In this document: piece after piece, positions 1 to 47,578 of the stretch
How the letters are laid out: every line of letters starts with the position of its first letter
How positions within the stretch are numbered: position 1 is the first letter of the stretch
Assembly: GCA_030041415.1 (NCBI GenBank)
Contig: JASHNX010000017.1
Coordinates: 1-47,578 of the forward strand
DNA length: 47,578 nt
Source of the DNA: Candidatus Sulfotelmatobacter sp.
Lineage (GTDB): Bacteria > Acidobacteriota > Terriglobia > Terriglobales > Acidobacteriaceae
Direction of reading: 5' to 3'
Program-made: the position numbers and the translations under genes
The notes under the pieces: model-generated
Database searches by the model: none
What the model saw: only the letters and a program-made list of their open reading frames with translations
What the model was told of the DNA's origin: nothing

Positions 1-1
1 C

Positions 2-862
2 CTGATGGCGAGAATGAAGGAACTGAGCGCGACGCCGCTCGCCAATTACTCGCACGAGTGGCAAGTGGTCAAACAGGAGATTGTGCCGATCGCCGCGACC
101 AAACCGCCTTCCGGATCACCGGCGGACATGGTCAAGATTCCCGCGGCCGATTTCGATTTCAAGATTGCTGGAATCGAGATCGAAGGATTGAATGATATCG
201 GCGTCGATGTGCAATATCCTTGGGAAGATTCGCCACGCCGCTATCACGATCATCCGATGCACGTGAATTCGTTCTGGATCGATAAATACCCGGTAACAAA
301 TGCGCACTTCAAGAAATTTCTCGATGCCACGCACTATCACCCACAAGACGACCTGAATTTTCTCCGTGACTGGAGCAATGGAAATTATCCCGCCGGCTGG
401 GATAACAAGCCCGTGACGTGGGTGTCGATTGAAGATGCGCGGGCGTATGCAGCTTGGGCCGGCAAGCGTTTGCCTCACGAATGGGAGTGGCAATACGCGG
501 CGCAAGGAACCGATGGCCGCACCTATCCTTGGGGGAATACCTGGAACGCCGATGCGGTTCCTGTTCCAGACAAAGGCCGCACAATGCGTGGGCCGGATGC
601 GGTCGATGCTCATCCCCAGGGCGCGAGCCCATTTGGCGTCATGGATCTGGTTGGAAATGTTTGGCAGTGGACAGAAGAATTTCAGGATGAGCACACACGC
701 GCCGGCATTTTGCGCGGTGGCAGCTATTATCAGCCGCAAGGATCAATCTGGTATTTTCCGCAAGCTTATAAACTAGGAGAACACGGCAAGCCTTTAATGA
801 CTTCGCCCAGCATGGACCGCAGCGGAGGGCTCGGTTTTCGTTGCGCGCAGGACGCAGAATAG
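2..862 (+). CDS. SUMF1/FGE-like (formylglycine-generating enzyme fold) protein, 5' truncated by window edge
   Basis: About 286 codons of a protein with the FGE-sulfatase (SUMF1/EgtB/PvdO) fold. Visible family motifs in order: IDKYPVTNAHFKKFLD (near 93-108), PVTWVSIEDARAYAAWAGKRLP (near 137), YPWGN, GASPFGVMDLVGNVWQWTEE, RGGSYY and a terminal GFRCA. The first ATG (base 5) is followed by sequence that does not look like a normal N-terminus, and the frame is open to the window edge, so this is probably the C-terminal part of a longer protein. Only one Cys is present, near the C-terminus. The cysteine pair of true sulfatase-activating FGEs is missing, so a generic or structural role, or another non-heme-iron type activity, is more likely than sulfatase maturation. 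Followed after 125 bases by a LacI-type regulator on the same strand. Confidence 0.85.
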   Translation: MMARMKELSATPLANYSHEWQVVKQEIVPIAATKPPSGSPADMVKIPAADFDFKIAGIEIEGLNDIGVDVQYPWEDSPRRYHDHPMHVNSFWIDKYPVTNAHFKKFLDATHYHPQDDLNFLRDWSNGNYPAGWDNKPVTWVSIEDARAYAAWAGKRLPHEWEWQYAAQGTDGRTYPWGNTWNADAVPVPDKGRTMRGPDAVDAHPQGASPFGVMDLVGNVWQWTEEFQDEHTRAGILRGGSYYQPQGSIWYFPQAYKLGEHGKPLMTSPSMDRSGGLGFRCAQDAE

Positions 863-987
863 TTCGGTAGGAGTCTCCGCGGGATACTGAGCAATAGTAA
901 GGATCCAGGTACTCAGTCGTACATCAAAGTTATGTTTAGATAGAGCGATAACGTTCTGCGTGATTCGTTAAGTTCCGTTTTGTGGTA

Positions 988-2097
988 ATGCGAAAGATGA
1001 CACCGCCAGTCACAATGCGGCAGATCGCCGAACGAGCCAATGTCTCAATCGGCACGGTGTCGCACGTTATCAATGAAACTGCCGCGGTCAGGCCGAAGCT
1101 GCGGGAGCGCGTGCTCGAGGCGATTCGCAGCATGGGCTACCAGCCCAGCGCCTTAGCCCAGGGACTGCGTAAGAATCGCACCAACATGCTGGGGATGGTG
1201 ATTCCCGATATCACCAACCCATTCTTCCCAAGCGTAGTTCGAGGCGTGGAAGATGTCGCCTACAAGCGCTCTTTTCGGCTCATTCTGTGCAACACCGACA
1301 ACGATCCTTTGAAAGAAGCTTCGTATGTTAGCGAGTTGCGTACTTACCGCATTGCTGGCCTGCTGATCATTCCGGCAGGTAGCACGGATATTGCCGACCA
1401 CCTGCGAGCTTATGCCTCTGCCTCGGTCCCCGTGGTCTGCATTGACCGCGTGCCGACCGGGTGGAAGGGCGACGCGGTGCTCGTAGCCAATGCGCAAGGC
1501 GCTTATGAAGCGACACGTTATTTAATACAGATGGGACACAAGCGTCTTGCGGTGATCGCTGGACCGCTCGGGTTGACCAACGCCGCCGAACGCTTGAAGG
1601 GTTTCACGCGCGCGTTGAACGAAGCGGGAATCGCCATTGAACCCGAGTTTGTGCAAGAGTCGAAGTTCGATGCGGTCAGTGGACATCAGGCTGCGCTTTA
1701 CTTGCTTCGCATGTTGCCGCGGCCCACTGCGATTTTTGCCTGCAACGACTTGATCGCCTACGGCGTATTACAAGCAGCGCGAGAACTGGGGCTGCGATGC
1801 CCTGAGGACTTATCCATTGCCGGATTTGACAGCCTCGAGTTCGCCAAATTCACCGATCCTTCTTTGACGTCCGTTTACCAGCCCGGATATCAACTGGGAG
1901 CAACTGCCACGCGGCTCCTACTGCAGCGCGTCGACGGATTGCGCTCTGCGCCGAAGAAAGTCCTTCTGCCGACCGATTTGAAAAAACGTAACTCAGTTGC
2001 GCCCCCGAGCGGCGTCGTACCCGCAGCGATAGAATGGACCGGGAAGAAGAAAGCTACGGGCGGGGTTGCTTCCGCTCGCCGCAAGCAGCAGTTCTGA
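988..2097 (+). CDS. LacI/GalR-family transcriptional regulator
   Basis: 369 residues, normal length for the family. The N-terminus has the LacI helix-turn-helix (TMRQIAERANVSIGTVSHVIN, near residues 8-28) and the hinge-region signature ending GYQPSALAQGLR. A periplasmic-binding-protein-like effector domain follows, with typical elements LGMVIPDITNPFF, GHKRLAVIAGP, AIFACNDLIAYGVLQAARELGLRCPEDLSIAGFD and a late TSVYQPGYQLGATATRLLL. A GTG at 982 is in frame two codons earlier; neither start has a clear Shine-Dalgarno, and I chose the ATG. Such proteins normally repress sugar-use genes until a sugar binds. No transporter or catabolic gene is directly adjacent, so the ligand is unknown. The uronate genes lie 17 kb away and a link to them would be a guess. 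Confidence 0.93.
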   Translation: MRKMTPPVTMRQIAERANVSIGTVSHVINETAAVRPKLRERVLEAIRSMGYQPSALAQGLRKNRTNMLGMVIPDITNPFFPSVVRGVEDVAYKRSFRLILCNTDNDPLKEASYVSELRTYRIAGLLIIPAGSTDIADHLRAYASASVPVVCIDRVPTGWKGDAVLVANAQGAYEATRYLIQMGHKRLAVIAGPLGLTNAAERLKGFTRALNEAGIAIEPEFVQESKFDAVSGHQAALYLLRMLPRPTAIFACNDLIAYGVLQAARELGLRCPEDLSIAGFDSLEFAKFTDPSLTSVYQPGYQLGATATRLLLQRVDGLRSAPKKVLLPTDLKKRNSVAPPSGVVPAAIEWTGKKKATGGVASARRKQQF

Positions 2098-2212
2098 AGA
2101 TCCTCCGAAGAGATGAAAACCGGCAGCCTGCAGGGGAGGCGCCGAAAAACTGCATGCTGTTGGCTGGTCGCCAGCCGCTACTCAGTGTGCCCCTTCTTAT
2201 ATGGCAAGAGAA

Positions 2213-2263
2213 AGTTGATGTCAACTGTGCAGACTCCTGCACTTGTTCTTGACATTGAGAACA
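2213..2263. promoter_or_regulatory. Pair of inverted repeats upstream of the kinase gene
   Basis: Two short dyads 17 bases apart: AGTTGA-TG-TCAACT (2213-2226) and TGTTCT-N8-AGAACA (2244-2263). Both have perfect 6-base arms. They sit in the 341-base gap between the LacI gene and the kinase gene, about 160-210 bases before the kinase -10 element. Either could be an operator or an RNA hairpin after the LacI gene. There is no T-run, so an intrinsic terminator is unlikely. Nothing else recognisable was seen in this gap. Confidence 0.3.
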
Positions 2264-2424
2264 GGTCGCTTTCCCAGTGCTATATCGAAACGACTCGCGA
2301 TCAAGATCGAACCCGTTGCGAATTCGGTTTGATTCTTTCCTCGAAAATGGAGGACCAAGAATCTGCCACTTGCCTCACTTCGCATTGGTCAGGATTTTTT
2401 GCTCCTCCCGTGGCGCCCGTCCCG

Positions 2425-2430
2425 TATAAT
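2425..2430 (+). promoter_or_regulatory. Consensus -10 element (TATAAT) directly before the kinase start: likely leaderless transcript
   Basis: A perfect TATAAT ends eight bases before the ATG at 2439. Transcription normally starts about 6-8 bases after the -10 element, so the mRNA would begin at or within 1-2 bases of the start codon. The intervening bases (TCGCCCCG) contain no Shine-Dalgarno. No good -35 box is seen at 17 bases. Confidence 0.45.
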
Positions 2431-2438
2431 TCGCCCCG

Positions 2439-5126
2439 ATGCCACTCATGCCTGGCGCCAAACTCGGCCCTTACGAAATTCAATCTCCCCTGGGTGCCGG
2501 CGGCATGGGAGAGGTCTATCGCGCCCGCGACACCCGCCTCGATCGCACCGTCGCCATCAAGATCCTTGCCTCGCATCTTTCGTCGTCTCCCGAACTCAAG
2601 CAACGCATGGAGCGCGAGGCCCGCACCATCTCCTCCTTGAACCACCCACATATTTGTCAGCTTTATGACATCGGCTCGCAGAACGGCGCAGATTTCCTGG
2701 TTATGGAGTTTCTCGAAGGAGAAACTCTGGCCGAGCGCCTGCGCAAAGGCCCTCTGCCGCTGAACGAAATACTCAAGATCGGTATTGCCGTCGCCGAAGC
2801 TCTCGCCATCGCGCATCGCCAGGGCATCATCCATCGCGATCTCAAACCGGGCAATATCATGCTCACGCAGGCCGGCGCCAAGCTTATGGACTTTGGCCTC
2901 GCCAAGCCCCAGGGGCTCGCGTCATCCAGCTCGACCTCAGGAACAGCTGCGCCCTCCTTCACTGCTGCGCCCACGCTCAGCGGACCCAGCCCGCTCACTC
3001 CGCTCACTACTGCCGGCACCGTCATCGGCACCATCCAGTACATGTCGCCCGAGCAAATCGAGGGCAAGGAAGCCGATGCCCGCTCCGACATCTTCGCCTT
3101 CGGCGCAGTGCTTTACGAAGCGGCCTCCGGCAAGCGTCCCTTTCAGGGCAAGAGTCAAATCTCGCTCGCGTCCGCGATTCTCGAAAGCGATCCCGAACCC
3201 CTAAGGGTTGCCAAACCCGAGATGCCTGCCGCCTTCGAGCACGTCGTGACAACCTGCCTGCAGAAGAATTCGGACGACCGCTACCTGGCCGCTCACGACA
3301 TCAAGCTCGAACTGCAGTGGATCGTCGCGGAAAAGCCAACGACTCGAAACCCGCTATCGGCTGACGCACCCGCACCTGCTCCACGCCGCGCCTTGATCTG
3401 GATGGCAGTTGGAATCGCGATTCTTCTCTCGATCAATCTCGCGCAAGTTCTGTTTCGTCGCAGCGCACCACCGGCGCAATCCATTCGCACCGTCATCGAT
3501 CCTCCACCCAATACCACTTTCCGGCTCTCGGACGACAACGCAGGGCCGCCCGTTCTTTCGCCTGACGGCACGTCCATCGCGTTCACGGCTACTGGCTCGG
3601 AAGGGAACGTTCAGATTTGGGTTCGCCCGATGAATTCACTTGAAGCACATTCCCTGCCCGGAACCGAAGAGGCAATCTTTCCGTTCTGGTCGCCCGACAG
3701 TCGCGCCCTCGGCTTCTTCGCCGACGGCAAGCTGAAGACGATCGATTTGAATGGGGGCGCGTCCACGGTCGTCTGTGAAGCGCCCCTCGGCCGCGGTGGA
3801 TCGTGGGGGGCCGATGGAGTCATCGTGTTCTCATCGGGGCCGGTCTCTCCCATCTTACAGGTCAATGCCAACGGGGGAACCCCCTCGGCCGTTACTAAGA
3901 TTGATGGAGCGCAACATTCTTCGCATCGCTGGCCCTTCTTCCTTCCAGACGGCAAACATTTTCTCTATCTGGCCATGAATCACGATGCGGCAAAGTCGGC
4001 GAACGACGCTGTCTACTACGCATCGCTCGATGGCCGCGAAAGTCGGCTCCTCTTACACACCCAGGCCAATGCCATTTACGCTGACGGATTCTTACTCTTT
4101 GCTCAGCATGATCAGCTGATGGCCCAGCCCTTCGATCCCTCGAATGGAAAACTGAGTGGAGAACCGCACAATGTCGCCCGAGGTGTGATGAATGATCTCA
4201 CTACCTGGCACATGGACGCTTCTGCCTCCGGCAATGGATTGCTCGCTTTCGGCAGCGGAGGACTCGGCGAAATACAGTTAATCTGGGTCGACCGCAGCGG
4301 CAGGCAGCTCTCCCTTGCCGCCGACAAACTCACCAACTTGCAATATGCGGCGCTCTCTCCGCAGGGTGATCGAGTTGCTCTGCAGATTGACACCGGGATC
4401 AACGACATCTGGGCCATGGATTTAGTGCGAGGCGTTCGTACCCGGCTGACCTTCGGGCCCGTTACCAACGCTTCTCCCATTTGGTCACCCGATGGCAAAT
4501 GGATCGCCTACTTCTCCTTCCGTGAAGGCAAATACGGCCTGTACCGTAAACCCGCTGACGGCAGTGGTGCCGAAGAGCTCCTTGCTTCCGATGACAACGA
4601 AGGACTTTATCCGACCGATTGGTCGCACGATGGCAAAACCCTGATCTACCAGCGCGGTGCCGCGGGAGGCCACGAAATTTGGGGCTTGCCGCTCGAAGGC
4701 GAGCGCAAACCGCGATTGCTGTTATCGAAGGGTGGTGGTGGACGCCTGTCGCCCGACGGCCGCTGGCTCGCCTATCATTCAACAGATTCGGGCGGAGTGG
4801 ACATCTTCGTCGTGGCTGCCGACGGCGGACAGGGCAAGTGGCAGGTCTCGCCGAATGGCGGGCAATGGCCGCGCTGGAGCCACGACGGCAAAGAACTTCT
4901 GTTTTTCGACCTGCCTTCGAATATTGTCTCGGTCCCGGTAAGAGAAGCCGGAGGCGTCCTCCAATTCGGCGCTCCGCAAATCCTTGTGAATCGCTGGACC
5001 ATCCTGACCGTTCCCTTCTTCGACATCTCCAACGACGGCCGGAAACTCCTGCTCGAACGCCTCTCGCAGCAGGTGAGCCAATCCGTCACCGTGGTCACTA
5101 ACTTCGTTGAAGCCTTGAAGAAATAA
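2439..5126 (+). CDS. Membrane-anchored Ser/Thr protein kinase with C-terminal TolB/PD40-type beta-propeller
   Basis: 895 residues. Residues about 12-295 are a PknB-type (Hanks) kinase domain: glycine loop LGAGGMGEVYRA (18-29), ATP-binding Lys41 (VAIKI), catalytic HRDLKPGN (132-139), DFG (151-153) and activation-segment end GTIQYMSPEQ (197-206). All catalytic residues are present, so it should be active. The activation loop has a long Ser/Thr/Pro-rich insertion (about 160-193), a likely autophosphorylation zone. One membrane helix follows at about 317-338. The remaining ~550 residues have repeated WSPDG/LSPDG-type PD40 motifs, which form a propeller outside the membrane and probably sense a ligand or surface partner. 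Kinase-propeller fusions of this type are very common in Acidobacteriota. No operon partner; the next gene is convergent. Confidence 0.95.
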   Translation: MPLMPGAKLGPYEIQSPLGAGGMGEVYRARDTRLDRTVAIKILASHLSSSPELKQRMEREARTISSLNHPHICQLYDIGSQNGADFLVMEFLEGETLAERLRKGPLPLNEILKIGIAVAEALAIAHRQGIIHRDLKPGNIMLTQAGAKLMDFGLAKPQGLASSSSTSGTAAPSFTAAPTLSGPSPLTPLTTAGTVIGTIQYMSPEQIEGKEADARSDIFAFGAVLYEAASGKRPFQGKSQISLASAILESDPEPLRVAKPEMPAAFEHVVTTCLQKNSDDRYLAAHDIKLELQWIVAEKPTTRNPLSADAPAPAPRRALIWMAVGIAILLSINLAQVLFRRSAPPAQSIRTVIDPPPNTTFRLSDDNAGPPVLSPDGTSIAFTATGSEGNVQIWVRPMNSLEAHSLPGTEEAIFPFWSPDSRALGFFADGKLKTIDLNGGASTVVCEAPLGRGGSWGADGVIVFSSGPVSPILQVNANGGTPSAVTKIDGAQHSSHRWPFFLPDGKHFLYLAMNHDAAKSANDAVYYASLDGRESRLLLHTQANAIYADGFLLFAQHDQLMAQPFDPSNGKLSGEPHNVARGVMNDLTTWHMDASASGNGLLAFGSGGLGEIQLIWVDRSGRQLSLAADKLTNLQYAALSPQGDRVALQIDTGINDIWAMDLVRGVRTRLTFGPVTNASPIWSPDGKWIAYFSFREGKYGLYRKPADGSGAEELLASDDNEGLYPTDWSHDGKTLIYQRGAAGGHEIWGLPLEGERKPRLLLSKGGGGRLSPDGRWLAYHSTDSGGVDIFVVAADGGQGKWQVSPNGGQWPRWSHDGKELLFFDLPSNIVSVPVREAGGVLQFGAPQILVNRWTILTVPFFDISNDGRKLLLERLSQQVSQSVTVVTNFVEALKK

Positions 5127-5270
5127 AAATTCTGAAGGATGGCCCCCTCGGGGAACGCCTGGAGGCGTAGAACCGGAATTCAGCCTGAGCATTAAGCAGT
5201 CTCAGTTTCTCCCGCAGCTCGGGCAACTGCTGGCCAACACGAAGTGCCCGATAGAACTGCGCTTTCCACG

Positions 5271-7811
5271 TTATTGCTGGTCAAGGCGCCCATACATCGG
5301 CGGATCCAAGGTTCCCATGAATGCATCGCTTGGCGACACCAGATAGAAGTCGTACTGCAGAATTCCCGCCGAGGTACTTAATTGCAGTGAGGTGAATCCC
5401 GTGCTGTTCGGGGTAGCTAAGAACTGAGGATCGGCAATAACGCTACTTGCCGCAATTCCCGTTGCTCCAACGTCTGCAATTCCCTGGATGCTCCCGTTCT
5501 CGCCAAAGTTCAACCACATCAGTGACTCCGTCTGCATGGTCATGTCAAACGCAGTCAGACTATAGTCGCCGGTTATGCTTGCCGCACTATACGGCGTACC
5601 TGTCTGCACGTCTGCTTGACCAACGGCCGCAGTCAAAATACTCGTGTTGGAGCTGTAGCATTGCAGGATAAAAAGCTGGGAGGGAGACACAACGTAAAAT
5701 ATGTAGACGCGGTAGTCGGTCATGCCTTGACCCGGCATCGTACCTTGAGTGCTGAGCATGCCGCGGCCGTTCACACTATTGTTACTGACGTTATAGCCCC
5801 CGGTCAGGGTTTCTCCATCCCGAACGCCACCCAGATTTCCTGCGCCGTCGAGGTCAAACCTTCCGATCTGTTCGAACTTGAAGTAATTCAGATCTCCGCT
5901 GTTTACCTGAACCGGTTGATTCACCAGGAAAGCGTAATCACCGGAGAGTGAGGATGCGTTGTAAGGCTGTGCGGTTTGTAAATTCGCCAGACCAAGAACT
6001 GCGTTCGCCGGCGCTGCATCCGTCTCTATAAAGTACAGCTGCGTGGAACCGATCACATACAGGGCATAGTTGGAGGTGCCGGAAGCACTGCTCAATTGCA
6101 AAGTACCCCTGCCATTTGCGCTAACGGTGTAGCTTGAAGTGACGAGAGAGACCTGAAGCGAGATTGTCCCAAAATCATTAACATCCTCGATGCCACCGGT
6201 CACCGAGCCCACGCCGTTTGCCTCGAACATTCCAACCATACCGAACGGTTGGGGTGAATTCGAAAAATTCTTGCCCGAGTCAACTCCGGCCGCGCGGAAC
6301 ACGTACGTTCCATTCAGCGCTCCGGCATTGAAGGCGGCCGGATTCTGCATCTCCAGATTTCCTTTCGCACTTCCAAGCCCGTCGAACTCGATAAGGCCGC
6401 CACTGCTCCCGCCAGAACTCAGCACGAAGCGCAACGTAATACCTAATGGATGGCAAGCATTCGGATTGAAGATGAGAAGGCCGCGTCCATCGGGGTAAAT
6501 CACAGAAGTGCCGGTCACTGCTACATTTTGCTGCACTCCTGCGTGGCCATTTGAGTCTTCTATTCCAAAAATGTTTCCCTGCGCATCAGCAGAGATGCTG
6601 CCGGCAAAAAAAGCTAAACCCTCATTGCTGTCCGAAATCAGGCTGAAGGCGTAGGGGCCGGTGAAGGCGCCATACGCACTATTCACGATGTTCAGCGCAG
6701 TCGAACCGGTGATCCCCGTCGAACTCGCGCTGATAGTCGCGAAGCCGACAGCAACGGCGGTAACAATTCCTCTGGCAGCAGCGGATGCCGTGCTGGCATC
6801 GGAAGTGCTCCACTGCGCAACGCTAGTCAGGTCCTGGGTGCTGCCGTCGTTGTAATTACCGAGGGCATGGAATTGCTGTTGTCCGCCCACGATCAGGGCC
6901 GGTCCAGCCGGGCTCAGCACGATCGATCGAAGAACTGGAAGGACCAAAAGCTGAATGCTGGCGGAAAGCGAGCCGATGCTGGCGGTAACCGTGACAGTTC
7001 CCCCCTTAAGTCCGGAGACAAGGCCAGCACCGTTGACAGACGCCAGATTGGTCGCTGCGGAATTCCACGTTACCCCACTGACCGGCCGTGGCGGTTTCCC
7101 GTCCTGATATGTTCCCATCGCGATCAGTTGAAGCGAACTCCCGACATTGACCGCACTCGCGCTGGCGTTAATCGAGAGCGAGAGGAGGGCGTCGGTTACG
7201 CTTACATTCGCAGATCCCGTCATCCCGCTGTAACTAGCCTGAACATCCACGCTCCCTGCGGCAATCGGTATCAACAACCCGCTGCTGCTGATACTTGCAA
7301 TTGTCGTCGCGCTAGTCGTCCACACTGCGCCACTGGTGACATTGCTCGAAGTGCCGTCGTTGTAATTCGCAAAAGCATTGAATTGCAGCGATGAATTAAC
7401 GCTGGTGCTGTAGACATTCCCTGACGATACGACCGAGATCGACACTAAGGTGTGGGTTACGCTGAAGCTCATTGAGCCACTGATCACATCGAGAGTGGCA
7501 ACGATCTTGACTTGTCCAGCCGCGACCGCGGTCATCAATCCAGATTTGGTGACCGTCGCAGTCCCTGTGGACGAAGAACTCCAACTTACGTTGGACGTAA
7601 CGTTCTTAGTGCTGCCGTCGCTGTACTTCGCGGTGGCCGTCAGTTGCTCGCTCTGGCCCACTGCGATGGACGCGCTGGTCGAGGTGACTGCAATCGAAGT
7701 TAACGAGGGCGTCGAACTCGGCGAGACATTAGGGGAAAACGCAACGCTTCCACAGCCCGCGAGGAAGAGTAGCCACGTCAATGAGAAACACAGCGAGAGA
7801 CGCGTCCGCAT
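5271..7811 (-). CDS. BIG2 (Ig-like) repeat lipoprotein with repeated C-terminal beta domains
   Basis: 846 residues from the chosen ATG at 7811. The open frame continues upstream to 7994, but the signal peptide starts at 7811 and ends in the lipobox LFLAGC (Cys20), so an export-and-lipidation start is clear. After a Ser/Pro linker come four Ig-like repeats of about 85 residues that match BIG2 domains: each begins L.SI.V...., contains Y.DGS..(D/N)(V/L)TS...W and ends in G.V...A.G.....S. The second half (about 420 to the end) contains three to four degenerate repeats with G.Y.F.........G.F..(D/N)G.G...G..D....G motifs, probably beta-sandwich modules. Likely a surface adhesin or scaffold facing out from the outer membrane. 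It follows the beta-barrel gene after 124 bases on the same strand and may be cotranscribed. I know no experimentally described function for this arrangement. Confidence 0.85.
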   Translation of the reverse strand: MRTRLSLCFSLTWLLFLAGCGSVAFSPNVSPSSTPSLTSIAVTSTSASIAVGQSEQLTATAKYSDGSTKNVTSNVSWSSSSTGTATVTKSGLMTAVAAGQVKIVATLDVISGSMSFSVTHTLVSISVVSSGNVYSTSVNSSLQFNAFANYNDGTSSNVTSGAVWTTSATTIASISSSGLLIPIAAGSVDVQASYSGMTGSANVSVTDALLSLSINASASAVNVGSSLQLIAMGTYQDGKPPRPVSGVTWNSAATNLASVNGAGLVSGLKGGTVTVTASIGSLSASIQLLVLPVLRSIVLSPAGPALIVGGQQQFHALGNYNDGSTQDLTSVAQWSTSDASTASAAARGIVTAVAVGFATISASSTGITGSTALNIVNSAYGAFTGPYAFSLISDSNEGLAFFAGSISADAQGNIFGIEDSNGHAGVQQNVAVTGTSVIYPDGRGLLIFNPNACHPLGITLRFVLSSGGSSGGLIEFDGLGSAKGNLEMQNPAAFNAGALNGTYVFRAAGVDSGKNFSNSPQPFGMVGMFEANGVGSVTGGIEDVNDFGTISLQVSLVTSSYTVSANGRGTLQLSSASGTSNYALYVIGSTQLYFIETDAAPANAVLGLANLQTAQPYNASSLSGDYAFLVNQPVQVNSGDLNYFKFEQIGRFDLDGAGNLGGVRDGETLTGGYNVSNNSVNGRGMLSTQGTMPGQGMTDYRVYIFYVVSPSQLFILQCYSSNTSILTAAVGQADVQTGTPYSAASITGDYSLTAFDMTMQTESLMWLNFGENGSIQGIADVGATGIAASSVIADPQFLATPNSTGFTSLQLSTSAGILQYDFYLVSPSDAFMGTLDPPMYGRLDQQ

Positions 7812-7935
7812 AGTGAAAACGGCTCCTGAATTTGATTGCCGGGGAGGTAGTTCTGCCACTTGCGTGAAAGTCTTCTTATTCTTTAAAACCTTCTCGAGCA
7901 GTTGATCCGCGCCGTAGAATGATCCACGCGCCGAA

Positions 7936-8568
7936 CTACCACGTAGTCTCAACCTTTTCCGCGGTCCTTCTCGTACGAACGACGAGGCTGACACTCAACC
8001 GAAGATTGTTTTGGGGTAGCACCTCGCCGTTGGGGTCATAAAACAACGTACGCAAATAGTCCCCGTTGAGTCGTATGGCAAGTCGTCGTGAAACAGACTG
8101 CTCCCATCCTCCGCCGAATGCGAGCGATGGACGTACTAACCATCCGTGATATAAGCCGTCCTTGACCGGTACCGCGCCGTCGATCAGCGCGGAGCCAGCG
8201 AGTGCCCGGATAAAAAACCGGGTATGCCTGAACCCGAGAGGAGAAAACTCCGGGCCGATTTGGGTGTTCAGCATGTAGGCTTCGTGCCCGGTGCCGGGCA
8301 CATCGGAAGTAAACAGATAGTTCGTGTCGAGCGTCGCTCCCCAATGCGGGTTCCAGGCGATGGAACCGCTGGCGTCGAAGCCGTTGAGGCGCACTTGGCC
8401 GGCGCCAGGAATCGGCATTGCGAGATAGGTATAGCCGGTACTGAAGTCGTAAGCCGGACCGGTCATCGCCGGTGATGCGGTCTCGAGCCGGTTCTGTGCC
8501 AGAGCGGGGGCGATTAACATGATCATTGCGAGCCACAGCTTACCTGTGATTACTAAGGCGTTTCTCAT
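7936..8568 (-). CDS. Small outer-membrane beta-barrel protein with signal peptide
   Basis: 210 residues from the ATG at 8568, which has a good ribosome site (AAGGGA four bases upstream). The open frame reaches to 8784, but the upstream part is not secretory. Signal peptide: positive start, hydrophobic LWLAMIMLIAP, cleavage after ALA (about residue 24). The mature part has alternating hydrophobic strands with aromatic girdle residues (YTYLAM, TLDTNYLF, TRFFIRALAGSAL, SLAFGGGWEQ, LAIRLNGDYLRTLFY, LRLSVSLVVR), as in the OmpA/OmpW-like porin-type barrel superfamily. The C-terminal tail is charged and does not end on the usual aromatic residue, because about ten residues follow the last strand. 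Role unknown; possibly paired with the lipoprotein gene just downstream. Confidence 0.8.
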   Translation of the reverse strand: MRNALVITGKLWLAMIMLIAPALAQNRLETASPAMTGPAYDFSTGYTYLAMPIPGAGQVRLNGFDASGSIAWNPHWGATLDTNYLFTSDVPGTGHEAYMLNTQIGPEFSPLGFRHTRFFIRALAGSALIDGAVPVKDGLYHGWLVRPSLAFGGGWEQSVSRRLAIRLNGDYLRTLFYDPNGEVLPQNNLRLSVSLVVRTRRTAEKVETTW

Positions 8569-9333
8569 TTCGTCCCTTTTGGGCGGCAGCATGTTTTTAG
8601 GAGAGAGCGCACCTCGGAAGAGCGAAACACTAATGCCTTCCGGGAAGTACGCAGCCACTCCGCGAGATTCTCCCCCGCCAGGGGTGTGCGCAATCGAGTT
8701 ACCACTGCCAACAATGCATTCTGAAGACCCAGATATTCGCCGCATCTGCCGCCAGATCCTCCGAATTCGCGGTAACGAAGGCATTTAGTCCCGTTCTCGG
8801 TTGGCTGAAAATATGAGACCTTTTGGAATACTCTTTGGCACGTTAGTAACCTTTCTTGAGTAACGAGACTCAAGGGATGCTGAAACTTTTGTGCACATGG
8901 ATGGATTTGTTTTCCGCTGCGTCTTCAAACACCCTCCTCGCAGATTTGCGGAACTTGGAAATCTCAGGCGTCGAGCCTGGTTGGAAACTGGACGGATGGC
9001 TGCTTCGACGCATCAGTTGGAGAATCGACGGCTGCGGCCGCTGCCTGACTTGCAATTGCTCCGGAAGCTTTAACCCGCCGCAGGTCACCGCAGGAACACC
9101 GGAATTCGACACACTCCAAGTGAATGCGCATCGGGATCGGTCAAATCTGCAACTCTCATGTTGACGGTTGCCCGGAAACCGTCGACCTTCCAGTAGTTTT
9201 CGCGAGAAAATCACGGCGAGAAAAATCCACAGCTGCCTGGGGGTTTGCAACCAAGCGCCGGGTTCTGTATCTAAGAACAGTGCCTCGGCATAATTTCATG
9301 TCCAAGACCATGTCACACCGGTAAACAGGAGCT
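8569..9333. other. Divergent intergenic region, no convincing gene
   Basis: 765 bases between two divergently transcribed genes. Short open frames occur on both strands (up to 126 codons on the minus strand), but none has a ribosome site, signal peptide or protein-like composition, and they overlap each other. A perfect dyad is present at 8855-8874. The plus-strand gene at 9334 has AGGAG close before its ATG. Confidence 0.6.
8855..8874. promoter_or_regulatory. Perfect inverted repeat CTTGAGT-N6-ACTCAAG
   Basis: Seven-base arms with a six-base centre (AACGAG), in the region between divergent genes. It is compatible with a regulator-binding site or a small hairpin. It lies about 290 bases upstream of the beta-barrel gene start (minus) and 460 bases upstream of the redox-fusion gene (plus), so it cannot be assigned to either. 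Confidence 0.35.
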
Positions 9334-11004
9334 ATGGGGAAGCCAATTCTGCTCAGCGTCGATGACGACCTCGATGTACTGCGGGCAATCGAGCGCGACC
9401 TGCGCACACAGTATGGCGCGGACTATCGGGTGATCGGCAGCGAGTCGCCTGAGAAAGCCCTCGACATCCTCAAGCAACTGAAACTCCGCAATGACAGTGT
9501 CGCGTTGATGCTGGCCGATCAGCGCATGCCTCAAATGAACGGCGTCGAGTTTCTGCAGGAGGGAATGCAGATTTTCCCAGAAGCCAAGCGAGCCCTCTTA
9601 ACCGCCTACGCAGATACCACCGCTGCGATCAGCGCCATCAATGAAGCGAACATCAATTATTTTTTCATGAAGCCCTGGGACCCTCCCGAGGACCATCTTT
9701 ATCCTCAGCTCGATGATCTTCTCGATGACTGGCGCGCGTCGTACCGCCCTGCATTTGAGGGGATACGGGTGCTCGGAACGCGTTGGTCCCCTCGCAGCTA
9801 CGAACTGCGCAATTTTCTGGCTCGCAATCGCGTCCCCTACCAGTGGATTGACATCGAACTCAGCGCGAATGACCCCGAAACTAAACGCATCCTCGATGTG
9901 CTTGGGCCCGAAGCCTCAAACCTGCCGGTCGTTCTTTTTCCCGACGGCACAAAGCTGCTCGAAGGTGCGCCGGCAGAGGTCGCGCAAAAAGTCGGGCTGC
10001 GCACGCGAGCTCAGACGGACTTCTACGATTTAGCAATCATCGGCGGAGGGCCTGCGGGCTTGGCTGCGGCTGTGTACGGCGCCTCAGAAGGCTTGCGTAC
10101 CGTGATTGTCGAGTGCGAAGCCCCGGGCGGCCAGGCCGGAATGAGTTCGCGAATCGAAAACTATCTGGGATTTCCGACCGGCCTTAGCGGAGGCGATCTG
10201 GCTCGACGTGCAGTTATCCAGGCCCAGCGTTTTGGCGTTGAGATTCTCGCGCCTCAGAAAGCAGAAAGCGTCCGTGTGGAGGGTCCATACCGAATTATCA
10301 AGCTGGCTGACGGGAGCGAGATCTCCTGCCACGCCCTGATGATAGCGACCGGTGTCCAGTGGCGGAGATTGGATGCTGTCGGCGTCGACAGGCTACAAGG
10401 CGCCGGTGTCTATTACGGCGGTGGGGCTAGCGAAGCGCTCTCCTGCAAAGGCGAAATGGTCTACGTCGTGGGGGGCGCGAATTCCGCGGGGCAGGCCGCG
10501 ATGAATTTTGCGAAATATGCCGATAAGGTGGTTATCCTAGTGCGCGGCGAAGGGCTGGCCGCGACGATGTCGCGATATCTGATCGATCAAATCGAACAGA
10601 CTGCAAATATTCAACTCTGGAATCTCGCGAGCGTTGTAGAAGTCCACGGGGAAACGCGGCTCGAAGAGATTTCCGTCCTTTGTTCCGACACGAACAAAAT
10701 TGAACGTGTCCCCGCGAGTTCGATGTTTATCTTTATTGGAGCCCTCCCGCAGACGGACTGGCTGGGAGGTCTGGTCGAGCGAGATGATCGCGGGTTTATC
10801 TTGACCGGTCCCGACCTCGTACGAGAGGGCCAGCGCCCGAAAGGATGGACGCTGGACCGGGATCCTTTTCTTTTAGAGACGAATGTACCCGGCATTTTCG
10901 CCGTCGGAGATGTGCGGCATGGGTCGGTGAAGCGTGTAGCTTCCGGGGTCGGCGAAGGCTCAGTGGGTGTGCAGTTTATTCATCAGTACTTGAGCAAGGT
11001 ATAA
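9334..11004 (+). CDS. Response regulator - glutaredoxin-like - thioredoxin-reductase-like FAD enzyme fusion
   Basis: 556 residues in three modules. Residues 1-125: REC receiver with acidic pocket Asp10-12, phospho-acceptor Asp62 (ADQRMP), Thr90 and Lys113 (FFMKPW). Residues about 144-222: a glutaredoxin/thioredoxin-like fold with no CxxC. Residues 228-556: pyridine-nucleotide disulfide-oxidoreductase fold with FAD motif GGGPAG (237-242), GGQAG, a second dinucleotide site VVGGANSAGQAA, and the C-terminal GIFAVGDVR. At the place where thioredoxin reductases carry their CATC disulfide the sequence reads YYGGGASEA, so the classical redox-active cysteines are missing. It may be a flavin sensor or a reductase of another acceptor, controlled by phosphorylation. 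It lies six bases before a CNB-histidine kinase, its obvious partner. The fusion family is known from genomes; its physiological role is unclear to me. Confidence 0.92.
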   Translation: MGKPILLSVDDDLDVLRAIERDLRTQYGADYRVIGSESPEKALDILKQLKLRNDSVALMLADQRMPQMNGVEFLQEGMQIFPEAKRALLTAYADTTAAISAINEANINYFFMKPWDPPEDHLYPQLDDLLDDWRASYRPAFEGIRVLGTRWSPRSYELRNFLARNRVPYQWIDIELSANDPETKRILDVLGPEASNLPVVLFPDGTKLLEGAPAEVAQKVGLRTRAQTDFYDLAIIGGGPAGLAAAVYGASEGLRTVIVECEAPGGQAGMSSRIENYLGFPTGLSGGDLARRAVIQAQRFGVEILAPQKAESVRVEGPYRIIKLADGSEISCHALMIATGVQWRRLDAVGVDRLQGAGVYYGGGASEALSCKGEMVYVVGGANSAGQAAMNFAKYADKVVILVRGEGLAATMSRYLIDQIEQTANIQLWNLASVVEVHGETRLEEISVLCSDTNKIERVPASSMFIFIGALPQTDWLGGLVERDDRGFILTGPDLVREGQRPKGWTLDRDPFLLETNVPGIFAVGDVRHGSVKRVASGVGEGSVGVQFIHQYLSKV

Positions 11005-11010
11005 CGCAAT

Positions 11011-12396
11011 ATGGTTGAGGTCGCACAGCTTCTTCGTTTCTCTATCTTCGAGAATCTGCCGGAGGATCAGATCGCCTGGTTCGTCGGTCAGTCACAGGAG
11101 CTTGAGCTTAAGCCGGAAGAGATCTACGTACACCAGGGCGATCCTGCCGAGGCGATGTTCATTGTCCTGGATGGCCAGCTTGAGATTAAGGGCGAACTAG
11201 CCGGTGGACTCGTAACATTTCCAGTCCAGCCAGGTGAGGTCACGGGGGTGCTTCCTTTTTCGCGGATGAAACAGTTTCCCTTGACTGGGCGCGCGCTCAC
11301 CAGCAGCCGTCTTTTGCGATTCCCCGCGGCACAATTTCCGGCTCTGGTGCAGAAAATGCCGGAGTTGACCAGTCGCCTGGTTGCCATGATGTCAGATAGG
11401 GTCCGCGAAGCCACCAGAATGGAACAACAACGCGACAGGCTGGTGGGGCTGGGAAAGCTTTCTGCCGGACTTGCGCATGAGCTGAACAATCCGGCTTCTG
11501 CCGCCAAACGGGCTGCGGCGCAACTGCGAGACACTCTGAAACGCATCAAAGACGCCAGCCTCGAACTTGGACGAAAGGAATTAACCCCGACGCAAAAGGC
11601 GGAGATCGAAAAGCTGGAGTCGTCGTTTACGCAACGGGACGAGCCTCCGCCGGACGCGTTAACGATCAGCGACCTTGAAGATGAAATCGATTCCCTGCTG
11701 CGGAGTCATGCGCAAAACGACCTGTGGAAACTGGCGGCAGAGTTGGCGCAAAGAGGGATTCAGTCATCGGCCATCGAGTCCTTATTTGCAACCCTTGACG
11801 CTGGTACCGCGCGGGCCGCTCTTGTGCGGATTTCCGCTTCCTTGGAGATTGCAAGCCTGTTGAAGGAAATCGAGAACAGCGCTTCGCGCATCTCCGATCT
11901 GGTCCGCGCGATCAAGGAGTACACCTTCATGGACCAGGCTCCAGTTCAGAATGTCGACATTGTGAAGAGTCTGGAGACGACGTTAACCATCATGAACCAC
12001 AAGCTCAAACACGGTGTGACGGTGCAACGGGATTACCAGCCCCTCCCGCAGCTCGTGAACTCGTTCGGAAGCGAGCTCAATCAGGTCTGGACAAATCTGA
12101 TCGACAACGCGATTGACGCCATGAATGGCAAAGGCGAGCTTCGGGTCCGAACCTATCGCGAGGATGGATGTGTTGTGGTCGAAATCGGCGACAATGGCCC
12201 GGGAATCTCAAAAGAAATTATGGCCCACATTTTCGAGCCTTTCTTCACGACGAAGGCAGTAGGTGCGGGCACCGGTTTGGGACTCGATACCGTCCAGCGG
12301 ATCGTAAAAAAACACCGTGGCAACGTTCAGGTTCATTCCGAACCCGGCAATACTCGTTTTCAGGTTTACCTGCCGCTCGCAGAGCGCGGGACCTAA
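11011..12396 (+). CDS. Sensor histidine kinase with N-terminal cyclic-nucleotide-binding (CRP-like) domain
   Basis: 461 residues, apparently cytosolic because no membrane helix is seen. Residues about 1-125 form a CNB/CRP effector fold (LKPEEIYVHQGDPAEAMFIVLDGQLEI, PGEVTGVLPF). The classic cAMP phosphate cassette (GE.a....RsA) is not conserved, so the ligand may not be cAMP. The dimerisation/phospho-acceptor segment has LAHELNNP with His156, followed by an unusually long helical insertion of about 120 residues. The ATPase domain has the N box NLIDNAIDAM, G1 DNGPGIS, F box FEPFFTTK and G2 GTGLGLDTV. It follows the REC-TrxR fusion by six bases, so the kinase very probably phosphorylates that REC domain. 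It has no DNA-binding partner; the output is presumably enzymatic. Confidence 0.93.
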   Translation: MVEVAQLLRFSIFENLPEDQIAWFVGQSQELELKPEEIYVHQGDPAEAMFIVLDGQLEIKGELAGGLVTFPVQPGEVTGVLPFSRMKQFPLTGRALTSSRLLRFPAAQFPALVQKMPELTSRLVAMMSDRVREATRMEQQRDRLVGLGKLSAGLAHELNNPASAAKRAAAQLRDTLKRIKDASLELGRKELTPTQKAEIEKLESSFTQRDEPPPDALTISDLEDEIDSLLRSHAQNDLWKLAAELAQRGIQSSAIESLFATLDAGTARAALVRISASLEIASLLKEIENSASRISDLVRAIKEYTFMDQAPVQNVDIVKSLETTLTIMNHKLKHGVTVQRDYQPLPQLVNSFGSELNQVWTNLIDNAIDAMNGKGELRVRTYREDGCVVVEIGDNGPGISKEIMAHIFEPFFTTKAVGAGTGLGLDTVQRIVKKHRGNVQVHSEPGNTRFQVYLPLAERGT

Positions 12397-12427
12397 TTAA
12401 GCCGGGCCCGGATTTTAGGGAAGAGCT

Positions 12428-13054
12428 TTATGCCGTCTTCGCCTGGTAAGCTTCCTTAAACGCCAGAATCATGTCGACGACAGCTTCGTCGCCGATTTCC
12501 GTGTTTATCATCGAATGGTAGATTGCGCGGTCGGGCCATTCCACATTGAAATACTTCTTGATGAAGTCGGCTCGCTCCCGATCAATGGTATCCACGAGCT
12601 CTTCGGCTTCCTTCTCGCTTTTGCCTCGGGCCAGCAACCGCTTGATCTTGTCTTCCCTGGGTGCAAACAGGAATACGCGCAAAGTATCTGAACGGTTCTT
12701 AAGAAATTGCTGTGAACCTCTGCCCACGATGACACAGTTTCCTCGTTCGGCTGCGTGCTCAACCACACGCCTCGTTGTTTTGAGAATCGTTTCGCTATCG
12801 ACGAGGTTGAGCTTGGGCGCGTTGATGCTTCCTTCGTAGCTGCCACGCAGAAAGGATTTGAAAAGTCGATAATAAAGCGGGTCGTTTCGTTCCTCCCGAG
12901 CTTCGACCACCGCCTTGGGACAATTCGCGAGTCTCGCAATCTCCTCAGTCAGTCGCTGATCCCAGAGCTTCCAGCCAAGCCGGTTCGCCAAAAGCTGAGC
13001 AATATCTCCTCCGCCGCAGCCATACTCGCGTTCAATGCTGATGATGTTGACCAT
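12428..13054 (-). CDS. Cytidylate-kinase-like P-loop protein (Cytidylate_kin2 type)
   Basis: 208 residues. The N-terminus IISIEREYGCGGGDIAQLLANRLGW matches the ISREYGSGG.eIA start of the cytidylate-kinase-like family, a P-loop variant. Later motifs are GNCVIVGRGSQQFL and LRVFLFAPREDKIKRL, then a DRERADFIKKYFNVEW lid-like segment and YHSMINTE, all typical of the family. True Cmk is a different clade, so the substrate is uncertain. It is the last gene of the efflux/stress run, 27 bases after the universal stress protein gene, and convergent with the sensor kinase gene. The coupling to a universal stress protein suggests a nucleotide- or phosphate-sensing accessory role, but that is inference. 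Confidence 0.85.
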   Translation of the reverse strand: MVNIISIEREYGCGGGDIAQLLANRLGWKLWDQRLTEEIARLANCPKAVVEAREERNDPLYYRLFKSFLRGSYEGSINAPKLNLVDSETILKTTRRVVEHAAERGNCVIVGRGSQQFLKNRSDTLRVFLFAPREDKIKRLLARGKSEKEAEELVDTIDRERADFIKKYFNVEWPDRAIYHSMINTEIGDEAVVDMILAFKEAYQAKTA

Positions 13055-13081
13055 GAAATGCCACTTTCTTCCCCGGGCCGA

Positions 13082-13963
13082 TTACGTGTGGACCGCGAGC
13101 ACCGGACAGGGGCCCAATTGGATCACTCGATAGGTAGTGGAGCCGAAAACAGCTCGATCCACAGCATCGCCTCCACGCGCCGTCATAATAATAAGGCTTG
13201 CTTGCGCCTCAGTTGCGTGGCGGACAATCTCTTCGTAAGGCTTTCCGAACTTTACTACGAATCTCAGGTTTAAATCCTTGCGCTCAGTAGCTGAAATCAT
13301 TTTGTCCAGTTCTCGCGTACGCTCGATAGTGATCGCTTCTGCCCTTGCCAGATCGGGCGCGTTCTCCGCCACGTGCAATAAAGTCAGTTCCGCTCCGTAC
13401 TCCTCGGCTAACGAAATCGCGTATCCTCGCGCTTGCTCAGAATTATTTGAAAAATCCGTACAGTAAACAATTCGCCTCAAACGATGCCGCCCGTCGGGTC
13501 CCGTACTCAGGGCCTGGTGCGAAGTATCGGACACTACCAGCACCGGACATGCCGCCTTACGTATGACTCTGTCAGTGGTCGAACCCAGCACCAGCCGGTC
13601 AAATCCCCGACGGCCGTGTGTCCCCATGACGATCAGTTCCATGTTCTGGTTTTGCGCAAATGAGAGAACACAGTTCGGAGCGTTTCCCTGCCGAACCACG
13701 AGTTCTAGCTGCACTCCCTCGGCCGGATACTGCTTCAGAAATCGCTGCAACTTCACCTCGCCGCCTTCGTTTAGAGCCTTCGAAAATTTCGCATAGTCAG
13801 CCTCCTGAGCGGCATAATCGGCAAAGGGATATTTCCAAACCTCTACGACGTGGAGGACAAGAAGCCTGGCCTTGTAGTATTCAGCCAACGACAGCGCGTA
13901 CTGAAAGGCCGCGGCAGAAAAGTCCGAAAAATCAATCGGACACAGGATGGATTTGACTTGCAT
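13082..13963 (-). CDS. Tandem-domain universal stress protein
   Basis: 293 residues made of two Usp domains (about 1-147 and 160-293). Each starts with the family pattern (ILCPIDFSDFSAAAFQYALSLA; RIVYCTDFSNNSEQARGYAISLA) and ends in CPVLVV / CPVLAV. Domain 1 has the full ATP-binding motif G-2x-G-9x-GS (GTHGRRGFDRLVLGS). In domain 2 the first glycine is replaced (TARGGDAVDRAVFGS), so nucleotide binding there may be weaker. The ATG lies five bases after the transporter stop codon, so it is almost certainly cotranslated with the efflux genes. Usp proteins help cells survive stress and stasis; placement here suggests induction together with toxin export. Confidence 0.95.
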   Translation of the reverse strand: MQVKSILCPIDFSDFSAAAFQYALSLAEYYKARLLVLHVVEVWKYPFADYAAQEADYAKFSKALNEGGEVKLQRFLKQYPAEGVQLELVVRQGNAPNCVLSFAQNQNMELIVMGTHGRRGFDRLVLGSTTDRVIRKAACPVLVVSDTSHQALSTGPDGRHRLRRIVYCTDFSNNSEQARGYAISLAEEYGAELTLLHVAENAPDLARAEAITIERTRELDKMISATERKDLNLRFVVKFGKPYEEIVRHATEAQASLIIMTARGGDAVDRAVFGSTTYRVIQLGPCPVLAVHT

Positions 13964-13968
13964 AATCT

Positions 13969-15564
13969 TTATTCAGCTGCATGCACGCCACCGCCTCCGG
14001 GATCGTTCTTCTCGAGAAGAAAACTCAAGAAAAACATGATCCCTGCGCCAACCGAGAGGACCATAAAGGTGTCGATATAGGACAGGCTTGCCGCCTGCGC
14101 CTGCAGTGTTTGATAAATCTGCGCATAGGCAGTCGCGTTCGCTTCATGCCGGCTAAGTCCTCCGCTGGCGAACTGCCGCGCCAATCCTTGCGCAGCATTT
14201 GCAAAGTTGGGATTGTCGACCCTGGCATACTCCACCAGACGCGCCTGATGAAGTTGCGAGCGCCGCGCGATCAATGTGGTTACGATAGAAGTCCCCACGC
14301 TGCTTCCCATATTGCGCATGAAATTGATGATGCCGGCTACGGAGTTGTTTTTTTCCGGCGGAAGCCCGATGTATGCCACAAGCGAGATCGGGACAAACAG
14401 AAAGCCCAAACCGATGACCTGGGCAATGCGCAGCCAGGTCGCCGCACTAAAGCTGATTTGCAGGTCGATGCGCTGGGTGGAGTAGTACATTGCAATGGAC
14501 AACGAGATCCATCCGAAGGCGATCAGACGGCGCGCCTGAACTTTCGTCGTCAGTTGACCCATGATGGGCATTTCCATGAGCAAGACTAAGCCTCCCGCCG
14601 AGAGAGCTAGTCCGGCAAGTTGTGACGTGTAGCCGAGAAGGGTCTGCAGGAACAAAGGCATCAGAACCAGGCTGCTGAACAGCATGATCCCAAGCATGAA
14701 CATCATGAGGCTCGAACTGGCAAAGTTGAAGCTCCTGAACATCTGGACATCGATGATCGGTGTCTTCTGGAACCACTCCCAGATCACCAGCGAAATCAAA
14801 CACACCGCCGAAGTGATAACGAGAGTGGTGATGAAGTGCGAGCCGAACCAATCGTCTTCCTGGCCTTTATCGAGCAGAACCTGCAAGGCGCCGATCCCGA
14901 GAGCTAAAAGAGCGATGCCAATGTAATCTAGCTTGACGCCGGCCCTCTTGAGTTTTTGCAAATAAGGAGGGTCTTCGACGAACCTGCGTACCAGGAACCA
15001 AGTCATCGCACCCACGGGAAGATTGATAAAGAAAATCCAGCGCCAGGAATAGTTGAATGTGATCCATCCGCCCAGGGTGGGACCAATCGTTGGCGCAGTG
15101 ACCGCCGTTATTCCATACAGGGCAAACGCAAGCCCGCGTTTTTCCGGAGGGAAAGTGTCCGCCAAAATGGCCTGAGCCATTGGTTGCAATCCGCCGCCAC
15201 CCGCGCCTTGCAAAACTCGGAAGAGAAGAAGAAAAGGTAGACTCGGCGCAAACCCACAGAGCAGCGAACTGACAGTGAATACAGCGAGGCAGATCATGAA
15301 AAAGCGTTTGCGGCCAACCGCACCCGCAAGCCACCCCGTCATTGGCAAGATGATCGCGTTCGAGACCAGGTACGAAGTCAGCACCCAGGTGCTATCGTCA
15401 TTGCTGACTCCAAGACTGCCGGCAATATAGGGCAGGGCAACATTGGCGATGCTCGTATCGAGCACCTCCATGAAAGCGGCAAGCGAGACGACAACCGCAA
15501 CCAGCCATGGGTTATACTTTGGCCGCCAAATATCCTGGTCGAGCGTGAGCGCGGCGGTGGTCAT
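13969..15564 (-). CDS. DHA2-family (EmrB/QacA-type) drug:H+ antiporter, inner-membrane part of a tripartite pump
   Basis: 531 residues with about 14 predicted membrane helices, the DHA2 pattern. Signature motifs: LDTSIANVALP (motif D1, helix 1), GWLAGAVGRKR (motif A, loop 2-3), FRVLQGAGGGGLQPM (motif B) and GPTLGGWI (motif C, antiporter signature). The N-terminus (LDQDIWRPKYNPWLVAVVV) is typical of EmrB-like pumps that work with a HlyD adaptor. It starts 19 bases after the adaptor gene and is followed after five bases by the stress protein gene. It would export hydrophobic toxic compounds or an organic acid using the proton gradient. The substrate cannot be read from sequence, and no TetR/MarR-type regulator gene is adjacent. 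Confidence 0.95.
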   Translation of the reverse strand: MTTAALTLDQDIWRPKYNPWLVAVVVSLAAFMEVLDTSIANVALPYIAGSLGVSNDDSTWVLTSYLVSNAIILPMTGWLAGAVGRKRFFMICLAVFTVSSLLCGFAPSLPFLLLFRVLQGAGGGGLQPMAQAILADTFPPEKRGLAFALYGITAVTAPTIGPTLGGWITFNYSWRWIFFINLPVGAMTWFLVRRFVEDPPYLQKLKRAGVKLDYIGIALLALGIGALQVLLDKGQEDDWFGSHFITTLVITSAVCLISLVIWEWFQKTPIIDVQMFRSFNFASSSLMMFMLGIMLFSSLVLMPLFLQTLLGYTSQLAGLALSAGGLVLLMEMPIMGQLTTKVQARRLIAFGWISLSIAMYYSTQRIDLQISFSAATWLRIAQVIGLGFLFVPISLVAYIGLPPEKNNSVAGIINFMRNMGSSVGTSIVTTLIARRSQLHQARLVEYARVDNPNFANAAQGLARQFASGGLSRHEANATAYAQIYQTLQAQAASLSYIDTFMVLSVGAGIMFFLSFLLEKNDPGGGGVHAAE

Positions 15565-15583
15565 CGTGTGAGTGCGGCCTTAG

Positions 15584-16831
15584 TCATCTCAGGTATACGT
15601 CTGGAACTACGTTCATTCCTGGGCGTAGCCTGCGGTCCCGATTTTCGCCAGGCTCAAGCACGATCTTGACGGGAACTCGCTGCACAATCTTCACGTAGTT
15701 TCCCGTTGCATTTTCGGGAGGCAGCAAACTGAACAGCGGCCCCGTGGCTCCGGCAATGCTGTCAACATGGCCGCGCAAAGTCCGGCCGCTTGAATCCACG
15801 TGAATGTCAGCCTTCTGTCCGACCTGCATGTGCCTGAGTTGCGTCTCCTTGAAATTAGCTGTGACCCAGACCTCATCGAGGGGGACAACCGTGAGTAGTT
15901 GCTGACCCGGTTCAACGTTCAATCCGACGACCACAGTCTTGTTTACTTCCCCGCTTACTGGGGCGACGACCTTCGTGTATTGCAGGTTCAGTTCCGCTTG
16001 ATGCAGGAGCGCCTGCTTTTGCTGAACGTCGGCGATCGCCGCCTGCACGCGCTCCTTAGTGGAGGAGACCTGTTGCGGGCCCGTCTGCGCGTACTCGTGG
16101 TTGGCGGTCGCCTGCGTCAGGCGGCTCTGCGTTTGTTGAACAACTTGCTGAGCGGCAGACTCGTTTGCCTGCGCGGCGGCGACCGTGGCAGTGCTCGACT
16201 TGGCCGTCGCGAGTGCCTGATCGTAGATTTGCTGCGACACTTCCCGTCTGTCGACGAGGAGCTTGTATCGGTGGAGGTCATCCTGGGCTTTCACATCATT
16301 CGCCTGGGCTGCTTCTACTTGCTGATGCGCAGCAGCCAATTGTTTCTCGGCGGCATTCACCGCGGCGCGCGCGTCCTCTATGCCCGAAGCGGTGAACTGC
16401 AGTTGACTGGTTGAATTCACGGACGTGATCGGCACCGTGATATTCAGCGATCGAGCCGTGGCTTCGGCGTTGGCTAAATTCGCCTGCGCCTGAGCCAGCG
16501 CAACCTGATAATCGGTTGGATCGATTTCAACCAGGACGTCGCCCTTGCTGACCCATTGATTGTCATCGACATTCACGCGAATCACGTAGCCGGAAATGCG
16601 AGCGCTCACCGGATAAAGATGAACGTCCGCCTGGGCGTCGTCGGTTGATTCGTAACTGCTCAAATAACGCCACAGCAGCGCTCCCGCAACTATTACCACG
16701 ACTGCCGTGATCAGAATGATGACGTTTCTGCGGCGCTTGCGGCGCGCATCGGGTGAAAATTTTTTCTCCGGCGCAGAATAGTCGGAAGCTCCGGTTTTGG
16801 GGATTGAGGGCGATGCGTTTTCGTCAGCCAT
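15584..16831 (-). CDS. HlyD/EmrA-type membrane fusion protein of the efflux pump
   Basis: 415 residues. A short positive cytoplasmic tail (SPDARRKRRR) is followed by one membrane helix (about 35-54). The periplasmic part begins SYESTDDAQADVHLYPVSARISGYV, the classic EmrA opening, followed by lipoyl half-motifs (V.V.DNQWVSKGDVLVEID). A long Ala/Gln-rich coiled coil spans about 105-270 and ends at LNLQYTKVVAPVSGEV. The rest is a barrel domain (VWVTANFKETQLRHMQVGQKADIHVD) with a YVKIVQRVPVKI segment. It links the DHA2 pump to the TolC-like channel. One base separates its ATG from the TolC-family stop codon, which suggests translational coupling. Confidence 0.95.
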   Translation of the reverse strand: MADENASPSIPKTGASDYSAPEKKFSPDARRKRRRNVIILITAVVVIVAGALLWRYLSSYESTDDAQADVHLYPVSARISGYVIRVNVDDNQWVSKGDVLVEIDPTDYQVALAQAQANLANAEATARSLNITVPITSVNSTSQLQFTASGIEDARAAVNAAEKQLAAAHQQVEAAQANDVKAQDDLHRYKLLVDRREVSQQIYDQALATAKSSTATVAAAQANESAAQQVVQQTQSRLTQATANHEYAQTGPQQVSSTKERVQAAIADVQQKQALLHQAELNLQYTKVVAPVSGEVNKTVVVGLNVEPGQQLLTVVPLDEVWVTANFKETQLRHMQVGQKADIHVDSSGRTLRGHVDSIAGATGPLFSLLPPENATGNYVKIVQRVPVKIVLEPGENRDRRLRPGMNVVPDVYLR

Positions 16832-16832
16832 T

Positions 16833-18281
16833 TTATTTTCCCTGGAAATATTCCTTTATGCCCTGAACCCCAGCGCCCAGGGCGCGAACCAGTGAAATTT
16901 TTGCGAAATTGTAGCTATACAAACTTGAAATGTATTGCTCGTGCGCGCTGGCAACCGTCTCTTGCGATTGCACCACTTCGACCGAATCGGTGACCCCTAC
17001 GCTGAAGCGGTCGCGCGATTGAGCGAGCGTCTGGTCGGCAAGCGCGATGTTGCTTTCCGCAACCTTCACTTCGTCGGCAGAAGACTGCAAGTTCAGAAAT
17101 GCAGTGCGCACATCCGCCTCGACCTGGGCGCGGAGGTTTTCCAGCCGCTCGCGGCTCTGTTGCAGCCGCGCATCGGCCTGCTGAATATCGCCATGTACGC
17201 TGTTGCCGGTAAAGATCGGGATCGACACCGTTCCTCGCACGTCGTACACGTGAGTGGAATCGGAAGGATGATCGCCGGCCACTCCATAATCGGCCCCGAA
17301 AGATAGGGATGGGTAATAGCCGGCGACTGCAGCCTTGCGCGATAATTCCGCTGCTCGAACTGCGCTTTCGGCGGCGCGGTAATCGGACCGCGAAGCGTAA
17401 GCGCGGGTTAACGCTTCATCGACGGTTACACCATCGAACGGCTGGTACAGCGATTTGTCGCTGAGCTCCAATTCCTGATTCGTGGCCAGGCCGATTACGC
17501 GCGCGACCGTAATCTTCTGAACCGCAAAATCGTTTTTAGCCTGGATGAGTTGCTGTTGCCGCGTCTGCAGTTCGACCTTGGTGCGCAGTGCGTCGATGTC
17601 GGCCGCCGTGCCCGCCTCCACCTGGTCGGTCGCTTGATTAAAGAGGGCCTGTGCGGCCTCGACCTGAGCTTGATCGGTCGTAATGCGAGCCTCGTCGGCA
17701 ACCGCTTGGAAGTAAACGTACCCGACCGAGAGGATGACAAGATCGCGAGCGTCAAGCTGAGTGTAATCGGCCGACTTCACGTTTTGGTTGGCGGCGCGGG
17801 CGGCGCTGATGGATTTCCAGTCAAAGAGGCTTTGACTCACAGCCGCGCGCGCGTCGAAGAACGAGAAAGGTCCGATCGATGGAGCGAGATGAAACAGCGC
17901 GGCGACGCCCGCGAACCCGAGTTCGTCGAGGTTGATCTTGGACTCTGCTGCATAAGGCGCCGCGGTTACCTGCGGGAGTAAAGTACTCAACTCTTGCCAG
18001 CGCTGCCCGCGAGCGGTGCGGGTGTCAGCTTGCGATAGCAGCAGACCGAGGTTGTGTTTCAGCCCGAGTTCGATCGCATCTTGCAATGAGAGAGGGATAC
18101 TTCCCGAAACGAGCTTGGCCGGCGTGCTGCCTGAGAACGAATTCGCTCCATTTCCAGATGGAAAACCTTGGCCCGAAGTGCTTGAAACAGAACCTGACGA
18201 GGTTTGGGCGCGGGAGACAATCGCCCCCCAAATCAAGGCTGTTGCGCAGAGAAAACGTATCGAGGCTCCTGAGGAAATCAC
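16833..18281 (-). CDS. TolC-family outer-membrane efflux channel
   Basis: 482 residues. The start is GTG at 18281 with a strong ribosome site (AAGGAG, six bases upstream). A signal peptide ends near SRAQ (about residue 26). The body shows two copies of the OEP helical repeat, with SLQDAIELGLKHNLGL at the beginning of repeat 1 and TVDEALTRAYASRSDYRAAESAVRAAE at the beginning of repeat 2. Both are rich in Ala/Gln/Asp coiled-coil heptads (for example RLQQSRERLENLRAQVEADVR). It is first in the run TolC-HlyD-DHA2-Usp-cytidylate-kinase-like, so the operon promoter should lie within 18282-18528, where no consensus sigma-70 or sigma-54 element stands out. Confidence 0.93.
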   Translation of the reverse strand: MISSGASIRFLCATALIWGAIVSRAQTSSGSVSSTSGQGFPSGNGANSFSGSTPAKLVSGSIPLSLQDAIELGLKHNLGLLLSQADTRTARGQRWQELSTLLPQVTAAPYAAESKINLDELGFAGVAALFHLAPSIGPFSFFDARAAVSQSLFDWKSISAARAANQNVKSADYTQLDARDLVILSVGYVYFQAVADEARITTDQAQVEAAQALFNQATDQVEAGTAADIDALRTKVELQTRQQQLIQAKNDFAVQKITVARVIGLATNQELELSDKSLYQPFDGVTVDEALTRAYASRSDYRAAESAVRAAELSRKAAVAGYYPSLSFGADYGVAGDHPSDSTHVYDVRGTVSIPIFTGNSVHGDIQQADARLQQSRERLENLRAQVEADVRTAFLNLQSSADEVKVAESNIALADQTLAQSRDRFSVGVTDSVEVVQSQETVASAHEQYISSLYSYNFAKISLVRALGAGVQGIKEYFQGK

Positions 18282-18528
18282 AAAGGCTCCTTGCCCTTCC
18301 GTTGTGTTGAGCCGAAACCGACAGCATACGCCATTCGCAGCGATTCGTCTCGCATACGCGAATACGCCTTTGTGATCGCCCGGCTTTGGCCGTTGTCCTT
18401 AACCGGCGTGCTGTTGTTTCGATTGGCCACCACTCAAAAGACGACAACACAATTTCGAAAAATGAGCCAAGCCTCGCGGGAACAGCATCTGTGGCGGGTG
18501 GCCCACCTAAACGGCAGGCCGGCGCTTG

Positions 18529-20109
18529 TCATGAAACGTGGCGACCGTTGGCGCGTAACGAGAGTGTGCCGTCGTCATTCAGCTTTTGCTGGCAGGCCCA
18601 TCGCACTGGATAGCGCATGCCTTTGACTTCAATTTCCGCTCGAAGCCTTAGCCCTTGCCATTTCGTTCCTCGCACGGGCAATACAAACTGCGCCTGTCGG
18701 ATCTTTCCTGGCAGAGGATATCCCGCATCCAGACAACCGCTTTTCAAAGGCTTTCCGTCCTCGGTCTCGACCGTCACGCGCAATACACCGGGAACTCCAG
18801 CGATGCCGTCATTGGCGAAGCCGACAATCAGTCCCTGATAGCCGTTATCTTCGTAGCTCCAGATGAACGAAGGCCGCACGCGATAGCCGATACGGCGATT
18901 GATCCGGTCAAACCACGTGGGAAACGCATGATAGTACGCAGCCAGGTTCTTGGCATTGATCTCATGAAAGTTCCAAAGCGACCAGTAATTTGCGCCCACG
19001 TCCATCACGTGAACGATCATGTCATCAGCCGGCGAAACCCCATCATGCGACGTGAGCTTATCCGGAGGTTGGCTCGGCAGGCCTTGTTCAATGATCGCCG
19101 CAACCCACGGCGGACGATTGCTCAGAGCTTCGATCTGCTCATTCTCAATAAAGATCGTGTCGCTGCGGATCCAGTTGTTGCTGCGGACGCTGCGATCGAG
19201 CACTTCCGAATTTCCTACGCGGCTGAAATCCGGTTGCGTATTCGTGGCCAGGGGCGTTTTAGAGAAATTTTCCTGCTGAACTTCCCACATCTGAATCCAG
19301 GTGCGTTCCGCGGTCTGGTAGTCAGGAAATGGACTGTTACCGAACGGCCAAGTATGCCCTTCGCCCCAGAATCCGTAAAGAAATGTGTCGACGAACTCGA
19401 TTAGAGAGTTCCCGTTGAACTCTGACGCAAGTTGCTCGACCAATTCTTTGAACGCCTGCTGAAAGAAAGGGTGATCAAATCTCGGCTGATATTTCGTGTA
19501 AGGATTTTTCAGAAATCTTGCGCCTTCCGATGCCGATTCGTGGGAATCCATGACCAGATCAACGGTTGGAACCTTGTCGAGAACGAAATCCGGCAGAGCC
19601 GGTGCGTGCCAGTAATCCGGAGCGCTCATCTGAATGCGCATGCCGATCGCCTTGTCGTTCTTCTTTGCCTGGTCAAGTACAAGCTTTAGATATTCCGGCA
19701 ACTCCAGCTTTCCCGGCCGGGGCTGAATTTCGCGCCACGTAGGCCGGATGTAAAGTTTTTGTCCGAGCGGAAAACGTACCAGGTCCTCGATCGCTCGCGG
19801 AATGTTATCCGACTTGATTTCTTCTGTTCCCATATCTGCAGTGATGTAAGTGATCAAGCCTTTGCCATAACCGGGAACTACGTCTTCAGAAGGGGATGTC
19901 GTCATCACCACGTCGTCGGTTGGAATGACGGCGTCAGGCGGATATTGAGGAAACGGTCCCTGGTTCAGCCTGTCGGAAACCGGCGGCCCGGAGCCAAAGT
20001 CGTACTTACCCCAATTATGAGCTGGTACGATTGCGCGAGCGCTGGCGCCGCCGAACTCCGCGACCGCCGCAAGTGCAGCACTGGATTTTAGAAAATCTCT
20101 GCGCCTCAT
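18529..20109 (-). CDS. Tat-exported TIM-barrel hydrolase-like protein (DUF4832/beta-galactosidase-like)
   Basis: 526 residues. The N-terminus MRRRDFLKSSAALAAVAEFGGASARA is a twin-arginine signal. The middle resembles a (beta/alpha)8 glycoside-hydrolase fold: GLITYITADMG, LYIRPTWREIQPRPGKLELPEYLKLVLDQAKK, KAIGMRIQMSAPDYW, a conserved FVDTFLYGFWGEGHTW strand end with Glu, and IFIENEQIEAL. Aromatic and acidic residues at strand ends suit sugar binding. The last ~130 residues (RRIGYRVRPSFIW... to the end) form a beta-sandwich like those ending DUF4832 proteins. The assignment is by fold resemblance, and the catalytic residues are not proven. It lies in a same-strand group with a GH79-like hydrolase and uronate isomerase, which suggests processing of uronate-containing polysaccharide outside the cytoplasm. 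Confidence 0.7.
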   Translation of the reverse strand: MRRRDFLKSSAALAAVAEFGGASARAIVPAHNWGKYDFGSGPPVSDRLNQGPFPQYPPDAVIPTDDVVMTTSPSEDVVPGYGKGLITYITADMGTEEIKSDNIPRAIEDLVRFPLGQKLYIRPTWREIQPRPGKLELPEYLKLVLDQAKKNDKAIGMRIQMSAPDYWHAPALPDFVLDKVPTVDLVMDSHESASEGARFLKNPYTKYQPRFDHPFFQQAFKELVEQLASEFNGNSLIEFVDTFLYGFWGEGHTWPFGNSPFPDYQTAERTWIQMWEVQQENFSKTPLATNTQPDFSRVGNSEVLDRSVRSNNWIRSDTIFIENEQIEALSNRPPWVAAIIEQGLPSQPPDKLTSHDGVSPADDMIVHVMDVGANYWSLWNFHEINAKNLAAYYHAFPTWFDRINRRIGYRVRPSFIWSYEDNGYQGLIVGFANDGIAGVPGVLRVTVETEDGKPLKSGCLDAGYPLPGKIRQAQFVLPVRGTKWQGLRLRAEIEVKGMRYPVRWACQQKLNDDGTLSLRANGRHVS

Positions 20110-20312
20110 TCCTATGCGTGCTCCTGGATCAGAATGCTAGATGCAACTCAGGAAAATTGGACTTCTGTTCACCGTATGACCGGTCGACGTCGCTTTATGA
20201 AATCACGACAACGGCATTGCTTTCGATTGATCCAGAAGAATAGCAGATGGGCCCTAGGCTGAATCAGTTTCACCGAAGCGGCAGTGGGCTGCTTTGAATA
20301 GCCGGTTACCCA

Positions 20313-20340
20313 CGGGAGTTAGTAACGGTCGAGACTCCCG
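20313..20340 (-). other. Hairpin just after the small proline-rich ORF
   Basis: Perfect 7-base arms CGGGAGT (20313-20319) and ACTCCCG (20334-20340) with a 14-base loop, starting three bases after the small ORF stop on the minus strand. There is no T-run after it, so it may be a 3' stabilising structure or a factor-dependent end rather than an intrinsic terminator. Confidence 0.35.
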
Positions 20341-20343
20341 AGG

Positions 20344-20472
20344 TCAGATCTCTGCAGGATCCTCTGGATCCGGCTCCCGGATCGGCACACCGGGATTTTC
20401 CGGAGGATCGGTTGGTTCCTTCACCGGCGGGGGCGAGGGTTCCGACGAATCGCGAAACCTGTTTGCGTCCAC
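20344..20472 (-). CDS. Small acidic proline-rich protein (42 residues), GTG start
   Basis: A 42-codon ORF beginning GTG at 20472 with a near-perfect ribosome site, AAGGAGG, five bases upstream. This is one of the best such sites in the window. The peptide starts MDANRFRDSSEPSPPPVKEP and goes on in PxxPxxP style to end EPDPEDPAEI. Proline is about a third of residues, with many Asp/Glu and no hydrophobic core, Cys or signal peptide. It is probably extended and disordered. It stands alone in the 757-base gap between two Tat-exported hydrolase genes on the same strand. I recognise short bacterial ORFs of similar composition but no function for them. Earlier in-frame ATGs (up to 20622) would add residues of different character and lack such a ribosome site. 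Confidence 0.6.
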   Translation of the reverse strand: MDANRFRDSSEPSPPPVKEPTDPPENPGVPIREPDPEDPAEI

Positions 20473-20758
20473 GATAGCCTCCTTGAACCAGAGTTCCAGG
20501 CAGCCAGGGGTGGCTTCCAGGCCGGTCAAACTGCAAAGGCCCGACGAGGGCCGCCGTGTGCAGTCACTCTTGGACCCGTTCACTCTCGGGCCAAAGACGA
20601 GGCTGCTGGAGCTGATCATCACACCACGGCAAAAATTCTAGAAAGCCGCATAGCCTCAAGGAATCGGTGAAACCGTTTAGGTGTCAGCCTGAAGTTACCG
20701 GATAACGAATCGATCGTACGCTTAGGGACATCGAAAACACTAAGTCGAGGAGGGTCTC

Positions 20759-20908
20759 GTGGAAGCGCGTTTCAACTATTACAAAGCAGCCCCGGGAGTA
20801 GGTTCCCGGCGATTACAAGCCGGGACAATTTCGGATGAAAAAAACCGCGTAACGGCTTCGAGTGCGCTAGGTCTGAAAAGTAAGCAGGGCTGCACTTCCA
20901 GCGGGTAA
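20759..20908 (+). pseudogene. Relic of the 5' end of an AhpD/carboxymuconolactone-decarboxylase-like gene
   Basis: A GTG at 20759 has a strong ribosome site (GAGGAGGG, four bases upstream). The encoded N-terminus VEARFNYYKAAPGV strongly resembles the opening of AhpD-like carboxymuconolactone decarboxylase family proteins (M.aR.NY.kaaP...). After about 14 residues the similarity stops and the frame runs to a TAA at 20906-20908 without the family's CxxxxH catalytic motif, giving a 49-residue product. Its last 42 bases overlap the 3' end of the convergent GH79-like gene. The most likely explanation is a gene cut off by a deletion or rearrangement that brought the GH79 gene end next to it; a bona fide short peptide is the alternative. 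The family match is from memory of the consensus. Confidence 0.45.
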
Positions 20909-22327
20909 CTCGACCGCGAGACTACCGTTTTGCGCCGTCAGCTTTTCTTCTCGCACCGCCGACCAGCTGGCATTCGCTCCGACGGGTGTACCACCTAATG
21001 TCACGTCAGTCGCGTCATCGATGCGCGGAGCGTGTAGCCGGAGAACGTTTGCGTGGTTTCCCTGGTTGCTGACGCTCAGTTGAACGTCGCGATCGGAATT
21101 CTTATTGAAGATCACAGCTTTCAACCCCCCATCCTTGCTTCGCAACGCGTACGCAGTGAGCAGAGGGGCCTGCTCCAGTCCGTCTATCTGCGTCTCGATC
21201 AATTGCCCAGCGCCGGCTTCCGCGAAAAGCAACATCCCGTAACAAAGAGGACGCGCAAGGAAGCCGTGCTCGGGAGTCCCGGCAATCGGCGTGTACCATC
21301 CGTAGCCGCCGCCGTGAAAATTAATCCCCGCGCCTCCCTGCGATGCAAGTTGATACATCAGATCTGCTCCCCATAACGCCGACGCGAACGTATCGCTCAC
21401 GCCGGGTTTGCCCGCCGAATAGCAGGAGTTCGTCTCTGCCAGGCGGAAGGGCAAGCCGGTTTCCTGCGCCGTCTTTTTCATCCCATCAAATTCATCTTGT
21501 AACTGCGGGTTCGGCCGTAATAATCGATCGATTGTCATGGAAGGATCGGTGGGTGGACCCTCCGCATAGTAGTGTTGCGAGAGAAACATCACTTCATCTT
21601 TAAATCTCCGCGCGAAAGGGACAAGCCACGAAGTATTAAATGCGGTGTCTGGCCCTGCAAACGGGGCGCTCGGAACGCGGGCGCGAATAGTCTCATAGAA
21701 GCGCTGCCATTCAGCGGCGAACTGAGGGAATTCATAATCTGACTTGCGAATTCCATTGCGGTAAAACAAATCGGGCTCATTGCAGAGCTGAAACGCAATC
21801 AGCTTGGGCCCCGCCACATCCATCACGTACTCGGCTTCGGCGACCGCGTCTTCCACCGTTCCGGTTCCGATATTCAAACCGTAGATCAGCTTCCAGCCGG
21901 CAGCGTCGACGAAATCGCGCAGGTTTCGAATTGCCTGCGGCGAAATGTCGACCCGAGCCGGCGCCTTGTGGCCGGCATCGGGCCCCACAATAAGGTTGGC
22001 GGAAGTTGACGCTTCGCCCGCGGGATTTGGCTTCCAGTAACAATATTCGCTTGTATTGCCGCCAATCCGCAGCACTCCGGAATTTCCCAGCCGTTTCACA
22101 AACGCGATCAGGCTGGTATTGTCTCCCGAAAAGAAATTCGGATTCCCGAGCTGCGCCGATTCGTAGCTGAGGCCAGTGAAATCGGGTCCGATCTTGTTGC
22201 CGAGCCGGTCCGGCCGCAGATTCAGCCGAATCGCGGTAGATTTTTCGCCAGCAAAAGCGGAAGGCGCGTGGAGAGAAGCGCAGGCGGCCGCGGCGAGACG
22301 AAGGAATCTTCGACGATCAATAGTCAC
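20867..22327 (-). CDS. Exported GH79-like glycoside hydrolase (beta-glucuronidase/heparanase-like)
   Basis: 486 residues. A Tat-type signal (RRRFLRLAAAACASLHAPSAFA) is followed by the GH79 opening GPDFTGLSYESAQLGNPNFFS and LRIGGNTSEYCYW. The acid/base Glu is in QLCNEPDLF (Glu184) and the nucleophile Glu in RLAETNSCY (Glu298), the clan-A spacing. GINFHGGG and a C-terminal beta domain (about 400-486) complete the family layout. The expected activity is release of glucuronic acid (or its 4-O-methyl form) from glycans such as proteoglycan- or arabinogalactan-type polymers in the periplasm or outside. The gene follows uronate isomerase by 64 bases on the same strand, so released uronate can be fed into the isomerase pathway. 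Confidence 0.87.
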   Translation of the reverse strand: MTIDRRRFLRLAAAACASLHAPSAFAGEKSTAIRLNLRPDRLGNKIGPDFTGLSYESAQLGNPNFFSGDNTSLIAFVKRLGNSGVLRIGGNTSEYCYWKPNPAGEASTSANLIVGPDAGHKAPARVDISPQAIRNLRDFVDAAGWKLIYGLNIGTGTVEDAVAEAEYVMDVAGPKLIAFQLCNEPDLFYRNGIRKSDYEFPQFAAEWQRFYETIRARVPSAPFAGPDTAFNTSWLVPFARRFKDEVMFLSQHYYAEGPPTDPSMTIDRLLRPNPQLQDEFDGMKKTAQETGLPFRLAETNSCYSAGKPGVSDTFASALWGADLMYQLASQGGAGINFHGGGYGWYTPIAGTPEHGFLARPLCYGMLLFAEAGAGQLIETQIDGLEQAPLLTAYALRSKDGGLKAVIFNKNSDRDVQLSVSNQGNHANVLRLHAPRIDDATDVTLGGTPVGANASWSAVREEKLTAQNGSLAVELPAGSAALLTFQT

Positions 22328-22391
22328 AGAGTTTCATCAACCTCAAGCGGATGCCCTTGAGCTTCCGCCGATGTTATCTCTATTAATCCGT

Positions 22392-23783
22392 TCATAGTCG
22401 ATACGCCTTCTTCACCAGGTTGTAGGTGAGATCGCGCGCGATTTCCAGCGCCTCATCTTCGTCCAGCCGATGCTCTGCCACTAACTTCGCAAGAAAACTG
22501 CACTCCACGCGGCGCGCCATGTCATGCCGCCCGGGTATCGAGAGAAATGCGCGCGTGTCATCGTTGAATCCTACCGTGTTATAGAAACCGGCAGTCTCCG
22601 TCACGTGCTCGCGATACCGCATCATTCCCTCCGGGCTGTCGTGAAACCACCACGGCGGGCCGAGACGCAGGCAAGGATAATGCCCAGCAAGCGGCGCCAG
22701 TTCGCGGCTGTAGGTTGACTCATCGAGCGTAAAAAGAATGATCGTTAGATTGCGTTCGTTGCCAAATCGATCGAGCAACGGCCGCAGTGCCTCAACATAG
22801 TTGGTCGCGGTGGGAATATCTGCGCCCGTGTCGCGTCCGTAGCGCTCGAAGAGTTGACGATTGTGGTTGCGCAAGCTGCCGGGATGAATTTGCATGACGA
22901 GTCCATCTTCCAGGCTCATGCCCGCCATCTCCGTCAGCATCTGCGCGCGGAAGAGTTCGCTTTGCTGCGCGTCGGATTTGCCTGCGCTCACCCGGCCAAA
23001 AAGCTGTGCAGCTTCGACCGCAGGAAGATTCGCAGTTCTCGCGGTGGGATGTCCATGGTCCGTCGCCCTGCAACCGAGTTCGCGAAAACGCGCCCGAATG
23101 GATCGAAGCGCATTGAGATAGCCGTGCCAGGTCGAAGTATCTTCGCCCGTCTGTTCTGCGAGCATTATCAGGTTCGTTGCGAATTCAGGAAATTCAGGAT
23201 CGACTACTGGATCAGGGCGAAATGTCGGGATGATTCGCGCGTTCCAGTCCGATTCGCGAATCTTTTTATGATCTCCGAGCGAATCGAGAGGAGAATCGGT
23301 TGTTGCGAGAAGTTCGATGTTAAAGCGATCGTAGAGCGCTCGTGGCAGAAATTCGGGCCTGTGAAGTTTTTCTGTAATGCTGTCAAAATAAAGATCGGCA
23401 TTTTCCTCCGACAAACGATCCTGCATTCCGAATAGTTCCTGAAACGCATAGTCCAGCCACAGGCGAGTTGGCGTGCCGCGGAACAGATAATAATGATGGG
23501 CGAAGATGCGCCAGATTTCTCGCGGATTTGTTGCGGTCGACTGCCCGATCTCGAGATCGTCCAGCGAAACTCCCTGGCTGCACAGCATACGAAATACGTA
23601 GTGATCGGGCTGAACGAAAAGCTGTGCGGGATCTGAAAAGGGTTGATTCAATGCAAACCATCTCGCCTGCGTGTGGCCATGAGGGCTGAGGATCGGCAGC
23701 GTTCGAATCTCCTCATACAAGCTCTTCGCGATTTTCCGTGTACTCGGCTCGGCGGGGAAAAGATGGTCGGGGTGGATCAGCAT
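22392..23783 (-). CDS. uxaC: Uronate (glucuronate) isomerase
   Basis: 463 residues, normal for UxaC (COG1904, amidohydrolase superfamily). The first metal-binding motif is present as SPHGHTQARWF (His35, His37). Further conserved segments are LFRGTPTRLWLDYAFQELFG, LLATTDSPLDSLGDH, MQIHPGSLRNHN and the C-terminal VGFNDDTRAFLSIPGRHDMARRVECSFLAKLV. It converts D-glucuronate to D-fructuronate (and galacturonate to tagaturonate), the first cytoplasmic step of uronate breakdown. The following enzymes (UxuB/UxuA or UxaB/UxaA, KdgK, KdgA) are not in this window. The HGHTQARW motif differs from the E. coli form, which suggests the divergent subgroup common in soil bacteria. It leads into the GH79-like gene on the same strand. 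Confidence 0.92.
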   Translation of the reverse strand: MLIHPDHLFPAEPSTRKIAKSLYEEIRTLPILSPHGHTQARWFALNQPFSDPAQLFVQPDHYVFRMLCSQGVSLDDLEIGQSTATNPREIWRIFAHHYYLFRGTPTRLWLDYAFQELFGMQDRLSEENADLYFDSITEKLHRPEFLPRALYDRFNIELLATTDSPLDSLGDHKKIRESDWNARIIPTFRPDPVVDPEFPEFATNLIMLAEQTGEDTSTWHGYLNALRSIRARFRELGCRATDHGHPTARTANLPAVEAAQLFGRVSAGKSDAQQSELFRAQMLTEMAGMSLEDGLVMQIHPGSLRNHNRQLFERYGRDTGADIPTATNYVEALRPLLDRFGNERNLTIILFTLDESTYSRELAPLAGHYPCLRLGPPWWFHDSPEGMMRYREHVTETAGFYNTVGFNDDTRAFLSIPGRHDMARRVECSFLAKLVAEHRLDEDEALEIARDLTYNLVKKAYRL

Positions 23784-23882
23784 TGCGCCACTTTTATCTT
23801 CGCTTTGCAGTTCGGCACCGTGATTTGAGTTTCTGAATGTCGCTCTGCCGAACGCGGAGGTCTATCTGAAAAAGATCAGAGG

Positions 23883-25031
23883 TCAATGTGCGAGCCGGTT
23901 GTACTTCTTGAGGGCCTCGCGCAATTGATCATGAGGCAGCGCGATCACCGTGTGACCGTTCATGCCGGTCATAGTCTCCGCTGCAACCAAGGCGTTGACA
24001 ACCGCTTCCTCCGTAGCTTGCACCGTGGCCAGGAATACTGGGTTAATGTCGTCGTTTGGAAGCATCGCGAGTGTGCGAACCCCCGCGGACGATGATGCTC
24101 CCGGATTCGCGGTGGAAAAGGCAATAAAGATGTCGCCCGAGCCATCACCGGAGTAGCTTCCATTTCGTCCCAGCCCTAGCGTTACCCGCCTCGCCACGCG
24201 CTTCAATTGCGTCGGGATCAATGGAGCATCCGTGGCAACCACAACGATGATCGACCCCACATCGTCATCCCAAACTTTCGGTCCGCTAATCTCGCTGCCC
24301 ACCGGCACGCCTGCGATTCGCAACTGATTCCTCTGCCCATAGTTGCACTGCACCAGCACTCCAACCGTATAGCCACCGTACTTTGCATCGAGTCTGCGCG
24401 ATGCAGTGCCGATTCCTCCTTTGAACTCGTTGCATATCATTCCAGTCCCGCCGCCAACATTTCCTTCTTCCACGGGACCACCGTGCGCGGTATCGAGGGC
24501 ATGAAAAGCATCCTCGGGTTTTACGTGGAACCCGTTGACGTCATTCAGATAGCCGTCCCAGGTCTCCGCGACAACCGGCAAAGACCAGGCATATCCCTCT
24601 TGGTCGACGCCGTGATGTTTCAGGCGCCACGCAATCACGGCATCGCGCACGACTCCTACGCTGTGCGTGTTCGTGATCATCACCGGACCCTCGAGAAATC
24701 CCGAATCTTCGACCCAGGTTGTCCCGGTCATCTCACCGTTGCCGTTCTCCGTAAACCATCCAGCAAAAACAGAGTCGTTCGAGTCTTTGCCGCGAGGCAG
24801 AACCGCGGTCACTCCCGTTCGCACAGCGGGTGCCGGCGCATCGCCAGAAATCAGCGTCGTATGACCAACTTCCACTCCTTTCACATCGGTGATGGCGTTC
24901 AGCGGCCCGGGCACACCGTCGAAAGGAACGCCCAAATCCCTCGCCCGTGGCTTGGTTTGAGCGTTCACCAAATCCGTAAAAACCAGGCACATCAGGAAAA
25001 TCAAGACGCGATTCAGGATAGGCTTTGGCAT
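23883..25031 (-). CDS. P1-family (DmpA/BapA-type) self-processing aminopeptidase, exported
   Basis: 382 residues with a signal peptide (ILNRVLIFLMCLVFTDLVNAQ). The body matches family S58/P1: RARDLGVPFDGVPGPLNAITDVKGVEVGHTTL, TGVTAVLPRG, GNVGGGTGMICNEFKGGIGTASR, GVLVQCNYG and the cleavage-site motif GSIIVVVATDAPLIPTQ. In DmpA the precursor is cut before the Ser that becomes the N-terminal nucleophile; here this should be Gly259/Ser260. Known members release N-terminal D- or L-amino acids or cleave beta-peptides. The export signal points to periplasmic use, perhaps on cell-wall or dietary peptides. Divergent from the Oar-like TonB receptor gene, with 225 bases between them. Confidence 0.92.
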   Translation of the reverse strand: MPKPILNRVLIFLMCLVFTDLVNAQTKPRARDLGVPFDGVPGPLNAITDVKGVEVGHTTLISGDAPAPAVRTGVTAVLPRGKDSNDSVFAGWFTENGNGEMTGTTWVEDSGFLEGPVMITNTHSVGVVRDAVIAWRLKHHGVDQEGYAWSLPVVAETWDGYLNDVNGFHVKPEDAFHALDTAHGGPVEEGNVGGGTGMICNEFKGGIGTASRRLDAKYGGYTVGVLVQCNYGQRNQLRIAGVPVGSEISGPKVWDDDVGSIIVVVATDAPLIPTQLKRVARRVTLGLGRNGSYSGDGSGDIFIAFSTANPGASSSAGVRTLAMLPNDDINPVFLATVQATEEAVVNALVAAETMTGMNGHTVIALPHDQLREALKKYNRLAH

Positions 25032-25256
25032 CAGGGTTTCTCCGTACGTTGTATCAGCTCTCAGGCACTGACCGCGGGTCGCATCCGTTGTCTCTTGACT
25101 TCGCGTGCACAGTCCTCATATTGTTCTCACCACAAAAGCGGTCAGGGAGCTTGTCGGTCTTTGCGGAAGACTCGACTTTCAAAATTCTCCGTTGGACCTC
25201 GGCTTCCGTGGTTTAATTCCTGCGCAGAACAATAGCACAGAGCCTAAGGGACCAAG

Positions 25257-28200
25257 ATGAAGCGTTGCAGCCCGAAGTGGATTTTCTGCTTGTTGCCGGT
25301 CGGTCTTCTGCTTTTCACTCCTTATTTCTACGCACAAACCGGCACCACTTCGTTGCACGGCAAGGTCCTGGATAGCACTCGGGCGGTGATCGCCGGGGCC
25401 GGCGTCACGATTGCGAATCAGTCGCAGGCGTTTATCCGGCAAGCCACTACCCCATCCACCGGCGAGTTTGAATTCCTTGCCCTTCCCCCAGGCACGTATC
25501 TGCTTACCGTCGAAAGGGCAGGCTTCAAGAGATACGAGCAGCGCAATCTCCAGCTTCTCGTCAACCAGCCGGCCAGCGTCAACATTGTTCTTGAGGTCGG
25601 CGCGCCCACCACGCAGATTGAAGTCTCAGGCGAAGCACCGGCACTCAACACCGAGGATGCGACGCTCGGAATCGCGTTTGGCGAAAACCAGGTGAAGGAG
25701 CTCCCGCTCGAAGGCCGGAACGTCCCCGACTTGCTCACGCTGCAACCTGGCGTCGCCTACACTGGAAATCGCGCTGACACGAGTCTCGACGACACACGAA
25801 GCGGCGCAGTGAATGGCGCGCGCAGCGACCAGGGCAATATCAGCGTCGATGGCATTCGCGCCAACCAGGAGGGCGGCCAGGCGTTTCAGTCCGTCTTGCC
25901 CGTTACGCTCGATTCGGTCCAGGAGTTCCGCGTCACCACTTCCAACGCTAACGCCGATGAAGGAGGGACGAGCGGCGCACAAGTTGCTCTTGTCACGAAA
26001 AGCGGCACCAACAGTATTCACGGCTCAGTTTACGAATACCTTCGCAACACATATACCAATGCGAATGACTACTTCAACAAGCTGACCCAGCTGACCACCT
26101 GCACCCTGGCCAATCCCGATGATTGCAATACGCCTCCCAAACTAATCCGCAACATTTTTGGCGCTTCCATCGGCGGCCCCATAAAAAAAGATCGCCTGTT
26201 TCTGTTCATGAATTACGAAGGGACGCGGCGCGCGGAACAAACCGTAAGTTCCGGCGAAGAAGTTCCAAGTTTAGCGATGCGGGATGGGGTCCTGCAGTAT
26301 CTGTGCACTCTCAATAAAAATGGAAGCCTTAACACAGCGCAGTGTCCCGGCGGTTCCGGTTTCGCCGTCCAAGGCAAGAGCGGCAAGATGTACACTCCTG
26401 CGCCCGGTTACAATGCCCTCGGTTTCAAGCAACTGCAGCAACTGGATCCGAACCACATCGGCCCCGATCCCACCGCAATGGCATACTTCCAGACTTTGCC
26501 TCTGCCGAATAGCAACGTCACCGGCGACGGTTACAACTACCAGGGATTCGTTTTCGCGGCGCCGACCTCCGAGACGCAGAATGTCTACATCGCCCGCGCC
26601 GATTACAACCTGACGCAAGACGGCAAGCAGCGTCTTTCTTTGATCGGAGCGTCACGCGACGATTCGAGCGACGCCTGCGGCGGTTGTCAACCTTACTTTC
26701 CCGGCCAGCCTCCGCAAGGACAGACTGTCTATCACAACAAAGGGCTCATCGTCGGCTACTCAGCGGTGATCCATCCAAACTTGATGAGCAACTTCCACTA
26801 CGGGTTTGTACGAGAGAGCTTTGGAACTCTTGGCAACTCGTACCAGCCATGGGTCATTTTCAATTTCAGCCAGAGCATTACCCGAACCCAAAACTACCAG
26901 CGCCCGATGCACAATTTTTCCGAGGACCTGTCATGGATTCACGGGAAGCATACTGTGCAATTTGGCGGGTATTTGTTGTTTATGCGCGAACCCCGGCTCA
27001 ACTACACGTCTTCGTTTGATAGCGGAAGCACGAACTCATCCTTCACTACGACCTCGGGATTTGCCGATAAAAACAGCCCTCTGAATCCGGCGACCAACGG
27101 TTATCCCGGCGTCGACCCGAGCTTCGCCGTAAGCTACGACTATCCGATCACCGATCTGTTGGGAATCGTTACGCAAGCCACAACGGTTTTCAACTACAAC
27201 CGGCAACTGCAGTTGCTTCCTGCTAATTCCGCCATCTCACGCCGGTTTGCACAAGATAGTTACGAGCCGTATGTGCAAGACATTTGGAAGGCTACGCCCA
27301 ACCTCACACTCACCGCGGGCCTGCGTTATTCTCTTTTCTCTCCTATCTGGGAAACCAGCGGTTTGCAGGTTTGTCCCAGCCCCAGTCTTGGGCAATGGTT
27401 TAACACTCGCGCAGCCGATGGCGCCAACGGCATCCCCTCCAATCAAGATCCTCCACTGTCAGTCAACTGGTGTGGTCCCGCCAATGGGAAAAAAGGATAT
27501 TGGAATTGGGATTTCGGCAACGTCGGTCCGCACTTTGCTTTTGCCTGGGCGCCGAACAAAACAGAAGGTTTCCTGAGCAAGATTCTGGGGAACGGCAACA
27601 AGTCATCCATCCGAGGAGGGTTTGGAATCGTCTACGACCGCTTCGGACAAGGCATCGTCGATGAATTCAGCGGAAATTCTTTCGGATTGACGACGAGCCT
27701 TACCAACCCGATCCTGCCGCTGACGAGTTTGCCTCGTTTAACGAATGTCAATGTCATCCCGACCAGCCTTCTTCAACCCAATCCCGGAGCCCCAAGTTTC
27801 CCGGAGGTGATACCGACCATGCAGTCGCTCGGCGGATCTGATTTTGGCGACAGCCTGGACACGTCCCTGAAGACGCCCTATTCGTACACGGCCGACTTCT
27901 CTGTAGAGCGCGATCTCGGTAAAGGATTCACGCTGGATCTCGCCTACGTAGGCAGATTTTCGCACCGCTTGCTGAGTTCACAAGACGTTGCTCAGCCTCT
28001 CGATCTAAGAGACAAGAAATCCGGCCTGGATTACTTCTCCGCCATCCAGCCGCTGGCGAAACTTTACGAACTTCAGGGCGTGACCGACGCCACCTTCAGC
28101 AACTCCATGGTCAGTCCGGCTGTCGTTCAGTATTGGAATGACATGATCCAGAAGCCGATTAATGGCGGGTCTTACGCGCTCGGCGCTCAAACAGGAGGCT

Positions 28201-29279
28201 GCGGCCAAAATTTCCCCGCATCGACCACCAATCCCGTGCTGGCAGTCTTCGATCTTTTTTGTGGAGTGGCGGGCGTCGAAACCACGGCCCTTCAGGCTCT
28301 CGACGTACCTTTTGTGTCCGGATTCGGAAACGGCGGAATACCGGATGCTACTGGCAATCCGAACTGCGGCCAGAAGGGCGCACCGCTTTGCCAATACTAT
28401 CCAACTGGAGGGCCGAACTCTTTCTACAATCCGCAGTACACATCGCTGTTTACTTTGCGCTCGATCGGATTCTCGAACTACAACGCACTACAAGCCACGC
28501 TCCGGCGTCAAATGAGTCACGGCATTCAGTTCGACTTCAATTACACCTATTCGAAGTCAATCGATCTGTGCTCAGACGCCGAGCGCCTCGGAAACAGTGG
28601 CGCGCTCAATTTCAACGGCGGCTGTCAAATGTTCAACGCCTGGCAGCCTTATCTCTTCCGCGCAGTTTCTGATTTCGATACGACGCATCAACTGAATGCG
28701 AACTGGATCGTCGACTTGCCAGTCGGTCGAGGCCGCCCCTTCGCCACAACTATCAACCGTGCAATGGATGCCGTTATCGGAGGCTGGCAGCTTTCCGGCC
28801 TGTTCCGTTGGACGAGTGGCTTTCCCTACACGATCTACAACAACCCCGCCGACTACCCAACCGATTGGTATTGGGAGGGCGCGGCAATGCCAACCGTTTC
28901 GCACCTGAAGACTGGCGCCTTCCACCAGGCGGATGGCAACGTGAATATCTTTCCCGACGCGGCGACGGCCGAAGCTTCCTTTGATCCGGCACTGCCCGGT
29001 CAGGTTGGTGTGCGCAACTTTGTCCGCGGCGACGGCTTCTTCGGTGTCGACCTCGGGCTTTCGAAACGCTGGAACATGCCGTGGAATGAAAAACACACCC
29101 TGGCATTGCGTTGGGAAGTCTTCAACATCACCAACTCGACGCGTTTCGACTTCAACGATCAGAATTCCGCGAGCGCGAGTGAAAGCAACAACTCCATCGC
29201 GGTTCCGAACTTCGGCAACTATACGCACCTGATGACCAACCCACGCGTGATGCAGTTCGCGCTACGCTACGAATTCTGA
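25257..29279 (+). CDS. Oar-like TonB-dependent receptor with N-terminal carboxypeptidase-regulatory domain
   Basis: 1340 residues. The ATG at 25257 has AAGGGA five bases upstream. A signal peptide ends near FYAQ (residue about 27). Residues ~30-115 form a CarboxypepD_reg/CnaB-like fold ([21 protein letters not shown] to [24 protein letters not shown]). The plug domain follows (about 130-260: [66 protein letters not shown]), then a very long barrel whose last strand ends [10 protein letters not shown] with a terminal Phe. Oar-type receptors are greatly expanded in Acidobacteriota and are thought to move large substrates or serve surface functions. Placement next to exported hydrolases fits uptake of glycan or peptide fragments. 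A clear terminator follows. Confidence 0.95.
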   Translation: [1340 protein letters not shown]

Positions 29280-29309
29280 GTTTCACGCAGTCATGTCACT
29301 GCCCACGCG

Positions 29310-29332
29310 GGCTGCAGGAATCAGCCTTTTTT
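29310..29332 (+). terminator. Intrinsic terminator after the TonB receptor gene
   Basis: GGCTG-CAGGAAT-CAGCC followed by six T residues, starting 31 bases after the receptor stop codon. The stem can be lengthened by a G-T pair. It overlaps the last codons of the convergent single-REC gene, so on the plus strand it is a normal terminator while part of it is coding on the minus strand. Confidence 0.75.
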
Positions 29333-29689
29333 CAATAGGCGATCAAGTTCATGGAAAAGTATCTGCGATTTGACCGGCTTCGATAAGTAACCATCAAACC
29401 CAGCTTCCCGCGCTTTTTCTTCATCGCCGCGCATCGCCGAGGCGGTCACAGCGAGCACCGGCAAGCCTGACAGCTCAGGCTGTTCGCGAACTTTTCGCAG
29501 TGTCGCAAATCCGTCGAGGACAGGCATGTTCAGATCAAGCAACAAAACATCTGGCCTGCGTTGGGTCATCATTTCGAGCGCCTGCAGGCCATTCTCGGCC
29601 TCCTCGACAACATAATCGCGGGCGCTTAACAGTTCCCGGAGCAGCTCACGATTCACGGCATTATCTTCAACTACGAGAGCGGTTTTCAG
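29321..29689 (-). CDS. Single-domain response regulator (REC only), probable CTG start
   Basis: 122 residues if started at CTG 29689. The first ordinary start in frame (GTG 29656) would delete the first beta strand and the acidic pocket, whose residues are found just upstream as LKTALVVEDNAVNREL (Glu8, Asp9). Phospho-acceptor Asp52 (LLLDLNMP), Thr (AVTASAM) and Lys (GYLSKPV) are all present. The CTG is preceded by AGGAG with a six-base spacer. The next upstream stop is at 29747-29749 and no ATG, GTG or TTG lies between it and the CTG. It looks like a shuttle/phosphate-sink partner for the HPt-bearing hybrid kinase upstream on the same strand, 172 bases away. A frame error or mutated ATG is the alternative explanation for the odd start. 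Confidence 0.8.
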   Translation of the reverse strand: MKTALVVEDNAVNRELLRELLSARDYVVEEAENGLQALEMMTQRRPDVLLLDLNMPVLDGFATLRKVREQPELSGLPVLAVTASAMRGDEEKAREAGFDGYLSKPVKSQILFHELDRLLKKG

Positions 29690-29861
29690 TTGTGGCTCCT
29701 GGGTGTAGCGGCAACGTTGCTCCGCCGAATTCCGGCTAAAGAGAATCTACATGGAATATCTGATCTTTTCCGTAAAAATCGCGACCCCGATTCTCTAACG
29801 CGGAATAAAGAAGCTACCACGGCGCGCCCCGCGAAGGTCGATCCTTCAGCCGTTTGTGCCG

Positions 29862-32816
29862 CTAGAGAGAAGGAGATATCAGTTCGGGAGAGTCCAGCAC
29901 GTGCCGCATTGCCGCAGTGACGTTTCGAATTTCGCTCTTAAAGGGCTGAAGCAGGTTAGTAGCTGACCGCAAGTCTCCGGCGCGGCCGCTGCGTTCGAAC
30001 TCCCAAGCTTGTTCCGCAGCCTGAACGAGCCCGAGATATTTCAGCTCTCCCTTCAAGCCGTGAGCCGTTCTCTCGAGCGCCGCGATATCGCCCATCTCAA
30101 TTGCACGGGTCAGTTTCTCGATCTGTTTGGGGCTTTCCTCAAGAAAAATCTGAATCAGTTCCCGCAAGAGCGCTTCATCGCCGTCGACCCTTTCGAGCGC
30201 ATCCAGCGGATCCCAGGAGGACGCTTGCGCCTGAGCATTGGGAGAATTCCCGACAAGTTTGTTCTTCTTCTCAAGAATATCCGCAATCGTCTGTGCGATT
30301 TCCTTGCGGGTCACCGGTTTCGCGATATAGCCATCCATGCCGGCATCGAGACAAGTTTCGCGGTCGCCTTTCATCGCGTGAGCCGTCATAGCGACGATCG
30401 GAATATGCTCGCCGGAGGTTTTCTCAGCCTCGCGGATTTGCCGCGTTGTGGTCAGCCCGTCCATTTCTGGCATCTGCACATCCATAAACACGAGGTCAAA
30501 GATTCCTGCCCGAATCGCCTCGATGGCTTCTTTTCCGTTGTTGACGATTGTCGGAAGGTGTCCCACGTGTGTCAGCATGTGCAGGATCACTGTCTGGTTT
30601 ACGAGATTATCCTCGGCGACCAGAATTCGCAGGGGCGCGGATTGCCAACACGGCTCATCTTGAACCAGAGACTTCTCGTGGTTTTCGTTGTCCTGACTGA
30701 GAACTCTCAAGATTGCCGATAGCAGTTCCGATTTTCGAACCGGCTTGAACAGATAAGCGCCGATTCCTAGTTTCCGGCAACGCTCAACATCCCCTCGCTG
30801 GCCAGCCGAAGTCAGCATCATCACTTTCACGCCGGCTAGCTCCTCGCATTCGTTGATCTGCTGCGCCAAATCGAAGCCGCTCATTTCGGGCATGCAGCTA
30901 TCCGCGACGACGAGGCGAAAAGCCGTTCCCGCGGCTTGAGCTTCCTTTATCTTGTGAAGAGCCGACTGGCCGTCTTCGGCGCTGACGGTTTGCATTCCCC
31001 AGCTTCTGGTCATATCAACCAGGATTCTGCGATTCGCCTCGTTATCGTCCACCACCAGAACCGGAATACCCCTCAGTTCAGATGAATCGGCATCGATAGC
31101 ACTGAGCGACCGCTGCGCCGGCTCAAAACGTGCGGTGAAGTGAAAGGCGCTGCCCTTGCCGGGCTCGCTATCGAGCCAGATTCGGCCGCCCATCAAAGCG
31201 ACGAGGTGAGAACAGATGGTTAATCCGAGTCCGGTTCCACCGTAGTTGCGTGTCGTGCTGCCGTCAGCCTGGGCGAACGCCTCGAAAATGAGCTGATGTT
31301 TTTCCGCCGGAATGCCAATGCCTGTGTCGGTCACACTAAAGTGCACTTGCGCCTCGCGGCTGTCGTTCGACTCGAGTTCGGCGCGCAGGATGACATCCCC
31401 ACTCGGCGTAAACTTGATGGCGTTTCCCACAAGATTGATCAGAATCTGGCACAGTCTTCCTGAATCTCCAACCACATACTCAGGAATTTCAGACGCGATA
31501 TGAAATGTCAGCTCCAGACCTTTTTGGTGTGCGCGTAACGCCAGAGCCTTCATCGCGTCGCCGACGGTATCCTGTAGATGAAATTCGGCTGGGCAGAGCT
31601 CCAGCTTTCCTGACTCAATCTTCGAAAAATCGAGAATGTCATTGATTACCCGCAAGAGCGAATCGCCAGACGCCTTGAGCATTCCGAGGTAGTCGCGCTG
31701 CTCGGCCGTGAGTTTGGTATCGAGCACTAGCTCCGCCATGCCCAGGATCCCGTTGATTGGGGTCCGTATCTCATGGCTCATGTTCGCCAGAAACTCGCTT
31801 TTCGTCCGGCTTGCTTCTTCGGCTTTTTGCTTGGAAGCAAGAAGCTGCACATTGACTGCCTGCAGCTCAGCTGTCCGCTCCATGAGCTCAATGGCGATGC
31901 GATGCCGTTCGGTGACTGCCGACCCGACCAGCAGTCCCAACGCCGAGAGGACGAACATCAGCAGCGCAAGCTTCGAGAGCAGCACGGTGTTTGCGGGATA
32001 GCAATGCAAGGCCACCACGATTCCGAAGTTGATCGCCAGCAGCCCCGTGGCAACCCGGCGAATGCCTTGGCGCATTGCAATCCAGATTGCAGGGATGAAG
32101 CACAAGAAAAAGAGCTGGAACTGTGCAAGCGTCGATCCGAACATCGCCCACAAAAGAACGCAGATCGATAAGGCTTGGCTTACGCCCTCGGCGATCAGCA
32201 AGCCATTCGCGCGCTTCGCGCCGGTTGATCGGACAGCTCCTGACCTGCATTGCGCCGTGGGCGACAACTGCCTTCGTACCCAAGGGACCACATGAATGAG
32301 GAAAAAAGGGGCGACCCCTAGTAATCCGATTTCGTCGCCGAGAAACCAGACGGATGCAGACGGCCAGAATTCATTCCAGCCAATCGTGTGGTCGGCTGCC
32401 AGGCAAGCCACGCCGAGAACCGTCGAAGCGAGCGCAGCAATCGTAGTGACGCATACGTAGAGCACTACATCGCGCCGGCGGCGTAGGACTGAGTCAATTT
32501 TCACGCGATCGCGAAGAACATAGGCCGCTGCCGCATAGAGGCCAGCGCCACCGAGCGTACCGATCGTTTCGCCGTAGGTAGCGAAAGATTGGTCATAGAA
32601 AAATCTTCCGGCAATCGAACCCGAAAGAAAAACCAGCGGTGCATACCACGGATTGATGCCGAGCAGCAGAGCGAGCGCCAGCCCCGTAGCCGGATACCAG
32701 ACGACGTAGCCGAGGCGATTTACCACGATCACTTCCGGCCGAGTCACAAGAAGCGAGAGGGCCAGAAAGCCAATCGCGAATAAAACATGCCGGAATATCA
32801 AGTTACGTTTACGCAT
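29862..32816 (-). CDS. MASE1 hybrid histidine kinase with two REC domains and an HPt domain
   Basis: 984 residues from the ATG at 32816, which overlaps the previous gene's end in ATGCGTAA. Residues ~1-305 form a multi-helix MASE1-type sensor ([30 protein letters not shown]). Then come a linker coiled coil, HisKA with [18 protein letters not shown] (His348), the ATPase domain ([23 protein letters not shown]), REC1 (Asp639, VADSCMP), REC2 (Asp779, FMDVQMP) and a C-terminal HPt with AHGLKGE (His919). All phosphotransfer residues are present, so a full His-Asp-His-Asp relay is possible, with output to separate REC proteins such as the neighbours. MASE1 is known from kinases and diguanylate cyclases, but its signal is not known. 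Last gene of the REC/GGDEF/kinase operon. Confidence 0.95.
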
Positions 32817-33831
32817 GCGCGATTCCGCTGCTGCACTTGAAGGTTTCATCCAGAACCGGGCGCGGATCGCATTTTCCAATCACCACGCGATTACGGCCGG
32901 TTCGTTTCGCCTCATAAAGCGCCGAATCTGCTACCGCAAGAAATTCAAGATCGTGTGCTCCTTTAGAAGCCACCACGCCTCCAATACTCACCGTCGCTTT
33001 CACACTCGCCGTTTTTGTCGTAATCGGAAGATCCGCGATGGCGCTGCGAATTCTTTCTGCAACCATGTGCAAATCCGCCAGCGTGCAATTGGTAAGAATC
33101 GCCAGAAATTCCTCGCCGCCGTAGCGTCCAACAAAGTCATACGAGCGGACGGCTTGGCCAATTCGGTAGGCAGCTTCTTTGAGCACTTCGTCGCCAATTA
33201 GGTGCCCGTGTGTATCGTTGACGTTCTTGAAATGGTCGAGATCGACCATCAGGATTCCAGTGGAAGTACGAGTTCGAGCGCCGCGCTGCATTTCCGACTC
33301 GAGCAGGTGCAAAGTTGCGCCGCGGCTCCACAAACCGGTGAGTGCGTCGTGCGTGGCCTCAAAGCGGAGCGCCTCGCGAGCCTGGATCAGTTCTCTCTGC
33401 AGGGCAAGAATTCTCTTGCCGGTTCGAAGGCGCGCGCGAAGTTCGCCGATATTAAACGGTTTCGTCAAATAATCGTCCGCGCCGGAGTTCAGCCCCTCGA
33501 TGACGTCTTCTTTTTCGTCCTTACCCGTCAGCAGCACCACATATTGGTACCGGTCGTCTTGTTTTTGGCGAATTCGCCGGCAGAGCTCAAGGCCGTCGAT
33601 GCCCGGCATCATCCAGTCAAGGATTAGAAGCTCAGGCGGATTCGGTTGTTGAAGTATCTCCCACGCTTCCGTTCCATCCTCTACAACGATTGCCTGATAA
33701 CCCCAGTTTTGCAGTTGACGTTCAAGAACACGCCGGAAGACCGCATCGTCTTCGGCAACCAAAACCGTTTGCGACGATTTTGTTGGTGCATTCTGCTTGG
33801 AATTATCTGAGATATTCATTGCATTAAGCAT
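32809..33831 (-). CDS. Response regulator diguanylate cyclase (REC-GGDEF)
   Basis: 340 residues. REC (about 21-140) has Asp27-28, phospho-acceptor Asp72 (LILDWMMP) and the Lys in DDYLTKPF. A short coiled coil ([28 protein letters not shown]) leads to a GGDEF domain with active-site RYGGEEF (GGEEF 238-242) and [10 protein letters not shown]. An RxxD inhibitory site (RSYD, 229-232) lies five residues before GGEEF, so product inhibition by c-di-GMP is expected. This is the PleD/WspR-like class that makes c-di-GMP when phosphorylated. The start overlaps the upstream REC gene by eight bases (ATGCTTAA), and its own end overlaps the hybrid kinase start by eight bases (ATGCGTAA). The three genes must be cotranscribed. 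Confidence 0.95.
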
Positions 33832-34429
33832 GCAGCTTCTCCAGCGAGAGTATTGACTGCTGATGAGCGGTCACTTCATTCAATTCGCGAGGCAGGTCGG
33901 GAGGGCTGGCTAAGCCAGAGGCGCTGAGTCCGTTCGGTTCCTGGACCGAATCCTCTTCGCTGCCCGGAGAGAACGGCCAGGCGGCTAAATTGTCGAAAAT
34001 GTTTTTCTCACGATACAGCCCTTGGCAGACCAAAGTAGACTTGGCTTCGACCGCGTCTCGCCACCCGAGTGCACGTTCGCCCATCCGAATGCGGGCGCAA
34101 AGGTCCGCGGGATCAAACGGTTTCGTGATGTAATCGTCCGCCCCTGCGCGAAGGCCGGAAACGACGTCCGCCTCACTGTTTCTTGCAGTAAAGAGAATCA
34201 AATACATGGACGAAAGAGCTTCATACGATCTGACTTTGCGGCAAAGCTGCGGTCCACTGAGTCCGGGCATCACCCAGTCCAGGATCGCCAGCCGCGGCGC
34301 GCCCGGCTGCTGCAAGGCAGCCCACGCCGCATCGCCGTCGTTCGCAAATACCAACTCGTATTCGCGTCCCAGAACCTGCTGGAGAATATTGCGAAAGAAA
34401 CTCGTATCTTCTGCAATGAGTAACTTCAT
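33824..34429 (-). CDS. Response regulator with REC domain and ~80-residue unassigned C-terminal tail
   Basis: 201 residues. REC covers about 1-120: MKLLIAEDTSFFRNIL with Glu7-Asp8, Asp51 (AILDWVMP), Thr (LFTARN) and Lys (DDYITKPF). The tail (after GERALGWRD) has a short helical segment and a Pro/Ser-rich stretch, and matches no output domain I know. The ribosome site is GGGAG six bases before the ATG. First gene of a three-gene operon whose coding regions overlap by eight bases each. A sigma-54-like promoter lies 55-70 bases upstream. Its partner is probably the operon's own hybrid kinase, and it may act by protein contact. Confidence 0.92.
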   Translation of the reverse strand: MKLLIAEDTSFFRNILQQVLGREYELVFANDGDAAWAALQQPGAPRLAILDWVMPGLSGPQLCRKVRSYEALSSMYLILFTARNSEADVVSGLRAGADDYITKPFDPADLCARIRMGERALGWRDAVEAKSTLVCQGLYREKNIFDNLAAWPFSPGSEEDSVQEPNGLSASGLASPPDLPRELNEVTAHQQSILSLEKLHA

Positions 34430-34483
34430 AAATGACTCCCACTGATTACCTGTGCGCTACCACGACACCTCGCACACAGTAAT

Positions 34484-34499
34484 TGCAGGAGCCATGCCA
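34484..34499 (-). promoter_or_regulatory. Sigma-54-type -24/-12 promoter of the REC/GGDEF/kinase operon
   Basis: On the minus strand TGGCATGGCTCCTGCA matches 10 of the 12 defined positions of TGGCACG-N4-TTGCA, with the invariant GG and GC exactly 10 bases apart. The expected start of transcription is near 34473, giving a leader of about 44 bases before the ATG at 34429. The NtrC-type activator gene lies immediately upstream on the same strand. Confidence 0.5.
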
Positions 34500-34721
34500 T
34501 CGGCGCAAAAATGCCCCACTCACAGATCTTCAGCGCACAAATCTTTTAATTGCAGTCATTTCGGAGAGGAGCGAGCGGCCTATCTACCGTGTCAGGGCAG
34601 AAGGAAGAAAGCGGGTTCTGTCTACATTCGAGGATTTTGTCCATTTCTCAGACATTCCAACGCCTTATCTGAGGCCCATCGTCCTTATAGATAAGAAGAG
34701 TTCTGAGCGATGAGGAACCCG

Positions 34722-36095
34722 TTAGGCGGGTTCGTGTTCCTCGCCCACTTTCATTTTGGAGAGCATCTGGTAAATGGTGGCCCGGCCGATGCCCAGTATT
34801 TCTGCAGCGCGCGCCTTGTGACCACCCACTGCCTCTAACACGCGCAGAACGTGGCGCTTCTGCACCTCTTCCAGCGAAAGAAACGTTTCGTCCGTCGAGG
34901 TCTGATCCTTCCGATTACGCAGATTTTCGGGAAGATCGTCAATGTCGATCACGTTTCCCTCGGCCATCATGCACGCATTTCCAATCACGTTCTCGAGCTC
35001 GCGGATATTTCCCGGCCACAGGTAAGCGGCCATGCACGCCTGCGCTCGCCGCGTCAGACCTGCAATCGGCTTGCCGTAATCGCCGGCGAACTTCTCGAGA
35101 AAATGCCGCTCGAGCAACGGGAGGTCCTCGGCCCGGCTCGCGAGATTGGGCAGCATGATCTCAACCATCGCCAGCCGGTAATAAAGATCTTCGCGAAATT
35201 TTCCCTCACGTACCATGGCTTTTAGGTCGCGGTGGGTCGCCGCGATAACCCGCACATCAATGTTGCGCGGAGTCACGGAACCCACCCTTTGCACTTGCCG
35301 GTTCTGCAGCACTCGCAGCAGTTTTGCCTGCGCCTGCGGAGAGAGTTCGCCGATTTCGTCGAGGAAAATGGCCCCACCGTCGGCGTATTCAAACAATCCC
35401 TGTTTATCCTGCGTAGCATCCGTGAATGCCCCGCGAACATGCCCAAAGAGCTCGCTTTCCAGCAGATTTTCGACCAATGCGGAGCAATTGCAAACTGCGA
35501 ATTTGCCCCTGGAAGCCGGGCTTAACCGATGCAGGGCTTGCGCCACAAATTCCTTGCCGGTCCCGGTTGCACCGGTAATCAAGACCGTTCTGAAGTGCGG
35601 TGCGACCCGTCGAATTCGGGCGAAAACATCTAGCATCAGCGGGCTGCGGCCCACCATGCCTTCGAACTTGCACTCCTCCAGCAGCTCTTTATCCAGACGC
35701 AGGGTTTTTCGCCGCTGTGCCGCCTGGCCTAAGAGCGCTTCGAGTCGACCGCGCAATCTCTCCACATCGAGAGGTTTTGTCCAATAGTCAGACGCGCCTT
35801 TGCGAATCGCTTCAACGGCCGACTCGGTCGAGTAATGGCTCGTTAAGAGAATGACCTCTGTGCCGGGGTCGATTGCCAGGATCCTTTCCAGCAGTTCAAT
35901 TCCGCTGAGCTTCGGCATTACTAAATCCAGCAAAACAATGCGCGGCCTGGCTTTTCGAAATATCTCTAGCCCCGCCTCCGGATCGGTTGCGGTCAGGATG
36001 TCAATCTCGGCGGGATCAAGCGCAGCTCGGATCAGATCGAGGTTTTCAGGAGTGTCGTCAATGGCGAGCAGTGTAAGAAGCTTCGGCTCGCTCAT
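34722..36095 (-). CDS. NtrC-family sigma-54-dependent response regulator (REC-AAA+-Fis HTH)
   Basis: 457 residues. REC (about 7-125) has Asp13-14, Asp57 (VLLDLVMP), Thr84 and Lys107. The central AAA+ domain has Walker A GATGTGKE (175-182), the sigma-54 contact loop GAFTDA (222-227), Walker B GGAIFLDEIGE and the arginine-finger region. The C-terminal Fis-type helix-turn-helix is at about 412-448 (VLRVLEAVGGHKARAAEILGIGRATIYQML). The usual loop is GAFTGA; here the second Gly is Asp. When phosphorylated it should form a ring and open sigma-54 promoters. Candidate targets are the operon at 34429 and the SBBP gene at 36692, both with -24/-12-like sites. GGGAG lies six bases before the ATG, which overlaps the stop of a possible 47-codon ORF. 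Confidence 0.95.
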   Translation of the reverse strand: MSEPKLLTLLAIDDTPENLDLIRAALDPAEIDILTATDPEAGLEIFRKARPRIVLLDLVMPKLSGIELLERILAIDPGTEVILLTSHYSTESAVEAIRKGASDYWTKPLDVERLRGRLEALLGQAAQRRKTLRLDKELLEECKFEGMVGRSPLMLDVFARIRRVAPHFRTVLITGATGTGKEFVAQALHRLSPASRGKFAVCNCSALVENLLESELFGHVRGAFTDATQDKQGLFEYADGGAIFLDEIGELSPQAQAKLLRVLQNRQVQRVGSVTPRNIDVRVIAATHRDLKAMVREGKFREDLYYRLAMVEIMLPNLASRAEDLPLLERHFLEKFAGDYGKPIAGLTRRAQACMAAYLWPGNIRELENVIGNACMMAEGNVIDIDDLPENLRNRKDQTSTDETFLSLEEVQKRHVLRVLEAVGGHKARAAEILGIGRATIYQMLSKMKVGEEHEPA

Positions 36096-36235
36096 CTCGC
36101 GCTCCCGGCAGCTCGTTTAAGAAGTGCAATCCAAACAGAAAGCGAGCACAGGCTTGGATCGAAGAGAAATGACGCGGATTCATGCGGCGTCGTTGTCGAA
36201 ACAGATGCCGAGACCCTTACTTCTTTCCTGAACAT
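36092..36235 (-). CDS. Possible 47-residue upstream ORF coupled to the sigma-54 activator gene
   Basis: An ATG at 36235 preceded by GGGAG (spacer four) opens 47 codons. The TGA stop overlaps the ATG of the activator gene (ATGA arrangement), the geometry of translational coupling. The peptide begins MFRKEVRVSASVSTTTPHES and has a hydrophobic patch (LCSLSVWIALL) near its end. No family is recognised. It could be a small coupled protein, a leader peptide or a chance frame. The activator has its own adequate ribosome site. Confidence 0.35.
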   Translation of the reverse strand: MFRKEVRVSASVSTTTPHESASFLFDPSLCSLSVWIALLKRAAGSAR

Positions 36236-36254
36236 CGTACTCCCACCCCGCGGT

Positions 36255-36275
36255 GCGAGAGTTGACTGCTCTCGC
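36255..36275. promoter_or_regulatory. 21-base perfect dyad, candidate enhancer site (UAS) or hairpin
   Basis: Arms GCGAGAG and CTCTCGC with the seven-base centre TTGACTG. It lies 160 bases upstream of the NtrC-type gene and about 340 bases upstream of the sigma-54-like element of the SBBP gene, so it sits between divergent genes where an activator-binding enhancer would be expected. Confidence 0.4.
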
Positions 36276-36612
36276 TTGTATAGGGACGAAGAATTAACTC
36301 GCTCCGTCCGATGGTTTAATGTTGATTCCCACCGCAGGGAAACAGAAATTAATCAAAGCTTAACTCAGGAAAACCGCAGCGAGTCAAAAAAAGCTGGCCG
36401 TCTTCTTTACGAGGATGGTAACCGGGATTACTAGAATATCCACGACAAGTCTTAGTCGGTAACGTATTACCCCACGCGACCACAATTCCCAGGATCAGAC
36501 AAAATCCAAATAGCAGACATAACTGCGGTACGCTTTTCCTTGCCAGAATTCAATAAGTTCGATGTAAGTCTTAGATAACAATTGACTTGATTAAAAGCGC
36601 TAAATCCGCGTG
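36276..36612. other. AT-richer intergenic stretch between divergent genes
   Basis: About 340 bases with no ORF that looks coding. It is visibly richer in A/T than neighbouring genes and contains runs such as AATTGACTTGATTAAAAG. No promoter with good -35/-10 spacing could be assigned with confidence. Confidence 0.5.
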
Positions 36613-36671
36613 AGTTTGGAAAGGCCGCTGCAATATCACAGGTGCCGCTTCGGCGGCGCCCTCCCCAAACT
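36613..36671 (+). promoter_or_regulatory. Sigma-54-like element and nested hairpin in the leader of the SBBP protein gene
   Basis: Two overlapping signals. TGGAAAGGCCGCTGCA (36617-36632) has GG and GC exactly ten bases apart and 9 of 12 matches to the sigma-54 consensus; transcription would start near 36644. Separately, AGTTTGG (36613-36619) pairs perfectly with CCAAACT (36665-36671), enclosing GGTGCCGC-TTCG-GCGGCGCC (36641-36660), an 8-pair stem with one G-U and a C(UUCG)G tetraloop. If transcription starts at 36644 the outer stem could not form, so the two readings compete. The inner hairpin lies just before the start codon either way, though its first bases would be lost. Confidence 0.4.
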
Positions 36672-36691
36672 TTGAAATGGGAGAAACTCAA

Positions 36692-39600
36692 ATGCGACTC
36701 AATATCTTGGCCATACTTATCGCGGTGACCATCGGAACGCTATCGGTATCGGCGCAACAGGCTGCCGTGGCACAGAACGCGCGGCCAACTCCTCAAGCCG
36801 TCCAGAATTACGGCCGTTTGCCGCTGACTTTTGAGGCAAACCACGGACAGGCCGCGGGGCAAGTCAAGTTTCTCTCTCGTGGGCACGGATACACCACGTT
36901 CCTTACTGCCGGCGGCATGGTACTCAAGCTGCGTGCGTCGCATGTCGAGTCGTCTTCGAACAAAAACGGCTCGCAGACTGCAAACTCGCAGTCTTCGACG
37001 CGCGCTACGTTGCAGTTCCGGCTGATCGGTGCGAATAACAATCCGCAAGTTGTCGGCGAAGCTCTGCAACCCGGCCGCGTGAACTATTTCATTGGCAAAG
37101 ATCCTTCGAAGTGGAACACGAATGTTCCCACCTACGGTCGTATTCGTTACAAGGATGTCTATCCGGGAATCGATCTCGTCTACTACGGCAATCATCAACA
37201 GCTCGAATATGATTTCGCGGTCGCTCCTGGAGCCGATCCGCGGAAGATCCAATTCCAGATCAATGGCGCCAACCAGATTTCGCTCGACGAGCAGGGCGAC
37301 CTGGTGCTCAGCGTCAATGGCGCAAAGCTTCACTTCCAAAGCCCGGTTGTCTATCAGGAATCCAATGGGAAGCGCACGCCAGTCGTCGGTGGCTACGCGA
37401 TGAAAGATGAATCGCATATCGGATTTCAAGTTTCGAACTTCGATGCCAGCAAGCCTCTTGTGATCGACCCGGTTTTGGTCTACTCGACTTATCTCGGCGG
37501 CAGCGGGACCGATCAGCCAACCGGTATTGCGGTTGATAACTCCGGAAACGTTTACGTTGCCGGCTACACTGATTCTGCAGATTTCCCGCTGGCTTCTTTG
37601 GGTTCGCTTCCAACGAACACCGACCACGTTTTCGTGGCTAAGTTGGATCCTACCGGATCGAACCTCGTTTACGCGGATTACATCGGTGGCAACAGCGACG
37701 ACTATGCGGTCGCTTTGGTTTTGGACAGCGCCAACGAAGTCTACGTCACTGGCAGCACGCAATCGAGTAACTTTCCGGTGGTGAATGCATACCAGTCTCA
37801 ACAGCCCGGTCCCTATACAGGATTTCTCAGCAGGATATCGGCGGACGGTTCTGCCCTTATCTATTCGACCTATCTCGGTGGCAACAACTACGATCAACCG
37901 GCAGGCATCGCGATTGATAACTCCGGCGAAGTAATGGTCGCGGGATATACGCAATCGCTGAACTTTCCGGTAGCCAATGCCTACCAAACCACTGCCCAGG
38001 CCAACCAGGGCGGCATCTATGGAACCTACGGCTTCCTGACGAAATTCAGTGGCGACGGATCTTCTCTCGTCTATTCAACCTACTTGTCTGGCAATTCGAA
38101 CGTTGAAGAGGGTGGCTGCTGCTGGGTATCGCCGTTCAGCACGATCAACGCCGTTGCAGCAGATTCGAACGGCAATGCCTACGTCACCGGCACGACCAAT
38201 ACCTACAACTTCCCGGTCACGTCTGGCGCTTACGCTACCACAAACAATGCACAACAGAACGCGAACGTCGCCTTCACCAGCAAGTTCAATAGTGCCGGCG
38301 GCCTCGATTACTCAACATATTTTTACGATTCGAGCGGCTACCCGGTCTCAACTGCCGCCATCGCTGTGGATAGCACAGGTTCCGCTTATGTCACCGGCAG
38401 CGCATACAGCGACAGCACGTTCCCGGTAACTACTACTAGTATCTGCAACCCAACCAACAGCGGCTTGGCTTGCAGCTTTGCGTTCGTGACCAAATTCAAT
38501 CCAACGGCTTCCGGACTGACCTACTCGACGTTTCTTGGCGCCAACAATAATGCAACTCCGGAATCGATCGCGCTTGACGCTAACAACGACGCTTACGTAC
38601 TAGCATCCTCGAGCAGCTCTTCGTTTGCCGAAGTGAATGGGATCGAAGCTTACGACAGCCAGGATGACGTGATGCTTGTCGAAATCGATCCTGATGGAAG
38701 CAGCCAGCTCTTCGCTACCTATATCGGAGGCAGCGGCGATGACGAACCGAGCGGAATCGCGGTCGATGCTGACGGCAATATGTACGTCGCCGGCTCGACC
38801 GACTCCGACGATCTCCCGACCACGCAGGGAGCTTTCCAAACTGTAACCGGCGGAAATACCGATGCCTTTATTGCGAAGATCGGACCGGCATCGGCTCCTG
38901 CTGTTTCTCTGACCCCGTATTCCCTGCAGTTCGCCGCAACCGCGGTGAGCTCCATCAGCCAGGCTCAAACGGTTCTACTTCGCAATATGGGCAGCGCGGC
39001 ACTGTCGATTTCATCGATCACCGCGAGCGGCAATTTTGCAGAAACCAACGATTGCGGAAGCAGCCTGGCTGCGGCCAGCAGCTGCACGATTTCGGTAACG
39101 TTCACTCCAACCGCGCAGGGCGCAAGCTCTGGCTCGATTGCGGTTGCGGACGATGCATCAGGAACGCCACACACGGTTGCATTATCCGGAGTTGGCGACG
39201 GCGGCAGCAGCGGCAGTCCAGCTGCCGATGCCGTCCTCACACCGGGTAGCTTGACCTTCTCGAGTACTCCCGTCGGCCGCTCCGGGTTATCTCAATCGGT
39301 AACTCTTACGAATGCCGGAAACGCCTCGCTAACCATCAGCAATATCCAAACTAGCGGCGACTTCAGCCAGACTAACACTTGTTCCAACTCGCTGTCCGCT
39401 GGCTCTTCCTGCAGCATCAGCGTGGTTTTCACGCCGAGCACCGAAGGAACTCGGACCGGAAACCTGACCGTCACCGACAACTCGCAAACTAGCACCCAGA
39501 CCGTAAGCTTGACCGGCACCGGCACGGCTGGAACTCTGGTTGTCACATCGAGCAGTCTCACATTCTCCAGCGTGCAGGTCGGCTCCAGCGCATCGCAGTC

Positions 39601-40657
39601 CGTTACTCTGAGCAACACGGGAAATGGTCCGGTAAGCATCAACGGCCTTCAGATCACCGGAGACTATGCGCAAATCAACAACTGCCCGAGCCCGATTAAC
39701 GGTGGGGCGAACTGCACGATCTCCGTGGTGTTCACTCCGACGACCACCGGAACTCGCAATGGCACTCTGACGCTGACCAGCGGCGCGCAGAACACTCAGC
39801 AAACCGTCAGCCTTTCTGGCACGGGCATCCAGGGCGACCTGGTTGTGAGCCCGACCTCCCTCGCATTCTCCAGCACACCGCTGGGAACGTTAAGCGCGAG
39901 CCAGGTCGTTACTTTGAAAAATTCTGGCAGCGCTTCGTTGAGCCTCAGCGGCGTGCAGATTGCGGGAGATTACAAAGACACAAACAACTGCGGCACGACT
40001 CTCGCCGTGGGCGCCACCTGCACGGTGAGCGTGACATTTACTCCGACAGCAACTGGCATTCTCAGCGGCAGCTTGACCATTAGCAGTTCCGTTGGTTCTC
40101 CTCAGACCATCGCGTTATCCGGGACCGCGTCGGATTTCACCTTGACCAGCTCAGCGATCAGCAGTTCGATCCAACCGGGTGCGAGCGCGACCTACACGCT
40201 CACCGCCACGGCTGTTGGGGGCTCGTTCCCCGATGTGGTTGCTCTCGGCTGCAGCGGATTACCGGCGCACGCAACCTGCAGCTTCTCGCCCGCTTCGATT
40301 ACTCCGGGCGCGACCAAGGCAACCACAACCCTGACGATCAGCACCACGGATTCCGTCGCAGAGAATACCCCCGCGATTCCGGCACACCAGAAACCGATGA
40401 ACAGTCTCTGGATGCAGGTTCAGGGTCTCGGATTAGTCGGAATGGTACTTGCGAACGGGAAAAAGCGCTCCAGAAAAGCAGCAATCCTCGTACTGCTCGT
40501 TCTCCTCGTTCTCGGAATGATATTCATGACGGGATGCGCGGGTGGAACGGGAATCGCTCCGGTAACCTCGAATAATCCGCAATCGTTCACCATCACCGTT
40601 ACAGGTACATCGGGATCACTCCAACACTCTGTCCCGGTAACGTTAACCGTACAGTAG
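36692..40657 (+). CDS. Large secreted SBBP-repeat / choice-of-anchor-D protein with C-terminal membrane motif
   Basis: 1321 residues from the ATG at 36692 (GGGAGA seven bases upstream); an ATG at 36677 is in frame but has poor spacing. The signal peptide ends near SVSAQ. Residues ~30-260 form the N-terminal domain common to these proteins (RLPLTFEANHGQAAGQVKFLSRGHGYTTFL, GIDLVYYGNHQQLEYDFAVAPGADP). About seven SBBP repeats follow (YSTYLGG..., D.P.GIAVDNSGNVYVAGYT). From ~735 there are about four choice-of-anchor-D/Hydin-like repeats of ~100 residues (L.FSST.VG..S..QSVTL.N.G...L.IS.I...G.F..TN.C), then an Ig-like domain. Near the end two hydrophobic segments flank KKRSRK, and a lipobox-like MTGCAGG precedes a last beta stretch. 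Probably a cell-surface structural or adhesion protein; function unproven. Confidence 0.88.
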   Translation: MRLNILAILIAVTIGTLSVSAQQAAVAQNARPTPQAVQNYGRLPLTFEANHGQAAGQVKFLSRGHGYTTFLTAGGMVLKLRASHVESSSNKNGSQTANSQSSTRATLQFRLIGANNNPQVVGEALQPGRVNYFIGKDPSKWNTNVPTYGRIRYKDVYPGIDLVYYGNHQQLEYDFAVAPGADPRKIQFQINGANQISLDEQGDLVLSVNGAKLHFQSPVVYQESNGKRTPVVGGYAMKDESHIGFQVSNFDASKPLVIDPVLVYSTYLGGSGTDQPTGIAVDNSGNVYVAGYTDSADFPLASLGSLPTNTDHVFVAKLDPTGSNLVYADYIGGNSDDYAVALVLDSANEVYVTGSTQSSNFPVVNAYQSQQPGPYTGFLSRISADGSALIYSTYLGGNNYDQPAGIAIDNSGEVMVAGYTQSLNFPVANAYQTTAQANQGGIYGTYGFLTKFSGDGSSLVYSTYLSGNSNVEEGGCCWVSPFSTINAVAADSNGNAYVTGTTNTYNFPVTSGAYATTNNAQQNANVAFTSKFNSAGGLDYSTYFYDSSGYPVSTAAIAVDSTGSAYVTGSAYSDSTFPVTTTSICNPTNSGLACSFAFVTKFNPTASGLTYSTFLGANNNATPESIALDANNDAYVLASSSSSSFAEVNGIEAYDSQDDVMLVEIDPDGSSQLFATYIGGSGDDEPSGIAVDADGNMYVAGSTDSDDLPTTQGAFQTVTGGNTDAFIAKIGPASAPAVSLTPYSLQFAATAVSSISQAQTVLLRNMGSAALSISSITASGNFAETNDCGSSLAAASSCTISVTFTPTAQGASSGSIAVADDASGTPHTVALSGVGDGGSSGSPAADAVLTPGSLTFSSTPVGRSGLSQSVTLTNAGNASLTISNIQTSGDFSQTNTCSNSLSAGSSCSISVVFTPSTEGTRTGNLTVTDNSQTSTQTVSLTGTGTAGTLVVTSSSLTFSSVQVGSSASQSVTLSNTGNGPVSINGLQITGDYAQINNCPSPINGGANCTISVVFTPTTTGTRNGTLTLTSGAQNTQQTVSLSGTGIQGDLVVSPTSLAFSSTPLGTLSASQVVTLKNSGSASLSLSGVQIAGDYKDTNNCGTTLAVGATCTVSVTFTPTATGILSGSLTISSSVGSPQTIALSGTASDFTLTSSAISSSIQPGASATYTLTATAVGGSFPDVVALGCSGLPAHATCSFSPASITPGATKATTTLTISTTDSVAENTPAIPAHQKPMNSLWMQVQGLGLVGMVLANGKKRSRKAAILVLLVLLVLGMIFMTGCAGGTGIAPVTSNNPQSFTITVTGTSGSLQHSVPVTLTVQ

Positions 40658-40665
40658 TCCTCAAC

Positions 40666-40705
40666 GCTGACCTAAGCGGACCTTACCCCTTCTGCTTAGG
40701 TCAGC
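40666..40705. terminator. Strong 12-pair hairpin after the SBBP protein gene
   Basis: Perfect 12-base arms GCTGACCTAAGC (40666-40677) and GCTTAGGTCAGC (40694-40705) with a 16-base loop, starting eight bases after the stop codon. No T-run follows (CCCCCAATCTT), so it is either a non-canonical terminator or a 3'-end stabilising structure. It separates the secreted protein gene from the REC-HD-GYP gene. Confidence 0.55.
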
Positions 40706-40809
40706 CCCCCAATCTTAGTCATACAGTTATTCCTGCATAACTTCGGTAATTAGCATTCTCTTATCTTTCCGTGCAATTGTTAATAAACGCAACAATAAGG
40801 TGTGGGTAA

Positions 40810-41817
40810 ATGCGATCTCAGTCCCATCAGTCGGTGACTGGAACCATTCTGGTCGCGGACGATCAGCCATCGAATCGCGAACTGCTCGAGGAGTTCCTGT
40901 CGGCGCAAGGATTCAAAGTCATTGCCGTCGAAGACGGGGCTGCGGCTCTTGAGCAAGTGGCCAAGTCACAGATCGATCTCATGCTTCTTGACGTGATGAT
41001 GCCGAGCCTCGACGGCTTCGAAGTCTGCAAGAAAATCAAAAGCAATCCCGAGACGGACCTGATACCTGTTGTCCTCGTTACGGCCCTTTCCGACCGGGAG
41101 AATCGTTTGCAGGGCATCAAGTCAGGCGCCGACGATTTCCTTACCCGCCCGGTTGACCGAACCGAATTACTTGCCCGCGTACGGTCGCTCTTAAAGCTGA
41201 AGTTCCGAACGGATGAATTGGAGCGAGCCGAATCGGTTCTCTTTACTCTCGCTCGCAGTATCGAGGGAAAAGATCCCTATACCCACGGCCATTGCGAGCG
41301 CCTGGCGAATTATTCAGCGCACTTAGGCAGGCAGTTAGGACTGTCCAAAGACGAAATTACCGCGTTACAGCGCGCGGGTATTGTGCATGACGTCGGCAAG
41401 ATTGCTGTTCCCGACGCCATCCTGTTGAAACCTGGCCGGCTTACCGAAGATGAATGGACGGTGATTCGCCAACATCCAACCGTTGGCGAAAGAATCTGCG
41501 CGCCTCTGAAATCATTCCGGTTGGTCTTGCCTATTATTCGCCACCACCACGAAAAGTATGACGGCTCGGGCTATCCCGATGGCCTCCGGGCGGAGGCAAT
41601 TCCACTTTCCGCGCGCATTCTGCAGATCGTCGATGTTTTTGATGCGCTTACGACCGAGCGACCGTACAAGAAAGCGCTCTCCATTGCTGATGCCATGCAG
41701 ACGATACGGGAAGAAGTGAGTAAGGGATGGTGGGATCCGGCGATATTTGGTGAATTTGATCGGTTGATCGCAAACGACGCAACTGGTTTCGCCAAAGGGG
41801 CCACCGCCAGCCGCTAG
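40810..41817 (+). CDS. Response regulator c-di-GMP phosphodiesterase (REC-HD-GYP)
   Basis: 335 residues. The ATG has AAGGTG eight bases upstream. REC covers 12-130 with Asp17-18 and phospho-acceptor Asp61 (MLLDVMMP). The conserved Lys of receivers is replaced by Arg113 (DDFLTRPVD), which may alter phosphorylation-driven switching. The HD-GYP domain has HGHCERL (159-165), the HD pair in GIVHDVGKIAVPDAIL (193-194), HH.KYDGSGYPDGL (GYP 254-256) and a late DVFDALTTERPYK. All metal ligands seem present, so hydrolysis of c-di-GMP to GMP or pGpG is expected. It is followed after about 100 bases by a Cache hybrid kinase on the same strand, a likely phosphodonor, and opposes the diguanylate cyclase at 32809. 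Confidence 0.95.
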   Translation: MRSQSHQSVTGTILVADDQPSNRELLEEFLSAQGFKVIAVEDGAAALEQVAKSQIDLMLLDVMMPSLDGFEVCKKIKSNPETDLIPVVLVTALSDRENRLQGIKSGADDFLTRPVDRTELLARVRSLLKLKFRTDELERAESVLFTLARSIEGKDPYTHGHCERLANYSAHLGRQLGLSKDEITALQRAGIVHDVGKIAVPDAILLKPGRLTEDEWTVIRQHPTVGERICAPLKSFRLVLPIIRHHHEKYDGSGYPDGLRAEAIPLSARILQIVDVFDALTTERPYKKALSIADAMQTIREEVSKGWWDPAIFGEFDRLIANDATGFAKGATASR

Positions 41818-41916
41818 TAAAGAGCTGGCAGAAAAAGTCCGCCGAGGATAATGCAATTAAAGATGACAACGCCGAACGAGGCGCTGTACGAACAAGCGCA
41901 GGCGTAAGAGTTGGGA

Positions 41917-44808
41917 ATGAACGTACGGGAAAAAATCGGCAGATGGACTTCGAAGACCGGATTGCGCCTTCATCTCTTCCTGCTTCTCTTGATGCTTCTG
42001 CCGATTACGTTTTTCGCGTATTGCGTGGCCCACTTGTTGCGCGATGAGGCGCGTTCGCAGGCCGTGGCCGAAGGCAGTCAAATCGCCAGAGTCTCGTCCG
42101 AGCTTCTGGATGACCATTTTCGCCAGAGTAAGGCATTCCTGGAATCAGTGGCCACGGGAGGCTCATTTCGTCGCGCGTGGGAAGCGCGAGATCTCTCCGA
42201 CATTGATTCCCAGTTGCAACAGGCGAGCCGTCTGCGTCCCGACTTTTACTTCATCAGCGTCTACGATCTCGATGGCACTATGCGCGGCATTTATCCGCCG
42301 CAGCCGAGTCTCCTGAATCGCAACTACGACTTCCGGAACTGGTATCAGGGCTTTACCGGTCAACAGAAGCCCTATGTCTCGGAGGTCTATCGGACCCTCA
42401 TTCCGCCGTTCCCTCTGGTCACTGCGATCGCAGTACCGATCACCGACGAGGCTGGGAAAACCATCGGCATCCTGATGGCGCCATTTGCGCTGGATTCCCT
42501 CAATCGAAGCCTGGCCGCGACCAAATTCAAGGGCGGATGGACGATTTCAGTCGTGGATCAGAGTGGGCATCTTGCCGCCGGTCCCAGGATCGATCCTTTT
42601 TCGCAGGAGATCGATCTCAGCCACTATGAACCGGTCCAACAATTGATCCGCGGCCGCACGGGTTTCGGAACATTTTCTCGCGCAGAAAACAAATTTTCCA
42701 CCGCCTACCAGCCAACGGCTGAAAGCGGCTGGGGCGTCTTGGTTGAAAAGCCAACGGCCATTCTCGAGGCCAGTGTTTGGACCGTCGAGCGCTGGGTTTG
42801 GTTTCTAGGGATCGTATTCCTCGTCCTTGGCTTGGCCACCACGATTTTTATCGGCTCTCTTTATTCCCAGCTTGAAACCGGGAATCGATTTCTCGATCTC
42901 TCGATCGATATGTTATGCACTGCTGGGTTTGACGGCTATTTCAAGTACGTAAGTCCGGCATTCGAAACGTTGCTGGGCTTTAGCCGCGAAGAACTGCTCG
43001 CCAAACCGTATCTGGAATTTGTGCATTTCGAGGATCGCCAGGCGACGCGGGCGGAAAGCGGACGCTTGAGCGACGGAAAAGTTACGTTTGCATTCGAGAA
43101 TCGCTATCTTTGCAAAGACGGTACTTATAAGTGGATTTCGTGGAACGCCGTTGCTGTTGAGGAAAAGCAGCTCATTTATGCGGCCGGGCGCGAAATCACT
43201 GAACGCAAGCGGATCGAGCAGGAGCGCGAGCGCTTGACCTCTGAAGTAGAGAAGGCGAACCGCGAACTCGAACTTCGAAACCGCGAAGCCGAGCATGCCA
43301 CGCATATGAAGAGTAAATTTCTGGCCAACATGAGCCACGAACTCCGCACTCCTCTGAACGCAATTATCGGCTTCTCCGATCTTCTCGCCGAAGGAACAGC
43401 CGGCACTCTCAACGCCAAACAGCAGAGATTTGTGAATCACATCAAGCAGGGGTCAAGTCATCTTCTACAGTTGATCAATGACGTTCTCGATCTTTCCAAG
43501 ATCGAGGCCGGCCAGCTTGAAATTCGCTGCGAGAACTTTCCTGTCGCCGAAGCGATCCCGGAAGTTCTTTCGAACATTCGCCCGCTCGCCATGGCAAAAA
43601 ACATCGAGGTCAAGCAGAAGATTCAGACAGGCCGAACCGTTTTCGCCGATCGTGTTCGCTTCAAGCAGATTCTTTACAACCTGCTCAGCAATGCGGTGAA
43701 GTTCACTCCTAAAGATGGAAAGATCGACGTCGTGTGCGCCGAAGAGGGAGACATACTCAGCACTTCGGTGACAGACACGGGCATCGGAATCCGGCCCGAA
43801 GATCAATCCATGATCTTTGAGGAGTTTCGTCAGGTGCTGACCCCGGGCAAAAACCAGGAAGAGGGAACCGGATTGGGCCTCGCCATCACTAGACGCCTGG
43901 TTGAGCGCCAGCGAGGGAAAATTTTTGTGGAAAGCGTCTTCGGCAAAGGCAGCCGCTTCACTTTTACTCTTCCTACTGGAGCACAAACGGGTAGCCCCGA
44001 ACTCATTCGCCCTGCACCTCAAATGCGCCCGGCGCCGGCTGCCGGCAAGCCGCTTATTCTCGTCGTGGATGACGAAGACCCCGCGAGAGAGCTTCTTGCG
44101 AGCTACTTGAGCCCCGATTACCGCATCATAACCGCCAGCTCCGGCGCCGAGGCGCTCAAGAAGGTGTATGAGCTTCGTCCCGATGCCATCACGCTCGATG
44201 TATTGATGGCCGGCGGCAACGGCTTCGAAACTCTGGCTCGCTTGCGGCAAACTCCTGAACTGGCAAATACCCCGGTGATCATCGTGTCCATCGTCGACCA
44301 GCAGCGCGTGGGGTTCGCCGTGGGTGCGGCAGACTACCTCATCAAGCCCATCCGCAGAAACCTCTTGCTCGAAACCATCCGCAAGCACGTGCCCACGAAC
44401 ACTGACGAGGATGATCCCATCCTTCTGGTCGATGACGACGCCGCCAGCCTGCAACTGCTTGAAGAAACCCTGCGCCTTGCCGGATACGAGACGCAGAGCG
44501 TGCAATCTGGTGTGCGCGCTCTCGAAGTGCTGTCGTCGAAAATGGTAAGTGCCGTTGTGCTCGATCTGTTAATGCCCGGTATGGATGGCTTTGAAGTCAT
44601 CCGTCACGTGAGGAAAGAACAGACGTTAAAAGACCTGCCGATCTTCGTCATGACCGGTAAGAGGTTGACCGCGGAAGAATCCGATCTTCTGGCCTGCCAC
44701 ACCCAGGCTCTTTTCCACAAGGCGACTTCTTGCGGTGAGCAATTGATCAGCGAGGTGGGAAGAGTGCTGCAGGTGCGAAAAATGGCAGCCGCCGCCGCCA
44801 AATCGTAG
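41917..44808 (+). CDS. Membrane hybrid histidine kinase: Cache sensor, PAS, kinase core, two REC domains
   Basis: 963 residues from the ATG at 41917 (a TTG six bases earlier is in frame; AAGAG lies six bases before the ATG). Helix 1 is at about 18-40, followed by a periplasmic double-Cache-like domain to ~288 (DFYFISVYDLDGTMRGIYPP, NRNYDFRNWYQG, GWTISVVDQSGHLAAGP). Helix 2 is at about 293-316. The PAS domain is at ~325-432 (CTAGFDGYFKYVSPAFETLLGFS). HisKA has [21 protein letters not shown] (His near 474) and the ATPase domain NLLSNAVKF, DTGIGI, GTGLGLAI. REC1 (VVDDEDPARELL, TLDVLMAGGNG) keeps its Asp but has MAGG in place of the usual MP.(M/L)(D/S)G; REC2 (LVDDDAASLQLL, VLDLLMPGMDG) is canonical. 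There is no HPt, so phosphate must pass to a separate protein. Partner of the HD-GYP gene upstream. Confidence 0.93.
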   Translation: MNVREKIGRWTSKTGLRLHLFLLLLMLLPITFFAYCVAHLLRDEARSQAVAEGSQIARVSSELLDDHFRQSKAFLESVATGGSFRRAWEARDLSDIDSQLQQASRLRPDFYFISVYDLDGTMRGIYPPQPSLLNRNYDFRNWYQGFTGQQKPYVSEVYRTLIPPFPLVTAIAVPITDEAGKTIGILMAPFALDSLNRSLAATKFKGGWTISVVDQSGHLAAGPRIDPFSQEIDLSHYEPVQQLIRGRTGFGTFSRAENKFSTAYQPTAESGWGVLVEKPTAILEASVWTVERWVWFLGIVFLVLGLATTIFIGSLYSQLETGNRFLDLSIDMLCTAGFDGYFKYVSPAFETLLGFSREELLAKPYLEFVHFEDRQATRAESGRLSDGKVTFAFENRYLCKDGTYKWISWNAVAVEEKQLIYAAGREITERKRIEQERERLTSEVEKANRELELRNREAEHATHMKSKFLANMSHELRTPLNAIIGFSDLLAEGTAGTLNAKQQRFVNHIKQGSSHLLQLINDVLDLSKIEAGQLEIRCENFPVAEAIPEVLSNIRPLAMAKNIEVKQKIQTGRTVFADRVRFKQILYNLLSNAVKFTPKDGKIDVVCAEEGDILSTSVTDTGIGIRPEDQSMIFEEFRQVLTPGKNQEEGTGLGLAITRRLVERQRGKIFVESVFGKGSRFTFTLPTGAQTGSPELIRPAPQMRPAPAAGKPLILVVDDEDPARELLASYLSPDYRIITASSGAEALKKVYELRPDAITLDVLMAGGNGFETLARLRQTPELANTPVIIVSIVDQQRVGFAVGAADYLIKPIRRNLLLETIRKHVPTNTDEDDPILLVDDDAASLQLLEETLRLAGYETQSVQSGVRALEVLSSKMVSAVVLDLLMPGMDGFEVIRHVRKEQTLKDLPIFVMTGKRLTAEESDLLACHTQALFHKATSCGEQLISEVGRVLQVRKMAAAAAKS

Positions 44809-44871
44809 CCCATCCGTATCCGCTTATCCGCGCAAGGAGCAAGCTACATCGTGTCTTGGTATGCCTTGTCT

Positions 44872-45549
44872 TTAGTGATCCACGCCACCAATAAAATTGC
44901 GAATCGCCTGCTGGCTCGAGGCATTTACTTTGGTGAATTGAATTCCCAGCCGGTTCTTTTGCACCCACACAACCCTGCACTCGGCTTCAATGGCAATCTC
45001 CGACGCTGGCAGGCGAAATGACAATCGCACCTCGGAGCCGGTTTGCAAACCCTCCGCTTCCAGCTGCATTCCGCCTTCGCTCAGGTTCCAGCTCGAAGCG
45101 CGCATCGTCTTCGACCCGACGCCGAGGACAACATCGGCTCGAAGCGGAACGCGAACATATCGCCTCCGGTTATCGAGCATTCCTCCGCGCACAGTGAGAA
45201 ACAAGCGGCTCAGTTTCTGCCGGTCGATCGGTTTTTGCAGGAAAAAAGTTGCCCCAATGGAAAATGCTTGCTGCATCGCCTGTTTGTCATCGAGTCCGGT
45301 CACAATCACGATCGGAGTCGATTTGTTTAGCGCAGAACTGCGAATCAGGCGGGCCAGTTGAAATCCGTCGGGACGCGGCATGCCTAAGTCCAGGAATATC
45401 CCATCGAACCGCTGCCGGTCAATCAGAGCGGCAGCTTTCTCGCTGTCGGCGACTGAAGATACTTCTGCCTTAAGAGAAGAAAATACTTCGCTCATTAGTT
45501 CTAGGCTAGGAACGTCATCCTCAACCACTAATAGCTTTAAGGACGGCAC
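44872..45549 (-). CDS. Response regulator with PilZ c-di-GMP receptor domain (REC-PilZ)
   Basis: 225 residues from GTG 45549, which has GGAGA six bases upstream. The open frame extends to 45642, but that extension has no ribosome site and precedes the natural REC start (LKLLVVEDD). REC: Glu10-Asp12, Asp54 (IFLDLGMP), Thr84, Lys106 (FLQKPID). PilZ covers about 122-225, with the R.xxx.R motif in NRRRYVRVPLR (Arg129/Arg133) and the N-x-S-x-x-G motif in NLSEGGMQLE (155-160), so c-di-GMP binding should be intact. It ends convergently with the hybrid kinase 64 bases away. With the REC-GGDEF and REC-HD-GYP proteins it completes a make/break/sense set for c-di-GMP, each under phosphorylation control. 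Confidence 0.93.
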   Translation of the reverse strand: MPSLKLLVVEDDVPSLELMSEVFSSLKAEVSSVADSEKAAALIDRQRFDGIFLDLGMPRPDGFQLARLIRSSALNKSTPIVIVTGLDDKQAMQQAFSIGATFFLQKPIDRQKLSRLFLTVRGGMLDNRRRYVRVPLRADVVLGVGSKTMRASSWNLSEGGMQLEAEGLQTGSEVRLSFRLPASEIAIEAECRVVWVQKNRLGIQFTKVNASSQQAIRNFIGGVDH

Positions 45550-46021
45550 AGTACTTCTCCGGATGCGGGATTTCCCCTCATCATACGTCGAAATAAATCC
45601 ACCGCAGGCCGGTGATAGATTGCGAACCAAAGCCATTAACAATGTTCCGCAGTAAACAGTTAGTAGCTTGTCTTGGCTTTTGAGTAGTAATTAAGAATCG
45701 CGATGGCCTTGCCTCTCGAGCAAAACTCGGCCCGTAAGAAGTTCAATAGGCGGCTGAAGGAGTCGTCAGAACAATGAGTCGCCCGTTGCTTTCACAAAAG
45801 ACGGAATGTTGCTGCCGGCGTACGATCTGACGGGCCAGGAAGGGATTCTCACTCTTATTGACTTAGCCAGCAGCCGTCAGAGCGCCTGGGGCAAAACGCA
45901 AGCCAGAGCGCTGGCAATTTCTGGCGTTTTCTCCTATCTTGCTTCGATCTCGACTTGCCAAAATGGAATCGTCAGGGCCGGCAGCGCGTGACTGACGGCT
46001 GACCCTTGACAAAGTGTCAGA
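45550..46021. other. Intergenic region with no supported gene
   Basis: About 470 bases between the REC-PilZ gene and the Fur-box region. A 61-codon frame at 45806-45991 (plus) and a 24-codon frame near 45700 exist, but neither shows a good ribosome site or a recognisable protein. TTGACA at 46006-46011 belongs to the next gene's promoter. Confidence 0.55.
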
Positions 46022-46036
46022 TTAGATATTATCTAA
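46006..46036 (+). promoter_or_regulatory. Promoter with Fur/PerR-type 7-1-7 box
   Basis: A consensus -35 (TTGACA, 46006-46011) is followed by the perfect palindrome TTAGATA-T-TATCTAA (46022-46036), which covers the -10 region (best match TATTAT). The 7-1-7 layout and A/T-rich arms are those of Fur/PerR boxes, and the site ends six bases before the start codon. A dimer bound here would block RNA polymerase, so the regulator probably represses itself. Confidence 0.75.
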
Positions 46037-46042
46037 ATAAGG

Positions 46043-46468
46043 ATGGGCGTTGATACAGTCAGGCGTTCCCTGGAGAGCAGCGGGCTGCGCTGCACTCCGC
46101 AGCGTTATGCCGTGATGGCGTTCTTGATGGAGCAGACCGGGCATCCCACGGCCGCCGAAATCTTCGAGGCCGTGAATCGCGCCGATCCGCGCTCTTCAAG
46201 GGCCACAACGTATAACAATCTCCGGGATCTCGTGAAGGCTGGCTTGGTGCGCGAAGTTGCCGTCGAGGGCCGCGCCGGGCGATTCGATGTGACGGGCATG
46301 AAGCATCATCACTTCATCTGCGACCGCTGCGGTAAGGTCGAAGACATGGAATGGTACGACGTGCCCCGGCCCGCTGCACGCACTCTCGGCAAACGAATTT
46401 TTCGCGAATGTGAACTCATTTTCCGCGGGCTCTGCACCAAATGTACCCGCGGACATGTTTCCCACTAA
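46043..46468 (+). CDS. perR: Fur-family regulator, PerR-like peroxide sensor
   Basis: 141 residues. The winged helix (about 5-85) has LRCTPQRYAVMAFL, HPTAAEIFEAV and RATTYNNLRDLVKAGLV. The C-terminal half has the metal-binding string GMKHHHFICDRCGKVEDMEW (His88-90, Cys93, Cys96) and the second zinc pair CTKC (131-134), the structural four-cysteine zinc site of PerR/Fur. PerR senses peroxide by metal-catalysed oxidation of its His ligands and then releases its targets. The subtype is inferred from sequence style and from katG starting 130 bases downstream. A perfect 7-1-7 box overlaps the promoter. The ribosome site is weak (AAGG touching the ATG). Confidence 0.88.
   Translation: MGVDTVRRSLESSGLRCTPQRYAVMAFLMEQTGHPTAAEIFEAVNRADPRSSRATTYNNLRDLVKAGLVREVAVEGRAGRFDVTGMKHHHFICDRCGKVEDMEWYDVPRPAARTLGKRIFRECELIFRGLCTKCTRGHVSH

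Positions 46469-47578
<1,110 letters not shown>

Follow-up and report, generated by a model that had tools for sequence, protein, structure and literature searches.

A short acidic, proline-rich open reading frame (ORF) in a genome of Candidatus Sulfotelmatobacter sp. raises the question of whether it is a real gene and, if so, what its product could do. The original prediction, drawn from the 47,578-nucleotide stretch of DNA analysed here (the window), held that the ORF encodes a small protein, that it is announced by a near-perfect ribosome site, and that it lies alone between two exported hydrolase genes and is followed by a hairpin. As described below, a real small-protein gene of an acidobacterium is supported, but by comparison with relatives (homologous ORFs and selection on the core) and not by the ribosome site.

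The small ORF and its surroundings

We examined the ORF together with its flanking features, the coordinates of which are collected in Table 1. The translated product (VDANRFRDSSEPSPPPVKEPTDPPENPGVPIREPDPEDPAEI) contains 12 prolines among its 42 residues (29%), 11 Asp/Glu, 4 Lys/Arg, a single aromatic residue and no cysteine, and its pI is ∼4.1, in agreement with the description of an acidic, proline-rich protein. The ORF also stands alone as claimed: the upstream GH79 gene ends 394 nt before it, and the next gene starts 234 nt beyond it. The claim of two exported hydrolases held in part: the upstream product passes the Pfam GH79 cut-offs, but the downstream 526-aa protein matched no enzyme family, and the TAT signals of both flanking proteins fall below the cut-off. 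Similarly, a hairpin does follow the stop codon, but its stability is within chance and it is absent across 29 homologous downstream regions, in which the mean z is 0.04 and no region lies below −2.

Two further observations concern the neighborhood of the ORF. A glucuronate isomerase gene (uxaC) adjoins the GH79-type gene, and the pair (20867-23783, minus strand) suggests a uronate-use cluster. On the plus strand, at 20748-20977, lies a gene remnant that keeps an AGGAGG sequence, the first ∼14 codons and the last part of the gene, with ∼385 bp gone between them. Its counterpart in a contig of the nearest relative, genome G024, is an intact 158-aa ORF (L111 3517-3993), which from its sequence we take to be carboxymuconolactone-decarboxylase/AhpD-like.

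Table 1. Positions of the small ORF, its start-region features and its neighbors in the window
Feature	Position	Strand	Remarks
Small acidic proline-rich ORF	20344..20472	-	42 codons; GTG at 20472, TGA stop at 20344
Conserved C-terminal core and stop	20344..20445	-	SEPSPPPVKEPTDPPENPGVPIREPDPEDPAEI followed by stop; from alignment; pN/pS 0.23; in-frame stops 0/24 loci
AAGGAGG, possible Shine-Dalgarno site	20478..20484	-	5 nt before GTG; alone not above chance; deleted in nearest relative G024
GGCTGCC, 6/7 match to family -35-like block	20499..20505	-	26 nt before GTG (28 nt before ATG in relatives); weak, read by eye against family block
Alternative in-frame starts	20518..20529	-	TTG 20529 giving 61 codons; CTG 20520 giving 58 codons; after degenerate CAGTTTGA
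Hairpin after stop codon	20312..20343	-	−17.5 kcal/mol; z −1.77 versus shuffles; predicted stem without T-run
GH79 gene	22327-20867	-	Upstream of small ORF
526-aa protein gene	20109-18529	-	Downstream of small ORF; same strand

Homologues of the small ORF in relatives

Homologous ORFs, whose absence from relatives was to count against a gene, are common within the genus. A tblastn-type search at E ≤0.1 found matches in 37 of 101 genomes; 31 of these, counting that of the window, belong to the genus. A profile search matched 31 of the 45 genus genomes (Candidatus Sulfotelmatobacter-like Acidobacteriota) at E <1e-7. The other 14 genus genomes, among them the 99%-complete G006 and G010, gave no strong profile match. 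Single weak matches in each of five genus members (G010, G038, G012, G023 and G001) were rejected on reading. When 250 genomes of the taxonomic family were searched with the profile at E ≤0.01, 21 matched, 11 in the genus and 10 in other genera; seven of these 10, from five genera, were judged true members (G421, G469, G473, G426, G486, G518 and G442), and the remaining three (G394, G050 and G428) were rejected as unrelated proline-rich frames on reading. In a phylum-wide set of 297 genomes, nothing matched apart from the window genome, a single genus member and, weakly, G254 (E 0.004). Finally, 84,980 species, represented by one genome each, contained 30 stretches with the core pattern, 19 of which were confirmed as family loci. 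Because all 19 lie in acidobacterial records (titled Acidobacteria, Acidobacteriaceae, Candidatus Sulfotelmatobacter, Terriglobia or Terriglobales MAGs), the family looks restricted, within the sensitivity of these sequence searches, to this part of the Acidobacteriota. The titled records with a family match are all metagenome assemblies, so that family copies may contain errors, and the lineage was seen only in soil and peat MAGs.

Searches against known families placed the protein nowhere. No Pfam family matched any of 28 members, and one NCBIfam family matched 2 of the 28 with a best E of 0.47, which is not credible. A PDB profile match to FAP252, a flagellar-associated protein (E 0.033), was taken as a low-complexity proline match and set aside. 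Plasmids gave no match in a tblastn search with the peptide of locus L009 as sole query, and none of the four stretches of viral contigs that match the pattern was confirmed. Measured against Pfam, NCBIfam and the PDB, the small proteins form a family that is new and uncharacterised, and literature searches returned nothing on it. It is at the same time a new example of a common kind, since the Global Microbial smORFs Catalog, as far as its summary figures go, counts 52.6 million genus-specific small-protein families (PMC11364881).

Purifying selection on the coding frame of the core

A Ka/Ks-type comparison had been proposed as a check of the ORF. We carried it out on the 33-codon C-terminal core in 24 of 30 loci, leaving out L024 (an N in the assembly), L032 (truncated) and L033, L025, L027 and L031 (a length change or a different end). 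With pN at 0.172 and pS at 0.746, the latter near saturation, the ratio of 0.23 indicates strong purifying selection on the core in exactly the frame of the window ORF. The frame contains no stop in any of the 24 loci, whereas the other two forward frames are interrupted in 5 and 17 of them. One reverse frame reaches nearly the same ratio (0.25), since its free third positions coincide with those of the coding frame, yet it has stops in 10 of the 24. The comparison of the window copy with that of G024 points the same way, with 10 synonymous changes at 25 sites and 4 non-synonymous changes at 74 (Fisher p 1e-4). The N-terminal part is little constrained: in six 53-aa members its ratio is 0.76 against 0.14 in the core. 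Two closer pairs, each with few changes, gave 0.27 against 0.03 (L021/L023) and 0.53 against 0.47 (L014/L030), the latter showing no difference between the two parts.

Frame-breaking changes among relatives, named by the original prediction as evidence against a gene, occur in a minority of copies and near the N terminus; the core frame is intact in all 24 loci tested. The copy in G011 has an internal deletion and a frameshift, the G022 copy lacks one base between its ATG and the core, on contig 287 of G026 a TAA closes the frame within a few codons of the ATG, the frame in G518 has no usual start codon, and in G036 an N stands near the end of the small gene. It is possible that assembly errors lie behind the damaged copies. 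G026, for which 5% contamination is given, has two copies: one, on contig 282 (L149 1-150), is cut by the contig end and has a good upstream element, and the other (locus L012) is the one with the early TAA.

These results bear directly on whether the ORF is a chance reading frame, or a non-coding RNA element with an accidental coding look. Such a reading would draw on the shortness and low complexity of the frame and on a Shine-Dalgarno-like site that is not above chance. The codon-position pattern and the selection refute it for the family; in addition, one-codon insertions or deletions in L025, L027 and L031 preserve the frame in the alignment, and an Rfam search of window positions 20000 to 21000 returned nothing at E up to 1. 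We give a chance origin next to no credence. Judged by sequence comparison, the window ORF belongs to a family that is a genuine protein-coding gene.

Anatomy and predicted structure of the core

The consensus of the C-terminal core reads EPxPxP[IV]KEPxxPPENPDxPVREPDPxxPxQI-stop. In an alignment of 28 sequences, ten of its columns do not vary: one is Asn, one is Glu and the others are mostly Pro. The window copy has Gly at a nearly invariant Asp (NPG for the family NPD). At the site where the window copy has PPP, P-x-P is kept in 32 of 32 copies, and PPP itself is found in 18; the other 14 have PAP, PFP, PSP, PTP, PVP or PGP. The AlphaFold2 model has neither helix nor strand (pTM 0.18), and its mean pLDDT of 74.2 exceeds what purely disordered chains usually give. 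We consider it very probable that the small protein is intrinsically disordered, and we infer for its core an extended polyproline-II chain. The proline-rich linker of TonB is such a polyproline-II segment, and in it, as in the small protein, Pro alternates with Glu, Lys or Arg in what would be an extended chain. In contrast to a TonB-type linker, the small protein is free-standing, net acidic and conserved at its end, it has no membrane anchor or globular domain, and no sequence match between the two was found.

The end of the protein is conserved as well. The final residue is Ile or Met in 36 of 37 copies, those from other genera included, and the divergent members L082 and L084, in which the preceding residues have changed, still end in AQI. 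PDZ domains and ClpX provide a general basis for the reading of a terminal carboxylate or degron, and the chief rival to the explanation we favor is built on this: the [QE][IM]-COOH end would be a degron or a PDZ-type ligand, and the small protein would serve a protease (such as ClpXP or one of the HtrA/Tsp type) as an adaptor or regulate it competitively. Conservation of a free end right up to the stop codon, including that in L082 and L084, suggests recognition of the carboxylate. Against this, we saw no signal peptide by eye, so that periplasmic PDZ proteases would not meet the peptide, and there was no protease among the ten clusters of neighboring genes that were scanned. Overall, we regard a protease-directed role as improbable.

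An upstream element in most relatives and a different start region in the window

The ATG of most homologues lies exactly five bases downstream of the sequence GCATCTGA, which is itself separated from GGCTTCC, further upstream, by exactly 15 bases. We anchored 24 of the 30 loci on this block, leaving out L001, L006, L010, L012 and L028 (no clear block) and L032 (truncated). The anchoring used the GCATC block itself, which inflates the conservation of GCATCTGA in the anchored set and leaves the counts for the −22 block and the start codon unaffected. An ATG or GTG follows at exactly 5 nt in 21 of the 24 anchored loci (out of frame with the core in L018), and GGCTTCC is found at exactly −22 in 13, as a full match in 10 and with 6 of 7 bases in three more; beyond GGCTTCC identity is at the random level (0.25-0.27). 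In L014, L030 and L033 the block is retained while the start has moved further down, behind GGAG, as a promoter, and not a translation signal, would be expected to show. A −10-like signal ∼10-12 nt before the start, as looked for in leaderless genes, is present in 21 of the 24 anchored loci and not in the window copy. The likeness to bacterial leaderless genes lies in a −10-like block that ends 5 nt before the start in most homologues; the difference, as far as the description in PMC3160421 goes, is that the block reads GCATCTGA and does not fit the TANNNT consensus, and that the window copy is without it. Leaderless genes were reported there in three of three Acidobacteria genomes, at a mean of 13.3% (PMC3160421). 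Overall, the upstream element of the family is probably a promoter that gives a leaderless mRNA.

The element appears to be specific to this gene. With exact blocks and spacings of 8-24, 45 genomes contained 12 matches, of which seven lie at the small gene, all with a spacing of 15, and five elsewhere, none with that spacing. With the spacing fixed at 15 and one mismatch allowed there were 43 matches, 12 at the small gene (one of them at a second, partial copy) and 31 elsewhere, compared with 37 for a reversed control pattern searched in the same manner. Neither the exact nor the one-mismatch search of the 45 genomes thus points to a regulon for GGCTTCC-N15-GCATCTGA. A related arrangement, GGCTTCC-N15-GCATCTAA, with a related spacer, is found away from the small gene at G034:C849:9286-9315 and G022:C29:93588-93617 and could be another conserved site.

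The start region of the window copy differs from this pattern. It and three relatives have a Shine-Dalgarno-like sequence before the start and not the leaderless arrangement, and the genome of the window (G000) contains no match to the full upstream element even with one mismatch. The original prediction had called the translation signal much stronger than expected by chance. This did not hold: AAGGAGG occurs six times on the two strands of the window, compared with 5.3 expected from 60 first-order Markov simulations, and its combination with a start codon 4-10 nt further on that opens an ORF of 30 aa or more occurs twice, compared with 0.6 expected. Because the motif is not unusual in the window and is missing from the closest relative and from most of the family, it is a weak argument for the gene. 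Before the GTG, at distances of 16 and 19 codons, stand an in-frame CTG and an in-frame TTG, and the frame that they would open is open in G024 too. Synteny with G024, the one close relative seen, holds here, but a net in-frame loss of 54 nt has removed both AAGGAGG and GTG from its copy, so that this copy either starts at the TTG or CTG or is broken. In our judgment the GTG is the start used in the window copy, a view we hold with moderate confidence. Separately, a 32-bp stretch upstream of the ORF (window 20512-20543) is identical in the window and G024 and in the alignment is better kept than the coding core.

The same region invites the reading that the window copy is a decaying member of a real family, in which the promoter element has been lost, an Asp has changed and the AAGGAGG-GTG pair is fortuitous. 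The missing upstream element in G000, NPG in place of NPD and the unexceptional frequency of AAGGAGG are what decay would leave, the nearest relative has lost its start region, and the neighboring gene remnant marks a decaying spot. On the other hand, the frame is intact, the changes relative to G024 are mostly synonymous (10/25 versus 4/74), and a strong Shine-Dalgarno-like site lies near the expected start position. We consider decay of this copy rather unlikely, if a little less so than a protease-directed role of the family; it is compatible with a ligand role of the protein as well as with an adaptor or degron role.

Gene neighborhoods of the family

Neighbors of the small gene vary by subclade, the recurrent surroundings being rplT-pheS with a convergent UPF0004/radical-SAM gene, presumably of the methylthiotransferase type, or response regulators; neither is found in the window. 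The UPF0004/radical-SAM gene lies downstream, convergent and up to 5.4 kb away, in only 9 of 29 neighborhoods. A RiPP precursor was considered and is disfavored: there is no dedicated modifying enzyme, the radical-SAM gene being present in 9/29 only, and the window peptide has no Cys. In one subclade (L101, L103 and L108), a divergent ORF of 204-209 aa (cluster C26) stands ∼107-126 bp upstream of the small gene; the one member scanned had no Pfam match. With the gene mostly on its own and its neighbors differing, the genomic context names no partner.

The neighborhoods also bear on the possibility of a regulatory leader peptide, in which a PPP run would stall ribosomes that are short of elongation factor P and thereby control a downstream gene. 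The window copy has PPP, as do 18 of 32 homologues, but it is replaced in the other 14, so that the stall motif is not conserved. Moreover, in 18 of 29 neighborhoods the next downstream ORF (at least 90 aa, by a crude ORF caller) runs on the other strand; its identity changes, and the next gene in the window starts 234 nt away. We therefore consider a leader peptide very improbable.

Discussion

The explanation that we favor, and think reasonably likely as a whole, is that of a stand-alone gene for a disordered small protein with a ligand core and, in most relatives, a promoter of its own. The product would be a small (∼40-58 aa), cytoplasmic, intrinsically disordered protein, the working part of which would be the C-terminal ∼33 residues, comprising two P-[IV]-[KR]-E-P-like units in a polyproline-II-like chain that ends in the conserved [QE]-[IM] carboxyl terminus. 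The mode of action that we think likeliest is that this chain would be a ligand that docks on a folded partner able to read the PxP/REP pattern together with the free C terminus; binding of a partner by the core and the free end is a tentative proposal. In most relatives, GGCTTCC-N15-GCATCTGA would act as the gene's own promoter and give rise to a leaderless mRNA, and in the window copy and three relatives a Shine-Dalgarno-like sequence would serve before the start instead. The complete sequence of steps, from a family-specific promoter through a leaderless mRNA to a polyproline-II ligand that is disordered and bivalent and has a dedicated receptor for its free [QE][IM] end, we regard as improbable in that full form. 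Our literature searches found no stand-alone peptide regulator of such a type described for Acidobacteriota.

Like the families of the Global Microbial smORFs Catalog, as they are characterised in the portion of PMC11364881 that concerns them, the one described here is shorter than 100 codons, confined to a narrow clade and free of conserved-domain annotation. It differs from the genus-specific families of that catalogue, within the same portion of the work, in extending over several genera, in the selection on its core, in the conservation of its C-terminal end and in having an upstream element of its own (PMC11364881).

Clade-restricted small-protein families are very common, and the interest of one more is accordingly modest. 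The results nevertheless describe a conserved gene under selection that is easily missed for its length, and they offer a clean test case, in which a single gene comes with a single conserved end and a single upstream element specific to it. If the leaderless reading is true, the results would also indicate that a leaderless start can turn into a Shine-Dalgarno-led one within a single family of small genes.
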